Positions 1 to 64,000 of a stretch of 64,000 nt of DNA are shown here, piece after piece. A model generated the notes under the pieces. The model made no database searches. It worked only from the letters and a program-made list of their open reading frames with translations, and was not told where the DNA came from. Every line of letters starts with the position of its first letter. Position 1 is the first letter of the stretch. Position numbers and translations under genes: made by a program. The stretch is from assembly GCF_009734385.1 (NCBI RefSeq), contig NZ_CP046452.1:2170001-2234000 (forward strand). The letters are read 5' to 3'. This DNA is from Corynebacterium kalinowskii (GTDB taxonomy: Bacteria > Actinomycetota > Actinomycetes > Mycobacteriales > Mycobacteriaceae).

Positions 1-370
1 GGACCTCTGTGACCTCGTGATCCAGGATTGGCAAGTTTGCCACGTCGGCAGCCGTGCGGATCGGATCAGCCAGAACTGGCCCCTTGCCTGGGACGATGTC
101 AATATCCAGGCCCGCTGCTTTCAGCGGAACCACGATGTCAGAGAACAAAATGGCAGCGTCTACGTCATGGCGACGAACCGGCTGCAGCGTGATCTCTGCA
201 AGCAGCTCAGGCATGAAGCAGGAATCCAGCATCGGGATCCCCTCGCGAACCTGGCGATACTCCGGCAAAGATCGTCCTGCTTGGCGCATGAACCAGACAG
301 GGGTACGGGAAGGGGTCTTGCCGGCAATGGCGTCGAGAAGCGGGGCGTTCTTGGCAGTCATGATCTCCAT
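1..370 (-). CDS. hemE: Uroporphyrinogen decarboxylase, N-terminal part (runs off left edge)
   Basis: HemE decarboxylates uroporphyrinogen III to coproporphyrinogen III in the cytoplasm. Read on the minus strand, the frame stays open to the window edge and encodes the conserved family N-terminus: [16 protein letters not shown] (the substrate-binding Arg region), then a stretch matching the usual [11 protein letters not shown] segment. About 120 residues are present; the C-terminal two thirds lie outside. Two in-frame ATGs are possible (370 and 361). The first is preceded by a GGTAGGG-like ribosome site and is used here. The gene follows the ATPase-like gene in the heme cluster but is separated from it by about 360 bp carrying inverted repeats, so it may have its own promoter. 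Identification is secure; the exact start is not. Confidence 0.92.
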
Positions 371-423
371 TGTGCCCTACCTGGACAGGAAACCTGGAAC
401 CCGGTGGGGTGCCTTTCGGAAAT

Positions 424-526
424 CAGCTATGTGAAACCAGCTATTGGGGGTAGAGGTTCTGCTACTTTGGGCACCGAGACGGAAATAGCATAAGTGAAGC
501 GCCGAATAGCTGGTTCCACATAGCTG
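424..526. repeat. 24-nt inverted repeat pair, about 55-nt spacer
   Basis: Positions 424-447 and 503-526 are reverse complements with two mismatches in 24. The arm core is AGCTATGTG-A/G-AACCAGCTATT. Each arm is itself partly symmetrical (AGCTAT...AGCTAT in repeat orientation). Further AATAGC/AAATAGC words occur between and beside the arms at about 483-488 and 540-546. It could be a cruciform or RNA hairpin in the hemE leader, or the termini of a very small non-autonomous element. Confidence 0.7.
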
Positions 527-616
527 GAAATCCCGGTGCAAATAGCGAAACCCTCGCCGCTCGACAATGCCTCAATAACAAGAGGCAACAATAGAGCTAG
601 ACCAGCCACAATTCCC

Positions 617-715
617 TATACATAAAACACAATACAGCGAGTATCACTAGTGCTACTAGGCTCCAAACAGTCCAGGTAGTTCACTTAGAGCTCGCAATAT
701 TGTGTTTTACATATG
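617..715. repeat. 25-nt imperfect inverted repeat pair, MITE-like
   Basis: Positions 617-641 and 691-715 are reverse complements at 20 of 25 positions, with an uninterrupted shared core TAAAACACAATA and a shared GCGAG. Together they bracket about 99 bp of AT-rich sequence without coding potential, just downstream of the ATPase-like stop codon. There is no T-tract of the kind expected for a strong intrinsic terminator. The size and symmetry resemble a miniature inverted-repeat element, but no target-site duplication could be established. Confidence 0.55.
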
Positions 716-730
716 CACAACAGCAAACCC

Positions 731-3358
731 CTAGAACCGACGCACGTTATTCGACCGCGCCTCAATAACCAAGGTCACGGCAATTGTCAACAAAGTGGCC
801 GCCATCGGGTGCAGTAGGCCTGCAACAGCGAGAAGCATAACCACAGCGTTATAACCCCAGGCGAGCAGGATATTCCGGTCTACTAGGGCAGAGATCCGGC
901 GAGCCAGCCCCATCGCTTCGGGAACCACACCGACGTCAGAACGCAGCAACACCACGTCTGCCTCCGGAACGTCCAAGCTGACCTGATCCTGCATCAGGAT
1001 GCCCACATCGGCCACGTTCAGACACTCGCGCACGCCCAGGTCACCAACCATGGCCACTTGGTCGCCTTGAGTGTGCAAGCTGCGCACTGCGAGGACTTTC
1101 TTCTTCAGCGCAATACCGGCCAAGACGCGACTCATACCGAGGTTGTCTGCGAATCGGCGAGCAACTGGGTACATGTCGCGGGTGATCATGACGGTCTCGA
1201 TGCCCATGTCTTCCAGGGAAGCGACGGCATCGAACGCATCCGGCTTGTTGTCCTGGCGCAACGTGATCACGCCACGGGCTTGGCCCTTCCAGCTGACCAC
1301 AATTGGGATGCCGCCAGAAACCGCCTTGTTGGACAGTCGCGCGGACAGCCCCGATAGGTCGAGCGGGCGCACCAAAGTCGCTTCCACCTGGCGCAGCTCT
1401 ACCACTCCATCAGAGTTCTTCATCGGGATTTCGATGCCACCGGTCAGCCCGCCGTTGTCCAAGACCTGCGGGTGGCTGACTTCGATCCAGTGTGGAATGT
1501 CTTCGCCGCCGGTACCAGCATCACGGGCTTCACGGGCAGCGCGAACGAGCGCCTTAGAAGCAGGATGCTCGCTCTCCATGGCAAGGGCGCCAGCCACGCG
1601 CAGCACGAGCTCGGGATTCTCCCCGTCGGCCACGGAAATGGTCTCCACGAACATCTCTCGCTCAGTCAGGGTGCCCACCCGGTTAAAGATGACGGCAGTG
1701 ATTTCATCGAGCTCACGAATAGTCTCGGCGTTGCGCACGAGAATGCCATGTCGGGCGGATTGCTCGATGCCCAGCTTGATGGCCAGGTTGGTAGATAACG
1801 CGAGTGCTACCGGTGCCACGCCAGCCAAAATAGCCAAGGCGGAGGCTACGGCCGCATTAATATTGCCGCCGATCAGCCACCACATGAAGAAGTCGAGGGC
1901 TGCTATGCCAAGCGCCCATGGCACCAGCAACGACGCGGTCTTAGTTGCTAGCTGCGCGGAGCGGTTCTGCTGGTAGGAGGCTTCCTTGACCCATCGGTGA
2001 ATCGCAGCGATACGGGTCTGGGAACCGGTCTTGTGCACGCGTATCTTCAACGGCCCGCTGAGCAGGAACCCGCCAGCGTGAACTGTAGAGTTGACCTTCA
2101 CCTTTTCGGTGATGCCGGTGTAATCAGAGAACATCCCCGGTTGGACTTCGGCAGCGCCACCGATGACGCGCCCATCCACCGGAATGGTGGCGCCACCGGG
2201 GACAATGATGTCATCGCCCACGCGGATTTCCTGCAACGGAATCTCCACGTGCACGGACTTCGAGGTCGCCGCGTCCTTGCGCACGACTGTGACCTGTTTA
2301 AGCTCGCCGCGCAAGTTCGCGTTGTACTCGTCCATCAGGTCTGGTCGGGAGCGGCGGGTCAACAAGCTACCGAGCAGCATGAACACTGTCACGCCGCAGG
2401 CCACGTCGAGGAAGAACTCACCTTGGGCCACGCGGTTGAAGTTCTGCGCCATCCACTGTGGCTGGAAGCGCCAATCCGGGTTGCCCGCGGTGGTGAACAC
2501 CAGCAGGAATACTGACCATAGGTAAGCAGAGATGACGGCAGCAGAACTCGCAGCATCCAGGGCGGACATGCCTCGGCGCAGACCTGCGGCAGTTGCCCGG
2601 TGGAAGGGCCACGCGCCATAGGACACCACAGGGGTCGCGGCCGCCAGGCAGAGCCACTGCCAGTAATCGAACTGCAGCTCAGGGACATAGGACAGAATGA
2701 AAATCGGGAGGCTGAGCAGCGCACTGAGAATCAGGCGACTGCGCGTCAGCAGCTCCTTGGCGGTGAACAGGACCTCGGTAGGTTCTTGGTCGTGGTGGCG
2801 GACGACGTGGACGTCGCGAAGCCTGCCCGCCCGGCGCGCGGCCAGATCGCTCTGCTGCTCTGCTACTCGACGCCGCTTCCGCTGCAACCTCCCGGCGCGC
2901 ACGGCAAGGCTCGCCTTTCGGCTCCGCATTGGCACATGTCGGCGGGAGACCTGGGTGAGGCGCTCCGCGCGGCGACGCAGGGAGGCGTTGGTGAGGGAGG
3001 CTTTGACACCGAAGTCGGCGAAGATGGCGATGATTTCATCTGGTGCAACGTCGTCGGGGGCGGTGATCCACGCGGTTGCGGATTCGTAGACGATGGTGGC
3101 CCGAATACCACGGTGCTGATCAAGCCGTTCCTCGATGTCGGCCACGTGAAGAGCGGACTCGAGTCCTTCGAGTTCTAGCGCGAAAGAGGTGTGGGCCGAA
3201 GCCTGGCGACGCGCTAGGCGTACGTGGGCGGATTCGTCGGATCCCACGGAAGCGGGGACGCCGGCTTCTACCGCGGCTTTCTTAGCCTCGGCGATGGCCA
3301 CGTCCATCTGTTTTTCTGAGGAGCGCAGGTGCGCTGGGGTGTCCTGCGGGCTAGTCAT
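731..3358 (-). CDS. P-type (P1B-like) ATPase homologue with degenerate catalytic motifs
   Basis: An 875-residue membrane protein with P1B metal-ATPase layout: a ferredoxin-like (HMA-type) N-terminal domain around 57-125 without the CxxC metal site, a basic linker, membrane segments near 208-330, an actuator domain, a membrane pair near 478-530, P/N domains, and a C-terminal membrane pair. All catalytic signatures are altered. The phosphorylated Asp of DKTGT is Asn559 (FNRVGTLTE), TGE is TGI (414-416), the membrane CPx is APV (515-517), and GDGxND is GDLGVRE (from 772). SEHP (596-599) survives. The reading frame is intact and full length, so this is not simple decay. ATG at 3358 overlaps the upstream membrane-protein gene by 8 bp, indicating co-translation in the heme cluster. 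By known mechanism it should not form a phosphoenzyme. A non-pumping role linked to heme or metal handling is inference. Confidence 0.85.
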   Translation of the reverse strand: MTSPQDTPAHLRSSEKQMDVAIAEAKKAAVEAGVPASVGSDESAHVRLARRQASAHTSFALELEGLESALHVADIEERLDQHRGIRATIVYESATAWITAPDDVAPDEIIAIFADFGVKASLTNASLRRRAERLTQVSRRHVPMRSRKASLAVRAGRLQRKRRRVAEQQSDLAARRAGRLRDVHVVRHHDQEPTEVLFTAKELLTRSRLILSALLSLPIFILSYVPELQFDYWQWLCLAAATPVVSYGAWPFHRATAAGLRRGMSALDAASSAAVISAYLWSVFLLVFTTAGNPDWRFQPQWMAQNFNRVAQGEFFLDVACGVTVFMLLGSLLTRRSRPDLMDEYNANLRGELKQVTVVRKDAATSKSVHVEIPLQEIRVGDDIIVPGGATIPVDGRVIGGAAEVQPGMFSDYTGITEKVKVNSTVHAGGFLLSGPLKIRVHKTGSQTRIAAIHRWVKEASYQQNRSAQLATKTASLLVPWALGIAALDFFMWWLIGGNINAAVASALAILAGVAPVALALSTNLAIKLGIEQSARHGILVRNAETIRELDEITAVIFNRVGTLTEREMFVETISVADGENPELVLRVAGALAMESEHPASKALVRAAREARDAGTGGEDIPHWIEVSHPQVLDNGGLTGGIEIPMKNSDGVVELRQVEATLVRPLDLSGLSARLSNKAVSGGIPIVVSWKGQARGVITLRQDNKPDAFDAVASLEDMGIETVMITRDMYPVARRFADNLGMSRVLAGIALKKKVLAVRSLHTQGDQVAMVGDLGVRECLNVADVGILMQDQVSLDVPEADVVLLRSDVGVVPEAMGLARRISALVDRNILLAWGYNAVVMLLAVAGLLHPMAATLLTIAVTLVIEARSNNVRRF

Positions 3359-3836
3359 AGTAGAGTTCGTCGTTTCGATAGGCGACGTAGGTGTTCACCG
3401 CCGGACGGTAAATGATGAGAGCTCCGGTAGCGAGCAGCAGCGGGATAATGGCGATACCGGCACCGGCAGCCTTCACGGTGAACGCAATAAGGTCAACGAT
3501 CACCGTCAACATGACGATGCCGACAACCCAGCGACGGGCGTATTTCACGGCGCGTCGCACTTGCGTCATGAGGACGGCGATGAGAAAGCCGGCCACAATG
3601 TTGTAAATACCGACAACCTGCTGATTCAGCTCAACTGCAGCGATCAAATCGGGAGTAACATTCGGATCTCCGGTGTAGCCGGTGGTCGCCACTACTAAAC
3701 CGAAGAAGATGGTGATCGCGGCGGAAATCACCAGCCACCAATAGCCCACTTTCAGCGCCTGGGGTTCAACGGTCGGGTCGCCGATGGGTTGGCGCTGCCC
3801 TTCTCCGCGGTACATCGTGGGAAACATATTTGGCAT
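3351..3836 (-). CDS. Small membrane protein of the heme cluster (unknown function)
   Basis: A 161-residue protein with about four hydrophobic segments (near residues 31-52, 71-92, 104-121 and 124-144) and a short hydrophilic N-terminus. I recognise no catalytic motif. It sits 12 bp downstream of another small membrane-protein gene and overlaps the ATPase-like gene by 8 bp, so the three are probably one translational unit. A comparable pair of small membrane proteins between hemB and an ATPase gene is, to my knowledge, a corynebacterial arrangement. That supports a function linked to heme synthesis or to the ATPase-like protein, but this is inference from position. Confidence 0.8.
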   Translation of the reverse strand: MPNMFPTMYRGEGQRQPIGDPTVEPQALKVGYWWLVISAAITIFFGLVVATTGYTGDPNVTPDLIAAVELNQQVVGIYNIVAGFLIAVLMTQVRRAVKYARRWVVGIVMLTVIVDLIAFTVKAAGAGIAIIPLLLATGALIIYRPAVNTYVAYRNDELYYD

Positions 3837-3848
3837 GGCTGGCGTCCT

Positions 3849-4382
3849 TTAGGGTGATTCGGAAGGCGTCGTGCGTGCCCACTCAACGGATTCTTTCTTA
3901 CCACCGAACAGGGCGGCGAGCACTGCGAGTACGGCGACGAGTAGCTGCGTGATGCCGTCGACAAGCGCGAGGGCGAGCGGCACGGAGCCGGTGGTGGCGA
4001 GCTCGAAGACGAACAGGCCGCGCATGGCAAAGAAGGCGGCGAAGAAAGTCAGGAAGCGGCGGGAATTCTCGGCGCCTTTTTGTCCCTTCCAAAAGGAACG
4101 GGCAGTCCAGGCCACGATGCCCATCACGGCCATTGCGATGAATCCGGCGAACACCACGGAGGCGCCCGCAATGATGGTCAGCTGCTGCTCGGAGAGCATT
4201 TTTAGCTGCTCTTCGCTCATGGTTTCCCGCGCCACCGACCGCAGCTCTCCTGTATTGAGCAGGCCGCCGATGATGTTGAAGACCTGGTGCAGCATCTCAC
4301 CGGCCACCACCCACAGCCACAACGTGAGAGTCAGGCTCACGGTCTCTGGGCGCTCGCGCACGTCCGTCATCAAAGCTCCCAA
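3849..4382 (-). CDS. Small membrane protein downstream of hemB (unknown function)
   Basis: A 177-residue protein with roughly four membrane segments (about 17-40, 70-93, 108-127, 134-159) and an extramembrane loop around 45-68 that contains many Glu/Gln residues. The stop is 12 bp before the next membrane-protein gene and the start is 3 bp after the hemB stop, so it is tightly inside the heme operon. An alternative start four codons downstream (Met5) is equally possible. No family motif is visible and I do not assign a function. Confidence 0.8.
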   Translation of the reverse strand: MGALMTDVRERPETVSLTLTLWLWVVAGEMLHQVFNIIGGLLNTGELRSVARETMSEEQLKMLSEQQLTIIAGASVVFAGFIAMAVMGIVAWTARSFWKGQKGAENSRRFLTFFAAFFAMRGLFVFELATTGSVPLALALVDGITQLLVAVLAVLAALFGGKKESVEWARTTPSESP

Positions 4383-4385
4383 CGG

Positions 4386-5390
4386 TTAGTACTGGGCGCG
4401 GAGAATCCGCGCAGCCTCAACAGCGAAGTAGGTCAGGATCTGGTTCGCACCGGCGCGCTTGAGGGAGATCAGGGCCTCCATCATGCATGCGTCGCCATCG
4501 AGCCAGCCGTTGGCGGCAGCTGCTTTGATCATCGCGTACTCGCCGGAGACCTGGTAGGCAGCAACTGGAACCGGGGACAGCTCGGCCACGGCGCGCAGCA
4601 CGTCCAGGTATGGCAGGCCTGGCTTGACCATCACGAAGTCCGCGCCTTCGGCGATGTCGAGTTCCACCTCAAGCAGGGATTCGCGCACGTTCGCGGGATC
4701 CTGCTGGTAGGTGCGGCGATCGCCCTCGAGGGAGGAGCCGACGGCGTCGCGGAATGGGCCATAGAACGCGGACGCATACTTGGCGGAGTAGGCCATGATG
4801 GCCACGTCCTGGTAGCCGGCTTCGTCCAGAGCCTCGCGGATCGCGTCGATCTGGCCGTCCATCATGCCGGACGGAGATACGATGTGCGCGCCGGCCTTGG
4901 CCTGGGACACAGCCATCTTCTGGTAGCGCTCGACGGTCTGGTCATTATCGACCACAGTATTGCCATGGGCATCGGTGGCTAGCACGCCACAGTGACCATG
5001 GGAAGTAAATTCGTCGAGGCAAGTGTCGGCCATAACCAGGATGTCATCGCCGAAGCGCTCGCGAACCGCCTTAATCGCGCGGTTCAGAACGCCATCAGCT
5101 GACCATGCCTGGCTGCCCTCAGCATCCTTATTGGCATCCAATGGTACACCGAACAGGTCGATGCACTTGATGCCCACTTCCTGAGCCTCCGCTACTGCTT
5201 CCAGCAGGGAGTCCATGGTGTGCTGGACGACGCCAGGCATCGAGACGATCGGGTTCGGCTCGGTGATGCCATCGGCGATGAACATCGGCAGAATCAGATC
5301 CGCCGGACGCAGGGAGGTCTCCGCCACGAACGCTCGCATCGCCGGGGTGGTCCGAAGCCGACGGGGACGGCGTGAGATGTTCTGTGACAT
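4386..5390 (-). CDS. hemB: Delta-aminolevulinic acid dehydratase (porphobilinogen synthase)
   Basis: Condenses two 5-aminolevulinate molecules to porphobilinogen. At 334 residues it is full length. The two active-site lysines are visible: Lys204 in [15 protein letters not shown] and the Schiff-base Lys256 in [11 protein letters not shown]. The metal-loop sequence is [14 protein letters not shown], so Cys124 and Cys134 of the classical three-cysteine zinc site are kept while the middle Cys is Asp126. That suggests mixed or altered metal use. It lies 11 bp after the cobA-hemD fusion and 3 bp before a small membrane-protein gene, in one operon. Confidence 0.97.
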
Positions 5391-5401
5391 GATGTGCTCT
5401 C

Positions 5402-7084
5402 CTATTCTGCAGCTTTTCGACGCGCGCGTCGCTTCTTCCGGGGCGGTGGCAGCTGCCCTGCGGCGCGCAGACCAGCAACGTGCTCGGCCAGTGCGTCGAC
5501 GAGTTCGTTGACGCCAGCGACCTCCGGAACTACATCCACTCTAAGGCCAAGTTCCTTTGCAGTGGCGGCGGCCATCGGCCCAATGCACGCAATGATGGTG
5601 CGTTGATGCGGCTTACCCGCAATACCCACCAAATTCGCCACCGTGGAGGACGAAGTGAAACAGACGGCATCGAAGCCACCGGATTTGATCATGTCGCGGA
5701 TCTCCGCCGACGGCGGAGCAGCACGAACCGTGCGATAGGCGACGATGTCATCGACTTCCCAGCCGAGTTCGATCAGGCCGTCGACAAGCACGTCCGTGGC
5801 AATGTCCGCGCGCGGCAACAACACGCGCCCCACCGGATCAAGCTCTTCGTCGTACTCAGGGAAGACATCGACCAAGCCTTGCGCGTTCTGCGCGGTCGGC
5901 TTCGGCAGCAGCTCCGGGGTAATGCCCAGAGCACTGACGGCCTCGGCGGTCTTGTGGCCAACGCAGGCGATGTGGACACCCGCGAAGGAACGGGAATCAA
6001 GCCCGAATTCAGTGACTTTCTCCCAGAGCGCATTGACGGCGTTGACGCTAGTCAGGGCAATCCACTGGTAGCGGCCCTCCACGATTCCCTTGATCGCGCG
6101 TTCCATCTGCGCGGGGTTGCGTGGCGGCTCCACCGAAATGGTCGGAACCTCTTGCGGAATCGCGCCATGAGAAGCCAGGCGGGTGGACATTGGTCCGGCC
6201 TGTTCCTTGGAGCGTGGCACGAGGACGCGCCAGCCGTACAGGCTGCGGTTTTCCCACCAGGAGTACTTAGAGCGGTTGTCCACGCCCTTACCCAGGGTCA
6301 CCACAATGCGGCCTGGCAGCTCGCCATCAATCTTGCCGAGCGTGCCCAGAGTCGTGTCATAGGTGCGCTGCAGGCGGGTCGTACCATTGACGGTCACGGT
6401 CGCAGGCAGGTCCGCGAGCAAGCCCCGTTCCATGAGCTCGGCGGAAATGGTCGGCAGGTCTCCAGCCTCGGCCTGCAGCACGAGTGGCTGCGGCGCAACA
6501 GCCAAGGAATCCCAATCGACTTCGTCCTGGGAAACATCGGTTTCCGTGTAGGTGGAGCCCAGCGCGATACCGGCAAACGTCGGGACGGTTGCTGGCAGGG
6601 ACATTCCTGGAACCACGTTGAATTCAAGGCCTGCGGCAGCCACGGCGTTAACCTCGGCGAGCACGGCGTTGCTGGACAGCGGGTTGCCGGTGACCAGTCG
6701 CACAACGTTGGTGCCGTCTGCGACGAGATCGGCGAGCTGCGTTGCGACGTCCGTCGCACTGCCTTCACAAACCTCAACGATGTCAGCTGCTGACGGCCCC
6801 GGCGGCTTCGGCGGACGGCGACGCGCACCATTCGCCTTCGCCTCAGCGCAGATGCGCTCGTACTCTTCGTCGAAGGCTTTCTGCTTGGCTTCCGGAACCG
6901 GGAGGTCGGCGCCGACGATTGCGCGCACCCCGTTCAAAACAGCGGCATCGACAACGGCAAGACTTGCGCCGCCGAGCACCTCTCGGGCGCGGACAGTCAG
7001 CAGGTCGGGGTTGCCAGGACCGGCACCGACAAAAATGACGGTGCCGAGTTCTTTGTGCTTTTCAGCCTGTGGGGCCTTGCTCAT
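5402..7084 (-). CDS. hemD: Fused uroporphyrinogen-III C-methyltransferase / uroporphyrinogen-III synthase
   Basis: A two-domain enzyme of about 560 residues. The N-terminal half is a SAM-dependent tetrapyrrole methylase ([15 protein letters not shown] near the start, [15 protein letters not shown] and a conserved [14 protein letters not shown] motif). The C-terminal half, from about residue 260, is uroporphyrinogen-III synthase ([41 protein letters not shown]). It therefore cyclises hydroxymethylbilane to uroporphyrinogen III and may divert some to precorrin/siroheme. The C-terminus is Arg/Lys-rich. I use ATG 7084 (MSKAPQAEK), preceded by GAAAAG. A TTG 36 bp upstream is in frame but less likely. 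A hairpin with a short T-run lies between hemC and this gene. Confidence 0.93.
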
Positions 7085-7144
7085 GAATGTCTTTTCTAAA
7101 CTTTTGGCGTCGTAAATCAACCGGACAAGAACCTGTTAAAAGCG

Positions 7145-7168
7145 GACCCGGTGCGTAAGCACCAGGTC
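7145..7168 (-). terminator. Hairpin with short T-run between hemC and hemD (attenuator candidate)
   Basis: On the minus strand a 10-bp stem with one mismatch (GACC-x-GGTGC / GCACC-x-GGTC), closed by a 4-nt loop, is followed by CGCTTTTAAC. It lies in the only sizeable gap (134 bp to the chosen hemD start) of an otherwise tightly packed hemA-hemC-hemD-hemB cluster. The T-run is short, so partial termination, RNA processing or mRNA stabilisation are all possible. Confidence 0.5.
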
Positions 7169-7218
7169 GCCGTATGCTAGGTCAACCCTAAAGCATGGGG
7201 CGAGTTTTAGGAAAACCC

Positions 7219-8112
7219 TTATTTGCTCATGAGGGCTGCGGCGCCCTGCTCCAGCAAGCGTTGGGCAAGCTGCTCACCAAGGGCGCGCCCCTGGTCCATG
7301 GGACCAGTCAGGGTTTCGCGCAGATGAGCGGAACCGTCAACGGCAAACACTCCTGCGATGAGCTCTAGCTGGCCATCGGTCACGGTCGCGTGTGCAGCAA
7401 CCGGTGCAGTGCAACCAGCCTCGAGGGTGCGCAGCACCTGGCGTTCCGCGGCAGCCTCAGCGGCAGCCTGTGGATCCGCCAGCGTGTTGATGGCGGCGAC
7501 GATGTCAGCATCGACGGCGCGACATTCCACGGCCAAGGCACCCTGGGCAGGGGCGGGAAGCAGCACGTCGGCATCAAACACCTGCGAGGCGCGCTCGAGC
7601 ACACCAATGCGATCAAGGCCCGCAGCTGCGAGAATCACCGCGTCAAGTTCGCCGGAAGTCACTTTGCCCATGCGGGTATCGATGTTTCCGCGCAGCGGCT
7701 GAATGTCCAGGTCCGGGCGCTGCAGTCGCAACTGCGATACGCGGCGAGGCGCCGAGGTACCGACCTTTGCGCCTTCGGGCAGCTCCTGCAGCGTGAGGCC
7801 GTCGCGGGAGATTAGGCAGTCGAAAGCTACCGCGCGCTTCGGCACCACCAGGTGGAAACGCTCATCAGGCGCGGTCGGCAGGTCCTTAAAGGAGTGCACC
7901 GCAATGTCACATTCGCCAGCTTCCATGGCATCGCGCAGCGCCTGGGTAAACACGCCCACACCGATCCGCTCGACCGGAGACATGTTGACATCACCGGGGG
8001 TGGTGATGATGGTCAGTTCAGCCGGATAACCAGCGGCGATCAGCGCGTCACGCATGTGCCCGGCCTGGGTGGTGGCCAGCTTCGAACCTCGAGTACCGAT
8101 CTTCAGCATCAC
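7219..8112 (-). CDS. hemC: Porphobilinogen deaminase (hydroxymethylbilane synthase)
   Basis: Polymerises four porphobilinogens to hydroxymethylbilane. At 297 residues it has all family hallmarks: [10 protein letters not shown] at the N-terminus, [10 protein letters not shown] with the catalytic Asp region, [12 protein letters not shown] and [10 protein letters not shown] for substrate binding, [10 protein letters not shown], and [11 protein letters not shown] with Cys234 carrying the dipyrromethane cofactor. The start codon overlaps the hemA stop by 4 bp (ATGA), the typical sign of translational coupling. Two consecutive Met codons open the frame; the first gives the overlap. Confidence 0.97.
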
Positions 8113-9482
8113 TTTTCCCCTTGCGTTTCGTTCACAGTGGTAGCGGACTTTGGAATGTTGTCCTTGGGCAGGTCCTTGGCATCAACGTGCGCAGACCTGG
8201 TCGGCTCCAGGCCAAACAGCTCCTGCAGCGCAGTCTCGTAGGAGACGCTGCCAGAAGTCACCGCGAGTGCCTTCACCCGGACCGTAGGTTGGTGCAAGAG
8301 CTTATCGACGACCCTTCGCACCGCACGCTCAACCTCCACGCGTTCCTCATCCCCCATCGTCGGGGTGCGGGTCAACAGGCGTTCGAGCTCGACCGTCACG
8401 ATGTCGTTGGCATGGCGTCGCAAAGCAGCGACGGCGGGGACTACGTTGCGCACGCGCTGCTCCGAGATGTAATCCTGCAGCTCGGCGTCGACAATGGCGC
8501 GCGCCTCTTTCTGCACCGAATTGGGGTTGGTATCGCGCTCCTCATGGAGGCGCTCGATGTTGACCAGCTGGACGCCCGGGATCGCGGCAACCTCATCTTC
8601 GATGTCGCGTGGCATGGACAGGTCAACGAGCATCAGCGGCATACCGGTGCGCGGAATGTGGTGTGGCTCGATGGTGAACACGTCGGCGCCGGTGGCGGAA
8701 ACCACCAAATCCACGTGCTCGATCGCGCTGGCCCGCTCGGCAAAGTCCACGGCGTGGGACTCGATGCCGAGGTCGCGCGAGCGCTCCGCCAGCACCTCCG
8801 CGCGGGACCGAGTGCGGTTAGCAAAGACCAGCTCGGAGATACCCAAGCGACCAAGGTGAGAAGCAGCGAGCGAGGACATCACGCCAGCGCCGAGCACCAG
8901 AGCACGCTTGCCTTCCAGCGGCTTCTCGGTTTCCGGCAGGCCCATGAGTTGGAGGGCGCGGGACGTCGCGAGGCTGACCATGGAGGCACCGGCATCATCA
9001 ATATCAGTCTCGGAGTGGACACGCTTGCCGGTATGCAGGGCAACCTGGGTGAGAGCGTGGAGCGCCTGACCCACGGTTCCGATCTCCCCGGCGCGCTGAT
9101 AAGCAGTGCGGACCTGGCCGATGATCTGCTGCTCGCCCACCACCATCGAATCCAGACCAGAGGTGACGGCGAGCATGTGTTCGGCAGCAGCGTCGGCGTA
9201 GCGCACATAGAGATGATCGCGGAGGGTGTCGATATCGACGCCGGAGCGCTTGTGCAGCACCTCCACCACTTCGTTGACCCCGGAGTGGAAGCTATTCGTA
9301 ACGGCGTACACCTCCACCCTGTTGCAGGTGGAGACGATCATCGCCTCCGAAAGTGAGGGCTGATCGACGAGCGCCATCGCGGTCTCATCGCGGACAGCGT
9401 CGTCCATGCTTACTTGTTCCAACACCTTCACAGGTGCGGACCGGTGGGACATACCGACAACCAGTACGCTCACGCTCGACAC
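8109..9482 (-). CDS. hemA: Glutamyl-tRNA reductase
   Basis: First committed step of the C5 heme pathway: NADPH-dependent reduction of glutamyl-tRNA(Glu) to glutamate-1-semialdehyde. At 457 residues it has the catalytic domain with nucleophile Cys53 in [13 protein letters not shown], the helix [17 protein letters not shown], an NADPH Rossmann domain ([30 protein letters not shown]) and a C-terminal dimerisation helix region from about residue 330. Translation starts at GTG 9482, preceded by a GGTGA element; a second GTG three codons in is also possible. It is the first gene of the heme cluster, so the promoter should lie in 9483-9538 or within the preceding glutaredoxin-like gene. Confidence 0.97.
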
Positions 9483-9538
9483 TCACCGCTTTCTCATCAA
9501 ACCTTTGATTGACCCCAACCGGCTCAATATTCGATCTT

Positions 9539-9790
9539 TCAGAGTAGCCCTAATGCCGGCGGCAGGCCAAGTCTCTCCCCCAGTTCGTCGCTGTCGACCT
9601 CCCAACATGCGAATTCTTCCCCGTCGACAACAACTACGGGCACCCTATCCCCAAACTCTGCGGCCATACCTGTTTCATCGACGTCGATGACATCGAAGGT
9701 GGCGCCCGCTTGGCGGACGATTGGCTCGATCTGCTCCCGTACTCGACTGCACGAGCCACAGGTAGCGCGGACCATTAGTTCTACAAGCAT
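9539..9790 (-). CDS. Glutaredoxin-like thioredoxin-fold protein
   Basis: An 83-residue protein with a CxxC redox motif ([11 protein letters not shown], Cys11 and Cys14), a cis-Pro stretch VPVVVVDG and compact glutaredoxin-family length (DUF836-like). It probably reduces disulfides in the cytoplasm, in an organism whose main low-molecular-weight thiol would be mycothiol (mshA is in this window). It lies 56 bp upstream of hemA on the same strand and is divergent from the HAD gene, with starts only tens of bases apart, so a shared divergent promoter region is likely. Confidence 0.85.
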
Positions 9791-9856
9791 TGTATGTATC
9801 TCCCATTGTGCTTACGATTGACTATCGTACTTACGCCACGTTCGAAAGGTTCACTG

Positions 9857-10888
9857 ATGGATGGATTCGCGCTCACACCCGAGGAGTTCCTCGCCAGCTG
9901 GAGCGCATCACGTGGCAACCTGCGCCGCTTCCTCGAAGACCGCGCACTACCCCCCGTCAACGAAGCCAGCCAGAAGGTGGCCGGCGAGGCCGCCGTCGCC
10001 TCCGCTGTGCGCTCCGTCTACGACATCGATCTCTCCGATTTCACCGCCGGCGTGGATTCTGTCGGTGGTGCCTTTGAGGCTGCTGGCGGGAGGATCGTGA
10101 CTGTTCCCGACCCGGACATCCCTCAGGACACCGGAGCCGCCGCCTTCTTCGACGTAGACAACACCCTGATCCAAGGCGCTTCCATCATCATGTTCGCCAT
10201 TGGACTGTACCGCCGCAAGTACTTCACCCTGCGCGACATCGCCCCCGTGGCCTGGAAACAAATCAAATTCCGCGTCACGGGATCCGAAAATGCCACCGAT
10301 GTCGCCGAAGGCCGCCAGCAGGCGCTGGAATTTATCAAGGGTCGCACCGTTGCGGAGCTGGTTGAGCTTTGCGAAGACATCGTCGATACCAACATGCTGG
10401 AGAAGATCTGGCCCGGCACCCAGGCCCTGGCTCAGATGCACATTAACGCCGGCCAACAAGTCTGGCTCGTCTCGGCAACGCCAGTGCAGCTGGCCCAGAT
10501 CCTCGCCCAGCGCTTCGGATTTACCGGTGCCTTGGGAACCGTTGCCGAAGTCGTGGACGGCAAGTTCACAGGACGCCTCGTGGGCGACATCCTGCACGGC
10601 CCGGGCAAGAAGCACGCCGTAGCCGCCTTGGCTTCAGTGGAGGGGCTCGATTTGGCCCGCTGCACGGCTTACTCCGACTCCATTAATGACGTTCCCATGC
10701 TCTCCATGGTCGGCACCGCTGTCGCCATCAATCCAGACAGAGACCTGTTGCGGGTAGCTCGGTTACAGAGCTGGGAAATCCGCGACTACCGTTCAGTCCG
10801 TAAAGCCGTACGCACCTTTGGCCTGCCAGCGCTAGCAACTGCTGCCTTCGGACTATTCCGCTGGTGGAAGGGTAAGCAGGCAGTCTAG
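9857..10888 (+). CDS. HAD-IB family phosphatase (SerB-like)
   Basis: A 343-residue haloacid-dehalogenase family hydrolase. Motif I is [10 protein letters not shown] (nucleophile Asp99 and Asp101), motif II is LVSATP, motif III is the Lys in GPGKKHAV, and motif IV is [11 protein letters not shown]. This order and the helical cap between motifs I and II (about 115-200) are those of subclass IB phosphoserine-phosphatase-like enzymes. The substrate cannot be read from sequence. The C-terminal tail is basic and weakly hydrophobic. ATG 9857 was chosen because GAAAGG lies 7 nt upstream; an upstream in-frame ATG at 9794 lacks a ribosome site. Confidence 0.88.
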
Positions 10889-10895
10889 TTAAGCT

Positions 10896-11122
10896 GTGGG
10901 TAAACCTGGTGGGCTTGGAGAGGTTTACCCACCGATCCGGTGACTCACGCGTCCAAACGATGGGTAAACCTAGTGGCCCCGGACAGGTTTACCCATCATC
11001 CCAATGGCCCAAGCAGCCTCCGTGTGTAAACCTCGGACCTCAGCACACGTTTACCCACCGATCCGACGGCGGGAACCCTCAAATGATGGGTAAACCTCGT
11101 TACTCCAGTCAGGTTTACCCAT
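10896..11122. repeat. Array of four palindromes (12-13-12), ~63-bp period, two 126-bp units
   Basis: Four palindromes each have 12-nt arms (consensus RTGGGTAAACCT and its complement) around a 13-nt variable centre: 10896-10932, 10960-10996, 11022-11058 and 11086-11122. Three have perfect arms; the third has two mismatches. Starts are 64, 62 and 64 bp apart. Palindromes 1 and 3 end in CAC/GTG and are followed by CGATCCG; 2 and 4 end in CAT/ATG. The array is therefore two 126-bp tandem units of two palindromes. The 13-nt centres and most of the 25-27-nt spacers differ. It lies 7 bp after the HAD gene stop and before the terminator of the convergent bS22 gene. Confidence 0.93.
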
Positions 11123-11146
11123 CTCCACACTGGTCCAAAAGCCAAA

Positions 11147-11181
11147 CGCCCCAGCACCTCCATTACGGAGATCCTGGGGCG
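11147..11181 (-). terminator. Intrinsic terminator of the bS22 gene
   Basis: On the minus strand an 8-bp stem CGCCCCAG/CTGGGGCG with an inner CTCC/GGAG stem is followed by TTTGGCTTTTGG. It begins 17 bp after the bS22 stop codon. Confidence 0.75.
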
Positions 11182-11197
11182 CGCAACTAAAGAAGGC

Positions 11198-11299
11198 TTA
11201 CTTGCCGAGTTTACGACGCTGAACGCGGGTACGGCGCAGCATCTTGCGGTGCTTCTTCTTGGACATGCGCTTGCGGCGCTTCTTGATAACGGAACCCAT
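11198..11299 (-). CDS. 30S ribosomal protein bS22 (AURKAIP1/COX24-like, 33 aa)
   Basis: A 33-residue, extremely basic protein beginning [19 protein letters not shown] and ending QRRKLGK. It matches the small actinobacterial ribosomal protein bS22 seen in mycobacterial 30S subunits near the decoding region. ATG 11299 has a GAGGT ribosome site 8 nt upstream. An open frame continues further 5' but the conserved protein begins here. The neighbouring order (bS22, BldC-like regulator, proC, ppx) is also that of mycobacteria. Confidence 0.93.
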
Positions 11300-11585
11300 A
11301 GGGTTTACCTCGCTTTTGTAGAAGTTGTACGTACAAAACCTGCCAGCGTGCAATTCGGCTAACACTAAAATTGCCGACGACCGAGTGCACTTCGCCCGTC
11401 GAAATGCCCGATTCCAAAGAATAGAAATGAGCACACCGAACCGGCTCGCTGACACGAATGCGTTTCATCCTACCGCGCAGGGTTGCAAGTTTAAAAATCA
11501 CCTACACCAAAACGAAAACGCTCCTTACGAACACCCACCTACGTCACGAGCAGGTGGAAATCTTCGTAAGGAGCGCCTCGAACTC
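11300..11585. other. Intergenic region upstream of bS22
   Basis: This 286-bp stretch has no convincing gene. It contains the bS22 ribosome site, a GTACGTAC palindrome near 11328, presumably the bS22 promoter on the minus strand, and the terminator hairpin of the BldC-like gene at its right end. Confidence 0.6.
11519..11575 (-). terminator. Intrinsic terminator of the BldC-like gene
   Basis: A perfect 13-bp stem (11519-11531 with 11563-11575) carries a smaller inner stem CCACCT/AGGTGG. On the minus strand it is followed by TTTTCGTTTTGG, starting about 10 bp after the regulator's stop codon. Confidence 0.85.
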
Positions 11586-11777
11586 TTAGCCAGCGTTGTA
11601 GAAGGAGGAGTCGAGGTATTCGTTAACAGCACTCTGGTGCACACGGAAGGAACGACCCACGCGAACGGCAGGAAGCTCACCGGAGTGAACCAGGCGGTAA
11701 ACGGTCATCTTAGATACGCGCATGATCTCCGCGACCTCGGCGACTGTCAGGAACGTGCCATTGTCTTCATTAGCCAT
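11586..11777 (-). CDS. BldC-like MerR-type helix-turn-helix DNA-binding protein
   Basis: A 63-residue single-domain protein with a winged helix-turn-helix of the excisionase/MerR class: LTVAEVAEIMRVSKMTVYRLVH forms the HTH, followed by the wing GELPAVRVGRSFRVHQ. Size and sequence correspond to actinobacterial BldC, a small regulator that binds direct repeats cooperatively, and to the mycobacterial homologue between proC and bS22. It is monocistronic, with its own terminator and a roughly 218-bp upstream gap to proC. The target genes here cannot be read from the sequence. Confidence 0.87.
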   Translation of the reverse strand: MANEDNGTFLTVAEVAEIMRVSKMTVYRLVHSGELPAVRVGRSFRVHQSAVNEYLDSSFYNAG

Positions 11778-11995
11778 AATTTTATTAACCCTTCACACAC
11801 GTCGCGCGCTGCAGGCTTCCCCTCCCGCAGTACGGTCACGCACGTGCTTGTGTCAGCTTACCGTGAAGCATGTGACTATTGCGACATGAGTGTTAAAAAT
11901 CTTCTAACGATTCTGAATTACACGCATGGTTTTAACCCATTTGCCCAGCTAGTGCGCAGGATATAAAAATTGTCACATGTTCCACAGCCAGAAAG

Positions 11996-12838
11996 TTATT
12001 CAGCCTCGTCTTCGACAGCGGAGGCCTTGACTGCTCCCAGTTCGTTAGATCGCTGTGCGCACTTCTCGGTGGCACGGTAGACCATGCCCCGCAGACCGGA
12101 CTGCTCCAGCTCCCGAATCGCGCGGATCGTGGTACCTCCTGGAGAACTCACGTTTGCCCGCAGCACGGCTGGTTCTTCGCACGATTCCTGCATGAGGTGT
12201 CCGGAGCCTACGAGGGAGCTCACCGCCAGTTCTTTCGCTACTGCCCGTGGCAAACCGAGGTTGATGCCAGCGTCGATCATGGCCTCTACAAATAGGAAGA
12301 AGTAGGCGGGGGAAGATCCGGACATTGCCACTACTGCGTCCATGTGGGATTCATCCACCACAAAGACGTCGCCGACTGTCCCAAGCAGCCCCTTAATCTG
12401 TTCGAGCTGCTCTTCACCCACGAAACGCCCTGGGCTCATCACAGAGGTGCCTCGACGCACCAGCATCGGGGTATTGGGCATCACACGCACGATCGGGGTG
12501 CCTGCCGATACCACTTCCTCCAGAGACTTCAAGGTCACACCAGCAGCCATGGAGATCACCGTGGTGTCCTCGGCGTTGTTGTCCAGGGTGTCGGACATGG
12601 ATGCCAGAATCGAAAGAGTGTCCTTGGGCTTCACGCACATGAACACAACATCGACGTCTTCGATGCACTGATTGACGTCGGTGTAGTCGGTGATCGCGTA
12701 GGTTTCTACCAGCTCTTTGCCGCGCTCTGGGCGTCGATTAGCAACGTGGATGTCCTTCGGGCTGTGACCGCCCGCGACGAGTCCCGAAATCAGGGCCTCG
12801 CCGATCTTTCCGCCGCCAATTACCGCAATTTTTGTCAT
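11996..12838 (-). CDS. proC: Pyrroline-5-carboxylate reductase
   Basis: Last step of proline synthesis: NAD(P)H-dependent reduction of pyrroline-5-carboxylate. About 280 residues with the N-terminal Rossmann motif KIAVIGGGKIGEAL, the VKP motif (FMCVKPKD), MPNTP, the GSSPAYFFLFVEAMIDAG signature and ANVSSPGGTT near the C-terminus. ATG 12838 gives the conventional MTKIAVIGGG start; a GTG 9 bp upstream is in frame. The gene follows the proline-rich membrane protein on the same strand. Confidence 0.96.
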   Translation of the reverse strand: MTKIAVIGGGKIGEALISGLVAGGHSPKDIHVANRRPERGKELVETYAITDYTDVNQCIEDVDVVFMCVKPKDTLSILASMSDTLDNNAEDTTVISMAAGVTLKSLEEVVSAGTPIVRVMPNTPMLVRRGTSVMSPGRFVGEEQLEQIKGLLGTVGDVFVVDESHMDAVVAMSGSSPAYFFLFVEAMIDAGINLGLPRAVAKELAVSSLVGSGHLMQESCEEPAVLRANVSSPGGTTIRAIRELEQSGLRGMVYRATEKCAQRSNELGAVKASAVEDEAE

Positions 12839-12874
12839 GCGAACCACTGTAACGCCAATGGTTCGCTAAGGCGA

Positions 12875-13786
12875 TTACAGACCGACGATCAGCAGCGGGC
12901 CGAAAGTCAGGGCCAGGCCGGTCACGGCAGCCAACACCATGGACATGCCATCGCGCTCGGTGCGCAGCGCGTGCACAATACCCACGATACCCAGGGTCAT
13001 TGCGACCGCCAGCACACCGACCAGCACGTTGCCCAGGTTCGACCACAGTTCCTTGAAACCAAGGAAAATAGCCGCGCCAATAGCGACGCCAGCCACCACC
13101 ATGAGCAAGACGCTCGCGACGGACACGCGGCCCGTCTCCTCGCCGTCTTCCTCCACCGTCTCAAGCTCTGCAGGCTTATCGACGACCAAAGGCATCTCGC
13201 CCGTGTCCTCGGCGGACTCGAGCTCCGGAGCCTTCGGTTCCGGCGTCTCGGTAACAACTGGGATGACGTTGGTTTCCTCGGCATCCTGCGTTTTTGGCTT
13301 TGGAGCAGGTGCAGCTGGTTTTTCAGTCTTCGTCGCAGCTGCTTGAGCTGGGAAAGAGTCAGTAGTGAGCTTGATTGGGTCTTCGTCGTGGACCACGCTC
13401 ACGAGTGGGACCTGCTTTGCAGGAGCTACAGACTTGGGAGATTCAGGCTTGGCAGGAGCCTCAGGCTTTGGCGCTACAGGCTTCGGCGCTTCTACCTTGA
13501 CCGGTTCCTGCTTGACTGGCTCTGCAACTGGAGCCTTAGCTGGGGCAGGTGCCTTAACGGGCGCTGGGGCCTGAACTGGGGCTTCCTCCGGCGCGTCGAT
13601 TGGCTCGCTGGTGTGCCGTGGCTCCTCCGGCTTGGCTTCAACTTTTGGCAGGTTTCCGGTCAGTTCCGCAACAGAGACGCCACCGTCTTCGAGGCTACGG
13701 CGACGACGGCGCTTCGGGGCGTCAGAGCGACCTTCTGCGGCCGCGCGCGCCATCAATTCGGCAACGGTGAGCTGTTTCTCAGACAT
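12875..13786 (-). CDS. Pro/Ala-rich membrane protein with C-terminal membrane segments
   Basis: A 303-residue protein. An N-terminal segment begins MSEKQLTVAELMARAAAEG and is followed by a KRRRRRS basic cluster. Residues about 50-225 are a long, low-complexity Pro/Ala/Lys/Glu tract, probably extended, and three hydrophobic segments (about 225-243, 252-270, 282-302) end the protein. The short VAELM/VAELT motifs at both ends of the N-terminal part repeat. The gene lies 5 bp after ppx and before proC, as a conserved membrane protein does in mycobacteria. Function unknown; a scaffold or envelope role is inference. Confidence 0.85.
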   Translation of the reverse strand: MSEKQLTVAELMARAAAEGRSDAPKRRRRRSLEDGGVSVAELTGNLPKVEAKPEEPRHTSEPIDAPEEAPVQAPAPVKAPAPAKAPVAEPVKQEPVKVEAPKPVAPKPEAPAKPESPKSVAPAKQVPLVSVVHDEDPIKLTTDSFPAQAAATKTEKPAAPAPKPKTQDAEETNVIPVVTETPEPKAPELESAEDTGEMPLVVDKPAELETVEEDGEETGRVSVASVLLMVVAGVAIGAAIFLGFKELWSNLGNVLVGVLAVAMTLGIVGIVHALRTERDGMSMVLAAVTGLALTFGPLLIVGL

Positions 13787-13791
13787 GATCC

Positions 13792-14721
13792 TTATTCCAA
13801 ACCTTTGTCAATGCGGCGCAGAATCACGCCTTCTCGCAGGGCCCAGGGGCAAATCTGGAGCTGTTCCAAACCTAACGCACGCATGCTCGCTTCTGCGACC
13901 AACGCACCGGCAACGATCTGATGTGAACGATCGGAGCTGATGCCTTCGAGTTCCGCACGGTCGGCAGCGGTCATGCGAGAAATAAACGCGATCAGCTGAC
14001 GCAGACCAGGCGCAGTTAGAGTGCGGGTGACGCGAGGGCCAGCGGAAGACGGAGCCGCGCCGGTGAGGCGTGCGAGGGTGCGGAACGTCTTCGAAGTTGC
14101 CACTGCCAGGTCGGCGCTTCCGGATGCGCGGAGAATACGGGCCGGCTCAGCCAACTCGGCGTCGATGTAGTCGCGCAAAATGTTGACCTTCTTGCGCTCA
14201 GGTGGGTCCGTGTCGAACCAGTTGTGGGTCAGTCGGCCTGCACCGAGGTCCAGGGAAAATGCCACGTCTGGCTCTTCGTCGGTACCTGTGGACAGTTCCA
14301 GTGAACCGCCGCCGATGTCGAGGTTGATAATGCGGCCAGCGGACCAGCCGTACCAGCGGCGTACCGCGAGGAAGGTCAAGCGGGCTTCGTCAGCACCGGA
14401 AAGTACTTCCAGGCGAACGCCGGTTTCCTTCTCCACCAGATCCAGCAGTTCTTCGCCGTTGGTGGCTGAGCGAACCGCGGAGGTAGCGAATGGGATCATC
14501 TCGGAGCAACCCAGAGTATCCGCCAGTTCAACGGCCTCACCGACGGCTCGGATCAGCTTACGAACGCCCTTTTCGTCGATGTTTCCTTCAGCGTCGAGAT
14601 GCTCGACCAGCTTCATCGTCGTCTTCCAGTCCGACATTGGGGTCGGGTGTCCGCCAGAGCGGGCATCAACTGCCACCAAATGGACCGTGTTACTTCCCAC
14701 ATCTAATACACCTAATCGCAC
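13792..14721 (-). CDS. ppx: Exopolyphosphatase / Ppx-GppA family phosphatase
   Basis: Hydrolyses polyphosphate or pppGpp. A 309-residue actin-fold ASKHA protein: phosphate 1 loop [15 protein letters not shown] at the N-terminus, [11 protein letters not shown] with the catalytic-region Arg, and phosphate 2 loop [11 protein letters not shown] around residue 139. The length matches short actinobacterial Ppx proteins that lack the C-terminal HD-like domain of E. coli Ppx. Ppx genes next to the SenX3-RegX3 phosphate-sensing pair fit a role in phosphate homeostasis. Confidence 0.93.
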
Positions 14722-14754
14722 CCCTCCAGATTAGACGGTCTACCCTGTCAAAGT

Positions 14755-15621
14755 GTGAATGCCCCAGTCTTTCTTGGTTTTCCGTCGGACTCGTATGCAG
14801 CCGCGTCGATAAATCGTGGCGATGAGCTCCCCCCAGATTTCGACCGGGAATGGTTTGAATTCAGCAATCCCGCCGACCCTTTGCATCAGATCAACATCGA
14901 CCTCACGTGGGTCGAATCCCACTGGCACTGCGGTTTCGGCACCTCCGCCTGCAAAGGCATCGACGCACAGAACCCCGCCGTGGGTTGTTGCGGTCACGGC
15001 GCATTCCTTGTCGACGACACCGACCGCGCCCAACTCGTCGACGCAGTCCACCGCATGCCCGACAAGTTCTGGCAGCTCAAACCTGCATCACTTGACGAAG
15101 GCGACCTGGAGCCGTGGCTGGAATGGGACGAACTCGACGACGAAGACGGCAATCCCGAGCCCACCCTCAAGACGGTCATCGTCGACGGTGCTTGTATCTT
15201 TGCCAATCGTCCGGGCTGGGGAACCGGAGCCGGCTGTGCCCTCCACCAGTGGGCGGTAGCCACCGGCGAAGACCTCACCGTGGTGAAACCAGAGGTGTGC
15301 TGGCAGCTGCCATTGCGCCGACTCGAGGCCTACGAAGATCGGCCAGACGGGGTGGAGATCCTCCGCACGACGATCACCGAATACAACCGTCGGGGCTGGG
15401 GCAATGGTGGCGAAGATTTCGACTGGTATTGCACCACCGCACCTGGGTGCCACACGGCATCGGAACCAATCTGGAAATCCCACGCCGCAGAACTAACCGC
15501 CCTGATCGGCGCAGAGGCCTACGCTAAGCTCGCCGAGCACTGCGCCCGCCGGGCCGAAGCCGGCGTGGTGGCAGCACCGCATCCGGCAACCGTGGCCGCT
15601 AACGCAACTCGGGCGCGCTAA
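14755..15621 (+). CDS. Cys-rich conserved protein between ppx and regX3 (unknown function)
   Basis: A 288-residue soluble protein with eight or more cysteines in conserved-looking clusters: [55 protein letters not shown] and [16 protein letters not shown]. The spacing suggests a metal or iron-sulfur site, though I do not recognise a named family. The gene begins with GTG 14755, divergent from ppx (33 bp apart), and its stop overlaps the end of convergent regX3 by 4 bp. Position suggests it is the counterpart of the hypothetical protein beside ppx in mycobacteria; that correspondence is inference from synteny. Confidence 0.82.
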
Positions 15622-16307
15622 GCCTCGAACTTGTAGCCCAACCCACGAACGGTCACTAGGTAGCGCGGACGGGATGGCTCTTCCTCGATCTTGGAGCGTA
15701 GGCGCTTGACGTGGACATCGAGGGTCTTGGTGTCTCCGACGTAATCGGCTCCCCAGACGCGGTCGATGAGTTGGCCACGGGTGAGGACGCGACCTGCGTT
15801 GCGCAGCAGGTATTCCAGCAGGTCAAACTCTTTCAGTGGCATCGGGACTTGCTCGCCGGCGACGGTGACGATGTGGCGTTCGACATCCATGCGGACTCGG
15901 CCGCCTTCCAGAATCTGGTCGTCGACGTCTTCCATGTATTCCGGTTCGCCGCCTCGGCGCAGGACAGCACGGATCCGGGCGATGAGTTCGCGGGAGGAGT
16001 ACGGCTTGGTGACGTAGTCGTCGGCTCCGAGCTCAAGCCCGACCACCTTGTCGATCTCCGAATCGCGGGCCGTGACCATGATGATCGGAACGGAAGAAAC
16101 ATTTCGGATCTGCTTGCACACGTCGGTACCTGACATACCAGGCAGCATGAGGTCCAGGAGCACGATATCGAATTCACCGCGCTCAAACTCAACTAGCGCC
16201 GCCTGCCCATCTGGGGCCCACGTTGTTTCAAAACCTTCCTTGCGCAGCAAGAACGCAAGTGGGTCAGCCAAAGACTCTTCGTCTTCAACGATCAGAATGC
16301 TAGTCAT
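15618..16307 (-). CDS. regX3: OmpR-family response regulator RegX3
   Basis: A 229-residue two-domain regulator. The receiver domain (1-120) has acidic residues VEDEE at the N-terminus, phosphoacceptor Asp52 in [14 protein letters not shown] (Thr switch) and Lys in [11 protein letters not shown] winged-helix DNA-binding domain follows (about 130-229, [30 protein letters not shown], ending [11 protein letters not shown]). It overlaps the 3' end of no kinase ORF but starts inside it: the first codons overlap senX3 by 8 bp. Close similarity to RegX3 and the neighbouring gpmA and ppx make it the phosphate-limitation regulator by homology. Confidence 0.93.
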
Positions 16308-17538
16308 TTAAGCTTTCGTCCTTTCGTCGCGGAAGTACGCGACTACGCCGAGCAGCAGTAATTTCTGGAGCCAATTCTGGGGCCTGCTGAGCCTCTGAAT
16401 CAGGATCGTAAATTGGTAATTCAAGAGTGAACGTGGACCCGGTGCCGGGCCGCGACCACAATTTAATTGTGCCACCGTGGTTGTGAGCCACATGTTTGAC
16501 AATAGCTAGTCCGAGGCCAGTTCCGCCGGTGCTTCGGGAGCGCGCCTTATCGACGCGGAAGAAACGCTCAAACACTCGCACCTGATCCTCCGCGCTGATG
16601 CCGATGCCACGGTCGGTCACGCGAATGAGAATCGTGCCGTCACCAGTGACTTTCTGGGACACGGTCACTGGCGTCGACTGCGGCGAGTAGTTAATTGCAT
16701 TGCTAATGAGGTTTGCTACCGCGGTCACCAGCAGACTGTGATCACCGTTGACGAAGACACCGGACGGTCGGCCTGAGGAGATCCGAATGTTCGCGTTGTC
16801 GGCTGCTAGCTGCGTGCGGGAGATGGCATCGGTGACCACGTCGTCGACAAGCACAGGCTCCATGTCCGGCAACGCCTCCGCACCTTGGAGCTTGGACAAG
16901 GAAATGAGCTCATTGATCATATCCGCCATGCGGTGCGCTTCTTTGTGCAGGCGGGTGCCGAAGTACTCGACGGATTCGGGGTCGTCGCTGGATTCGAGGA
17001 GCGCCTCAGCGAGCAAGGCCATGCCGCCGACCGGGGTTTTCAGCTCATGGGAGACGTTGGCCACGAAGTCGCGACGCGCGGCTTCCATACGCACGTTTTC
17101 GGATTCGTCCGTGGAGTAAATCACGTTGTAGCGCAGGTCAACCAGGGTAAGAGGCTGAATGAGCGCCTGCACCGCGGTCACACGCGAGCCGGTCCGACGC
17201 TTCGGGATCTGTAAGTCCAGCGTGCGCGTTTCCTGATCGTCGAAGACCTCCTGGGTCACCGACCACACCTGCTCATTGACGGTGCGCTCGTGCACGATAC
17301 CCATGTCGTGGGCCTTGCCATTAGACAAGATCACATCGCCGGTGCGGTCCACCACCACGATGCCGGTGGGCGCGCCCTGCACTGCTAGGTGCAGCACCTG
17401 ACTCACCGTGGTCACCTGGTTGGTGGACAACGTGCTGGCCACCTTGGCGCGCCGGTAGCGCTTCTTCAGAAAGTCGGCAGCCGGAAAAGCGAGCGCAGCA
17501 ACAGCTACGCCCGCTATAAATCCGAGAAGGGCCGACAT
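16300..17538 (-). CDS. senX3: Sensor histidine kinase SenX3
   Basis: A 412-residue membrane-anchored kinase with an N-terminal hydrophobic segment (about 4-22), a PAS-like domain (about 45-145), a dimerisation/phosphoacceptor motif FVANVSHELKTP with His164, then an ATPase domain with N box (LISNAINYSP), G1 (VTDRGIGIS), F (FERFFRVD) and G2 (GGTGLGLAIVKHV). The single short anchor rather than a large external sensor is typical of SenX3, which works with Pst/PhoU in phosphate sensing. The downstream regX3 start overlaps its end by 8 bp, indicating coupled expression. Confidence 0.93.
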   Translation of the reverse strand: MSALLGFIAGVAVAALAFPAADFLKKRYRRAKVASTLSTNQVTTVSQVLHLAVQGAPTGIVVVDRTGDVILSNGKAHDMGIVHERTVNEQVWSVTQEVFDDQETRTLDLQIPKRRTGSRVTAVQALIQPLTLVDLRYNVIYSTDESENVRMEAARRDFVANVSHELKTPVGGMALLAEALLESSDDPESVEYFGTRLHKEAHRMADMINELISLSKLQGAEALPDMEPVLVDDVVTDAISRTQLAADNANIRISSGRPSGVFVNGDHSLLVTAVANLISNAINYSPQSTPVTVSQKVTGDGTILIRVTDRGIGISAEDQVRVFERFFRVDKARSRSTGGTGLGLAIVKHVAHNHGGTIKLWSRPGTGSTFTLELPIYDPDSEAQQAPELAPEITAARRSRVLPRRKDESLND

Positions 17539-17548
17539 CTAGGGTGGG

Positions 17549-18295
17549 TTACTTGCCACCCTGGGCTGCAACAGCAGCAGCACCGGCAGCAGCAGCCTCA
17601 GGATCGAGGTACGTGCCACCTGGGTTGAGGACCTTGCCGTTTTCATCAATCTCGTAAACGAGTGGAATACCGGTTGGGATGTTCAGACCAGCGATATCTT
17701 CGTCAGAAATTCCGTCGAGGTGCTTGACCAGCGCACGCAGGGAGTTGCCGTGCGCTGCGATCATGACGTTCTCGCCCTTGAGCGCGCGAGGCAGGATCTC
17801 TTCCTCGAAGTAAGGCACAAAGCGCTTCACGACGTCCAGCAGGCACTCAGTGTTTGGAACCTTATCCAGGTTTGCGTAACGAACATCGCCAGCCTGAGAG
17901 TACTCGGAATCCTCAGCAAGCTCCGGTGGTGGGGTGTCATAAGAACGACGCCACGCCATGAACTGCTCTTCGCCGTACTTGTCCTTGGTCTCAGCCTTGT
18001 TCAGGCCCTGCAGAGCGCCGTAGTGACGCTCGTTGAGACGCCAGTCGCGCACGACTGGGATCCAGTGGCGGTCAGCCTCGTTGAGAGCGATGTTCGCGGT
18101 GCGGATCGCACGACGCAGCAAAGAGGTGTAGAGCACGTCAGGGAGAATGCCCTGCTCCTTGAGCATCTGGCCACCGCGCTTAGCCTCGGCCTCGCCCTTT
18201 TCGGTCAGGTTTACGTCAACCCAGCCAGTGAACTGATTGGAGGCATTCCACTCAGACTGGCCGTGACGCAGCAAAATCAGCTTTCCAGTAGTCAT
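17549..18295 (-). CDS. gpmA: 2,3-bisphosphoglycerate-dependent phosphoglycerate mutase
   Basis: Interconverts 3- and 2-phosphoglycerate in glycolysis. A 248-residue histidine-phosphatase enzyme: [18 protein letters not shown] with phosphorylated His11, [31 protein letters not shown], and the second catalytic His in [17 protein letters not shown]. The C-terminus is Ala-rich. ATG 18295 gives the usual start; the frame stays open upstream, but that part has no family similarity. It lies 10 bp ahead of senX3 on the same strand, the same linkage as in mycobacteria. Confidence 0.97.
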
Positions 18296-18531
18296 ACGTT
18301 CTATTTTGCCAGTGTTTGGGTGAGCGCGCCGGGGATTGCCCCTATCGGGGAACAACCTGAGAAAAGCAGGATTTGGAAAGCTTGGATCTCACGTTGCCGG
18401 TTGCCATAACCCACTACACTTTACGGCGAGTAACCCGCATATCAATTGGAGTGAAAATTGTTTAGGACTTTGCTTCTTGCAGGGGTGTCGGCCGAAATTA
18501 GTCTTCCCTGCACTATCTAGATAGCACCCCT

Positions 18532-19056
18532 ATGCTGACACGAGTCTTCCGACCTTCGTTCTACGACACACTCCCCACTGATGTCGCTCTCACCTATCCA
18601 TGCAGGTGGCTAGACCACATGGATCCGCACCACAACAGCCTCATTCCACCAAAAGTGAGCCTTGCTCACTCGCCCGTTAATCCAGAATCGCCAGCACCTT
18701 TCCACCGAGAATCTGGAACTGGGGAAATTCTAGGATTCACGGACAAAGGCCCCGAATACACACTTTTGTGCGCATTCGGATGGATCATCTATCCGGAATT
18801 CGATGCGTTGCCGCCACCGCAAAATTTGACGGACTGCGCAACACACAACGCCTATCTCGGGCGATGTCAAAAATCCGCGTACCTCAAAACCTCAAGAATT
18901 CTCGTGGCTCACGAGGACGAGCAGGTCACCGAACTGGGCACGCACACCAGCCATCTCGGTGAAGTAGCCGGCAAACTGCTATGGGGATTCAGCGCAACCC
19001 GAGTTCTGTCGAACGCGGAGGTTCCTGGGCACTTTGGCCAATTGAGTCTTATCTAA
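18532..19056 (+). CDS. Orphan hypothetical protein between gpmA and mshA
   Basis: An open frame of 174 codons filling most of the gap between the divergent gpmA start and the mshA stop, which it overlaps by 8 bp. The protein reads naturally ([40 protein letters not shown]), with two cysteines and no signal peptide or membrane segment, but I recognise no family. Codon use is less GC-biased than in the neighbours and there is no clear ribosome site before ATG 18532, which directly follows a TCTAGATAG palindromic stretch. It may be a recently acquired or decaying gene. About 235 bp upstream (18296-18531) hold only the gpmA promoter region and a GGGGATTGCCCC-type hairpin. Confidence 0.42.
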
Positions 19057-20317
19057 GACCCTCCGGCTGCCGATCAAAACAACCACCCACAGATTCGGTA
19101 AGGACGTCGTTATACACCGAGGCCAGGCGTTCGGCAGTGGTGGTCCAGGAAAACTGCGAGGCGTGTTCCACAGCTTCTTCGGCCATGCGGATGCGGGTGT
19201 CATCGTCATCGAGAAGTGCTGCGAGCGCGTCGGCCCAGTCGGCGGGGTCGTGGCCGTCGACAAGCACGCCCGTTTCCCCTTCCGCGACAGCCATCGGCAG
19301 GCCGCCGACGCGGGCGGCGACGACCGGGGTGCCAGTAGCCTGAGCTTCCATGGCGACGAGGCCGAAGGATTCGTTATAACTCGGCATGGCGATGACATCG
19401 GCCGCGCGGTAGACACTGACCAGTTCCTCCGGCGGGCGCGGCGGGAGGAAGCGAATGAAGCGGGAAACACCGAGTGCGGCGGCGAGATCCTGGTAGGTGG
19501 TCGAGTGAGTCGCATTGCCGGAAGGGCCACCACAGATGACGACTGAAAAGTCGCGGTTCGGGTCGCGGCGCACGAGCTCAGCCACGGCCTGAATCAGGAC
19601 GTCGGGTCCCTTAAATACCTGTAGGCGTCCGACGAAGGCGATGACCTTGGTGTGCAGCGGAATGCCCAGGTAGCGGCGGGAACGCTCGGTGGCGCGATCA
19701 TTGCCGGGGTTGAAAAGTTCAATGTCCACGCCCGGCGCGACCACAGCAACCTTGTCTTCCTCGGTGTCATAGTGCATCGCCAGATCCTTCGACTCCTCGG
19801 GAGTGTTCACCACCAGACAGTCGGCGTTGTCAGCGATCTGTTGTTCGCAAATGCGACGCGCCTCGGACTCCACTGTGTCGTGAGCGGTGCGGTGCGCGTT
19901 CTTCACCGCGGCGAGCGTGTGGGAGGTGTGGACGAGGGGAACGCGCCAGACGTCGCGAAGCAGCCAGCCCACTTGACCCGAAAGCCAATAGTGCGAATGC
20001 ACAAGGTCATAAGTGAGATCGTGGCAGCGCGTGAAAACCAGGATTCCGCCGGCGAAAGCTGCGAGTTGGGTCGGCAGTTCCTCCTTCGAAAGTCCCTCAT
20101 AAGGGCCAGCGACAATATTGATTACTCGAAGGTGCTCGGCCACCTGCACGACTTCGCCCTGGCTCGGGCGAGTCGCACGGGTATAGACGTCCACGTCAAT
20201 CCCCTGCTTGGCCAGCTCGCGGGCCGAGTTCAAGATGTAGACGTTCATTCCGCCGGCATCACCTTGCCCTGGCTGCTGGAGCGGAGAGGTGTGCATGGAG
20301 ATCATCGCAATGCGCAT
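19049..20317 (-). CDS. mshA: D-inositol-3-phosphate glycosyltransferase (mycothiol synthesis)
   Basis: Transfers N-acetylglucosamine from UDP-GlcNAc to inositol-3-phosphate, the first step of mycothiol synthesis. A 422-residue GT4-family GT-B protein: the N-terminal motif [23 protein letters not shown], the acceptor-domain [18 protein letters not shown], and the C-terminal donor-domain EX7E motif [19 protein letters not shown] with GGLP after it. Start ATG 20317 gives the canonical MRIAMIS. The last codons overlap the orphan ORF on the other strand. Confidence 0.96.
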
Positions 20318-20441
20318 AGGAAATAGTGTAGGCAGATTTTCGCCCCCTGGATATTCCCTCCTGAATTATCCACGGGTGTCTACCGGCTGACAGGAAAGAC
20401 CTATACTGGCTCCAACCTACGAACCGATGAAAGGTCTTGTC

Positions 20442-22148
20442 ATGTCTGCCCTCCAATCCGAAACTTGGCTCAAGTATTTCCCGGAGTGGGTACCGCACCG
20501 CCTGGATTATGCAGACACCACGATCCTGGATTGCTACGACAACAACCTGGCAAAGAACCCAGACAAGACCGCCACGAACTTTTTCGGACGCACCCAGACC
20601 TATGCCGAGGTGGATCGACAGGTACGCCGAGCGGCGGCAGGTCTTAAGGCATTCGGTGTCCGCCCGGGCGATCGGGTAGCTATCCTGCTGCCGAACTGCC
20701 CGCAACACCTGATCGCCTTCTACGCAGTGGTCAAGCTCGGAGCGATCGTGGTGGAACACAATCCGCTCTACACCGCGCACGAGCTGGAGCACCCGTTCCA
20801 AGATCACGGCGCGCGGATCGCGATCTGCTGGGACAAGGCCGCGGGCATGCTGGAGCAGCTACGTTCCTCGACCCCGCTGGAGACAATCATTTCGGTGGAT
20901 ATGACGCAGGCGATGCCCGCTGTGCAGCGCGCGGCGCTCAAGCTGCCCGTGCCAAAGCTGCGGAAGCTCCGTAACAAAATCACGGCGGAAGCACCTAACA
21001 CGGTGCCGTGGGAGGCCCTGGTCGGTTCGGCCATCGGTGGCGACGGCAACGACATCGTCTCTCCTGCAGACATCACCACGGAGTCGATCGCGCTCATTCT
21101 TTATACGTCCGGAACCACGGGCGCCCCGAAGGGCGCGCAGCTCTCGCACGGCAACCTGATGGCGAACGTGATCCAAGGCAAGTATTGGGTTCCGAACCTC
21201 GGCGAGCAAAAGGAAGTCTTCCTGGCTGCGCTGCCGTTCTTCCATGCCTATGGCATGACCTTCCTGGTACTCGAGGGCGTGTATGTAGGCGCGGAGATCG
21301 TGATGCTGCCGTCACCGGACATGAAGCTGATCATGAAGGTGATGAAGAAGTACCAGCCGACGTGGATTCCTGGGGTACCAACGCTCTACGAAAAGATCAT
21401 CGAGGCAGCACTCGAGCACAATGTGGATATCTCCTGCGTCCGCGCTGCCTTTTCCGGTGCCTCCTCCCTGCCGGTCAGCACGGTGGAAAAGTGGGAAACG
21501 CTCACCGGTGGCCGACTGGTAGAAGGCTACGGCCTCACCGAATGCTCGCCCATCGTCACCGGCAACCCGATGACCGCCAATCGGCGCCCCGGCTACATCG
21601 GCGTCCCGTTCCCGGACACGCTGGTGCGGATCGCGAACCCGGACAACCTCGACGATACGATGCCTGACGGCACGGAAGGTGAAGTCCTAGTCAAGGGCCC
21701 GCAGGTGTTCCACGGTTACCTCAACCAACCTGAAGCCACCGCCGAGTCCTTCCACGACGGCTGGTACCGCACCGGAGACGTCGGAGTGATGGAAGAAGAC
21801 GGCTTCGTCCGCCTCGTCGCCCGCATTAAAGAGATCATCATCACAGGTGGCTTTAACGTGTACCCCGGCGAGGTCGAAGAGGTCCTCCTCGAGCACCCAG
21901 ATGTGGAACAGTGCGCCGTGGTGGGAATGCCACGCGACGACGGTTCCGAAACGGTCTGCGCCGCCATCACGCTGGCAGAAGGCGCTGCCATGGACCCAGA
22001 AGGACTCAAGGAATACTGCCGTCAGCAGCTCACCAGGTACAAGGTTCCCCGGGCCTTTTATCACTTCGAGGAGCTGCCAGCGGACCAGTTGGGCAAGATC
22101 CGGCGTCGAGAAGTGCAAGAGCAGCTCATCGCCCGTTACCGCTCGTGA
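20442..22148 (+). CDS. fadD: Long-chain fatty acid-CoA ligase (first of tandem pair)
   Basis: An adenylate-forming enzyme of 568 residues that activates fatty acids to acyl-CoA (or acyl-AMP). Motifs are P-loop LYTSGTTGAPKGAQLSH, GYGLTECSP, GWYRTGDVG, the hinge ITGGFNVYPGEVEEVL, and the C-terminal catalytic Lys in LGKIRRREV. ATG 20442 (MSALQSETW) is chosen because GAAAGG is 7 nt upstream and overlaps an earlier in-frame ATG at 20427. A TATACT -10-like element lies at 20402-20407. It is closely similar along its whole length to the next gene, from a tandem duplication. Confidence 0.93.
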   Translation: MSALQSETWLKYFPEWVPHRLDYADTTILDCYDNNLAKNPDKTATNFFGRTQTYAEVDRQVRRAAAGLKAFGVRPGDRVAILLPNCPQHLIAFYAVVKLGAIVVEHNPLYTAHELEHPFQDHGARIAICWDKAAGMLEQLRSSTPLETIISVDMTQAMPAVQRAALKLPVPKLRKLRNKITAEAPNTVPWEALVGSAIGGDGNDIVSPADITTESIALILYTSGTTGAPKGAQLSHGNLMANVIQGKYWVPNLGEQKEVFLAALPFFHAYGMTFLVLEGVYVGAEIVMLPSPDMKLIMKVMKKYQPTWIPGVPTLYEKIIEAALEHNVDISCVRAAFSGASSLPVSTVEKWETLTGGRLVEGYGLTECSPIVTGNPMTANRRPGYIGVPFPDTLVRIANPDNLDDTMPDGTEGEVLVKGPQVFHGYLNQPEATAESFHDGWYRTGDVGVMEEDGFVRLVARIKEIIITGGFNVYPGEVEEVLLEHPDVEQCAVVGMPRDDGSETVCAAITLAEGAAMDPEGLKEYCRQQLTRYKVPRAFYHFEELPADQLGKIRRREVQEQLIARYRS

Positions 22149-22151
22149 GAC

Positions 22152-22157
22152 TATACT
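22152..22157 (+). promoter_or_regulatory. Candidate -10 element of second fadD, duplicated from the first
   Basis: CTATACT stands about 42 nt upstream of the second ligase start, and the same CTATACT stands about 41 nt upstream of the first (20401-20407). Both are followed by an AAAGGT ribosome-site element. No good -35 match was found for either. Confidence 0.45.
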
Positions 22158-22193
22158 TTCTAGCAGGAAACTGCAACGGAAAGGTGACTCACC

Positions 22194-23900
22194 GTGTCTG
22201 CTTACGAAACCAAGGCCTGGCTGGACCTTTACGCGGATTGGACCCCGCACACCCTCGAGTACGGTGAGGGCACGCTTCTCGACGCCTACGACGCGACCGT
22301 CAAGGAACACGCGGATCGCGTCGCCACGAACTTCTTTGGCCGAACCCAGACTTACGCGGAGCTTGATCGCACGGTTCGCCGGGCCGCCGCAGGTCTCAAG
22401 GCGTTCGGTGTCCGACCTGGCGATCGGGTCGCGATCCTGCTGCCGAACTGCCCGCAACACGTTGCCGCATTCTTTGCCGTCTTGAAGCTCGGCGCGACCG
22501 TGGTGGAGCACAACCCGCTGTACACCTCCCATGAACTCGAGCACCCATTCCACGACCACGGTGCCCGCATCGCAATCTGCTGGGACAAGGCTGCTCCAAC
22601 CCTGGAGAAGCTGCGTAACTCCACGTCGCTGGAGACGATCGTGTCGGTGAACATGATCGAGGCGATGCCAAGTGCACAACGCTTTGCCCTGCGCCTACCT
22701 GTTCCGCAGCTGCGAAAGATGCGCGACAAGCTCTCCGGCGATGCCCCGAACGCGGTGCCATGGGAGCTGCTCATCGGCGACGCCATCGGCGGCAGCGGCG
22801 CAACCCTGGACGCTCCACAGGAGACCACAAAGGATTCCATCGCCCTGATCCTGTACACCTCGGGCACGACAGGTACTCCGAAGGGCGCTCAGCTTTCCCA
22901 CGGAAACCTCATGGCGAACGTCGCCCAATCTATGGCTTGGGTCCCGGGTCTTGGCGATTCCAAGGAACGATTCCTCGCTTGTTTGCCAATGTTCCACGCC
23001 TACGGCCTGACCACCAACGTGCTCATCGGCATATCCTGTGGCGCCGAACTGATGCTGCTGCCTGCGCCGGACATGAAGCTGATCATGAAGATCATGCGCA
23101 AGGACACCCCTACCTTCCTGCCTGGTGTGCCGACCCTGTACGAAAAGATCGCTGAGGCAGCTGAAGATGCCAACGTGGACATTACGGGCGTGCGCAACTC
23201 CTTCTCAGGCGCTTCTGCCCTCCCAGCTGCGATTGTCGAGCGCTGGGAGAATCTCACCGGTGGCCGTCTCGTGGAAGGCTACGGCCTGACCGAGTGCTCC
23301 CCGATCGTGGTCGGTAACCCGATGGACGGTGGACGTCGCCCCGGATACATTGGCCTGCCGTTCCCTGACACCATCGTGCGCATTGCTAACCCGGACAACC
23401 TGGACGAGACCCTGCCGGACGGCAAAGAAGGCGAAGTCCTGCTCAAAGGCCCACAGGTGTTCCAGGGCTACCTCAACCAGCCAGCAGCCACCGCGGAATC
23501 CTTCCACGACGGCTGGTACCGCACCGGAGATGTCGGTTTCATGGAACCGGATGGCTTCATCAAGTTGGTTGCCCGCATCAAGGAAGTCATCATCACGGGC
23601 GGCTTCAACGTCTACCCGGTCGAGGTAGAGGATGTGCTCAAGGGCCACCCTGACGTGCTTGCGTGCGCTGTAGTCGGCTTGCCACGGCCCGACGGCTCTG
23701 AAAACGTCTGCGCCGCTGTCACTCTCGTCGAAGGCGCCGCCATGGATCCGGAGGGCCTCAAGTCCTACTGCCGCGAGCAGCTCACCCGATACAAGGTCCC
23801 GCGCACCTTCTACCACTTCGAGGCGCTGCCGCAGGACCAGATGGGTAAGATCCGCCGTCGCGAAGTTCGCGAGCAGCTGATCGAGCGGTACGTGAAGTAG
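22194..23900 (+). CDS. fadD: Long-chain fatty acid-CoA ligase (second of tandem pair)
   Basis: A 568-residue paralogue of the preceding ligase with the same motifs: LYTSGTTGTPKGAQLSH, GYGLTECSP, GWYRTGDVG, ITGGFNVYPVEVEDVL and MGKIRRREV. Translation starts at GTG 22194 after GGAAAGGTG. Differences cluster around the substrate-pocket half (MTFLVLEGVYVGAE in copy 1, LTTNVLIGISCGAE in copy 2), so the two may prefer different chain lengths. The gene ends 4 bp before the stop of convergent murB. A role in fatty acid import or mycolic acid precursor activation is inference. Confidence 0.93.
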   Translation: MSAYETKAWLDLYADWTPHTLEYGEGTLLDAYDATVKEHADRVATNFFGRTQTYAELDRTVRRAAAGLKAFGVRPGDRVAILLPNCPQHVAAFFAVLKLGATVVEHNPLYTSHELEHPFHDHGARIAICWDKAAPTLEKLRNSTSLETIVSVNMIEAMPSAQRFALRLPVPQLRKMRDKLSGDAPNAVPWELLIGDAIGGSGATLDAPQETTKDSIALILYTSGTTGTPKGAQLSHGNLMANVAQSMAWVPGLGDSKERFLACLPMFHAYGLTTNVLIGISCGAELMLLPAPDMKLIMKIMRKDTPTFLPGVPTLYEKIAEAAEDANVDITGVRNSFSGASALPAAIVERWENLTGGRLVEGYGLTECSPIVVGNPMDGGRRPGYIGLPFPDTIVRIANPDNLDETLPDGKEGEVLLKGPQVFQGYLNQPAATAESFHDGWYRTGDVGFMEPDGFIKLVARIKEVIITGGFNVYPVEVEDVLKGHPDVLACAVVGLPRPDGSENVCAAVTLVEGAAMDPEGLKSYCREQLTRYKVPRTFYHFEALPQDQMGKIRRREVREQLIERYVK

Positions 23901-23904
23901 CTAG

Positions 23905-25017
23905 CTAAAGCTCGACCCCGACCCATACCGGTTCCGGCACGAGCTGCACGCCGAACTTGTCGTCCACGCCGGCCACGACGTCGCGAGCTAAGGCCACCAA
24001 GTCATCCGTGGTGGCCTCGCCACGGTTAGTGAGCGCCAGGGTGTGCTTGGTGGACAAGGTCGCGCGTCCCTTACCCGGGTAGCCCTTCGGGAACCCGGCG
24101 CGCTCGATGAGCCACGCCGCGGAGAGCTTAGATTGGTCGGTGCCCGCGACCGGGTAGCACGGCATGTTGTCCTCGCCGGTTACGCGCCGCACGTAGTCGG
24201 CCACGCGATTATCGACGGTCGGGTTGGTGAAGAAAGAGCCCGCTGACCAAGTATCGTGGTCCTCCGGATCCAGGACCATGCCCTTGCCACGACGCAGCTC
24301 CAAGACTTTTTCACGGACCTCGCCCGCAGGCCGACGCTCGCCGGGCTCGGTGGCGCCGAGCCTGCGGGCGAGCTCACCAAAGCGCAGCGGAGCAGAAAGC
24401 CCATCTAGCGTGAGCTGCAGCTCAATGGCGAGCACGACAGCGCGGGCAGTGAACTTCAGATTGGAGTATCGGTAAGCCAACTCCAAAGAAGTAGCTGGCT
24501 GCCACGACACGTCACCGGTGGCGCGGTCGAGGATGCGGACTTGCGTGAGCACGCTCGAGATTTCCGCGCCGTATGCGCCAACGTTTTGTACGGGCACTGC
24601 GCCGGCAGAACCAGGAATGCCAGACAAGCACTCGATACCGCCCAAACCGGCATCCAGCGAGAGCGCCACAACGTCATCCCACTCGGCACCGGCTTCCGCG
24701 CGCAGCAGACCAGTACCCGGATTGATGGAAATGGCATCGAAGTCGAGGACGACCGCCACAATATCTAGATCGCCGTCAGCGACAACAAGATTCGACCCGC
24801 CTCCTACGACGAGGAGGGGGACGGAATGGGCGTCGAGAAGCGTGACGAGCTTGATTGCTGCGGCCTGCGACATACAGCGAGCAGTGAGCAGTGGCTGGCC
24901 GCCAAGACGCAGCGTGGTGAGCTGGCTGAGCGGGACATCTGCGAGCTCGAGCTCCGCGATTTTGTCGATTTCTGGACGAATCTCAGCGATTTTCTGGGTC
25001 AGCAGTAGGTCATGCAC
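23905..25017 (-). CDS. murB: UDP-N-acetylenolpyruvoylglucosamine reductase
   Basis: NADPH-dependent, FAD-containing enzyme making UDP-N-acetylmuramate for peptidoglycan. At 370 residues it has the FAD-binding motifs TTLRLGGQPLL and VVGGGSNLVVADG, the CLSGIPGSAGAVPVQNVGAYG motif, the conserved YRYSNLKF, the catalytic Ser in SAGSFFTNP, and a C-terminal Glu/Pro region. Length and motif set fit type I MurB. The start is GTG 25017 with little ribosome-site signal, and the upstream gap to the divergent DUF2505 gene is only 23 bp, so leaderless translation is plausible. Confidence 0.96.
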   Translation of the reverse strand: MHDLLLTQKIAEIRPEIDKIAELELADVPLSQLTTLRLGGQPLLTARCMSQAAAIKLVTLLDAHSVPLLVVGGGSNLVVADGDLDIVAVVLDFDAISINPGTGLLRAEAGAEWDDVVALSLDAGLGGIECLSGIPGSAGAVPVQNVGAYGAEISSVLTQVRILDRATGDVSWQPATSLELAYRYSNLKFTARAVVLAIELQLTLDGLSAPLRFGELARRLGATEPGERRPAGEVREKVLELRRGKGMVLDPEDHDTWSAGSFFTNPTVDNRVADYVRRVTGEDNMPCYPVAGTDQSKLSAAWLIERAGFPKGYPGKGRATLSTKHTLALTNRGEATTDDLVALARDVVAGVDDKFGVQLVPEPVWVGVEL

Positions 25018-25040
25018 ACTTCTAACGGTAGTCTGTATCC

Positions 25041-25526
25041 ATGGCTAAGCGTAGCGAGAACACCGCAGTAATCAATTTTCCACCGGCAAAGGTCCTCGAG
25101 GCCTACTCCAACGCCGACTACTGGGCGTACAACGTGGCGAACTTCTCCACCGAACCAGGCGAAGTAAACCAGTTCACCAAGACTGATGACGGCGTTGAGG
25201 TTGTCCTTTACGAAGTCCTCCCGCAGGAACTCATGCCAGAGGCAGCCCGCGCCATGATCACCCAGGCTCTGAAGGTCAAGCGCACCATCACCCTGTCCTC
25301 CACCGGCGGCTCTTACAACGCTGATGTTAAGGGCACCCCGGTCGATTTCAAGGGCGACATCACCATCACCGGTGAGGACACCACCACCCTGGCTTATGCC
25401 AACGAAGTCACCGTCAACATCCCGTTCATGGGCCCAGCCATCGAGCCAAAGATCGCCGAGTTCTTGGGCGATTTCTTCAACAACGAGGCAGCCCTGACCG
25501 AAAAGTGGATCTCCGAAAACCTCTAA
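25041..25526 (+). CDS. DUF2505 family protein
   Basis: A 161-residue soluble protein with the helix-grip (START/SRPBCC-like) pattern of DUF2505: an N-terminal strand and helix SENTAVINFPPAKVLEAYSNADYW, then alternating strands and a C-terminal long helix EPKIAEFLGDFFNNEAALTEKW. Such folds bind hydrophobic ligands. Its ATG follows the divergent murB start by 23 bp, and the methyltransferase begins 15 bp downstream, so the two + genes are probably co-transcribed. Ligand unknown. Confidence 0.85.
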   Translation: MAKRSENTAVINFPPAKVLEAYSNADYWAYNVANFSTEPGEVNQFTKTDDGVEVVLYEVLPQELMPEAARAMITQALKVKRTITLSSTGGSYNADVKGTPVDFKGDITITGEDTTTLAYANEVTVNIPFMGPAIEPKIAEFLGDFFNNEAALTEKWISENL

Positions 25527-25541
25527 GCTTTACTCTTTTCC

Positions 25542-26333
25542 ATGGCCGATCACGCACATAACCTGCGCTTTAGCGCGTCGCGTGGTCGGCCTATCGGCGT
25601 TATTACCCGCGGCACCACGAACGTAAATAGGCTGCGCCGCTGCGACAGGTGGCTGCGATACACCCCGCTCGTTGGGTCGGCGCTGTCTGGGCCAGAGCCA
25701 CTCGCCCTGGATGTGGGCTACGGCGCCTCGCACACCACCACCGTCGAATGGGCGGGCTGGCTGCGACAAGTAAACCCGTCAGTCCAGGTCAAAGGCCTCG
25801 AGATCAATCCCGAGCGCGTCCTGCCGCCCCGTGATGGCGTCACCTTCGAACTTGGCGGCTTCGAGCTCGGCGGCTATACCCCTCATCTCGTCCGCGCGTT
25901 CAATGTGCTGCGCCAATACGACGTCTCCCAAGTGGAGGACGCCTGGGCCGAGGTGTGCTCCAGGCTGGCGCCGAATGGGTTGTTTGTCGAGGGAACCTGC
26001 GACGAACTGGGCAGGCGCTCCTGCTGGGTGTTGCTTTCCCCCTTGGGCCCGATGTCACTGACCCTCGCGTGGGACCCTTTCGACGTGGAAAAGCCCAGCG
26101 ACTTGGCAGAACGCCTGCCCAAGAAGCTGATCCACCAGAACGTGCCGGGCACCCCGGTCTACTCTTTTCTGCGCTCCCTCGACGATGCGTGGGAACGCGC
26201 CGCCGGGTGGGCGACCTACGGGCCACGGGTCAGATGGCGGGAAGCCCGCTCGCTACTGGATATGCCCATGGAACCGATTCGTCGGCGAATCCGGGACAAC
26301 GTAATTACGGTGCCCTGGGAGTATGTGGTGTAG
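25542..26333 (+). CDS. Class I SAM-dependent methyltransferase-like protein
   Basis: A 263-residue protein with a Rossmann methyltransferase core: motif I LALDVGYGASHTTT, an acidic loop after strand 2 (VKGLEINPERV), and a motif IV-like FNVLRQYD. The C-terminal third (WDPFDVEKPSDLAERLPKKL) is less typical. Substrate cannot be inferred. The Arg-rich N-terminus (RGRPIGVITRG...NRLRRCDRW) could contact nucleic acid or a negatively charged ligand. It follows the DUF2505 gene closely. Confidence 0.8.
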   Translation: MADHAHNLRFSASRGRPIGVITRGTTNVNRLRRCDRWLRYTPLVGSALSGPEPLALDVGYGASHTTTVEWAGWLRQVNPSVQVKGLEINPERVLPPRDGVTFELGGFELGGYTPHLVRAFNVLRQYDVSQVEDAWAEVCSRLAPNGLFVEGTCDELGRRSCWVLLSPLGPMSLTLAWDPFDVEKPSDLAERLPKKLIHQNVPGTPVYSFLRSLDDAWERAAGWATYGPRVRWREARSLLDMPMEPIRRRIRDNVITVPWEYVV

Positions 26334-26378
26334 GCAAACCTTGGCAAAGCCCGGCTACTTTTGCCACACTGGTTAACC

Positions 26379-27182
26379 GTGACTACTAAAATCTGGAAAG
26401 TCTTCATCAGCCTCGCGCTTGTCGCCGTCCTGCTCGTCATTGCAGCCGAGTTCGGTCTGCGTTGGATGATCAGTGACCAAATGAAGAAGGACTTCGCAGC
26501 TCAAGGCACCACGACTTCGGCCGAGCCAAGCATCTCCTTCGGGCCGACCCCGATTCTGCTCTCCCAGATCACGGGCATGATCCCGCAGGTTGATGTGGAA
26601 ACGCCCTCCACGGTCCAGATTTCTGAAGGGTCGGACGGCGCTCCCCGCGTCGATGGCGCTCCTGCCACCAAAATTTCCATCGATAACCTCAACATCAAGG
26701 ACAATGCCAACCCGACCGCAGGGCACCTGGAAGTAAATACCGAGTTGCCCGAGGACTTCCTGCTCGCGCAGGCGCAGGCATCGATGGCGGCGCAAACCGC
26801 AAAGCAGCAGGGCGGCGACTTCGCTTCCCAGTTGATTAGGGGTCTAGTGAAGATCACCAAGGTCGATGCCCTCGCTGCAGAGCAGGCCGTCAAGGTGGAA
26901 TTTACGGATGGCGCTGCCACCCTCACCCTCCGCCCGACGCTGGAAAATGGCGCGCTGAAGTTCAAGGCCGAGGATGCCAGCCTGCTGGGTATGAACCTGC
27001 CGTCCCAGGTCACCGACACCCTCACCACCGCCATGGAAAAGCAGGCGACAGAATTATCCGGCCTGCTCAAGGTCGATCAACTGCAGGTGGAGGACACCAA
27101 GATTTCGCTCCGCCTTGTCGGCGATAATGTGCCTCTCAATGAGTTGCAAGGCACCGGCGAGCCACAGCGCCCGCGCAACTAA
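26379..27182 (+). CDS. DUF2993 (LmeA-like) membrane-anchored protein
   Basis: About 267 residues: an N-terminal membrane anchor (VFISLALVAVLLVIAAEFGL) and an extracytoplasmic beta-rich domain typical of DUF2993. The family includes LmeA, a phospholipid-binding mannosyl-lipid maturation factor of mycobacteria. Two charged-loop segments follow the anchor, and a long amphipathic stretch occupies about 115-180. The GTG at 26379 places the anchor right at the N-terminus; a TTG 18 bp upstream is in frame. The gene ends 4 bp into the convergent deoC-like stop region. Confidence 0.83.
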   Translation: MTTKIWKVFISLALVAVLLVIAAEFGLRWMISDQMKKDFAAQGTTTSAEPSISFGPTPILLSQITGMIPQVDVETPSTVQISEGSDGAPRVDGAPATKISIDNLNIKDNANPTAGHLEVNTELPEDFLLAQAQASMAAQTAKQQGGDFASQLIRGLVKITKVDALAAEQAVKVEFTDGAATLTLRPTLENGALKFKAEDASLLGMNLPSQVTDTLTTAMEKQATELSGLLKVDQLQVEDTKISLRLVGDNVPLNELQGTGEPQRPRN

Positions 27183-27775
27183 AGCACGACGATTCGGCTC
27201 GCGCCCGCCGCGAGACATTCTGCCGCCTGATCCGCAGAGCCGGTGGCTTTCACCGGTAGCACGCCTTTCAGCTGCTGCACTGCCTGCGCCGTCGTTCCTC
27301 CGGCCGGATGGAACCCGGTGGAGGTTTGCAGGAAATCCGCTCCGGCCCGGGCCGCGGTCTCCGCAGCAGCCTGAATCTGCCCGGTAGCAAAAGCAGCGGT
27401 CTCCAGGATCACCGTGAGCTTGATGTGCTCCGTGATTGCCTCCCGCACCGCCACGATCTCCCCCAGCAGCGCATTCATGTCGCCGCTCGCGATCGCACCG
27501 AGATTGGGCACCAGCGCAATCTCCACCGCTCCGTTTTGCACCGCAAAGCGCGCCTCCGTCGCCTTGATCAGCGGGTGGTGCGTGCCATGCGGGAAACCAC
27601 ACACACTGCCCACTCGCAGCTGCGTTTCCGGCAGCGCGGCCAGCAAGTGCGGAGCCACGCACACCGCGGGGACGCCCTGTTCTTCAGCTTCTTGCGCCCG
27701 CTTTACGACGTCCGCAGCCACCGCCAACGGGTCCAGCACCGCGTATTCCAATAGGGACGTTATCTCCTGGGTCAT
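27179..27775 (-). CDS. deoC: DeoC-family (deoxyribose-phosphate aldolase) homologue lacking the Schiff-base Lys
   Basis: A 198-residue TIM-barrel protein clearly homologous to DeoC, which cleaves 2-deoxyribose-5-phosphate to acetaldehyde and glyceraldehyde-3-phosphate. Catalytic residues are altered: the Schiff-base Lys of the conserved FxKTSTG is Gln150 (ADFLQTSTGFHPAGG), and the proton-shuttling Asp of EVDxV is Ala87 (VEIALVPNLGAI). The second Lys (Lys176, LPVKATGS) is kept. The codon at 150 is CAA and the frame is intact. ATG 27775 is the first plausible start; the frame stays open upstream without family similarity. By known mechanism the classical aldolase reaction should be lost or much reduced. 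A regulatory or altered function is inference. Confidence 0.82.
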   Translation of the reverse strand: MTQEITSLLEYAVLDPLAVAADVVKRAQEAEEQGVPAVCVAPHLLAALPETQLRVGSVCGFPHGTHHPLIKATEARFAVQNGAVEIALVPNLGAIASGDMNALLGEIVAVREAITEHIKLTVILETAAFATGQIQAAAETAARAGADFLQTSTGFHPAGGTTAQAVQQLKGVLPVKATGSADQAAECLAAGASRIVVL

Positions 27776-27797
27776 GCCTTCACTATAATGTTCCGCT

Positions 27798-28691
27798 ATG
27801 ACCCCAGTAGCGCTCCCTGAATCTGACGAACACCAATACATCCTGACCCTCAGTTGCCAGGACACCACTGGCATTGTGGCTCGCATCTCCGCGTTCATTG
27901 AGGAGATGGGTGGCTGGATCGTTGAGGCCGACTACTTCACCGATGCGCAGTCTGGTTGGTTCTTCACTCGGCAGGCGGTGCGAGCGTCGTCGATAAGCGT
28001 GTCCTTTGCGGAATTCAAGGCACGTTTTGAGGAGGTGGCGGATTCCATCGCCGCGAACGTGCAGTGGCGGTTGTACGACAATTCGCTGCGCAAGAAGGCT
28101 GTAATCCTGGTGTCGAAAGAAGGCCACTGCTTGCACGACCTCCTCGGTCGTGTGGCACAGAATGACTACCCGATGGATGTGGTCGCGGTGATCGGCAACC
28201 ACGAGAACCTGCGTCCGATTGCCGAAGCGCACGGCATCGAGTACCACTATGTTCCGTTCCCGAAGGATGCAGTGGGCAAGCGCAAGTCTTTTGATGAGGT
28301 CGCCGAGCTCGTGAACGCGCACGAGCCAGATGCGATTGTCCTGGCGCGCTTCATGCAGATTCTGCCCGCCGATCTGTGTGAAATGTGGGCTGGCCGCGCG
28401 ATCAATATCCACCACAGCTTCCTGCCGTCGTTCATGGGTGCCCGGCCATATCACCAGGCGTACCAGCGCGGTGTGAAGCTGATCGGCGCAACCTGTCACT
28501 ACGCCACCTCTGATCTCGATGACGGCCCGATCATCGAGCAGGACGTCATCCGTATCTCGCACAAAGACACGCCAGCGGACATGCAGCGCAAGGGTCGCGA
28601 CGCCGAACAACAGGTTCTTGCCCGCGGACTGCGCTTCCATCTGGAAGACCGCGTGCTTATCCACGGCAATCACACCGTGGTGTTGGTGTAG
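27798..28691 (+). CDS. purU: Formyltetrahydrofolate deformylase
   Basis: Hydrolyses 10-formyltetrahydrofolate to tetrahydrofolate and formate, balancing one-carbon pools and supplying formate for purine synthesis. A 297-residue protein with an N-terminal ACT domain (about 14-90, LSCQDTTGIVARISAFIEE) and a C-terminal formyltransferase-fold domain with NIHHSFLPSFMGARPYHQAY (Asn and His catalytic) and LDDGPIIEQD (Asp). ATG 27798 lies about 23 bp from the divergent deoC-like start. Confidence 0.96.
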   Translation: MTPVALPESDEHQYILTLSCQDTTGIVARISAFIEEMGGWIVEADYFTDAQSGWFFTRQAVRASSISVSFAEFKARFEEVADSIAANVQWRLYDNSLRKKAVILVSKEGHCLHDLLGRVAQNDYPMDVVAVIGNHENLRPIAEAHGIEYHYVPFPKDAVGKRKSFDEVAELVNAHEPDAIVLARFMQILPADLCEMWAGRAINIHHSFLPSFMGARPYHQAYQRGVKLIGATCHYATSDLDDGPIIEQDVIRISHKDTPADMQRKGRDAEQQVLARGLRFHLEDRVLIHGNHTVVLV

Positions 28692-28709
28692 TTACCAGCT
28701 GGGTAACTA
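28689..28709. terminator. Hairpin bridging two convergent stop codons
   Basis: An 8-bp perfect stem TAGTTACC/GGTAACTA with a 5-nt loop contains both the purU stop and the DUF2516 stop. It has no T-tract on either side, so it may act as an end-of-transcript structure for both genes rather than a strong intrinsic terminator. Confidence 0.45.
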
Positions 28710-29000
28710 CCAGCGGTAATTGCCCGCCAGAATGTCCTTGATCTGGGGACGCACGTCGAAGAAGTAGACGCCGATGGCAACGATGCCGATCCAGTCAAGC
28801 AGCGGGAAACGGAACATGATGGCGGCGGCGGAGCCTGCCAAGATCGCACACCACATCCACTTTTGCTGTCGGCCCGCGGCCTCGAAAGCGTCCTCGCGAG
28901 TGGTGGCCACTTGGGCCGCGCCGACAAGTCCACAGATGGCGATGAGAACATAGATCGTTGCCCGGATGATGCCAAGAACGAGTTCCGGAGTAACAACCAT
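28707..29000 (-). CDS. DUF2516 family membrane protein
   Basis: A 97-residue protein with three hydrophobic segments (about 8-29, 50-64, 68-82) and the DUF2516-type signature ending FFDVRPQIKDILAGNYRW. ATG start at 29000. Function unknown. It lies downstream of the DUF445 gene on the same strand, with a 57-bp gap, and converges with purU. Confidence 0.82.
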   Translation of the reverse strand: MVVTPELVLGIIRATIYVLIAICGLVGAAQVATTREDAFEAAGRQQKWMWCAILAGSAAAIMFRFPLLDWIGIVAIGVYFFDVRPQIKDILAGNYRW

Positions 29001-29057
29001 CGTTAAACTGTCCTTCTGTGTAGGTGTAGAAACGCTATTGACAGCTCATGGTAGCAG

Positions 29058-30341
29058 CTAGCTGCCAAAGAGCACCTGGGAGACCGTGTAAATGACGAGG
29101 CCTGCCAACGCACCCACAATCGTGCCGTTCAGACGGATGTACTGCAAGTCCTTGCCCACCATGAGCTCAATCTTGTCTGAAGCTTCATCCGCATCCCAAC
29201 GCTCGACGGTCTCGGAAATGATTTCTGCCACGGCAGGAGCATAGTTGTCAGCCAAGAACCGGGTGGCTCCAGTGATGCGATGGTCCAGGGAGTCGCGCAG
29301 TTCGGAGTCGTCACGCAGGTTGCCGCCCCAGGTCACAGCTAGGTCTGCCACCTTGGTGCGCAGCAACGAATCTGGGTCTTCGGCAGCGGCGATGATGCCT
29401 TTAGACGTAGCGGCCCACAGTGTCGCCGGTGCCGCCTGAAGTGGCTCGGAGCCCAGCAAGTCCTGCTTCCACTCCTCCACTCGGCCCTTGAGTACCTTGT
29501 CATACTGGAGGTCATCTGCGAGTTGTTTGATGAAGCGACGAATCGCCTTGCGGGCCTCGTGGTCGGGGGTTGCTGCGACCGACGCAGTCCAGGAGACCAA
29601 CTCGCGGTATACCTTGTCCCCCACCAAGTCTTGTACAAAGCGAGGCGCCCAGGTAGGCATGCGCTCGTCGATCACTTCGACCACGAGTGCCTCTGCGCCC
29701 AAAGCCTTCCGATGCATCCACTGAGCCACTTCTTCCACAAGAGGCTCGGTCTTGCCATCAGCGATGAGTTGCTCGAGGAGGCGCCCAATCGGCGGACCCC
29801 ACTCCGGCTCTGCCGCCCTATCGATTAAGGCGCGCTGAATCAATTGCTCCGCGTCTGCGGGATCCATCGCACGCACCACATTGGCGGTCAGCCGACCAGT
29901 CTCTGCGGACACCTTCGTGGCATTCTCCGGCTCGACCAGCCAATTGGCCAATTTTTCCGGGATGCCAAATTCCCGCACCTTCTGCGTGATCAGTTCCGCA
30001 TTGAGGAAGTTCTCGCTAATGAACTCGCTCATGGCCACGCCGACCTGGTCCTTCTTCCGCTTCACGATCGCCGTGTGCGGAATCTTGAGCCCCATCGGAT
30101 GCTTGAACAAGGCGGTCACCGCGAACCAGTCAGCCAGACCACCAATCATTCCGGCTTCAGCGGCCGCGCGTACGTAGCCGATCCAGGCGTCGTCAAGCCC
30201 CAGCGTGGACTCCACATAGCGGCAGGTGAGAAAGATGACCGCCGCAACACCGAGCAGCGCTGTGGCGAAGAACTTGTGTCGCTTGAGGGCGACGCGGCGC
30301 TCCTGCTCATCGATAGGACTAGGCATAGACATAACAGCCAT
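29058..30341 (-). CDS. DUF445 (YjiN-like) membrane protein
   Basis: A 427-residue protein with the DUF445 layout: an N-terminal membrane segment (about 26-42) followed by the conserved EAGMIGGLADWFAVTALFKHPMGLKIPHTAI motif, a long helical cytoplasmic or periplasmic domain, and a C-terminal membrane segment (about 408-425). Three in-frame ATGs (30341, 30332, 30326) are possible. The family occurs widely but its biochemical role is not settled. It stands alone between the small ORF after the sdh operon and the DUF2516 gene. Confidence 0.85.
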   Translation of the reverse strand: MAVMSMPSPIDEQERRVALKRHKFFATALLGVAAVIFLTCRYVESTLGLDDAWIGYVRAAAEAGMIGGLADWFAVTALFKHPMGLKIPHTAIVKRKKDQVGVAMSEFISENFLNAELITQKVREFGIPEKLANWLVEPENATKVSAETGRLTANVVRAMDPADAEQLIQRALIDRAAEPEWGPPIGRLLEQLIADGKTEPLVEEVAQWMHRKALGAEALVVEVIDERMPTWAPRFVQDLVGDKVYRELVSWTASVAATPDHEARKAIRRFIKQLADDLQYDKVLKGRVEEWKQDLLGSEPLQAAPATLWAATSKGIIAAAEDPDSLLRTKVADLAVTWGGNLRDDSELRDSLDHRITGATRFLADNYAPAVAEIISETVERWDADEASDKIELMVGKDLQYIRLNGTIVGALAGLVIYTVSQVLFGS

Positions 30342-30368
30342 TATCGCTTATCGACGCCCACAGGCGCG

Positions 30369-30455
30369 CTACCCGCCGTATGTAGTCACCACTTGATACA
30401 CCGACAGCAACGTAATCAAGGTGATGAGCAGGATAATTAGGTTTCTACTGTTCAT
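30369..30455 (-). CDS. Possible 28-residue single-pass membrane peptide
   Basis: ATG 30455 to TAG gives a peptide with a short charged N-terminus (MNSRN) and one strongly hydrophobic stretch (LIILLITLITLLSVYQVV). It lies downstream of the sdh operon on the same strand, after a 9-bp hairpin. No clear ribosome site precedes the ATG, which lowers confidence. A membrane peptide of this form is easily missed in annotation and could be genuine. Confidence 0.35.
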   Translation of the reverse strand: MNSRNLIILLITLITLLSVYQVVTTYGG

Positions 30456-30463
30456 AGGAACAA

Positions 30464-30500
30464 CTGTAGCCCCACTGTGACAAATACAGCAGGGCTACAG
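30464..30500 (-). terminator. Terminator-like hairpin after the sdh operon
   Basis: A perfect 9-bp stem CTGTAGCCC/GGGCTACAG (30464-30472 with 30492-30500) starts 14 bp after the last gene of the sdh operon and is followed on the minus strand by TTGTTCC. The weak T-tract suggests partial read-through. Confidence 0.6.
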
Positions 30501-30514
30501 AAAATCAGGCGTTA

Positions 30515-30859
30515 CTAGTCGTTGCGACCGGTACGTGCCCGCCAAGCCTTGAGGTCCTTACGACCCGCAGCGATAGCACCGAAGCCGCCAAGCAGGAAAA
30601 TGGTGCCGACGACGCCACCGATGATGGCGTACATGTCCCAGTTCTCCTGAGAGCCGACCGACTTCGCACCCATTGCGAAGATGAGGATACCGAAGCCTGC
30701 CAAGGAAGCCAGGACCATACCCATACCAATCCAGGTGGATGACTTCAGCAGCGACGAGTGCGGTGCCTCGTAGCTCACTGGGATGTAGCCGTCCACGTAG
30801 GTGGACTCAATGGTGCCCTCGTAAACAGGGAAGTCCTGGAGTTCTTTGCTGTCGTTCAT
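30515..30859 (-). CDS. Membrane protein encoded downstream of sdhB
   Basis: About 114 residues beginning MNDSKELQD, with two hydrophobic segments (about 44-65 and 78-98) and a basic C-terminus (GRKDLKAWRARTGRND). It is the fourth gene of the sdh cluster, as in other corynebacteria where an unnamed membrane protein follows sdhB. A role in assembly or stability of the succinate dehydrogenase is inference. The start is uncertain: ATG 30859 is used, but AAAGG lies about 12 nt upstream of it and an in-frame TTG is further 5'. Confidence 0.78.
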   Translation of the reverse strand: MNDSKELQDFPVYEGTIESTYVDGYIPVSYEAPHSSLLKSSTWIGMGMVLASLAGFGILIFAMGAKSVGSQENWDMYAIIGGVVGTIFLLGGFGAIAAGRKDLKAWRARTGRND

Positions 30860-30901
30860 TAGTGCTAGTCGCCTTTCATACAAGCTGCAATTACTTACAG
30901 C

Positions 30902-31651
30902 TTAGTTGTCCTTTGCGGAGAAGAAAGCACGAGCCCTCTCCTTGTTGATCGCAGCAACTGCGGTCAGTGGGATACCTGCAGGGCAGACATCGGCACATTC
31001 ACCGTAGAGGGAACATGGACCGAAGGTGGTTTCAACCTGGTCGACCATCTGGCGAGCACGCTTGCCACGCTCATCCTTGCCCATTGGCATGAGGGAGAGG
31101 TGAACCAGCTTGGCGCCGGTGAACAGGTGAGCCGCACCGTTAGGGCAGGCAGCGACACATGCGCCACAACCAATGCAAGCAGCGTGGTCAAGAGCCAGCT
31201 CTGCAGTCTGGTGGTTCATGTGCAGGGTGTCTGCATCTGGAGCAGTACCAGCATCGACGGAGACGTAGCCACCCTGCTGCATAACGCGGTCCAGAGCGGA
31301 ACGGTCAACGATCATGTCCTTGATCACAGGGAAGGCGGCAGAGCGCAGTGGCTCGATCTTGAGGGTTTCGCCATCCTTGTAGTTGTACATGCGCTGCTGG
31401 CAGGCAGGCTTGTTCTTGTCTGCACCGTGTGGACGACCGTTTACGTTCAGGCCACAGGTACCACAGATGCCTTCGCGGCAGTCAGAAGCGAACGCGAATG
31501 GCTCCTTGCCAGCCTCGATCATGCCTTCGTTGACGTGGTCAAGAAGCTCGAGGATGGACATCTGCTCGACTGCGTCAGGGACCTGGACAGTCTCGAAGTG
31601 ACCTTCGGTGTTTGGTCCAGCCTGACGCCAAATTTCAAGAGTCAGTTTCAT
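30902..31651 (-). CDS. sdhB: Succinate dehydrogenase iron-sulfur subunit
   Basis: A 249-residue electron-transfer subunit of succinate:menaquinone reductase. Cys motifs are in the expected order: CREGICGTCG with a distal Cys for the [2Fe-2S] cluster (N-terminal ferredoxin domain), CIGCGACVAACP for [4Fe-4S], and CSLYGECADVCP contributing to the [3Fe-4S] cluster. The ATG shares a base with the sdhA stop (TAATG), showing translational coupling. Confidence 0.97.
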   Translation of the reverse strand: MKLTLEIWRQAGPNTEGHFETVQVPDAVEQMSILELLDHVNEGMIEAGKEPFAFASDCREGICGTCGLNVNGRPHGADKNKPACQQRMYNYKDGETLKIEPLRSAAFPVIKDMIVDRSALDRVMQQGGYVSVDAGTAPDADTLHMNHQTAELALDHAACIGCGACVAACPNGAAHLFTGAKLVHLSLMPMGKDERGKRARQMVDQVETTFGPCSLYGECADVCPAGIPLTAVAAINKERARAFFSAKDN

Positions 31652-33657
31652 TACTTGTAATTCCTTGTCATCAGCGGGACGGCTTCGAAGTAGAGCGGCT
31701 CAGCGTGGCGAACGAACTTGTCTTCGCCGGCTGGTTCCCAAGCGGAAACGAAGCACCAGTTGGCGTCATCGCGCTCTGCTTCGCCTTCTTCAGAAAGGTG
31801 GTCATCACGGAAGTGAGCGCCACAAGACTCGTCGCGATCGAGAGCGTCGACGCACATGAGCTCACCGAGGTCGATGTAGTCAGCAACGCGGTTAGCGTAC
31901 TCCAGAACCTGGTTCATCTCCGCTGGGTTACCGGTGATGCGCAGGTTGGACCAGAATTCCTTGCGCAGCTTGCGAATGTCTTCGATGCCCTTCTTCAGGT
32001 CCTCGACGTTACGAGAAACGCCACAGGAGAAGTAGAGGATATCGCCGAGCTGGCGGTGGAAGAACTCTGGGCCGTGCTCACCATTGATGCTCATCAGCTT
32101 GTCGATGCGAGCCTGAGCCTCCTGCAGAGCCTTAACTGCTGCTGGGCTGTCCTCGGCGAGACGTGGCTCGTTGAGGTGCTTAGCCAAGTAGTTAGGCACG
32201 GAGAATGGCAAGGTGAACCAGCCATCGACAGATGCGGACAGCAGGGAGTTTGCACCCAGACGGTTTGCGCCGTGGTAGGTCCAAGAGCACTCGCCGGCTG
32301 CGAACAGGCCAGGGATGGAGGTCATCTCGTCGAAGTCGGTCCACAGGCCACCCATGGTGAAGTGGCAAGTAGGAGCGATACGCATTGGCTCCTTGTATGG
32401 GTTCTCACCAATGGCATCTTCGTACATTTCGAAGAGGTTGGAGTAACGCTCGCGGATGACGTCCTCACCGAGGCGCTGGATAGCGTCACGGAAGTCCAGG
32501 TACACGGAGTTGTGCAGTGGGCCAACACCGAGACCGGCGTTGATCTGCTGGGAAATACCGCGGGAAGCAACGTCGCGAGGCACGAGGTTACCGAATGCAG
32601 GGTAACGACGCTCCAGGAAGTAGTCGCGCTCTTCCTCAGGGATGTCGTTGCCTGGACGGTCGTCCTTTGGCTTGAGTGGGGACCAGATGCGGCCGTCGTT
32701 ACGCAGGGACTCAGACATCAGAATCGTCTTCGACTGCCATTCAGCGTTCACCGGCAGGCCGGTTGGGTGGAACTGAATGAAGGAAGGCGAAGCGAGGTAA
32801 GCACCGCGCTCGTACGCACGCATAATGGCGGAAGCGTTGGAGTTCTTAGCCAGCGTGGACATGTAGTACACGTTGCCGTAGCCACCGGTAGCCAGGATCA
32901 CAGCGTGGCCAGTGTGGGCCGTGAGCTCGCCAGTGATCAGGTTACGCATGATGACACCCTGGCAGATCTTCTCGCCATTAACTTCGTTGATGATCAGGTC
33001 GACCATCTCGTTGTGGGTGAAGATTTCCACGGTCTTCTTGTGGATCTGACGCTGCAGAGCTGCGGCACAAGACAGCTGCAGCTGCTGGCCGGTTTGGCCA
33101 CGCGTGTAGTAGGTGCGGGAAACCTGTACACCACCGAAGGAACGGGTAGCCAGAGCGCCACCGTACTCGCGAGCGAAAGGAGCGCCGATAGCGTTCATGT
33201 GGTCGATGACGCGAACGGATTCGACAGCCAGACGCCAACAGTCAGCTTCGCGGGAGCGGTAGTCGCCACCCTTGACGGTGTCCTTAACGTGGCGGTATGC
33301 GCCATCGTTGTCGACCTTCTTGCCTCGAGCGGAGTTAACGCCACCCTGCGCAGCAATGGAGTGCGCGCGACGTGGTGCATCGTGGTAGGTGAATGCCTTG
33401 ACGTCGTAGCCCAGCTCGCCGAGAGCTGCAGCTGCGCCACCACCGGACAGGCCGGTGCCGACAACAAGAATGCGGAACTTACGACGGTTCAGCGGGGAAA
33501 CCAGGTTGTAGTGATCCTTCTGGTACTCCCAAGCGTCCTTGTAGGAAACGCCTTCTGGCAGTGCGGACTCCAGAACGGAGCCGATGGAAACGCCAGCAAC
33601 GATGGATGCAGGTGCGTTGAACTCTGGCTTGATAGCAGTTTGAGAATTAGTGCTCAT
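31651..33657 (-). CDS. sdhA: Succinate dehydrogenase flavoprotein subunit
   Basis: A 668-residue FAD-containing catalytic subunit oxidising succinate to fumarate. Features: Rossmann motif RILVVGTGLSGGGAAAALGE, the covalent-flavin His99 in APRRAHSIAAQGGVNSARG, the IQFHPTGLP segment, and HFTMGGLWTDFDEMTSIPGLFAAGE with the capping-domain active-site residues. It is the middle gene of sdhC-sdhA-sdhB: start 18 bp from the sdhC stop and end coupled to sdhB. Strong codon bias leaves a long open frame on the opposite strand, not accepted as a gene. Confidence 0.97.
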   Translation of the reverse strand: MSTNSQTAIKPEFNAPASIVAGVSIGSVLESALPEGVSYKDAWEYQKDHYNLVSPLNRRKFRILVVGTGLSGGGAAAALGELGYDVKAFTYHDAPRRAHSIAAQGGVNSARGKKVDNDGAYRHVKDTVKGGDYRSREADCWRLAVESVRVIDHMNAIGAPFAREYGGALATRSFGGVQVSRTYYTRGQTGQQLQLSCAAALQRQIHKKTVEIFTHNEMVDLIINEVNGEKICQGVIMRNLITGELTAHTGHAVILATGGYGNVYYMSTLAKNSNASAIMRAYERGAYLASPSFIQFHPTGLPVNAEWQSKTILMSESLRNDGRIWSPLKPKDDRPGNDIPEEERDYFLERRYPAFGNLVPRDVASRGISQQINAGLGVGPLHNSVYLDFRDAIQRLGEDVIRERYSNLFEMYEDAIGENPYKEPMRIAPTCHFTMGGLWTDFDEMTSIPGLFAAGECSWTYHGANRLGANSLLSASVDGWFTLPFSVPNYLAKHLNEPRLAEDSPAAVKALQEAQARIDKLMSINGEHGPEFFHRQLGDILYFSCGVSRNVEDLKKGIEDIRKLRKEFWSNLRITGNPAEMNQVLEYANRVADYIDLGELMCVDALDRDESCGAHFRDDHLSEEGEAERDDANWCFVSAWEPAGEDKFVRHAEPLYFEAVPLMTRNYK

Positions 33658-33675
33658 TAGTTTCGTTTCCTTCCC

Positions 33676-34431
33676 TTAACCGATCAAGCCGAACATGACA
33701 CCCAACGGAATCGTGCTGTTACCGATCATCACCAATGCTGGGACGAGGTAAGCCACGAAAAGCAGGATGGCGCGCCAGCGCTTGCCGGTGATACCCAGAT
33801 CACTCACTGCGGTCCACAGGCCGTGGGACAGGTGCAGGAACAGGACAACCATGGCAATGACGTAGAAGATTGCCACGCCTGGTCGGCTAAACGATGCCAC
33901 AACGTTGGCGTAGGCCGCACCGTGCGCGAAGGTGTCAGGGGCAGCTGGGGTAACGCCTGCGGTCAGGTCGAGGATGTGGAAGATGATGAAGCACAGCAGC
34001 ACGATGCCGGTGACGATCATCGAGCGGGCGGTGAAAGTATTGAGGCTTCCCACCATGCCCTTGCGCTTGAACTTGCCTCGGGATTGGTGAGCTCGGCCGA
34101 CCAGCGCGAAAGCGCCGTAGACGTGCAGCACCAAGCAGATAAGCAGCACAATGCGGAAGATCCACAGGAACCAGCCATGTGGAAGCAATGGCACGAGCAG
34201 CTCGCGCAGGAATGCCGCGTAAACGTCAAGATCCTTCTTGCCGTCCACGTCTGGCAGGTAGATCTTCAAGTTACCGATCATATGGACCAGCACGAAAAGA
34301 CCGAAGATAACGCCCGTGACCGCCATGGTCAGCTTGAGCGCCCAGGATGGGAAAGTTGGCCGCTCACGCAGCGGCTTTTCAGTAATCTTGCCGTGAGCTA
34401 CTGCGTCACGGTCATCAAATTTAACAGTCAT
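33676..34431 (-). CDS. sdhC: Succinate dehydrogenase cytochrome b subunit (B-type)
   Basis: A 251-residue membrane anchor with five predicted helices (about 32-52, 86-110, 134-152, 188-208, 224-243) and conserved His residues in helices (FGLFVLVHMIGN, LICLVLHVYGA, IIFHILDL, VVLFLHLSHGLW) suitable for two heme b groups. One large anchor subunit with two hemes is the B-type found in menaquinone-using actinobacteria. First gene of the operon; its upstream region is shared with divergent ramB. Confidence 0.95.
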   Translation of the reverse strand: MTVKFDDRDAVAHGKITEKPLRERPTFPSWALKLTMAVTGVIFGLFVLVHMIGNLKIYLPDVDGKKDLDVYAAFLRELLVPLLPHGWFLWIFRIVLLICLVLHVYGAFALVGRAHQSRGKFKRKGMVGSLNTFTARSMIVTGIVLLCFIIFHILDLTAGVTPAAPDTFAHGAAYANVVASFSRPGVAIFYVIAMVVLFLHLSHGLWTAVSDLGITGKRWRAILLFVAYLVPALVMIGNSTIPLGVMFGLIG

Positions 34432-34497
34432 GGCACCTCCAGTGTCGTTACTACTTTAAGGCTTCCAGAGATGAAACAACCACTCATTAGGTTGCTA

Positions 34498-34513
34498 TGT
34501 GAGTTCCGGCACA
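34498..34513. promoter_or_regulatory. Candidate GlxR (CRP-type) binding site upstream of sdhC
   Basis: TGTGA-6-GCACA matches the GlxR/CRP consensus TGTGA-N6-TCACA with one half-site mismatch. It lies 67-82 bp upstream of the sdhC start codon. GlxR control of sdh genes is known in C. glutamicum; binding here is inference. Confidence 0.5.
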
Positions 34514-34627
34514 ACGCTTTTCGACGCCACCGCCGCACCCACAGCAGAATGTGCGCCTACTTTTACCTTTTCTCACCTGTAACAACAGCAACCATGCTGG
34601 AGTTTTGGGATTACACACATTTCAAAG

Positions 34628-34643
34628 TGTGCGCTTCGTCACA
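34628..34643. promoter_or_regulatory. Second candidate GlxR (CRP-type) site
   Basis: TGTGC-6-TCACA matches TGTGA-N6-TCACA with one mismatch in the left half. It is nearly central between the two divergent genes, about 200 bp from each start. Confidence 0.45.
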
Positions 34644-34797
34644 GTGATCAGTTTCGGACATTAACCACCCCCCAAACTAACTCAACCGAAAGGATGAGTT
34701 CTGCGGGTGCGATTTTTGCAACATTTTCACTCGCTAATTCCCTTTTCTAGCAGGAGCTTTGTTATGTTAGCGAATTGCAAAATTAGCTTTGTAAAAC

Positions 34798-34809
34798 TTT
34801 GCGAAGTTT
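34798..34809. promoter_or_regulatory. Candidate RamB autoregulatory site
   Basis: TTTGCGAAGTTT matches the reported RamB-type motif (TTTGCAAACTTT) at 10 of 12 positions and lies about 39-50 bp upstream of the ramB start. RamB is known to repress its own gene in C. glutamicum. Confidence 0.4.
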
Positions 34810-34847
34810 TCCTGCAAACGTGACCCCCATCACGATAGAGTGGCGCT

Positions 34848-36278
34848 ATGGGAAAGACATATGTGGGTTCACGACTTCGCCAATTGCGTCGCGAGCGCGA
34901 CCTCAGCCAGGCGTCCCTCGCCGCCACCCTCGGCCTTTCGGCGAGCTACGTCAATCAGATCGAACACGACGTGCGCCCCCTTACAGTGCCGGTCCTTCTT
35001 CGCATCACTGAAACTTTCGGCGTTGACGCAACTTTCTTTTCCCGCGATGATGACTCCCGATTACTGGCCGAGGTCCAAGATGTGGTCCTAGATAAGGAAA
35101 TCTGCCCAACCTCGATCGAACTTCAAGAGATCTCGGAAATGGTATACAACCATCCGACGCTTGCCCGCACGATGGTGGACATGCACCGTCGCTACCGAAA
35201 CGTGCGCGATAAGCTGAACCTGGCCGTCGATACGCGCCACTCCCCCACACCGGACGCGCCGACGTCGGGCGCCCAGGCCGCGTTATCCATGCCACACGAG
35301 GAAGTGCGTGACTTCTTCTATGCGCGCCAAAACTACCTCGACGGCGTGGATACCCAGGCAGAACGAATTGCTAGCGACCTCGGCATCGGACCTAACAACA
35401 TCCGCGCCACGGAGGACGCGATCGCACGTCGACTCACCAGCATGCACGGTGTTGAGATCCTGCCTGAAGGTGAATTTGAGGGCCTGCTCCACCGCTTTAA
35501 TCCCGAAACCCGGGCACTTACCCTCTCCACCAGGCTCGATCCTGGCCAGCGGGCTTTCCGCATGGCCTCCGAACTCGGCCAGTTGGAAGCTGCCGAGATG
35601 ATCCGCTCCTACGTTGATGACGGTCACTTCACATCACCAGAATCCTACGAACTCGCACTTCGTGGCGTTGCGCAATACTTCGCCGCCGCCCTCATGCTGC
35701 CGTACCGCAGCTTTCATAGTGATGCGGAAAAATCCCGATACGATATCGAGTACCTCTGCCAGCTGTACGGTGTCGGCTACGAAACTACCTGCCACCGACT
35801 TTCCACACTTCAGCGCCCGAACCTGCGCGGAATCCCCTTCACTTTCGTCCGAGTCGACCGCGCTGGCAACATGAGCAAACGCCAATCCGCTACCGGATTT
35901 CACTTCACCCACTCGGGCGGCACCTGCCCACTGTGGAACGTGTACGACACGTTCACCAGTCCCGGCACCATCATGCGACAACTCGCCCAGATGCCTGACG
36001 GTCGCAACTACTTATGGATCTCCCGAACGGTGCGACACCACCGCGGACGCTACGGCGAACCAGGAAAACTCTTCGCTATCGGACTTGGCTGCGAGGCTCG
36101 CCACGCAGACCGCACTGTCTACGCCGAGGGCCTTGACCTCGAGGACATGTCTGCTGCCACCCCAATTGGAGCGGGTTGCCGAGTTTGTACGCGTGACAAT
36201 TGCGCACAACGCGCGTTCCCGCCGGTACACCGCAATATTCACATCGACGCCCACGAGTCAACTATCGCGCCGTACTGA
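34848..36278 (+). CDS. ramB: RamB-type transcriptional regulator of acetate metabolism
   Basis: A 476-residue regulator with an N-terminal XRE helix-turn-helix (about 8-62: [39 protein letters not shown]), a middle ImmA/IrrE-like degenerate peptidase domain (about 155-340) and a C-terminal short-chain fatty-acid-regulator domain with Cys/His residues ([29 protein letters not shown]). This is the ScfR/RamB architecture, which represses glyoxylate-cycle and acetate genes. It is divergent from sdhCAB and ends 1 bp before the convergent small Cys-rich gene. Confidence 0.95.
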
Positions 36279-36279
36279 T

Positions 36280-36471
36280 TCAGGAGCCTTTCTTAGCTTT
36301 GATCATTTCAACCATGAGTTCTTTGAGGTCCGGATCCTCGCGAACAAGCTGCACCAACTGACAGTCATTCGGGCCGGAGGTGCCTGGCTGACAAGCTGTA
36401 CAGGGTTCACCGAAGCGGATCGGGCACTTGGGGTTGGGGTTGTGATGTTTCGGAACCCGATCCTTAATCAT
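36280..36471 (-). CDS. Small Cys-containing protein between ramB and lpd
   Basis: A 63-residue protein with four cysteines in the first 40 residues (KCPIRFGEPCTACQPGTSGPNDCQ) followed by an amphipathic, acidic-then-basic helix (LVREDPDLKELMVEMIKAKK). The cysteine pattern suggests a zinc site but is not a recognised finger. It begins downstream of lpd after the lpd terminator and converges with ramB with 1 bp between stops. A small protein in this position also occurs in other corynebacteria as far as I know. Function unknown. Confidence 0.75.
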   Translation of the reverse strand: MIKDRVPKHHNPNPKCPIRFGEPCTACQPGTSGPNDCQLVQLVREDPDLKELMVEMIKAKKGS

Positions 36472-36502
36472 GTCTATAGTTTACACCCTTTGTGGAGTGA
36501 CG

Positions 36503-36552
36503 AAAAAGCCCCTCCTTCAGACTTCTGCTTTGCTTTCGTCCGAAGAAGGGGC
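36503..36552 (-). terminator. Intrinsic terminator of lpd
   Basis: On the minus strand an 11-bp stem with one G-U pair (36508-36518 with 36542-36552) is followed by TTTTTCG. It begins about 20 bp after the lpd stop codon. Confidence 0.88.
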
Positions 36553-36572
36553 CACATCCCGTGCCCGGGAAA

Positions 36573-37973
36573 CTACAGGTTAATCATGTGACCCATCAAA
36601 CCTTCTGCGGCTTCCTTCATTGCCTCAGACAGGGTTGGGTGGGTGTGGACGTTGCGTCCGATTTCCTCTGCGGTGAGGTCGAACTTCTGCGCGAGGGTGA
36701 GCTCTGGGAGCATCTCGGAAACACCAGCGCCAACCATGTGGGCGCCGAGGAGTTCACCAAACTCAGCGTCAGCCACGAGCTTGACGAAGCCAGCGGTCTC
36801 AGCCAGGCCCTGGGCCTTGCCGTTTGCGGAGAATGGGAACATGGCGGTCTTGATCTCGCGGCCTTCGAACTTCTGCTTGGCCTGCTCTTCGGTGTAGCCG
36901 AAGGATGCAACCTGTGGGTTACAGAAGGTTGCGCGTGGCATCATCATGTAGTCGCCGAGCTCCATGGTCTCAGCGCCAGCAATGACCTCAGCTGCGACAA
37001 CGCCCTGAGCTTCCGCAACGTGTGCCAGCTGCAACTTAGCAGTGACGTCGCCGATGGCGTAGATGCCATCGACGTTGGTACGCATGTGATCGTCGATGTC
37101 GATAGCGCCACGCTCGGTGAGCTTAACGCCGGTGTTCTCCAGGCCGAAGCCTTCAGTACGTGGTGCGAAGCCGATGGAGACCATGACGCGGTCAGCCTTG
37201 ATGGTCTCGGACTTCGAGCCATCCTTGGACTCAACGTCAACCTCAACACCCTTGCCCTCGCCGAGGTCGCGGATGGCAGTGGTCTTGTGGCCGGTCAGGA
37301 GCTTAACGCCGAGCTTCTTGTATTCCTTGGTGATGACCTTGGAAACGTCAGCATCTTCGTTTGGCAGGACGCGGTCCATGAACTCAACGATCGTGATGTC
37401 CACGCCGTAGTTGGAGAGCACGTAAGCAAATTCCATGCCGATAGCGCCGGCACCAACGATGACCATGGAGTTTGGCTTGTTGGAATCGAGGATCTGTTCC
37501 TCGTAGGAGACGATGTTGCCACCGATTTCTACGCCAGGCAGGGAGCGCACGACGGAACCGGTAGCGATGATGCAGTTGTCGAAGGTGATGGTCTTGCCGT
37601 CGACCTCGATGGTCTTGGCATCCTTGAAGGTGCCCCAGCCGTCGATCTCCGTGATGGAGTTCTTCTTCATCAGGTAGTGCACACCCTTGACGATGCCCTC
37701 AGATACCTTGCGGGAACGCGCGTGCGCGATGCCGAAGTCGAAGGAAACGTCGCCGGAAATGCCGAAGGTCTTGGCTTCGTGGTTGAAGATATGCGCAACT
37801 TCCGCATTCTTCAGCAGCGCCTTGGAAGGGATGCAGCCAACGTTGAGGCAGACACCACCCCAGTACTGCTTCTCAATAACAGCAACCTTCAGGCCAAGCT
37901 GGGCTGCTCGGATGGCGGACACATAGCCACCAGGGCCAGCGCCGAGAACTACTACGTCATAATGTTCAGTCAC
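36573..37973 (-). CDS. lpd: Dihydrolipoamide dehydrogenase
   Basis: E3 flavoenzyme of the pyruvate and 2-oxoglutarate dehydrogenase complexes. A 466-residue protein: FAD motif [21 protein letters not shown], redox-active disulfide Cys42/Cys47 in [19 protein letters not shown] motif [17 protein letters not shown], the [19 protein letters not shown] segment, and the C-terminal catalytic His-Glu in [16 protein letters not shown]. Monocistronic with its own terminator. A long open frame on the opposite strand is a codon-bias artefact. Confidence 0.97.
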
Positions 37974-38019
37974 GCCCTCAAGGATACCTAGCCGTAGTTT
38001 TTATGTCGTGGGTTGGGAC

Positions 38020-38063
38020 AAAAAAGACGTCGAAAAGCGTGCAATTTCGCTTTTCGACGTCTT
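38020..38063 (-). terminator. Strong intrinsic terminator of the 36-residue peptide gene
   Basis: A perfect 16-bp stem (38024-38039 with 38048-38063) with an 8-nt loop is followed on the minus strand by TTTTTTG. It lies 13 bp downstream of the small ORF's stop, about 45 bp upstream of the lpd start on the same strand, insulating lpd. Confidence 0.92.
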
Positions 38064-38076
38064 AGGCCGGTACTGA

Positions 38077-38187
38077 CTAGATCCAGCCGAGAGTCAGGGA
38101 CAGCTGGCTGGAACCGGAAGAGGTGGCGTGGAGCAGTGGGCCGACGGCGTAGTTGAAGGCAAGGATGATCTGTTCGAAAATCTGCAT
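38077..38187 (-). CDS. 36-residue hydrophobic peptide (unrecognised, porin-like size)
   Basis: ATG 38187 to TAG encodes 36 residues starting MQIFEQIILAFNYAVGPLLH and ending LSLTLGWI, with a Ser-rich middle (SSGSSQ). AAGGA lies 7 nt upstream of the ATG and a strong terminator directly follows, so it looks like a genuine one-gene transcript. It has no signal peptide. Size and amphipathic, signal-less character recall the small corynebacterial outer-membrane peptides PorA/PorH, but I see no direct sequence match. It lies beside the mycolyltransferase genes, whose products could in principle mycolate such peptides; this link is inference. Confidence 0.68.
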   Translation of the reverse strand: MQIFEQIILAFNYAVGPLLHATSSGSSQLSLTLGWI

Positions 38188-38482
38188 TGTGTTCCTTAGG
38201 AAGTAGATTTGTCAGTTTCACTTAATGTAAGCGTGCCAAAGCTCGAGGGCGTTACACAGTGGTCACAGCCATCACGCAAACAACATTTATAACAATAGTT
38301 CACTTCAGTAACATTCGCCACACATTTCCTGGTATTTTCAAAGTCGAAGTTGGAATCGTCCCATTTCTATTGAAAATCGATAACTTCCAGGGAAAGATAG
38401 TCGTTTGTTAACGAATGGGCAGGTTCCTCCGACAAACTTCGTGAAGCCTTATTTGCCCACCGTCACAAGGAAAGCTGGATAA
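38188..38482. other. Divergent intergenic region before the mycolyltransferases
   Basis: A 295-bp AT-rich gap between the peptide gene and the first mycolyltransferase, with no further gene. It should hold promoters for both directions. The ribosome site AAGGAAAG for the mycolyltransferase lies about 10 nt before its ATG. Confidence 0.55.
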
Positions 38483-39535
38483 ATGAAGAATCTCCGTCGA
38501 ATCGCCGCCTGTGTGGCCGCAACCGCAACCCTCTTGGCAGGTGCACCGGCAGCCATCGCCGGCACCCCAGTCGCTAACGTAGCAGCCGGTGTTGCGCCTG
38601 CTCAGATCCAGGAAGGTCCGATGGGGGACACCATTCCTAAGTGGCGCTCCGTGGTCGAAGCCTCCGGTGGCAACGTCAAGGAAATGTGGGCATACTCCCC
38701 GTCCATGGATCGCTGGGTACCGCTCGTCGTCAAGCCTGCGTCCAACCCGAATCGCCCTACCGTCTACGCGCTTAATGGTGGCGACGGCGGCGAAGGTCGT
38801 GCGAACTGGGTCATGCAGACCGACATCCTTGATTTCTACGCCGACAAGGACGTCAACCTGGTCATCCCAATGGCAGGTAAGTTCTCCTACTACACCGACT
38901 GGCAGCAGGAAGCCCCTGCTCTCGGCGGCAAGCAGATGTGGGAAACCTTCATGACCAAGGAATTGCCACAGGGCATCGAATCCCACCTGGGCGCTAACTC
39001 CCAGCGCGCTATCTTCGGCATGTCCATGACCGCCACCACCACCCTGCTCTACGCCCAGCACCAGCCAGGCTTCTACGATGCCATCGGCTCCTTCTCCGGC
39101 TGTGCCCAGACTTCCGGTGGCGTCGGCCTGACCGCAATCGATCTCACCCTGCAGCGCGGCGGCGTCACCAAGGAGCAGATGTGGGGCCCATTGGGCACTG
39201 GCAACTGGCACTACAACGATGCCCTGATCAACGCGTCCAAGCTGCGTGGCACGGCCATGTACATCTCTAACGCTTCCGGCCTGGCTGGCGAGAACGACCT
39301 CTGGTCCGGCGAGCGCGTACAGGGCAACTCCGCCAACGTCGGCGTCCTGGTCGTTGAAGGTGGCGTTATCGAAGCCGCTACCAACAAGTGCACCCACGAT
39401 CTGAAGGCCAAGCTTGACCGCGACGGCATCGGCGCAGACTGGGCATTCCGCCCGGTAGGCACCCACTCTTGGGCTTACTGGCAGGAAGACCTGCGTGGCT
39501 CTTGGGAGACCTTCCGCGTTGCTTTTGGTATGTAA
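38483..39535 (+). CDS. Trehalose corynomycolyltransferase (antigen 85 family), copy 1
   Basis: A secreted 350-residue alpha/beta hydrolase that transfers corynomycolates between trehalose esters and to arabinogalactan. Signal peptide (MKNLRR, then AACVAATATLLAGAPAAIAG, cleavage near 26). Nucleophile Ser181 in IFGMSMTATT, acid probably Glu292 in GGVIEAATNKC, His328 in GTHSWAYWQEDL, plus PMAG and the conserved LGGKQMWETFMTKELP. It lacks the C-terminal LGFP repeats of the large Cop1/PS1 form. It is followed by a terminator and a close tandem copy. Confidence 0.93.
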   Translation: MKNLRRIAACVAATATLLAGAPAAIAGTPVANVAAGVAPAQIQEGPMGDTIPKWRSVVEASGGNVKEMWAYSPSMDRWVPLVVKPASNPNRPTVYALNGGDGGEGRANWVMQTDILDFYADKDVNLVIPMAGKFSYYTDWQQEAPALGGKQMWETFMTKELPQGIESHLGANSQRAIFGMSMTATTTLLYAQHQPGFYDAIGSFSGCAQTSGGVGLTAIDLTLQRGGVTKEQMWGPLGTGNWHYNDALINASKLRGTAMYISNASGLAGENDLWSGERVQGNSANVGVLVVEGGVIEAATNKCTHDLKAKLDRDGIGADWAFRPVGTHSWAYWQEDLRGSWETFRVAFGM

Positions 39536-39553
39536 CACCTGATCTAAAATCAG

Positions 39554-39590
39554 TCGCCCCTACCTGTTGGTAGCGGGCGGCTTTTCGTTT
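39554..39590 (+). terminator. Intrinsic terminator after mycolyltransferase copy 1
   Basis: A stem with a bulge (CGCCC-CTACC/GGTAG-CGGGCGG) around a TGTT loop is followed by TTTTCGTTT, 18 bp after the first copy's stop codon. Copy 2 therefore probably has its own promoter or depends on read-through. Confidence 0.75.
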
Positions 39591-39603
39591 AACGTAAGTC
39601 AAT

Positions 39604-40650
39604 ATGACTTATCGCAAATTATTTGCTGCATTGACCATTAGTGCAGCTGCCTGCATGTTGACCCCGGCAGCCGTAGCCGGCACCCCTGTTGCCGAAGTAG
39701 CCGCAGGCATTACCCCAGCCCAGATCCACGAAGGTCCGATGGGCGAGGCAATCCCGCGCTGGCGTGCCGCCGTTGACGCACACCCACGCGCCAAAGAAAT
39801 GTGGGCATACTCGCCGTCAATGGATCGCTGGGTCCCGCTGGTTGTACTCCCAGCGCAAAACCCGAACCGCCCTACTGTCTACGCGCTCAATGGTGGCGAC
39901 GGCGGCGAGGGCAGGCTCCACTGGGTTGGGCAAACCGACATTCTCGATTTCTACGCCGAAAAAGATGTCAACCTGGTCATCCCGATGGCCGGAGCATTCT
40001 CCTACTACTCTGATTGGGTTGCCGAGGAGCCTCGACTCGGTGGCAAGCAAATGTGGGAAACCTTCGTGACCAAGGAACTGCCACAGGGCATCGAATCCCA
40101 CCTCGGAGCCAATGGTCAGCGCGCTATCTTCGGCATGTCCATGTCCGCGACCACCGTGCTCAATTACGCCCAACACCAGCCGGGCTTCTACGACGCCGTA
40201 GGTTCCTTTTCTGGCTGTGCTCAGACCAGCAAGGATGCCGGATTCGTCGGCGTTTTCGCCACCATGGCACGGGCCGGGATCCTCATGGAAAACATGTGGG
40301 GCCCACTTGGTGGCCCAACCTGGCACTACAACGACGCCCTCGAAAATGCCTCCAAGCTACGCGGTACGCCGATGTACATCTCTACTGCCACCGGCCTTGC
40401 AGGCGAAGATGACCTGTGGTCCGGCGAGCGCGTCCAGGGCAACTCCGCCAACGTCGGCATCCTGGTAGTGGAGGGTGGCGGCATCGAAGCTGTTACCAAC
40501 AAATGCACCCACGACCTCAAGGCCAAGCTAGATAGCGAAGGCATCGGCGCAGACTGGGCATTCCGCCCGGTAGGCACCCACTCTTGGCCCTACTGGCAGG
40601 AAGACCTGCGCGGCTCGTGGGAAACCTTCCGCGTTGCCTTTGGCATGTAG
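39604..40650 (+). CDS. Trehalose corynomycolyltransferase (antigen 85 family), copy 2
   Basis: A 348-residue secreted paralogue. Signal peptide (MTYRKLFAALTISAAACML, cleavage near 26), Ser179 in IFGMSMSATT, Glu in GGGIEAVTNKC and His326 in GTHSWPYWQEDL. The two copies align end to end, with the most change in the segment around 205-225 (copy 1 GGVGLTAIDLTLQRGG, copy 2 KDAGFVGVFATMARAG), which may affect acceptor choice. ATG 39604 lies only 14 nt after the preceding terminator T-run, so the ribosome site and any promoter are unusually close to it. Confidence 0.92.
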   Translation: MTYRKLFAALTISAAACMLTPAAVAGTPVAEVAAGITPAQIHEGPMGEAIPRWRAAVDAHPRAKEMWAYSPSMDRWVPLVVLPAQNPNRPTVYALNGGDGGEGRLHWVGQTDILDFYAEKDVNLVIPMAGAFSYYSDWVAEEPRLGGKQMWETFVTKELPQGIESHLGANGQRAIFGMSMSATTVLNYAQHQPGFYDAVGSFSGCAQTSKDAGFVGVFATMARAGILMENMWGPLGGPTWHYNDALENASKLRGTPMYISTATGLAGEDDLWSGERVQGNSANVGILVVEGGGIEAVTNKCTHDLKAKLDSEGIGADWAFRPVGTHSWPYWQEDLRGSWETFRVAFGM

Positions 40651-40701
40651 GACCTGTTGCCCAGAGCCGAGCGCCAACTAGGCCCTCGGTAGACTAGGCG
40701 C

Positions 40702-42663
40702 ATGATGGCCACCCACGACTACCTCCGCAGCATCCAATCCCCTGCCGCCCTCGACTGGGCGCGGAAACGCTCGGAGGTAACCGTTGCAAGGTTCGTCGAT
40801 AAGCCATTGCAAGAACGCATGCTGGCGGCGCTGAACACCGACGATCGCATTCCCCTCCCGCGTCGCCGTGGCGAGCTGCTGTTTAACTTCTGGCGCGACG
40901 CCGAACACCCGCGTGGCGTGTGGCGCACCACCACGCTCGAGAGCTACTTGGGCGAAACGAAATGGCGCACGCTTATCGACGTCGATTCCCTGGCAGCCTC
41001 AGAGCAGGAAAATTGGGTGTGGAAGGGCGCTCATGTGCGCTCCCCGTTCTACGATCGCGCGTTGATCAAGCTGTCTCGTGGCGGGGCGGATGCCACTGAG
41101 ATCCGTGAGTTCGACCTGGTCACTGGCGAGTTTGTGCCTGGTGGATTCCGCATTCCTGAGGCGAAGACAGATGTGAGCTGGCTGGATCGGGACACGTTGC
41201 TGATCGGTACGGACATGGGCGAGGGTTCGCTGACAGAATCGGGGTATCCGGCGCAGGTGTACATGTGGCGACGTGGCGAGTCGCTGGCAGAAGCGAGCTT
41301 ATATTTTCAGGGCGAGCGCAGCGATGTGGCAGTCGGTGGCTGGCACGACTCGATGCCTGGCTTTGAACGCACATTTGTGACCCGCTCTCTGGATTTCTAC
41401 CGCTCGCAGACCTACCTGGATAGGGATGGGCTGCAGCTGATTGATATCCCCGAAGACTGCGGTTTTTCCTCATTCCGTGAGTGGATGTTCCTTGCCCCGC
41501 GCACCGAATTCGCAGGGATCCCGGCTGGTGGCCTGGGTGTCATAGGGTTTGAGGAGTTCCTGGCCGGTTCACGTACGGTCACACCGGTGTTTTTGCCTAC
41601 TGATTCAACGTCGTTGCAGGGCCTGGCGTTTACCAAGGACTTCGCAGTGCTGAGTTTGTTGGACAACGTGGCTAGCCGGATCGTCAGCGTACCGCTCGGT
41701 CGCTGGTCCGAGCACAGCACCGTACTAGACGGTCTGGCCTCCATCGCGGTCACCGGCACCAGCCCGCTTCGGGATAACGAAATCTGGCTGACCACCACTA
41801 GCTTCGATCAACCGACCACACTCCTCCATGGGCACATCGGCGAGTTACTCCACGAAGTGAAACACTCACCCGAATTGTTCCGAAGCGATGACATGGCAAC
41901 GCGCCAGCACTGGGCCACCTCAGCCGACGGCACCCGGATTCCCTATTTCATCACTGGCCGCTTCACGGATCAGCCGGCACCGTGCCTGGTGCATGCCTAT
42001 GGCGGTTTCGAAGTCTCACTCCGCCCCTACTATTCGGCTCTCCGCGGGATCGGCTGGCTGGAACAGGGCGGCCTGTTCGTTGAGGCGAATTTACGTGGTG
42101 GCGGCGAGTTCGGCCCGCAGTGGCATTCACAGGTGGTGAAGGGGAATCGACACAAGGTGTGGGAAGACCACAGGGCCGTTATTGAGGACATTGTATTAAG
42201 GGGCTACGCCACCAAGGAATCCCTGGCCATCCGTGGCGGATCCAACGGCGGACTCCTGACAGCCGGGGCGTTAGTGCAATACCCTCATTTACTCGGAGCG
42301 GTGGTCAGTCAAGTTCCGCTCACCGACATGCTGAACTACCACACGATGAGTGCCGGAGCCTCGTGGATGGCCGAGTATGGCAACCCGGAAGAAGACTCTT
42401 CGATCAAAGAGTGGTCGCCACTGGAGGGCGTCGATAAGCGCGTGCCCTACCCACCTTGTCTCGTGACTACCTCCACCAGAGACGACCGCGTCCACCCCGC
42501 CCACGCGCGGTTGTTCGCCGCCGCCCTGGAGGACGCGGGACAGCCGGTGGACTATTACGAAAACATCGAGGGCGGACATGCTGGCGCCGCCGACAACGAA
42601 CAGACCGCCTTCGTGGAGGCTCTCATCTACAACTGGCTGTGGAGTAATCTAAAAACACAATGA
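40702..42663 (+). CDS. S9 prolyl oligopeptidase family serine peptidase
   Basis: A 653-residue cytoplasmic peptidase without a signal peptide. Beta-propeller-like N-terminal part (about 70-400) and a C-terminal alpha/beta-hydrolase domain with Ser514 in IRGGSNGGLLT, Asp near 595 in TSTRDDRVHPAH and His626 in IEGGHAGA. Upstream GGGEFGPQWH is the usual S9A motif. Length is slightly shorter than typical prolyl oligopeptidases (about 700). A second Met (codon 2) is possible. Its stop overlaps the M1 peptidase start by 4 bp, coupling two peptidases. Confidence 0.92.
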   Translation: MMATHDYLRSIQSPAALDWARKRSEVTVARFVDKPLQERMLAALNTDDRIPLPRRRGELLFNFWRDAEHPRGVWRTTTLESYLGETKWRTLIDVDSLAASEQENWVWKGAHVRSPFYDRALIKLSRGGADATEIREFDLVTGEFVPGGFRIPEAKTDVSWLDRDTLLIGTDMGEGSLTESGYPAQVYMWRRGESLAEASLYFQGERSDVAVGGWHDSMPGFERTFVTRSLDFYRSQTYLDRDGLQLIDIPEDCGFSSFREWMFLAPRTEFAGIPAGGLGVIGFEEFLAGSRTVTPVFLPTDSTSLQGLAFTKDFAVLSLLDNVASRIVSVPLGRWSEHSTVLDGLASIAVTGTSPLRDNEIWLTTTSFDQPTTLLHGHIGELLHEVKHSPELFRSDDMATRQHWATSADGTRIPYFITGRFTDQPAPCLVHAYGGFEVSLRPYYSALRGIGWLEQGGLFVEANLRGGGEFGPQWHSQVVKGNRHKVWEDHRAVIEDIVLRGYATKESLAIRGGSNGGLLTAGALVQYPHLLGAVVSQVPLTDMLNYHTMSAGASWMAEYGNPEEDSSIKEWSPLEGVDKRVPYPPCLVTTSTRDDRVHPAHARLFAAALEDAGQPVDYYENIEGGHAGAADNEQTAFVEALIYNWLWSNLKTQ

Positions 42664-43997
42664 CAACGCATCGCCTTCGCTCAACCCCAATTCCCGGCAC
42701 TCGTGATAGCTACACGGGTGTTGACTTCAATCTCGGCTTCCACATCAGCCACTACGACCTTGATCTCGACTATCGCGTGATCCCGAACCGGCTTTCAGCC
42801 GTCGCGACCATTGCCGTCGAAAATTACACGCCACTGACCGGGATGACGCTCGACCTTGTGGACTCGATGCGTGTGGCAAAGGTGAACTGCGCCGAACTTA
42901 ACATTGCGCGCTTCAAGCAGTCAGGCAACAAACTGCGGCTGACCTTTGCCAAAGAGGTCCCCGCCGACACGGAATTCACGCTGGTTATTAGGTATGCGGG
43001 CTCGCCGAAGCCCCTGAAATCTACGTGGGGCGAGATCGGTTGGGAGGAGACTTCCTCTGGCTCCCTGGTTGCCTCACAACCCTGCGGCGCACCGAGCTGG
43101 TTCCCTTGCGACGACACACCAGACGAAAAGGCCACCTACGACTTCCACGTCACCGTCGATAACCCCTTCACCGCCGTCTGTAACGGCGAGCTGCGCGGCA
43201 CTTCTCGCTCTGGCTCACGCACCACGTTCCACTGGCATGCCGGACACCCGGTGGCCACTTATTTGGCCACCGTCATGATCGGCGAGTACACCCAGGTCAC
43301 CCTCTCCGATGGGCCGATTCCAGTGATCGGCTACGTGCCTGCGAATGTGAAGGCATCGTTCGAGAATGCCTTCCGCGACCAGGTTGAGATGCTTGAGCTC
43401 TACGTTCAGCTCTTTGGCGAGTACCCGTTTTCTTCCTATACCGTCGTCGTCACCGCCGATGACCTGGAGATTCCGCTCGAAGCGGCCGGGCTTTCCATCT
43501 TCGGAGCGAACCACGCCCGCGAAGCACGCTGGGAACGCCTCATCGCGCACGAGTTGTCCCACCAGTGGTTTGGCAACTCGATGGGGCTCGCACAGTGGAA
43601 TGACATCTGGCTGAACGAAGGTTTTGCCTGCTACGCAGAATGGCTTTGGTTCGAGCACTCAACCGGACGGCCAGCTGCTTCCTCCGCAGCGGAGCACTAC
43701 AAGATTCTGGCGGACAAGCCGCAAGATTTGCTGCTGGCCGACCCCGGCCCCAAGGACATGTTCGACGATCGCGTCTACAAGCGGGGCGCGCTGATGGTGC
43801 ATGCGCTGCGCACCTTGCTCGGCGATGACGCCTTCTTCGGCATGGTGCACCACTATGTCGAATTCGGCAGGCATAGCGTGGTCGAGCCCCACGACCTGCG
43901 AGGCGAGGTACTTCGCGTCTGCGCCGACGCACACGCAGTGGACCAGCTGTGGACCAGTTGGCTTGATTCCCGCGAGCTGCCCCCATTTCCTGGGTAG
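42660..43997 (+). CDS. M1 family zinc metallopeptidase (short form)
   Basis: A 445-residue aminopeptidase-like protein. Zinc motif HELSHQWFGNSMGL with His297, Glu298 and His301, and the downstream Glu at about 320 in WLNEGFACYAEW. The GAMEN exopeptidase loop is replaced by the related PLEAAGLS. It has the N-terminal beta domain and catalytic domain but lacks the large C-terminal helical domain of PepN, as in other short actinobacterial M1 proteins. No signal peptide. Translationally coupled to the S9 peptidase. Confidence 0.92.
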   Translation: MTTHRLRSTPIPGTRDSYTGVDFNLGFHISHYDLDLDYRVIPNRLSAVATIAVENYTPLTGMTLDLVDSMRVAKVNCAELNIARFKQSGNKLRLTFAKEVPADTEFTLVIRYAGSPKPLKSTWGEIGWEETSSGSLVASQPCGAPSWFPCDDTPDEKATYDFHVTVDNPFTAVCNGELRGTSRSGSRTTFHWHAGHPVATYLATVMIGEYTQVTLSDGPIPVIGYVPANVKASFENAFRDQVEMLELYVQLFGEYPFSSYTVVVTADDLEIPLEAAGLSIFGANHAREARWERLIAHELSHQWFGNSMGLAQWNDIWLNEGFACYAEWLWFEHSTGRPAASSAAEHYKILADKPQDLLLADPGPKDMFDDRVYKRGALMVHALRTLLGDDAFFGMVHHYVEFGRHSVVEPHDLRGEVLRVCADAHAVDQLWTSWLDSRELPPFPG

Positions 43998-44027
43998 CAG
44001 CTTCCCTCTCGCCTAAGGTAACTCAAC

Positions 44028-45212
44028 ATGAAATCCCTCTCCCTGGCCACCATTTTCGCGGCTCTCGCGGGCTTTGCCATCATTTTCATTGCCCCACACG
44101 CGATGCCGCGTGGCGAGGTAGAGGAATTCATGGCGTTTTGGGGGCTGTTCTTCGCAGTGACTGGCCTTATCGACGGCCTAATGCAAGAAACCACCAGGTC
44201 GGTATCTGCCGCTAGGCAACGGCCAACTCGTGAGCAGTCTGCCAACCCTTGGCGTACCGCTTCCGGGTTGGCAATTATTCTGGGCGCCCTCGCGCTAGTT
44301 TCCTCGCCACTATGGACGATGCTGCTTACCCAGCACATGTCGCTGGCGGTTGCTCTGCTAGCCATCGGCTTGGTGTCCTATGTATTCCAGGCTCTGCTGT
44401 CTGGGCTGCTCAGTGGCTCCGAGAAGTGGCCGGCCTTTGCCCTGCTACTGACGCTGGATTCGGGCATTCGCCTGGTGCTGGTGTTGGTTGCATGGTGGGC
44501 AGGATGGGGTTTGCCGGCGTTCCTGGTGGTCACCGTCATTGGCGCGCTGAGCTGGTCGCTTGTGCTTTTCATGGCCAAGGACGTGCTGCGGGCAGCCACT
44601 GACTGTGCCCAAGACGTCTTCCGGCGAAACACCTTTTCTGCGATGCTCGCTACGGGTGCGACGGCGCTGCTCATCACGGGTTTTCCCACCTTCATCAAGG
44701 CAACGCAGGATCCCACCCCGGTCGGCGGCGTGACCATGGCCGCCGTCATGTATGCGGTAACACTCACCCGCGCCCCCATCCTGGTGCCGTTGCAGCGTTT
44801 TCAGTCAGCACTGATCGTCAATTTCGTGACCAACCGCAATGCGATCCTGGGGACCTTGATGAAGCCAGTCGCAGCGGTGTTCGGCCTGGGCGTTGTAGGC
44901 GCGGCCCTGGCGTGGCTGCTCGGCCCATGGATCATGGAATCGCTGTGGGGCTCCGACTACGCGGTGCCTGGCCTGGTCTTGGCGCTGCTCACCATCGCGA
45001 GTGCCTGCACTGGCGCACTCATGATCACGGGTACCGCGACGCTAGCTATCGAGCAGCACCGCGCCTATGTCCTTGGCTGGGTGGTGGCGTCTGCGGTGGC
45101 GTTCGGAATGCTGCTGCTGCCGTTTACTCTGGCCACAAACGTGTGCGCGGCGTTGCTCTTCGGCCCGCTGGCCGGTAGTGTTGTCCATGTGCTGGCCCTA
45201 GTGCGTGACTAG
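44028..45212 (+). CDS. Polysaccharide flippase-like membrane protein
   Basis: A 394-residue polytopic protein with about eleven to twelve hydrophobic segments spread over its length and only short loops, of the MOP/Wzx-like exporter type. It starts a cluster with two GT2 glycosyltransferases and a DUF2304 protein, so transport of a lipid-linked saccharide across the membrane is the likely role. No signature motif fixes the family. The stop overlaps the first possible GTG of the next gene. Confidence 0.75.
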   Translation: MKSLSLATIFAALAGFAIIFIAPHAMPRGEVEEFMAFWGLFFAVTGLIDGLMQETTRSVSAARQRPTREQSANPWRTASGLAIILGALALVSSPLWTMLLTQHMSLAVALLAIGLVSYVFQALLSGLLSGSEKWPAFALLLTLDSGIRLVLVLVAWWAGWGLPAFLVVTVIGALSWSLVLFMAKDVLRAATDCAQDVFRRNTFSAMLATGATALLITGFPTFIKATQDPTPVGGVTMAAVMYAVTLTRAPILVPLQRFQSALIVNFVTNRNAILGTLMKPVAAVFGLGVVGAALAWLLGPWIMESLWGSDYAVPGLVLALLTIASACTGALMITGTATLAIEQHRAYVLGWVVASAVAFGMLLLPFTLATNVCAALLFGPLAGSVVHVLALVRD

Positions 45213-45222
45213 GATACGAATC

Positions 45223-46041
45223 ATGCCGACGCTTTCCGTACTTGTCACCGTCTACCACCGCATCGTGCCCGATGAGCTGCAGCAAACCCTCGATTCGCTG
45301 CTCGCTCAGACTCGCCGTGCGGACGACATCGTCATCGTCGAAGACGGCCCCATCGGAGACGAACTACGCGCGCTTATCGACGCCTTCGTCGCCGCCACCC
45401 CGGAGGCCCGCACCATAGTGTTGGCCCGGAACATGGGTTCCGGCCCTGCCTCCCAAGCAGGTTTGACGGCCATCGACTCCGATTTCATCGCCCGACTCGA
45501 TGCCGATGACATTGCGTTCCCGGAGCGTTTTGAAAAGCAGCTGGCGTACTTCGAGGCCAACCCTGGGATCGATGTACTGGGGACCGCGCTGGCGGAGTTT
45601 CACGGTACGCCGGAGACGGTCGTCGGCAAGCGCGTGCTTCCTGAAACCCACGCCGAGCTGGCAAAATACGCGCTCATCAACTCGCCGATCAACAACCCGA
45701 GCGTGATGATGCGCACCTCTGCGGTGAAGGACGCGGGTGGGTACCGAAATGTCCACCATATGGAGGACTACGACCTGTACGCGCGAATGCTGGCGGGTGG
45801 GTCGCGCTTCCATAATCTGCCGGAGCCGCTCACGTATTTCCGCTCCAGCGATGACGTTTTCGAGCGACGCACAGGCAAAGGCATGTTCGCTGCGGAAAAG
45901 CAGATGCAGCGGAATCTGGTGTCTTACGGGCTCATTTCCAAGCCGCGCGCGCTATTTAATCTGGGGGCGCGCACTGCGTACCGTGTGCTCCCAGCTGCCG
46001 CGTTGAAGCGGGCCTACGGAGCGTTGTTCCACCGTCAGTAG
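45223..46041 (+). CDS. Family 2 glycosyltransferase
   Basis: A 272-residue GT-A enzyme: N-terminal nucleotide-binding LSVLVTVYHR, DDIVIVEDG, the DxD motif in FIARLDADDIAFPERFEKQ, and a catalytic-region acidic motif HHMEDYDLYARML. Similar to enzymes adding sugars to polysaccharide or teichoic-type intermediates. Start ATG 45223 has TAGGA 8 nt upstream; the frame reads upstream to GTG 45205, overlapping the flippase gene. Confidence 0.88.
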   Translation: MPTLSVLVTVYHRIVPDELQQTLDSLLAQTRRADDIVIVEDGPIGDELRALIDAFVAATPEARTIVLARNMGSGPASQAGLTAIDSDFIARLDADDIAFPERFEKQLAYFEANPGIDVLGTALAEFHGTPETVVGKRVLPETHAELAKYALINSPINNPSVMMRTSAVKDAGGYRNVHHMEDYDLYARMLAGGSRFHNLPEPLTYFRSSDDVFERRTGKGMFAAEKQMQRNLVSYGLISKPRALFNLGARTAYRVLPAAALKRAYGALFHRQ

Positions 46042-46067
46042 CACGATGCGTTAGGCTACTAGCCATC

Positions 46068-46760
46068 ATGGAAAACAATGACACTTGGCTGGTTATTCCG
46101 TGCTATAACGAGGGCTCCGTGATCCAGGACGTCATCGAAAACGCGCGCAAAACCTTTCCGAACATCGTGGCCGTCAACGACGGATCTGCAGACGACTCCG
46201 CCGAGCGCATCCACGCCGCCGGGGCTCATTTGGTGAACCACCCGGTCAACCTTGGCCAAGGCGCTGCCATCCAAACCGGCGTCGAATATGCCCGCATGCA
46301 GCCCGGCGCCGAATACTTCGTCACCTTCGATGCCGACGGCCAGCACCAGGTCAAAGACGTCGTGGCGATGCTCGAGCGCCTGCGCACCGAGCCGGTCGAC
46401 ATCATCGTGGGCACCCGCTTCGGCCGCCCTCGCAAAGAGGACGACCAGGTGCCATTGATCAAGCGCATCGTGCTCAAGACCGTGGTTATGCTCTCCCCAC
46501 GCACCCGCCGCCTCGGGCTTACCGACGCCCACAACGGTCTACGCGTCTTCAACAAGAAGGCCGCCATGGATTTGAACCTCCGCATGAACGGCATGAGCCA
46601 CGCCTCCGAATTTGTCTCCATCATGGACGAAAAGGGTTGGCGCGTAGCCGAGCAGTCCGTGGATATTCTTTACACCGAATACTCCATGTCCAAGGGCCAG
46701 TCCCTGATTAACGGCGTGAACATCCTCGCCGACGGCCTACTCGCGAGGAAGCTTCCATGA
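46068..46760 (+). CDS. Family 2 glycosyltransferase (DPM-like)
   Basis: A 230-residue GT2 protein with LVIPCYNEGSVIQDVIEN, NIVAVNDGSADDS, the DxD equivalent VTFDADGQHQ and NGLRVFNKKAA. It has no membrane tail, as in soluble polyprenol-phosphate sugar transferases paired with a separate membrane partner. The next gene encodes that kind of partner (DUF2304) with a 4-bp overlap. Confidence 0.9.
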   Translation: MENNDTWLVIPCYNEGSVIQDVIENARKTFPNIVAVNDGSADDSAERIHAAGAHLVNHPVNLGQGAAIQTGVEYARMQPGAEYFVTFDADGQHQVKDVVAMLERLRTEPVDIIVGTRFGRPRKEDDQVPLIKRIVLKTVVMLSPRTRRLGLTDAHNGLRVFNKKAAMDLNLRMNGMSHASEFVSIMDEKGWRVAEQSVDILYTEYSMSKGQSLINGVNILADGLLARKLP

Positions 46761-47107
46761 CCACAGTTATCCAGATCATCCTGCTGCTCGCGACGGCGTT
46801 CCTCGTCGTGTACTTCCTGGGAAACCGTCGCAAGGCCCGCGCCAAAGCTGGCGTCAAGCTCGGCTTCATGGTGTTCGTTATCGCCTGCATTTGGGCGGTG
46901 CTGCGTCCCGACGACCTGACCGTTGTCGCCAACTGGATGGGTGTCAATCGTGGCACCGATCTGCTGCTTTACGCCCTGGTGGTCGCGTTCATGTTCACAA
47001 CGCTGTCGTCCTACGTGCGTTTCCGTGAGCAAGAACTGCGTTACGCACGCCTAGCTCGCGCCATCGCACTGAAAAATGCTGTTAAGCCAGAAGAAGAGTT
47101 GAGTTAA
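46757..47107 (+). CDS. DUF2304 membrane protein
   Basis: A 116-residue protein with three hydrophobic helices (about 4-22, 31-49, 67-84) and a basic, coiled-coil-like tail (RFREQELRYARLARAIALKN), the DUF2304 pattern. The family is typically encoded next to a soluble GT2 enzyme, as here, and is thought to anchor or support it. Overlaps the GT gene by 4 bp; the downstream GTG of the DsbA-like gene follows its stop directly. Confidence 0.87.
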   Translation: MTTVIQIILLLATAFLVVYFLGNRRKARAKAGVKLGFMVFVIACIWAVLRPDDLTVVANWMGVNRGTDLLLYALVVAFMFTTLSSYVRFREQELRYARLARAIALKNAVKPEEELS

Positions 47108-47929
47108 GTGTCGCGTTCCCGCATTGGTTTGATCGCCGTTATTGCTGTCCTGCTTGTGGCCATTTCTGGCCTCTCGGGCTACATGATCGGCTTTAATAAG
47201 GCGGAGGATCAGTTCATCGCTGACAACCCATCCTCTGCTACCGCAATCAAGGCCAACTTGGCCAAGGTGAAGCCGGGCACCGGTGCGCGTGCCGCTACTG
47301 CCCGCCCTGACGGCACCTACGATTCCTTGATCCAGGGCCCCAGGGGCGAGCTGAAGTCCCAGGAAGATATCGAGAAGATTCACCGCCGAAATCCCGAGGA
47401 CCCGTTCGCCATCGGCGCCGTCGACGCTCCCCTGGTGATCTCGGAATTCTCCGACTTCGAATGCCCATTCTGCGCCCGGTACAATACCCAAACTGAGCCG
47501 TCCATCATGAAGGAATACGTGGACAAGGGCTTGGTCCGCATCGAATGGAACGACCTCCCTATCAACGGTGCCAACGCGATGGCCGGTGCCAAGGCCGGAC
47601 GCGCAGCCGCAGAGCAAGGCAAGTTCCACGAGTTCAAGACTGCATTGTTCGCAGAAGCCGCCACCAAGAACGGCCATCCTGGTTTTGTTCAAGCAGATTT
47701 CGAGCGCTTTGCGGCTTCCGCGGGAGTACCCGATATGGAGAAATTCAAGGCTGATTCGCAGTCGACCAAGTACGACGGAGCAATCGCCCAAGCCCAGCAA
47801 TATGGCAGCGGCATCGGTATCTCCGGCACCCCGGCGTTCCTGATCGGCACGAAGTTCCTCTCCGGCGCACAACCGTGGGAAACCTTTGAGGCAGCTATCG
47901 CGGAACAGCTGGCAGCTACCGTTCAGTAG
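47108..47929 (+). CDS. DsbA-family thiol-disulfide protein, membrane-anchored
   Basis: A 273-residue protein with an N-terminal membrane anchor (about 6-27), a linker, and a thioredoxin-fold domain from about 100 with the redox motif DFECPFCARY (Cys119, Cys122), the helical insert typical of DsbA, and cis-Pro in GISGTPAFLIG. It probably oxidises or isomerises exported proteins outside the membrane. GTG 47108 starts directly after the DUF2304 stop, so it belongs to the same transcript. A terminator follows. Confidence 0.92.
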   Translation: MSRSRIGLIAVIAVLLVAISGLSGYMIGFNKAEDQFIADNPSSATAIKANLAKVKPGTGARAATARPDGTYDSLIQGPRGELKSQEDIEKIHRRNPEDPFAIGAVDAPLVISEFSDFECPFCARYNTQTEPSIMKEYVDKGLVRIEWNDLPINGANAMAGAKAGRAAAEQGKFHEFKTALFAEAATKNGHPGFVQADFERFAASAGVPDMEKFKADSQSTKYDGAIAQAQQYGSGIGISGTPAFLIGTKFLSGAQPWETFEAAIAEQLAATVQ

Positions 47930-47943
47930 TTTTACTTTCTTGT

Positions 47944-47972
47944 ACCCCTGGCGTAGTTGCTGGGGTTTTCTT
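47944..47972 (+). terminator. Intrinsic terminator after the DsbA-like gene
   Basis: A 5-bp ACCCC/GGGGT stem with a 13-nt loop is followed by TTTCTTT, about 15 bp after the stop codon. The stem is short; the T-tract supports the call. Confidence 0.6.
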
Positions 47973-47983
47973 TAAACCATTAT

Positions 47984-47999
47984 TCGAACATGTGTTCTG
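47984..47999. promoter_or_regulatory. Candidate LexA (SOS) box upstream of the HNH gene
   Basis: TCGAACATGTGTTCTG matches the actinobacterial SOS box TCGAAC-N4-GTTCGA at all but the last two positions. It lies 78-93 bp upstream of the HNH/13E12 start. In mycobacteria several 13E12-family genes are known LexA targets, which supports the reading. Confidence 0.6.
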
Positions 48000-48076
48000 T
48001 TTTGCAGGTTTCAGGTCCACCCTTGTTGCTATGGTGAAGCCAAGAAAAGCATTAAAGCAGTTCAAGGGGGTGAACC

Positions 48077-50195
<2,119 letters not shown>

Positions 50196-50708
50196 CTAGA
50201 AACCTGATTTGCGATACGCCGTAACTGGCTTTTCTGCGGCGCGATGTGCATGATCTTTTTGATAAGCCGCCACCCGCTCCAGCAACGTCACGGCAACTCG
50301 TTCAGGGTCCTTTACCGAAACCAGATAGCTTCCCGCCAAAGTTTGGATCTCAAGGGTCCGACCTCCAACAAGATAGGCAAAGGCACCGTCAATAAGGTGT
50401 ACTCCCGCGCCTTGCACAGCCCCAGTTCTTGGTCCCACGCGGACATCAGTGATCCGGGAGTAACTGATTTCCTCGCTGCTCATCAACTTGACGGCGATCG
50501 TTACCGAACTATCGGAGAGAGTCGTGGTGGCTTTCAACTGGGTGACCAAAATGAGTGGCACTACTGTGGCGAAGAAGAAAATGAACTTCGAGTGGTCGTA
50601 CAAGCCCAGGAACCACAAGATCGCAGCGCAGAGCAAGTCGAAGGCGATTGCCAGTGCCAGAAGGCTGCCATTGAGGCGACGTGCATGCACCACGTTTGCG
50701 GTCTCCAT
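50196..50708 (-). CDS. Membrane protein with C-terminal PH-like domain
   Basis: About 170 residues: an N-terminal pair of hydrophobic segments (about 15-35 and 40-57) and a C-terminal beta-rich domain (about 65-150) with TTTLSDSSVTIAVKLMSSEEISYSRITDVRVGPR, the pattern of bacterial PH-like membrane-associated domains. ATG 50708 is chosen because the frame upstream crosses an AT-rich segment and the tRNA terminator. Located between the galE-like gene and tRNA-Thr. Function unknown. Confidence 0.72.
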   Translation of the reverse strand: METANVVHARRLNGSLLALAIAFDLLCAAILWFLGLYDHSKFIFFFATVVPLILVTQLKATTTLSDSSVTIAVKLMSSEEISYSRITDVRVGPRTGAVQGAGVHLIDGAFAYLVGGRTLEIQTLAGSYLVSVKDPERVAVTLLERVAAYQKDHAHRAAEKPVTAYRKSGF

Positions 50709-50901
50709 GAGTCTTACAATAATAGATAATATATTGAGAACCGTTATATAAGACTTAGTCTTCGGTAAATAGTCCCTTAATGGATACTTTAGATTATTGC
50801 GGGTGGATTGTTCAACACATAAGTTAATCGTGGCCACTACCGCTTTTGGCCAGCTTTTCAAAGCCACCTCAAATCTCAAAAACCACCGGTCACAAACACA
50901 A
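50709..50901. other. AT-rich intergenic segment upstream of the PH-like gene
   Basis: About 190 bp clearly richer in A+T than its surroundings, with several TATAAT-like words on the minus strand (near 50720-50760). Probably the promoter of the membrane-protein gene. No additional gene seen. Confidence 0.55.
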
Positions 50902-50934
50902 AGCCCCGCAACCAATGGATCTGATTACGGGGCT
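50902..50934 (-). terminator. Terminator of tRNA-Thr
   Basis: A 7-bp stem AGCCCCG/CGGGGCT (50902-50908 with 50928-50934) is followed on the minus strand by TTTGTGTTTGTG, 12 bp after the tRNA 3' end. Confidence 0.75.
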
Positions 50935-50945
50935 GTATTCGTTTG

Positions 50946-51018
50946 AGCCGCCTAAGAGAATCGAACTCTTGACCTTTTCATTACGAGTGAAATGCTCTAC
51001 CGACTGAGCTAAGGCGGC
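50946..51018 (-). tRNA. tRNA-Thr (anticodon CGU)
   Basis: A 73-nt gene on the minus strand folding into a standard cloverleaf: acceptor GCCGCCT pairing with AGGCGGC, D arm GCTC...GAGC, anticodon stem TTTCA/TGAAA with loop CTCGTAA (anticodon CGT), T arm with GTTCGATTC, and a U discriminator. It reads ACG codons. No CCA is encoded. Confidence 0.97.
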
Positions 51019-51084
51019 ACGATGCGCATAAGAGCATCGGTAGGAAAGCTTACCGCACCCGCAAAAGAAAAATGAAATCGCAGG

Positions 51085-52311
51085 TTATTGGACTTTACAG
51101 GCCTTGCGAAGCCGACCAACCAACCCGGAAAGCGCGACCACTGGACGAACATTATGCCCCAGGGATTCGCGACATTTGTTGATTGCTTCCAGGCAGTCGG
51201 TGAGCCCGGCAGCATCGTTCTTAGCTGCCAAATCCTCCGACAGCCCCTCAAAATCCGGATGCGTGACTTGGACCTTTGACCCCGATGCTTTGATCAATGC
51301 ATCCCGATACAGACCCGCGAGATCAATCAGCGCAAGATCATAGCTGTCGCGCTTCGCACGGGTTTGCCGCTTCTTGTGCACAGCTTCCAGAGCCTTGACC
51401 TCGGTTTCCATTCCCTTGGTCATGCGAGCCGCACCTTTACCCTTCACACCCGCTCCGAAGGTGTTGCGCAGCTTATCAATTTCCGCTTCTTCGATCGGCG
51501 CAAACTCCGCTTTAACCTCGTCCTCCACGGTTTTCACCAGCGTAGCGACCTCCTGAAATGCCGCCTCCTTGTGGTAGATCAGCTCCGCCAGATGCAGCAC
51601 CTGTGCACGCCGCTTCTGAGCGGCCTCGGAGCGCGCAAGGTGCCGCGCCCGGCCAATGTGTCCAGAGGTTGCGGCAGCAGCAAGCTTTGCGACGTCCTCA
51701 GAAACCTCGCCTTCTGCCATCAAAATCCGAGTCGTCTCCTCCAGCGTAGGAGTGGGCACATACACGTGGCGGCAGCGAGAACGCAGGGTGATGGAAATGT
51801 CCCGGCGATCAGTCGACGGGGCACACAACATGATCACAGTTCGAGGTGAGGGTTCCTCCACGGTCTTCAGCAACGCATTCGCCGCACCATCGGAGAGGCG
51901 ATCGGCATCTTCGATGATGATCACCCGCCATTCGGAGTGCGTGGGAAGCGCGAGCGCGGGACCTACGACCTTGTCACGCATGAGATCCACACCGATGGAC
52001 AATTCTGTGGGCACCACATGAACGAGATCCGGGTGTGATCCAGCGAGGACAGCTTTACAGTTCTCACACTCACCGCACCCCACGGTCTCCGCCGTACACA
52101 TGAGCGCTGCGGCGAAGGCGACGGCCGCATTGGATCGACCTGACCCGGGAGGGCCGGTAAAAAGCCAGGAGTGAGTCATAGCCGCGGCCTCTGCCCCGGT
52201 TTCTGCACCCGCCCCAGCGGCGATATGGCGCGCGGCGGTCGCGGCGTCGATAAGCGTGCGTCGCAGTTGTCCGGCTCCGGCTAGCCGATCAAACACAGAA
52301 TTTTCGCTCAC
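51085..52311 (-). CDS. holB: DNA polymerase III subunit delta' (HolB)
   Basis: A clamp-loader subunit of about 408 residues. AAA+ core with P-loop FTGPPGSGRSNAA (Arg in place of the usual Lys, as is usual for delta' subunits, which do not need to hydrolyse ATP), a four-Cys zinc element CGECENC after the P-loop, sensor motif IIIEDADRLSDGAANALLKTVEEP and LRSRCRHVYV. GTG 52311 is used (VSENSVFDRL), with GGTGGG just upstream; a GTG 9 bp further 5' is in frame. Divergent from the cyclase gene. Also linked to cyclase, topA and cspA in mycobacteria. Confidence 0.93.
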   Translation of the reverse strand: MSENSVFDRLAGAGQLRRTLIDAATAARHIAAGAGAETGAEAAAMTHSWLFTGPPGSGRSNAAVAFAAALMCTAETVGCGECENCKAVLAGSHPDLVHVVPTELSIGVDLMRDKVVGPALALPTHSEWRVIIIEDADRLSDGAANALLKTVEEPSPRTVIMLCAPSTDRRDISITLRSRCRHVYVPTPTLEETTRILMAEGEVSEDVAKLAAAATSGHIGRARHLARSEAAQKRRAQVLHLAELIYHKEAAFQEVATLVKTVEDEVKAEFAPIEEAEIDKLRNTFGAGVKGKGAARMTKGMETEVKALEAVHKKRQTRAKRDSYDLALIDLAGLYRDALIKASGSKVQVTHPDFEGLSEDLAAKNDAAGLTDCLEAINKCRESLGHNVRPVVALSGLVGRLRKACKVQ

Positions 52312-52344
52312 CCCACCCACCCTATATTGCGTGCGGTTAAAGTA

Positions 52345-53877
52345 ATGACTATGACTCGTTTTGCGCAGATCGTGAAGTGGCTATGGCATACGTCGTGGCC
52401 ACTGTACGCTGCCACCATTTTCCTTTCGAACGTGCTCGGCGCGATCGCCACCATGTTGTTCTTCAACTGGTTGATCCCGATGCCAGCTAAAGACGCGTTC
52501 ATGGACTTCAGCGGTCCGCTTCCAGTGGTGGGCATCGGATACCTGGTGGTCGGTTCGATCGTAGGCGCGATCCTCACGTTTGTCCTGTTCCGGCCGGTGC
52601 TCGCGTGGCAGCATCGCCCGGAGGATCACGATCCCAATATGGTGCGAAACTTGGTGATGCGCATCCCGGTGTATCAGGCGTTGCTGTGCGCCACACTGTG
52701 GCTCATTGGCATTGTGATCGTGACGTCGATGGCCGCTTCACACGATTCCCGGCTCGCCCTAGTTCTGGGGTTGGTATCGCTACTCGGTGGCTCTGTGATC
52801 GTGCTGCTTACCTACCTCGAGGCGGAGCGAATCGTGCGCCCGACCGCTGCCGAGGCGCTGGCAAAACGCTTCGAAGATTCGACCCTGGAACCCCCGGTTA
52901 CCCTGCGACTTCGCGCCACGTGGCTGGTGACCTCAGCAGTACCTTTGCTAGGTATTTGCCTCCTAGTGTTGGGGCATCACTACGGGTACTTCACCGACAG
53001 CGCTGTGGACCTTTTCCCTGCCATCCTCGCCCTTGGTGTCACTGCTCTACTAGCAGGCTTTGCCGCCCAGACCCTGGTGATTATGAGCGTGGTTGACCCA
53101 ATCCACGAGCTGCAGCACGCTATCAATCGCGTCCGTCGCGGGGAGACTGACGTCGCCGTGGACATCTACGACGGCTCCGAAATCGGCGTCCTGCAAGCAG
53201 GATTCAATGAGATGATGCGCGGGCTGCGCGAGCGCCAGCGCGTCCGTGATCTCTTCGGCCGCTACGTCGGCACCGAAGTCGCCCGGCGCGCCATGGAGGA
53301 GCGACCGGAGCTTGGTGGCGAAGACCGCATGGTAGCTGTGCTTTTTGTCGACGTCATCGGTTCCACCACCTTTGCCGTGAACCACACCCCGGAAGAAGTC
53401 GTCGCCGCGCTGAACCAGTTCTTTGAAAAGGTGGTCACGGTGGTGCACAACAACAAGGGCGTGATCAACAAGTTCCAGGGCGACGCTGCGCTTGCGATCT
53501 TCGGCGCTCCCCTGCCGCTTGCCGACGCCCCTGGCCTCGCGCTCGCCGCAGCACGCGAACTACGCACGGAGCTCAAAGATATGCCACTGGCCTGCGGAAT
53601 CGGAGTGGCTTCCGGCCACGTCGTTGCAGGTCACATTGGCGGACACGATCGTTTTGAATACACCGTGATTGGCGACGCTGTGAACCAGGCTGCTCGCCTG
53701 ACAGAACTGGCCAAGGACGCTCCTGGCCGGGTGCTGACCTCGGTGTCTACCCTGCGTGGTGCTAACGAAGCCGAGCAAGCGCGTTGGACTGTGCTCAAGT
53801 CGGTTGAGCTGCGCGGACGTGGCGAATTGACCCAGCTTGCCCGCCCAATTCGCCCTACCTTGGCGGATCGCTCTTAA
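52345..53877 (+). CDS. cyaB: Class III adenylate/guanylate cyclase, membrane-bound with HAMP
   Basis: A 510-residue protein: an N-terminal membrane domain with about six helices, a HAMP segment (about 250-305, PIHELQHAINRVRRGETDVAV), then a class III cyclase domain from about 330. Metal-binding Asp residues are in LFVDVIGSTTF and KFQGDAALAIFG, and the catalytic Asn region in VIGDAVNQAARL. It should synthesise cAMP, which in corynebacteria acts through GlxR; two candidate GlxR sites lie at sdhC/ramB in this window. ATG 52345 (MTMTRFAQ) is the likely start; TTG 52327 is in frame. Confidence 0.93.
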   Translation: MTMTRFAQIVKWLWHTSWPLYAATIFLSNVLGAIATMLFFNWLIPMPAKDAFMDFSGPLPVVGIGYLVVGSIVGAILTFVLFRPVLAWQHRPEDHDPNMVRNLVMRIPVYQALLCATLWLIGIVIVTSMAASHDSRLALVLGLVSLLGGSVIVLLTYLEAERIVRPTAAEALAKRFEDSTLEPPVTLRLRATWLVTSAVPLLGICLLVLGHHYGYFTDSAVDLFPAILALGVTALLAGFAAQTLVIMSVVDPIHELQHAINRVRRGETDVAVDIYDGSEIGVLQAGFNEMMRGLRERQRVRDLFGRYVGTEVARRAMEERPELGGEDRMVAVLFVDVIGSTTFAVNHTPEEVVAALNQFFEKVVTVVHNNKGVINKFQGDAALAIFGAPLPLADAPGLALAAARELRTELKDMPLACGIGVASGHVVAGHIGGHDRFEYTVIGDAVNQAARLTELAKDAPGRVLTSVSTLRGANEAEQARWTVLKSVELRGRGELTQLARPIRPTLADRS

Positions 53878-53979
53878 GTTACTAGGTGATAACGACTCTC
53901 TCTAGCGGGTAACGTCGCTCGAAGTGCGCTGCGATGATACAAATGCACACCACGTCCACCAGCGATTGGAACCACCTTC

Positions 53980-54270
53980 ATGAAGAAGTTCGCTAGCGCA
54001 ATCACCATCGCACTTTCCCTCATCCTCGCTCCCACTGCCTCTGCCGGAATCTCAGCCCAGAACTCTTCGGAAGCAGCTGCCTTCTCATCCGAGAGCTTCG
54101 CCTCCATCCCGGAACGCGTCCAGTGGATGCAAGAAAACGGTATGGCAGATCATTCTCCTATTGGTTGGCTGACCGCCAGCATGCCCATGAGCGTCCAAGG
54201 GTTCTATATTTCCATTTACCACTGGATCACCGCGATTTCCGGAACCATTGCCCGGATGCTCGCCCAGTAA
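53980..54270 (+). CDS. Small secreted protein 1 (unknown)
   Basis: A 96-residue precursor with a signal peptide (MKKFASAITIALSLILAPTASA, cleavage near 22). The mature part has a Ser/Ala-rich stretch, then WMQENGMADHSPIGWL and a hydrophobic, amphipathic C-terminal helix (YISIYHWITAISGTIARML). No cysteines. GAACCACC upstream serves as a weak ribosome site. It is followed 30 bp later by another small secreted-protein gene, suggesting a pair. I do not recognise either. Confidence 0.78.
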   Translation: MKKFASAITIALSLILAPTASAGISAQNSSEAAAFSSESFASIPERVQWMQENGMADHSPIGWLTASMPMSVQGFYISIYHWITAISGTIARMLAQ

Positions 54271-54300
54271 CCTACATTTCCGCAGTAAGGCTCTCATCAC

Positions 54301-54564
54301 ATGCGTAAGGCACTCGTTGCTGCCATCACTGCGGCGACTCTGTTTTCTACTGCTCCTGCGGTATCTGCGGCGGAACAATGGGACGGCACACTCCACATGT
54401 CCTCTGAAATTAAGAAGGACTACCAGATCGCATTCGCGAATCTCTCCTTCGAATACGGTCTTATGCCAGCTATCAGCGCATTCTTCCGTATACCGTTCAT
54501 GCCGCTATCTACCTGGTTCCGCAACGAAACGGCATCTCCAGCCCGCCCCATCGCGTGGGACTAA
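54301..54564 (+). CDS. Small secreted protein 2 (unknown)
   Basis: An 87-residue precursor with a signal peptide (MRKALVAAITAATLFSTAPAVSA, cleavage after SA near 23). The mature part starts with acidic/polar residues (AEQWDGTLHMSSEIKKD) and then has a hydrophobic stretch FANLSFEYGLMPAISAFFRIPF. No cysteines. It shares the general plan of the preceding protein (signal, about 40 polar residues, hydrophobic C-terminal half) without obvious sequence identity. A terminator hairpin follows. Confidence 0.75.
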   Translation: MRKALVAAITAATLFSTAPAVSAAEQWDGTLHMSSEIKKDYQIAFANLSFEYGLMPAISAFFRIPFMPLSTWFRNETASPARPIAWD

Positions 54565-54578
54565 AGCGGCAATAGCCA

Positions 54579-54626
54579 CAAGGACTTTTAAGGACTTGAA
54601 GTTCTCACAGTCTTTAAAAGTCCTTG
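54579..54626. terminator. Bidirectional terminator between secreted-protein gene and topA
   Basis: A perfect 13-bp stem (54579-54591 with 54614-54626) with a 22-nt loop is flanked by CCACA/TGTGG that may extend it. It lies between the convergent stops, 14 bp after the + strand gene. Confidence 0.8.
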
Positions 54627-54650
54627 TTCATTTGTGGCCATTATGATCGG

Positions 54651-57590
54651 CTACTTAGCCCGGCTCCCGGCTTTCACCACACGCTTGGTGGTCTGCTTCA
54701 CGGCCTTCTTCGTTGCCTTCTTCGCGCCAGCCTTACGCGTGGTCTTCTTCGCCGGAGCAGGATTAGCTGCTTCCTTGGCACGACGCTCGGACAGCAGCTC
54801 GTTAGCACGAGTGTCCGTCATGGTCTCCGGACTATCGCCCTTGCGCAGCGAGGCGTTGGTGACGCCGTCAGTGACGTATGGGCCGAAACGGCCGTCCTTG
54901 ACCTGCATTGGCTTACCGGAAACGTCGTTGTCACCGAGAACCTTCAGTGGTGCCGCAGGGGTGGCGGCCCGGCCGCGACGCTTTGGTTCGGAGTAGATTC
55001 GACGTGCCTCGTCCAAGGTCACGGTGAAGATCTGCTCTTCATTCGCCAGAGTGCGAGAATCCTCGCCCTTACGCAGATACGGGCCATAGCGACCGTTCTG
55101 CGCAGTGATCATCACACCGTCGGACGGATCGATGCCCACTTCGCGTGGCAGGGACAGCAAGCGCAGCGCGTCATCCAGAGTGACGGTGGATGGCTCCATC
55201 GTGGAAAACAGCGAGGCAGTGCCCGGCTTGAGGGTTTCCTCGATGATCTGCGCGATCCGCTTTTCTTTCTGGCTAGCGGCAGTCTTGGTATCCCAGTTCT
55301 TGGCCCGCTTGCCTTCGGCTTTGCGCTGCTCGTCTTCAGCGGCGCGCTCCTGCGCCACGATTTCTTCCGCCTTAGACTGCACAGCGGACTTCTCGTCCTC
55401 GGTCACCATTTCGGTGATGTACGGGCCGTAGCGACCGTCCTTGGCCACAATCATGCGGCCATTGGCCGGGTTGACTCCCAGTTCACGACCACCCTGTGGG
55501 ATGGCGAAGAGCTTCTCTGCCGCCTCGAGGGAAAGTTCGTCCGGCGTGGTGGATTCGGGCAGGTTCGCGCGTTGGTACTCGGGAGTGCCGTCGGCAAGCG
55601 TGCCCACGATGCGCTCGAGGTAGGGGCCGTAGCGGCCGACGCGGACGACGATGTCGCGGCCCTCGGAATCGACAAACAACTTGAGGGAGTTGACCTCGCG
55701 AGCGTCAATGTGCTCAAGGTTGTCGCCGACCAGCGATTTCAGACCACCGAGGCGGGCCACAGAATCAGCCATGTTGTCGCGAGCCTCGGCGTTGCCGAAG
55801 TAGAAGCCATTCAGCCACTGGGTGCGATCTTCGTTGCCCGCAGCAATCTCATCGAGTTCGTCCTCCATGGAGGAGGTGAAGTCATAGTCGACGAGAGAGG
55901 CGAAGTTTTGTTCCAGCAATCCGACCACGGCGAATGCGACCCAGGAAGGGACCAGAGCGTTGCCGCGGGAGAAGACGTAACCGCGATCCTGGATGGTCTT
56001 GATGATCGACGCGTAGGTGGAAGGACGACCAATGCCGAGGTCTTCCATCTTCTTCACCAGCGACGCCTCTGTGTAGCGCGCTGGAGGATTCGTGGCGTGG
56101 CCCTCAGCGGTGATGTCCTTGGCGCTGAGCGCGTCGCCCGCAGCGAGCACTGGCAGGCGCTTTTCAGCGTTGTCGGCCACGTTGCGTCCGTCCTCCATCT
56201 GGGAGGTCTCCACATAGGCCTTCAGGAAGCCCGGGAAGGTGATGGTGCGGCCGGTGGCAGCGAACTCTGTGTGCTCGCCAGTCTTCGCTTCACCGGCGAT
56301 GGTGACCTTCATAGAGGTGCCACGCGCGTCGGCCATCTGTGAGGCGACGGTGCGCTGCCAGATGAGTTCGTACAGCTTGAATTCCTCGGCGTCCAGCTGA
56401 GCGTGCAGCTGCCCAGGGGTCGCAAAGGTCTCGCCGGCAGGACGGATTGCTTCGTGAGCTTCCTGCGAGTTCTTCACCTTGCGGGTGTACTGGCGAGGCT
56501 GATCAGCGACGAATTGCGCGCCATAAAGCTCGCGGGCCTGCTGGCGCGCGGCCTCAATGCCGGATGCCGACAGCGTGGTCGAGTCGGTACGCATATAGGT
56601 GATGTGGCCATTCTCGTACAGTCGCTGCGCGATGCGCATGGTGCGCTCGGAGGTGTAGTGGAGCTTGCGACCGGCTTCCTGCTGCAGCGTCGACGTCATA
56701 AACGGCGGGTACGGGCGGCGGGTGTACGGCTTTTCTTCCACATTGGTGACGGCCATTGCCTGCCCAGTCAGGGCGTCGGCAAGCTGCTTGGCGCGCGCCT
56801 CATCGAGGACGACAACGTCCTTGCCCTTGAGCTCGCCGCGGTCGTTAAAGTCGCGACCCTGCGCAACACGCTGCTTATCGACGGTCACCAGCCGTGCGAC
56901 AAACTCATTCGGGTTCTCAGGGGTGGACTGCTTGTTCGTCAACAGCTCGGCCGTGAGATCCCAGTAGCTGGCGGACTTGAACGCCATGCGTTCGCGCTCA
57001 CGCTCAACGATCACACGGGTAGCCACAGACTGGACGCGGCCCGCAGACAGGCGTGGCATGACCTTTTTCCACAGCACTGGAGAAACCTCGTAACCGTAGA
57101 GACGGTCGAGGATGCGTCGGGTTTCCTGCGCATCGACGAGGTTATCGTCCAGCTCACGGGTGTTTTCTGCTGCGGCGATGATGGCTGGCTTGGTGATCTC
57201 GTTGAACACCATGCGCTTGACCGGCACCTTCGGCTTGAGCACCTCGAGCAGGTGCCAGGCGATAGCCTCGCCCTCGCGGTCGGGGTCTGTTGCGAGCAGC
57301 AGCTCATCAACATCTTTGAGCTTCGCCTTGAGGTCTGCGACCTTCTTTTTCTTGTCAGCGCTCACCACATACAGCGGGGCAAAGCCGTGGTCAGTATCCA
57401 CGCCAAGACGAGCCCATGGCTCCTTCTTGTACTTGGCCGGAACATCCGCAGCGCCGCGTGGGAGATCACGAATATGTCCAACAGACGCTTCGACGATGTA
57501 ATCCTTGCCCAGGTAAGGCTGGATCTTCTTCGCCTTCGTCGCGGACTCCACGATCACCAATCGCTTCACGCCAGCACTCGAATCTGCCAC
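54651..57590 (-). CDS. topA: DNA topoisomerase I
   Basis: Type IA topoisomerase relaxing negative supercoils. A 979-residue protein with a TOPRIM domain (RLVIVESATKAKKIQPYLG, ATDPDREGEAIAWHL), the active-site Tyr in GHITYMRTDSTTLS, the later TYASIIKTIQDRGYV motif, four C-terminal repeats of the GRYGPYxTE/GPYLRKGE type (near 670-900), and a Lys/Ala-rich tail (KKTTRKAGAKKATKKAVKQ). The Zn fingers of E. coli TopA are absent, as in actinobacteria. GTG 57590 start. Confidence 0.97.
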   Translation of the reverse strand: MADSSAGVKRLVIVESATKAKKIQPYLGKDYIVEASVGHIRDLPRGAADVPAKYKKEPWARLGVDTDHGFAPLYVVSADKKKKVADLKAKLKDVDELLLATDPDREGEAIAWHLLEVLKPKVPVKRMVFNEITKPAIIAAAENTRELDDNLVDAQETRRILDRLYGYEVSPVLWKKVMPRLSAGRVQSVATRVIVERERERMAFKSASYWDLTAELLTNKQSTPENPNEFVARLVTVDKQRVAQGRDFNDRGELKGKDVVVLDEARAKQLADALTGQAMAVTNVEEKPYTRRPYPPFMTSTLQQEAGRKLHYTSERTMRIAQRLYENGHITYMRTDSTTLSASGIEAARQQARELYGAQFVADQPRQYTRKVKNSQEAHEAIRPAGETFATPGQLHAQLDAEEFKLYELIWQRTVASQMADARGTSMKVTIAGEAKTGEHTEFAATGRTITFPGFLKAYVETSQMEDGRNVADNAEKRLPVLAAGDALSAKDITAEGHATNPPARYTEASLVKKMEDLGIGRPSTYASIIKTIQDRGYVFSRGNALVPSWVAFAVVGLLEQNFASLVDYDFTSSMEDELDEIAAGNEDRTQWLNGFYFGNAEARDNMADSVARLGGLKSLVGDNLEHIDAREVNSLKLFVDSEGRDIVVRVGRYGPYLERIVGTLADGTPEYQRANLPESTTPDELSLEAAEKLFAIPQGGRELGVNPANGRMIVAKDGRYGPYITEMVTEDEKSAVQSKAEEIVAQERAAEDEQRKAEGKRAKNWDTKTAASQKEKRIAQIIEETLKPGTASLFSTMEPSTVTLDDALRLLSLPREVGIDPSDGVMITAQNGRYGPYLRKGEDSRTLANEEQIFTVTLDEARRIYSEPKRRGRAATPAAPLKVLGDNDVSGKPMQVKDGRFGPYVTDGVTNASLRKGDSPETMTDTRANELLSERRAKEAANPAPAKKTTRKAGAKKATKKAVKQTTKRVVKAGSRAK

Positions 57591-57816
57591 TTACGCCAAC
57601 TTTCTGTCATGTCTGGTTTGCGTTTAATTGACTACCGTACACAGTTATATATGGCTCTACTACGCACCGGGGCAACTAATGTCGGTTTTTCTTGGCAGAA
57701 TGCGCGAAAACGGGGCTATTTTTCAGTTTTTAACGCAGCCAGACTTTCAAGCCTTAGAAAAAGCAAAAACCCGGCCACCCCTTTAAAAAGGGAGCGACCG
57801 GGCTTTTAAGGAAGAC
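57591..57816. other. Intergenic region between topA and cspA
   Basis: 226 bp holding the topA promoter region (TATATAA-like words near 57645 on the minus strand) and the cspA terminator. No gene seen. Confidence 0.55.
57770..57802 (-). terminator. Intrinsic terminator of cspA
   Basis: On the minus strand CCCGG/CCGGG outer and CCCTT/AAGGG inner stems form a hairpin followed by TTTTTGC. It begins 14 bp after the cspA stop. Confidence 0.85.
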
Positions 57817-58020
57817 TTACAGAGCGTGAACGTTCTGTGCCTGTGGGCCCTTGGCGCCTTCGCCGATCTCGAATTCAACCTGCTGGTTCTCTTCGAGGGT
57901 GCGGAAGCCGTTGCCCTGAATCTCGGAGTAGTGAACGAAAACATCTGCGGATCCGTCAGCTGGAGCAATGAAACCAAAGCCCTTTTCAGCGTTGAACCAC
58001 TTCACAGTACCCTGTGCCAT
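57817..58020 (-). CDS. cspA: Cold-shock protein
   Basis: A 67-residue OB-fold RNA chaperone: [17 protein letters not shown] with RNP1 (KGFGFI), [10 protein letters not shown] with RNP2 (VFVHY), and a C-terminal PQAQNVHAL. Binds single-stranded RNA/DNA and melts secondary structure. Monocistronic with a strong terminator and a structured upstream region containing a 10-bp inverted repeat about 100 bp before the start, which may be part of a long 5' UTR. Confidence 0.97.
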
Positions 58021-58302
58021 AATAAAACCTTATTTCTTTTGAAACGAATGCAGTACTTCCAATATTTTCTGGAGGTACGGGGCCGTTTGGAACTCTCGGC
58101 CTTTGTAAAAAGACTCGAGCGCTCGCAATCAAACAAAATCCTCTGCGAGCGCTATGTAACACTGCACTGGGAAAAGCTGCGACCGAGTCCTAGTGTGTCA
58201 CGAATTCTCCTGAAGCGATAGTCCCTAACTGAAAATATTTTAAAAGCGCAGGTCAGGGCGTAAAAGATTTTTTATTCTTAAGCGTAATTGTATGGTCGAA
58301 GC
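58021..58302. other. Divergent region between cspA and the DUF1998 helicase
   Basis: 282 bp without a gene. It contains the inverted repeat at 58118-58153 and, on the + strand, a TAATTGTAT element 13-21 bp upstream of the helicase ATG that would fit a leaderless mRNA. Confidence 0.55.
58112..58153 (-). promoter_or_regulatory. Leader hairpin with T-run upstream of cspA
   Basis: A perfect 10-bp stem AGCGCTCGCA/TGCGAGCGCT (58118-58127 with 58144-58153) with a 16-nt loop is followed, on the minus strand, by CGAGTCTTTTT. It begins about 133 bp upstream of the cspA start. A terminator-like structure in a leader suggests attenuation or a cold-responsive 5' UTR; no upstream gene exists that it would otherwise terminate. 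Confidence 0.5.
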
Positions 58303-60678
58303 ATGACAAAGTTGCCGAGTCCCTCGCTTTCCACGATCGGCACTGAGATCGCAGAGTTTGTACAAAAGCGATACCCGCAATCCACGTGCACCCACCTGGA
58401 GACGATCCCGCCTAAACCCGCGACGTATGCCCCGTGGCCCGAGTGGGTTTACCCACCGTTGCGCGCTCATCTTCAGGACAGCGGCATCAAGCAGCTGTAT
58501 TCGCACCAAGGGGAGGTGGCTAATCACGCCGTCAACGATCGCAATGTGGTGGTATCCACCGGCACCTCGAGTGGTAAATCGCTGGGCTATCTGCTGCCGA
58601 TCCTCAGCACTTTGCAGAAAGACCCTACTGCCTGCGCCTTGTATCTGACTCCGACAAAAGCCCTGGGTAGCGATCAACTCTCCTCGGTATTGCGGCTCAC
58701 CCGCGAAGTCCCGGCGCTGAGGTCGATCGGCCCCGCCCCTTACGATGGCGATACTCCCTCCGACGCCCGCGCCAGTATCCGCGACGAATCCCGGTTCATT
58801 TTCAGCAACCCGGACATGGTTCACGCCTCACTTCTCGCACACCACATCCGGTGGGGCCGATTCCTCCGCCACCTGAAATACGTGGTCATCGATGAATGCC
58901 ATACGTATCGCGGGGTCTTCGGTGCCCACGTGGCCCTAGTGATCCGCCGGTTGCGTCGACTAGCGGCCCACTACGGCAGCGACCCGGTGTTTATCCTCGC
59001 CTCAGCCACAGCCACCGACCCTGCGGAACATGCCGAACGACTGACCGGCGTTCCCGTAGTCGCGGTAACTGAGGATGGCGCACCTACCGGCGCGCGCACC
59101 GTCATGCTGTGGGAGCCCGGGTTCATCGAGGGCGCCGAAGGCGAACACGGCGCTCCGGTGCGCCGCGCCGCCACCACCGAGGCCGCGGGCATCATGGCCT
59201 GCGCTATCAGCGAAGGTGCCCGCGCACTGACCTTTGTACGCTCACGGCGGAGCGCGGAGGTGGTCGCACTGCGCACCGCCGAGGAACTTACGCTCATGGG
59301 GCGCCCGGACTTCGCGCGCCGCGTTGCCTCCTACCGCGCGGGATATCTGCCCGAGGATCGCCGCAGGCTCGAGCGCATGCTTGACGACGGCTCCTTGCTC
59401 GGCGTGGCCACCACCAATGCGCTGGAGTTGGGCATTGATGTCGGTGGCCTGGATGCCGTGGTGACCGCTGGTTTTCCCGGAACGATTGCCTCTTTTTGGC
59501 AGCAAGCCGGTCGCGCAGGACGCCGTGGCCAAGGCTCGCTCGTGGTGTTCGTGGCGCGCGACGAGCCCATGGATAACTACCTGCTGCACCACCCGGATGC
59601 GTTGCTCCGCAAGCCCATCGAGCGGATCGTCTTTGACCCGACCAACCCCTTCGTACTGCGCGGTCACTTGTACTGCGCCGCGGTGGAGAAGGCGCTTTCT
59701 CCTGCCGATGTTGCCCAATGGGATGCAGAGCGCGTGGTGGAACAGCTAGTAGCCGAAGGACTCTTGCGCCGGCGCCCGCAAGGTTGGTTCGCTGTGGAAC
59801 CGCCTGAGGCTGGCCAACTTACGCCGGACACGGCGCATCAGGCCGTTGGGCTGCGCGGCTCTTCGGAGCGGGAGATCGTAATCGTCGAGTCCACCACCGG
59901 ACGACTGTTAGGCACAATCGACTCAGAGCGCGCCCCCTCCCAAGTGCATCCCGGCGCGCTGTACATGCATCAAGGCGAAACCTATGTGATCGAGGAGCTC
60001 GATCTGGAAGATCGCCTAGCGCTGGCACGCCCAGAAACCCCGGAGTGGACTACGTTCTCCCGTTCGACCACGGATATCCGGATTGTCGGCGATCCCGGCT
60101 CTGAGCAGCTGCGAGACCTTGGCGGCGGCGTGTGGGTCGCCGCGGTGGACGTGGAAGTTACCACCCAGGTCACCTCGTACATCACCAAGCTTGCCGACGG
60201 CACTGTCCTCGACTCTGTCGCCCTGGACATGCCCAAGCAGTCGTTGGTCACCCGCGCCGTCGCCTACACCGTTGACCCGCTGGCACTGCGCGCCATGGGA
60301 ATCACGGATGCCGATGTCCCTGGCACGCTTCACGCAGCGGAGCACGCGGCGATCGGCATGCTGCCGTTGCTTGCCACCTGCGACAGGTGGGACATCGGTG
60401 GCGTATCGACAGCCCAGCACCCCGACACGGGCCTGCCTACCGTCTTCGTCTACGACGGACACCCCGGTGGGGCGGGATTTGCCGACAGTGGTTTCCACCG
60501 CTTCGGAGAGTGGATCACCGCCACCTTCGATACCGTGCGCAGCTGCTCCTGCGAGAGCGGCTGCCCATCGTGCATCCAGTCCCCGAAGTGCGGAAACGGC
60601 AACCAACCCCTAGACAAGGCCGGCGCCATCAAGCTACTCGGCGCGTTGGTCAGCCTAGCGGGCCTGCCCGAGCAATAA
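58303..60678 (+). CDS. DEAD/DEAH-box helicase with DUF1998 (MrfA/YprA-like)
   Basis: A 791-residue SF2 helicase: Walker A STGTSSGKSLGY, DECH box VVIDECHTYRG, SATATDPAEHAERLTG, RecA-like domain 2 with TNALELGIDVGGLDAVV and QQAGRAGRRGQ, then a C-terminal DUF1998 domain with a four-Cys metal motif CSCESGCPSCIQSPKCG. This is the arrangement of Hrq1/MrfA 3'-5' DNA helicases involved in DNA repair. ATG 58303 gives MTKLPSPS; a TTG 15 bp upstream is in frame. Its 3' end overlaps the convergent Tad gene by 29 bp. Confidence 0.94.
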   Translation: MTKLPSPSLSTIGTEIAEFVQKRYPQSTCTHLETIPPKPATYAPWPEWVYPPLRAHLQDSGIKQLYSHQGEVANHAVNDRNVVVSTGTSSGKSLGYLLPILSTLQKDPTACALYLTPTKALGSDQLSSVLRLTREVPALRSIGPAPYDGDTPSDARASIRDESRFIFSNPDMVHASLLAHHIRWGRFLRHLKYVVIDECHTYRGVFGAHVALVIRRLRRLAAHYGSDPVFILASATATDPAEHAERLTGVPVVAVTEDGAPTGARTVMLWEPGFIEGAEGEHGAPVRRAATTEAAGIMACAISEGARALTFVRSRRSAEVVALRTAEELTLMGRPDFARRVASYRAGYLPEDRRRLERMLDDGSLLGVATTNALELGIDVGGLDAVVTAGFPGTIASFWQQAGRAGRRGQGSLVVFVARDEPMDNYLLHHPDALLRKPIERIVFDPTNPFVLRGHLYCAAVEKALSPADVAQWDAERVVEQLVAEGLLRRRPQGWFAVEPPEAGQLTPDTAHQAVGLRGSSEREIVIVESTTGRLLGTIDSERAPSQVHPGALYMHQGETYVIEELDLEDRLALARPETPEWTTFSRSTTDIRIVGDPGSEQLRDLGGGVWVAAVDVEVTTQVTSYITKLADGTVLDSVALDMPKQSLVTRAVAYTVDPLALRAMGITDADVPGTLHAAEHAAIGMLPLLATCDRWDIGGVSTAQHPDTGLPTVFVYDGHPGGAGFADSGFHRFGEWITATFDTVRSCSCESGCPSCIQSPKCGNGNQPLDKAGAIKLLGALVSLAGLPEQ

Positions 60679-60979
60679 CCTCCTTCCCTCCGACGCGCAC
60701 TGCCACCAATACGTCCTCATCAACGACATCACAACTCGCGCGTTCGCCAGCATTGCGCCGGGCCACCTGGTCAGCCACCGCGCAGGGGTCCTCCCCGCGA
60801 TACAGCGCATGCGCCGCGGCCACAGCCGACAGCTCGGCCGCGACTTGAGCCCTATGCGTATGGATCATGCCTTTGGCCAGCACAGCGACCAGGAGCACTA
60901 AGGAAATGAGCGCGGCGATGGTGCCGGCGGCGGTGATTGTAACGTTGCCGGAATCGTCGCTAAGGCAGTGCTGGCGCAT
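60650..60979 (-). CDS. TadE/TadG-like minor pilin or secretion protein
   Basis: About 109 residues: a short N-terminal leader with one hydrophobic helix (about 15-37, ITAAGTIAALISLVLLVAVLA) followed by an AAELSAVAAAHALYRGEDPC stretch typical of the Rv3654c-like/TadE-G group, and a small extracellular domain with two Cys (PCAVADQ, ASCDVVDE). Its start overlaps the upstream TadE-like gene by 20 bp. Its stop lies inside the 3' end of the helicase gene. Part of a Tad (tight adherence) locus. Confidence 0.78.
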   Translation of the reverse strand: MRQHCLSDDSGNVTITAAGTIAALISLVLLVAVLAKGMIHTHRAQVAAELSAVAAAHALYRGEDPCAVADQVARRNAGERASCDVVDEDVLVAVRVGGKEVIARAGPLG

Positions 60980-61298
60980 GGACAATCTCCAGTGGATAGG
61001 TGGCCGTGGCCGTGAGCTCCATCAGTGGCGAAGGAATGGTCACGGTTGCAGTGGCCCAGGTGCCGTCGTCGGTCAGCTGCGCGGTGCCTCGCGCAGGGGT
61101 GAAGGTTTCCCCGAGGGCGTGCGCGCGGGCGGCTGCGCCCGCCATGTCGACCGCCGAGATGTACAGGGCGAGCGCGACCATGGCGGACAGCAGGGTTCCG
61201 GCGACCACGACAATTCCTGCCAAGCCAAAGGCGGCCTCAATGGTCACGGAACCGTCGTCGCTGGCCAGCCGGTTACGCAGGGACGCTGGACAGCGCAC
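60960..61298 (-). CDS. TadE-like protein
   Basis: A 112-residue protein with a short basic leader (MRCPASLRNRLASDDGS), the TadE motif VTIEAAFGLAGIVVVAGTLLSAMVAL (hydrophobic helix at about 19-47) and a C-terminal beta-rich exported domain. TadE/F proteins are pseudopilins of Tad systems processed by the TadV-type prepilin peptidase. Overlaps the pilin-like gene upstream by 26 bp and the next gene by 20 bp, so the locus is tightly packed. Confidence 0.82.
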   Translation of the reverse strand: MRCPASLRNRLASDDGSVTIEAAFGLAGIVVVAGTLLSAMVALALYISAVDMAGAAARAHALGETFTPARGTAQLTDDGTWATATVTIPSPLMELTATATYPLEIVHAPALP

Positions 61299-61455
61299 TG
61301 CTCAAGATGCCCTGGAGCGCTTGGGAAACCTGTTGGCTTTTGACCACCAAGTACAGGGCACCGGCGAGGGCGGCGGCACCCAAACTTCCCATGGCGTATT
61401 CGATTGTGGACATACCTTCGTCGTTACGAAGGCGTGCGGTGAACTGGTGAAACAT
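61273..61455 (-). CDS. DUF4244 / Flp-like pilin
   Basis: A 60-residue protein: MFHQFTARLRNDEGMSTIEYAMGSLG, where the leader ends before a Glu-containing STIEYA motif typical of Flp pilins at the start of the hydrophobic helix, then LAGALYLVVKSQQVSQALQG. The DUF4244 family is the Flp-type major pilin in actinobacterial Tad loci. ATG 61455 gives this layout. The frame continues upstream but that part is not similar. Confidence 0.82.
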   Translation of the reverse strand: MFHQFTARLRNDEGMSTIEYAMGSLGAAALAGALYLVVKSQQVSQALQGILSSALSSVPA

Positions 61456-61463
61456 GTCTCTCC

Positions 61464-62009
61464 TTAAGTGAAGTGTTGGGTTGCAAGATTGATGACGATG
61501 GGCAAAAGGCCCAGGACAAGAAACGCGGGCAAGAAACACAAGGCAAGCGGCAGTGCGATGAACACCCCGGCACGCTCGGCGGCGGCTGTCGCTTCCTCGG
61601 CGCTGCGAGCGCGCAGGTCGGTGGCGATGTCTTCGCACGATCTGACCAGGGAACTGCCGGTGTACTGCGAGAACTTAGCAACGCGTGCGAGCTCTTCCAG
61701 ATGTGGAAGGCCCACCATTGGACTCCACGCCGTGGCAGCGGGCGACCCAAGCGTGAGCATGGCTGCGACACTTGACCACTGTGTGGGTGCGACGACGCTG
61801 ACTTCGGCAGCGGTGCTAGCTGCCAGCGCCGGGGTCACGCCCGAAGCCAAGCAAGCAGCGTAGAGTTCGATGTCAGCCGCGCAGTCCAGTGAGCTGTGCG
61901 GACCGTCGCGGGCCCGCACGTGAGGCTCTGTGAGGTCCTCAATTCTCCCGGTTATCTGCGGGCTTGGATGAAGCCACAGAGCTAGCGATGCGATGCTCAG
62001 ACTGATCAT
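61464..62009 (-). CDS. tadC: Type II secretion F-family membrane protein (TadC)
   Basis: About 181 residues with the GSPII_F-type pattern: a helix-rich cytoplasmic domain (AADIELYAACLASGVTP near 45-62, RSCEDIATDLRARSAEEATAAAER) and C-terminal membrane helices (GVFIALPLALCFLPAFLVLGLLPIVI). It starts at ATG 62009, overlapping the tadB stop by 4 bp (ATGA). The inner-membrane platform protein of the Tad machine. Confidence 0.85.
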   Translation of the reverse strand: MISLSIASLALWLHPSPQITGRIEDLTEPHVRARDGPHSSLDCAADIELYAACLASGVTPALAASTAAEVSVVAPTQWSSVAAMLTLGSPAATAWSPMVGLPHLEELARVAKFSQYTGSSLVRSCEDIATDLRARSAEEATAAAERAGVFIALPLALCFLPAFLVLGLLPIVINLATQHFT

Positions 62010-62779
62010 TTGGCGCCTCGTTCCCTGGCAGCACCGGCGACGATCCAGTCCACCCACACAACTCCCGAACAGGCGAGAAACACCCCAATGACCAGCATCG
62101 ACTGGCCGAGCATAGATCCGGTAAGGAATTGCCAGGGGCGAGCACCCATGGCAGTGCCCATCGCCAGACCAGCTAGCGGAAGCGCCGACAGAATCAGCGC
62201 GGTTGCTTGCGCTCCCTGCAGGGCGGCCGAGGTCGCTCGGGCATGTCGCAAGCGCGCCTCAATCCGGTGCTGCATGTGCTCGAGAAGTCCGGCTAGGGCG
62301 ATACCCCGCTGATCCGCTATCAACCACAGCCGCGCTGCGGCACGTAGATCGCGGTAGGGCTCCGGAGCGTCAACGAATGCTGCGGCGGGTGTTACGCCAG
62401 AGGCGCAGCGATGGGCTGCGAGGGTGCACAGCTCTGCCAGAGCCACGGGCGCATCGTGCGTCAGGTGGACGATGGCCTCGTGAGGGGTAGCCCCGGCGCG
62501 CACGTCTCCGACGATGCTGCCGAGCATTTTCGATGTCGCTTCGGCGGCCGCGGTGCCGGCGCGGTTTTTGCGAGAGCGAACGATTTTCCATCCACTGAGC
62601 GTAAGAATCATTGCCAACGCAATTGCCAGGCCTGGACCACGAATGACTACAAAAGTAACGATCAGGACGGGTATGGGAAGAAGAACCAACATTGAGAGCC
62701 GACTGGAGTTGAGCCGGGAAGCGGGGCCGGAGGTCGAGCAGACAACACACACGAAAATTAATGGAATTATGCCGAGCAT
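62006..62779 (-). CDS. tadB: Type II secretion F-family membrane protein (TadB)
   Basis: A 257-residue platform protein with N-terminal membrane helices (about 3-14, 29-65), a central cytoplasmic GSPII_F domain (SIVGDVRAGATPHEAIVHL, ADQRGIALAGLLEHMQHRI) and C-terminal membrane helices (about 195-212, 224-248). Partner of TadC, downstream of the TadA ATPase gene with a 13-bp overlap. Confidence 0.87.
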   Translation of the reverse strand: MLGIIPLIFVCVVCSTSGPASRLNSSRLSMLVLLPIPVLIVTFVVIRGPGLAIALAMILTLSGWKIVRSRKNRAGTAAAEATSKMLGSIVGDVRAGATPHEAIVHLTHDAPVALAELCTLAAHRCASGVTPAAAFVDAPEPYRDLRAAARLWLIADQRGIALAGLLEHMQHRIEARLRHARATSAALQGAQATALILSALPLAGLAMGTAMGARPWQFLTGSMLGQSMLVIGVFLACSGVVWVDWIVAGAARERGAK

Positions 62780-63876
62780 GGGTCTACTCCATTACTGTTA
62801 GCCCATACCGTCTTTAGTTCCAGAGATTTTGTCAGTGCCGCAATCTCGCGTACTTGTCTACCGGACGGGGTGCGTCCCATCATCACCACGTAGCGCACCG
62901 CGGCCGCCAGCTGCGAGCGCAATGCCGACGCGGGAAGTCCGCCCAATTGCCCTAGAGCTTCCAACCGGGCGGGCACCTCGTGCACCGAGTTGGCATGCAC
63001 CGTGCCCGCCCCGCCCTCGTGACCGGTATTCAGCGCTGCCAAAAGGTCGACCACTTCGGCTCCACGAATCTCCCCCAGGATGATTCGGTCGGGCCGCATG
63101 CGCAGCGCCTGTTTCAATAGGTCTGCCATCGTCACCGCGCCCGCGCCTTCCACGTTGCGGCCACGCGCCACCAGCGAGACCACATGGGGATGCGGCGGAC
63201 GAAGCTCAGCTGTGTCCTCAATGCAGATGATCCGTTGGTCTTCCGGAACTTCCGCCAGCATGGCCGAGAGCATCGTGGTCTTCCCCGAACCTGTGCCACC
63301 CGCAATCAGGAAGGAATGCCGCTCACTCACAATCGAGCTGAGAACCTCACGCCCCTCTTGCGAGACACAGCCACTGGCTACGAGGCTATCCAGCGTCATC
63401 GCCGCCTGGCGGAGGACCCGCAGTGAAATGCAAGTGCCCGCGTCTGAGAGTGGCGGAATTATCGCGTGAATGCGAATACTGGAGCCGTCTGCTCGCATGA
63501 GGCGACCGTCGGCATAGGGCTGGGCGTCGTCAAGCCTGCGCCCACACGCCACCGCGAGCCGCACTGCTAGCTGACGCACCGCGGCATCGGAATCGAATGC
63601 AAGGTCGGCTCGTTCGAGGCCCCTGCCGCGATCGAACCACACATCTTCCGGCCCGTTAACCAGCACATCCGTCACCCCGGGGATCGCGAGCAACCTATCC
63701 AGTGGGCCTGCTCCGCTGGATTCCTGGCGCAGCCGCCGCATAATGTCGAGCAACTCCAGGTCGCTGATGACTCCAGCCTCTGCGCGCACTACTTCGGCGA
63801 TATCCGCAGCGGGAACTGTGGCGGGATCCCCAAACTTTGTTGCCAGCTGCAGCTGCACCCTACCGATCAAGTCCAT
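62767..63876 (-). CDS. tadA: Tad/Flp pilus assembly ATPase (TadA, VirB11/CpaF family)
   Basis: A 369-residue secretion ATPase. N-terminal domain about 1-140, then Walker A IAGGTGSGKTTMLSAML near residue 195, Asp box IICIEDTAEL, Walker B-type DRIILGEIRGAEVVDLL and the His box GHEGGAGTVHANS. It powers pilin export and assembly. ATG 63876 follows the partial upstream gene by 3 bp; its end overlaps tadB by 13 bp. Confidence 0.94.
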   Translation of the reverse strand: MDLIGRVQLQLATKFGDPATVPAADIAEVVRAEAGVISDLELLDIMRRLRQESSGAGPLDRLLAIPGVTDVLVNGPEDVWFDRGRGLERADLAFDSDAAVRQLAVRLAVACGRRLDDAQPYADGRLMRADGSSIRIHAIIPPLSDAGTCISLRVLRQAAMTLDSLVASGCVSQEGREVLSSIVSERHSFLIAGGTGSGKTTMLSAMLAEVPEDQRIICIEDTAELRPPHPHVVSLVARGRNVEGAGAVTMADLLKQALRMRPDRIILGEIRGAEVVDLLAALNTGHEGGAGTVHANSVHEVPARLEALGQLGGLPASALRSQLAAAVRYVVMMGRTPSGRQVREIAALTKSLELKTVWANSNGVDPCSA

Positions 63877-63879
63877 CTT

Positions 63880-64000
63880 TTACCCCGCTCCCAGCACTGC
63901 CTGCACGGATCTGCGCAGCGGACGCGGACACGAAGTAAAACCATGCATTTCCGCCTGTTTGACCAGCGAATTCGCTTGCGGAATTTCCGCGATAATCTCA
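63880..64000 (-). CDS. C-terminal end of a CpaE/Ssd-like P-loop protein (runs off right edge)
   Basis: The last 39 codons of a gene beginning outside the window. The visible part (EIIAEIPQANSLVKQAEMHGF, then RRSVQAVLGAG) matches the C-terminus of the MinD/CpaE-type septum site-determining protein (Ssd) that precedes tadA in actinobacterial Tad loci. Only 3 bp separate its stop from the tadA start. Assignment rests on this short piece plus synteny. Confidence 0.65.
   Translation of the reverse strand, partial: EIIAEIPQANSLVKQAEMHGFTSCPRPLRRSVQAVLGAG

What the first reader, a model, noticed from the sequence alone, without database searches (positions are those of the whole stretch)
10896..11122. 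Four-palindrome array with ~63-bp periodicity and a nested 126-bp tandem structure
Each unit has 12-nt arms (RTGGGTAAACCT and complement) and exactly 13 nt between them. Starts are 64, 62 and 64 bp apart and palindromes 1 to 3 and 2 to 4 are both exactly 126 bp apart, so the array grew by duplicating a two-palindrome unit. The period is close to six turns of B-DNA, which would put all units on one face of the helix. Arms are conserved while 13-nt centres and most spacer sequence vary, so selection appears to act on the arms, either as protein half-sites or as RNA stems. It is not a terminator (no T-tracts; bS22 has its own terminator beyond it). It resembles a REP/BIME-type element or a binding array for a dimeric protein. 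I cannot name a known factor with this site.
Basis: seen in the sequence. Interest (0 to 1): 0.8.

Follow-up and report, generated by a model that had tools for sequence, protein, structure and literature searches.

The report
Palindromic repeats tied to a nuclease
The four palindromes belong to a family of paired DNA sites scattered through this one bacterial genome, and they are most likely the recognition sites of a small DNA-cutting enzyme whose gene sits beside one of the clusters, so they look like a type of bacterial repeat element not described before.

Summary
The array is real. TGGGTAAACCT-N13-AGGTTTACCCA occurs 28 times in this genome (once with N14), in 14 pairs at 11 intergenic loci, always 2 or 4 per locus; 13 of 14 pairs are exactly 64 bp apart. 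The other 241 congeners searched have none, bar one 3-mismatch singleton. Arms changed at 16 of 616 positions, never with a compensating partner; centres are barely more alike than shuffles. So arm sequence and spacing are constrained, not pairing. The 99-bp pair is directional.

One of the three four-palindrome arrays lies 27 bp beyond a 295-residue gene whose predicted fold ends in a Vsr/I-Bth0305I-like nuclease domain. Relatives of this gene are often flanked by palindromes of their own: 9 of 35 loci share an exact 13-mer between 5' and 3' flanks, against 1 of 28 control loci and 0.55% of mismatched flanks. In the nearest relative one such palindrome occurs 41 times, twice flanking the gene.

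Best reading: REPIN-like elements recognised by this nuclease, not by a RAYT (no Y1 transposase found). Recognition and mobility are inferred, not assayed.

The parts
10897..10931 (.). palindrome 1 (11-nt arms, 13-nt centre), left palindrome of pair 1
   Evidence: 0 mismatches to TGGGTAAACCT-N13-AGGTTTACCCA
10961..10995 (.). palindrome 2, right palindrome of pair 1
   Evidence: 0 mismatches
11023..11057 (.). palindrome 3, left palindrome of pair 2, one uncompensated change in each arm
   Evidence: 2 mismatches
11087..11121 (.). palindrome 4, right palindrome of pair 2
   Evidence: 0 mismatches
10897..10995 (+). pair unit 1 (99 bp: 11-13-11-29-11-13-11), + orientation
   Evidence: orientation set by the asymmetric spacer of 13 pair units
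11023..11121 (+). pair unit 2 (99 bp), + orientation, 126 bp after unit 1
10933..10941 (+). conserved inner block (consensus CAATCCGAC; here CGATCCGGT) of pair 1
   Evidence: block identity between loci 0.686 against 0.285 shuffled
10953..10958 (+). second conserved inner block (consensus CCAAAT; here CCAAAC) of pair 1
   Evidence: 0.680 against 0.333 shuffled
11059..11067 (+). conserved inner block (here CGATCCGAC) of pair 2
11079..11084 (+). second conserved inner block (here TCAAAT) of pair 2
9794..10888 (+). ORF of a HAD-like gene, stop codon 8 bp before the array (host neighbour, not part of the element; the true start may lie further in)
11198..11299 (-). 33-aa bS22-like gene, convergent neighbour
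11147..11181 (-). stem-loop that may be the terminator of the bS22 gene, outside the array
   Evidence: (CGCCCCAG..CTGGGGCG); the scan did not list it, so the terminator role is my reading

Best explanation
The array is two copies of a 99-bp, directional, species-specific repeat unit. Each unit holds two palindromic protein-binding sites (four 11-bp half-sites) in fixed geometry. The most likely binder is the nuclease encoded at genome position 636507-637394, outside the window and 27 bp upstream of another four-palindrome array. Its C-terminal part resembles the EDxHD nucleases Vsr and I-Bth0305I; its N-terminal part resembles the AbiEi antitoxin, tied with MenT1-type nucleotidyltransferases. 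Proposed mechanism: two nuclease chains bind the two inverted half-sites of a palindrome, and the 13-bp centre is free in sequence but fixed in length because it spans the dimer and is where cutting would occur. Two palindromes 64 bp (about six turns) apart form one synaptic unit. Gene-less pairs spread from or with the nuclease gene by cutting and repair, and persist in intergenic 'safe' sites, as REPINs do with RAYT transposases. SHOWN: anatomy, copy number, species restriction, sequence rather than pairing constraint, gene-palindrome linkage in several nuclease loci, predicted fold. INFERRED: that this nuclease binds these arms, cuts in the centre, and drives spread.
Confidence: 0.55

Rival explanations
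1. Operator-like or architectural sites of an unrelated, host-serving DNA-binding protein (a chromosome-organising or transcription-roadblock factor). A dimer binds each palindrome and two dimers bridge at 64 bp; the nuclease gene next to one array is a coincidence.
For: Constraint on arm sequence and spacing with free centres is what any dimeric binder would give. The arrays are intergenic by my ORF reading, and several lie beyond stem-loops that I read as terminators.
Against: Absent from the other 241 congeners bar one chance-like match, so a conserved host function is unlikely. Arrays are lineage insertions: 18 of 22 readable relatives have a HAD-bS22 gap of 65-166 bp against 316 here, and G243 lacks a palindrome array at the 468k and 1623k loci. 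Nuclease genes elsewhere are flanked by palindromes of their own.
Confidence: 0.23
2. Plain non-autonomous transposable elements (MITE-like) of an unidentified transposase or insertion sequence, with the palindromes as its ends.
For: Dispersed, directional, 99 bp, intergenic, species-specific, sometimes tandem. No sequence relative in plasmids; in phages only seven weak matches of 33 nt.
Against: Only one exact half-site lies outside the arrays, so no other element with these exact ends was seen. No Y1 transposase found (other transposase families were not searched). Recent copies would share centres; they hardly do. Spacing is kept although centres are nearly saturated.
Confidence: 0.14
3. 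RNA elements: 3'-end hairpins for mRNA stability or termination.
For: Both strands fold better than all shuffles (z -5.9 and -6.5), though the folded stretch includes the bS22 stem-loop. Several arrays follow gene ends.
Against: 0 of 16 changes compensated, though changes are few and 10 of the 16 leave a G-U pair on one strand by my reading; inner blocks pair less than all 500 shuffles; several arrays lie beyond stem-loops that I read as terminators.
Confidence: 0.05

Closest known systems
REPINs with RAYT (TnpA-REP) transposases
   Same: Inverted doublets of short palindromes at a fixed spacing (71 bp for one REPIN group, PMC3116915 passages), conserved ends and variable spacer, intergenic, repeat sequences near the cognate gene.
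   Different: No Y1/HUH enzyme found, no GTAG foot, arm changes uncompensated whereas compensatory changes are common in REPINs (PMC3116915 passage), and the linked enzyme has an EDxHD-type nuclease fold.
EDxHD (Vsr-like) homing endonucleases, I-Bth0305I
   Different: Not seen inside an intron or intein; linked to many dispersed palindromes rather than one target; different N-terminal part.
AbiEi-family antitoxins (AbiEi, Rv2827c)
   Different: Fused to a nuclease; neighbours are not an AbiEii toxin gene; sites lie 3' of the gene and at 10 other loci, not in its promoter.
DUF559 / REase_MTES_1575 proteins (Pfam PF04480, PF18741)
   Same: Homologues L157, L160 and L161 pass the DUF559 cut-off.
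   Different: The listings show no paper on flanking repeats of this family; two papers with a DUF559 mention (PMC8861277, PMC9927313) were not opened.

Membership tests
REPIN/RAYT | Y1 (HUH) REP-associated transposase in the genome | tested here: not met
   PF01797 gives 0 matches at E 0.001 in the own genome; control rings in 5 of 14 genomes
REPIN/RAYT | conserved tetranucleotide (mostly GTAG) at the foot of the palindrome | tested here: not met
   no GTAG at positions -4 to -1 of the 12 regular pairs; definition from PMC8266576 passages
REPIN/RAYT | inverted palindromic doublets at fixed spacing | tested here: met
   14 pairs, 13 at 64 bp, one at 63
REPIN/RAYT | repeat sequence flanks the cognate gene | tested here: inconclusive
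   A array on the 3' side only; both sides for three G243 nucleases; 23 of 35 loci without a shared 12-mer
EDxHD/Vsr-like nuclease | fold of the catalytic domain | tested here: met
EDxHD/Vsr-like nuclease | conserved catalytic E, D, H, D | tested here: met
   E194, D228, H245, D254 invariant in 23 of 23; assignment to the motif is my inference
EDxHD/Vsr-like nuclease | DNA cleavage at the site | not testable with these tools
   no assay possible
homing endonuclease | gene inserted in its own target (intron, intein or allele) | tested here: inconclusive
   gene lies between a nadD-like gene (my reading) and rsfS (Pfam) beside an array; no empty-site comparison was made at this locus
AbiE type IV toxin-antitoxin | two-gene operon with AbiEii nucleotidyltransferase toxin | tested here: not met
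   neighbours: nadD-like (my reading) and RsfS (Pfam); a toxin elsewhere is not excluded
AbiE type IV toxin-antitoxin | N-terminal winged helix plus AbiEi C-terminal domain | tested here: inconclusive
   residues 39-186 match AbiEi 57-195, tied with MenT1; at most part of a winged helix precedes; PADLOC AbiEi weak in homologue L157 (E 8.7e-4), none in the own protein
intrinsic terminator | G+C stem followed by a T run | tested here: not met
   nothing called within the array (scan limited to loops of 3-8); no T run beside the palindromes
insertion sequence / MITE | target-site duplication | not tested
   flanks too diverged from G243 to define junctions by eye

The most novel reading that the evidence does not exclude
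Corynebacteria carry an independent counterpart of the RAYT-REPIN system in which a fusion of an AbiEi-like domain and an EDxHD nuclease recognises a palindrome private to each nuclease lineage, cuts within its fixed-length free centre, and thereby spreads paired palindromes, and in some species its own gene with a 3' array, through intergenic DNA: a gene-drive-like element whose recognition sequence is re-invented with each nuclease lineage.
Probability: 0.35. Interest if true: 0.92.

Novelty: new variant of a known kind. Interest (0 to 1): 0.8.

Why it matters
If right, an enzyme family filed largely as 'domain of unknown function' gains a substrate and a biology, REP-like repeats are shown to arise with a second, unrelated kind of enzyme, and each nuclease comes with its own predicted recognition site, readable from the genome. 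That makes specificity and site-enzyme co-evolution testable across many natural enzyme-site pairs, and could supply new dimeric site-specific nucleases.

Tried and rejected
RNA-structure reading: rejected on pair counts. Rfam: one chance-like miRNA match, E 0.13. RAYT: rejected. Phage and plasmid origin: plasmids no match; phages seven matches of 33 nt, E 0.06, minor tail and hypothetical genes, treated as chance; viral contigs 0. Genome collection of 84,980 species: 2 stretches with other centre lengths, treated as chance; records of the own genome may be left out there. Origin- or terminus-linked distribution: loci lie on both chromosome arms with an 814-kb gap; not tested formally and not claimed. 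Stray half-site at 792471: no partner palindrome seen. NCBIfam and PADLOC: no match for the own protein. Papers holding the arm letters: 66, of which the 20 listed looked unrelated. The listings show no title or abstract about DUF559 or EDxHD nucleases with flanking palindromes; I read only passages of PMC3116915, PMC8266576, PMC7319586 and PMC3943268, and most subscription papers are not held, so this absence is weak. Counts that I dropped: one search used 39 loci, four of them duplicates; one search repeats it with 35. In one search the string matches below 45% identity include runs of N and are not used. The script found no element because its pattern was wrong; one search replaced it.

Full report
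WHAT IS IN THE WINDOW. All have a 13-nt centre; three are perfect over 11 nt and the third has one change per arm. They lie between a convergent HAD-like gene, whose stop is 8 bp before, and a bS22-like gene with a stem-loop of its own that the scan did not list as a terminator. That scan called nothing inside the array; it allows loops of 3-8 only, and by eye no T run adjoins the palindromes.

GENOME-WIDE FAMILY. The window's genome is one contig of 2,510,218 bases. TGGGTAAACCT-N13-AGGTTTACCCA at up to 3 mismatches occurs 27 times, 0 for the reversed control; one more has a 14-nt centre. The 28 palindromes form 14 pairs at 11 loci, with 2 (8 loci) or 4 (3 loci) palindromes each. 13 of 14 pairs start exactly 64 bp apart and one 63. 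Searched without any gap rule, 43 of 44 exact half-sites lie in these arrays; the other is at 792471, and one or so is about what I would expect by chance (my estimate). More diverged copies would have been missed. All 11 loci are intergenic by my ORF reading, a mix of convergent, co-directional and divergent gene pairs.

ONE SPECIES ONLY. Of 242 genomes of the genus, own included, the palindrome occurs in the own genome and, once with 3 mismatches, in G278. A wider scan of named genomes gave two unrelated stretches (records of the own genome may be left out there). The nearest relative found, G243 (HAD region 78% identical), has none. At the HAD-bS22 gap I could read 22 of 29 fetched relatives: 18 have 65-166 bp, 4 have 217-607 bp, against 316 bp here. 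At the 468k and 1623k loci G243 shows no array. So the arrays are lineage-specific insertions.

WHAT IS CONSTRAINED. Arms changed at 16 of 616 positions; none of the changes is compensated in the opposite arm; positions 4-8 (GTAAA) never changed. Centres of different loci are 0.280 identical against 0.267 for shuffles (P 0.03). Alignment of 12 regular pairs shows two inner blocks in the 29-nt spacer that looked like an inverted repeat, but they pair in 58.3% of cells, less than all 500 shuffles (mean 68.0%): the unit is directional. I oriented 13 units on the spacer alone (the pair at 637536 with spacing 63 left out, one base of the N14 centre dropped). The blocks then read CAATCCGAC and CCAAAT, and one centre position is G in 12 of 13. 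After orientation the left centre is 0.325 identical against 0.285 (P 0.002; without that G column P 0.20), the right centre 0.289 against 0.266 (P 0.035) and the mid spacer 0.306 against 0.276 (P 0.03): a small excess, so centres are nearly but not wholly saturated. Nearly saturated centres with almost no length change mean that geometry is selected. This fits protein half-sites better than RNA stems, although both strands can fold (stretches that include the bS22 stem-loop).

GENE-PALINDROME LINKAGE. I read the flanks of other homologues. In G243 three nuclease genes each have a palindrome of their own on both sides. Another example is TGCCTTTGAGGTTG-N21-CAACCTC(A/G)AAGGCA on both sides in G045. 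Of 35 loci, 12 share an exact 12-mer and 9 an exact 13-mer or longer between the 300-bp flanks; HAD control loci 4 and 1 of 28; cross-genome flank pairs 2.6% and 0.55% of 1094 (Fisher for 13-mers P 0.017, for 12-mers P 0.06). The 35 are not independent: 9 come from G213 and 4 from G299. G213, G299, G114 and G229 carry ATCTGCCTG-type half-sites 3' of the gene and share that motif across species. In G213 nine fetched copies of a block with gene plus array are dispersed and 84-89% identical; I saw no other convincing gene in the block of the copy that I listed, but did not test its other ORFs. Not every nuclease shows this: 23 of 35 loci have no shared 12-mer.

A PARALLEL FAMILY. G243 palindrome Z (arms 15, centre 18, up to 3 mismatches) occurs 41 times in G243 and 0 times in the own genome. 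Two of the copies flank nuclease 1899165-1899953. Z arms changed at 50 of 1230 positions (a count bounded by the 3-mismatch search), 0 compensated; its centre is partly conserved. G243 also has family X, two inverted 24-nt modules 66 bp (18) or 65 bp (4) apart in the 22 elements that I collected, seen in no other congener beyond three single chance-like matches. X and another family, Y, have no nuclease assigned. Of 8 A loci that I could place in G243, 5 carry another of these families at the same gap (X at 2, Y at 2, Z at 2, W at 1); one of the 5 is how X and Y were found, so that count is biased. W was recognised by eye.

MECHANISM AND CONFIDENCE. I infer that two nuclease chains bind inverted half-sites and act across a free centre of fixed length, and that pairs 64 bp apart are one unit. 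AbiEi-family proteins bind inverted repeats: in Rv2827c two pairs with 13 bp inside each pair, in AbiEi itself 3 bp (PMC7319586, passages). I-Bth0305I is said to dimerise on nearly 60 bp (PMC3943268, passages). The evolutionary pattern, conserved doublets and variable spacers with a cognate gene, is that of REPINs (PMC3116915, passages), but no RAYT was found, the GTAG foot is absent, and the arms show no compensation. Hence: works like REPIN-RAYT, is not a member. The weakest link is that for palindrome A itself the nuclease is tied by a single adjacency on one side. Overall 0.55 for the main statement.

Noticed in passing
window 424-526: Another palindromic stretch, 44-nt arms 75% complementary around 15 nt, with CAGCTATGTG at both outer ends; could be a further repeat family.
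   Followed up: partly
window 54578-54627 and 38024-38063: Two strong inverted repeats (19-nt arms 95%, 12-nt centre; 16-nt arms 100%, 8-nt centre).
   Followed up: no
L157 (own C1:135300-139200) and L022:5519-5582: A second own nuclease homologue has a palindrome GGATTTGGTAATG..CCAAATCC 5' of it, shared with its G243 counterpart (L159, 58% identical), and a further copy of the motif lies in an unrelated own locus.
   Followed up: partly
L158 (own C1:2256300-2260200): The third own nuclease homologue is flanked by TTCGTCCGGG / CCCGGACGAA, twice 5' and once 3'.
   Followed up: partly
L104 (G243:C1:1600000-1619900): G243 has about 3.8 kb between ldh and gyrA where the own genome has an array and about 0.65 kb.
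   Followed up: no
L060-L089 (G243): Families X and Y: dispersed inverted-module elements without an assigned enzyme; X of near-fixed length.
   Followed up: partly
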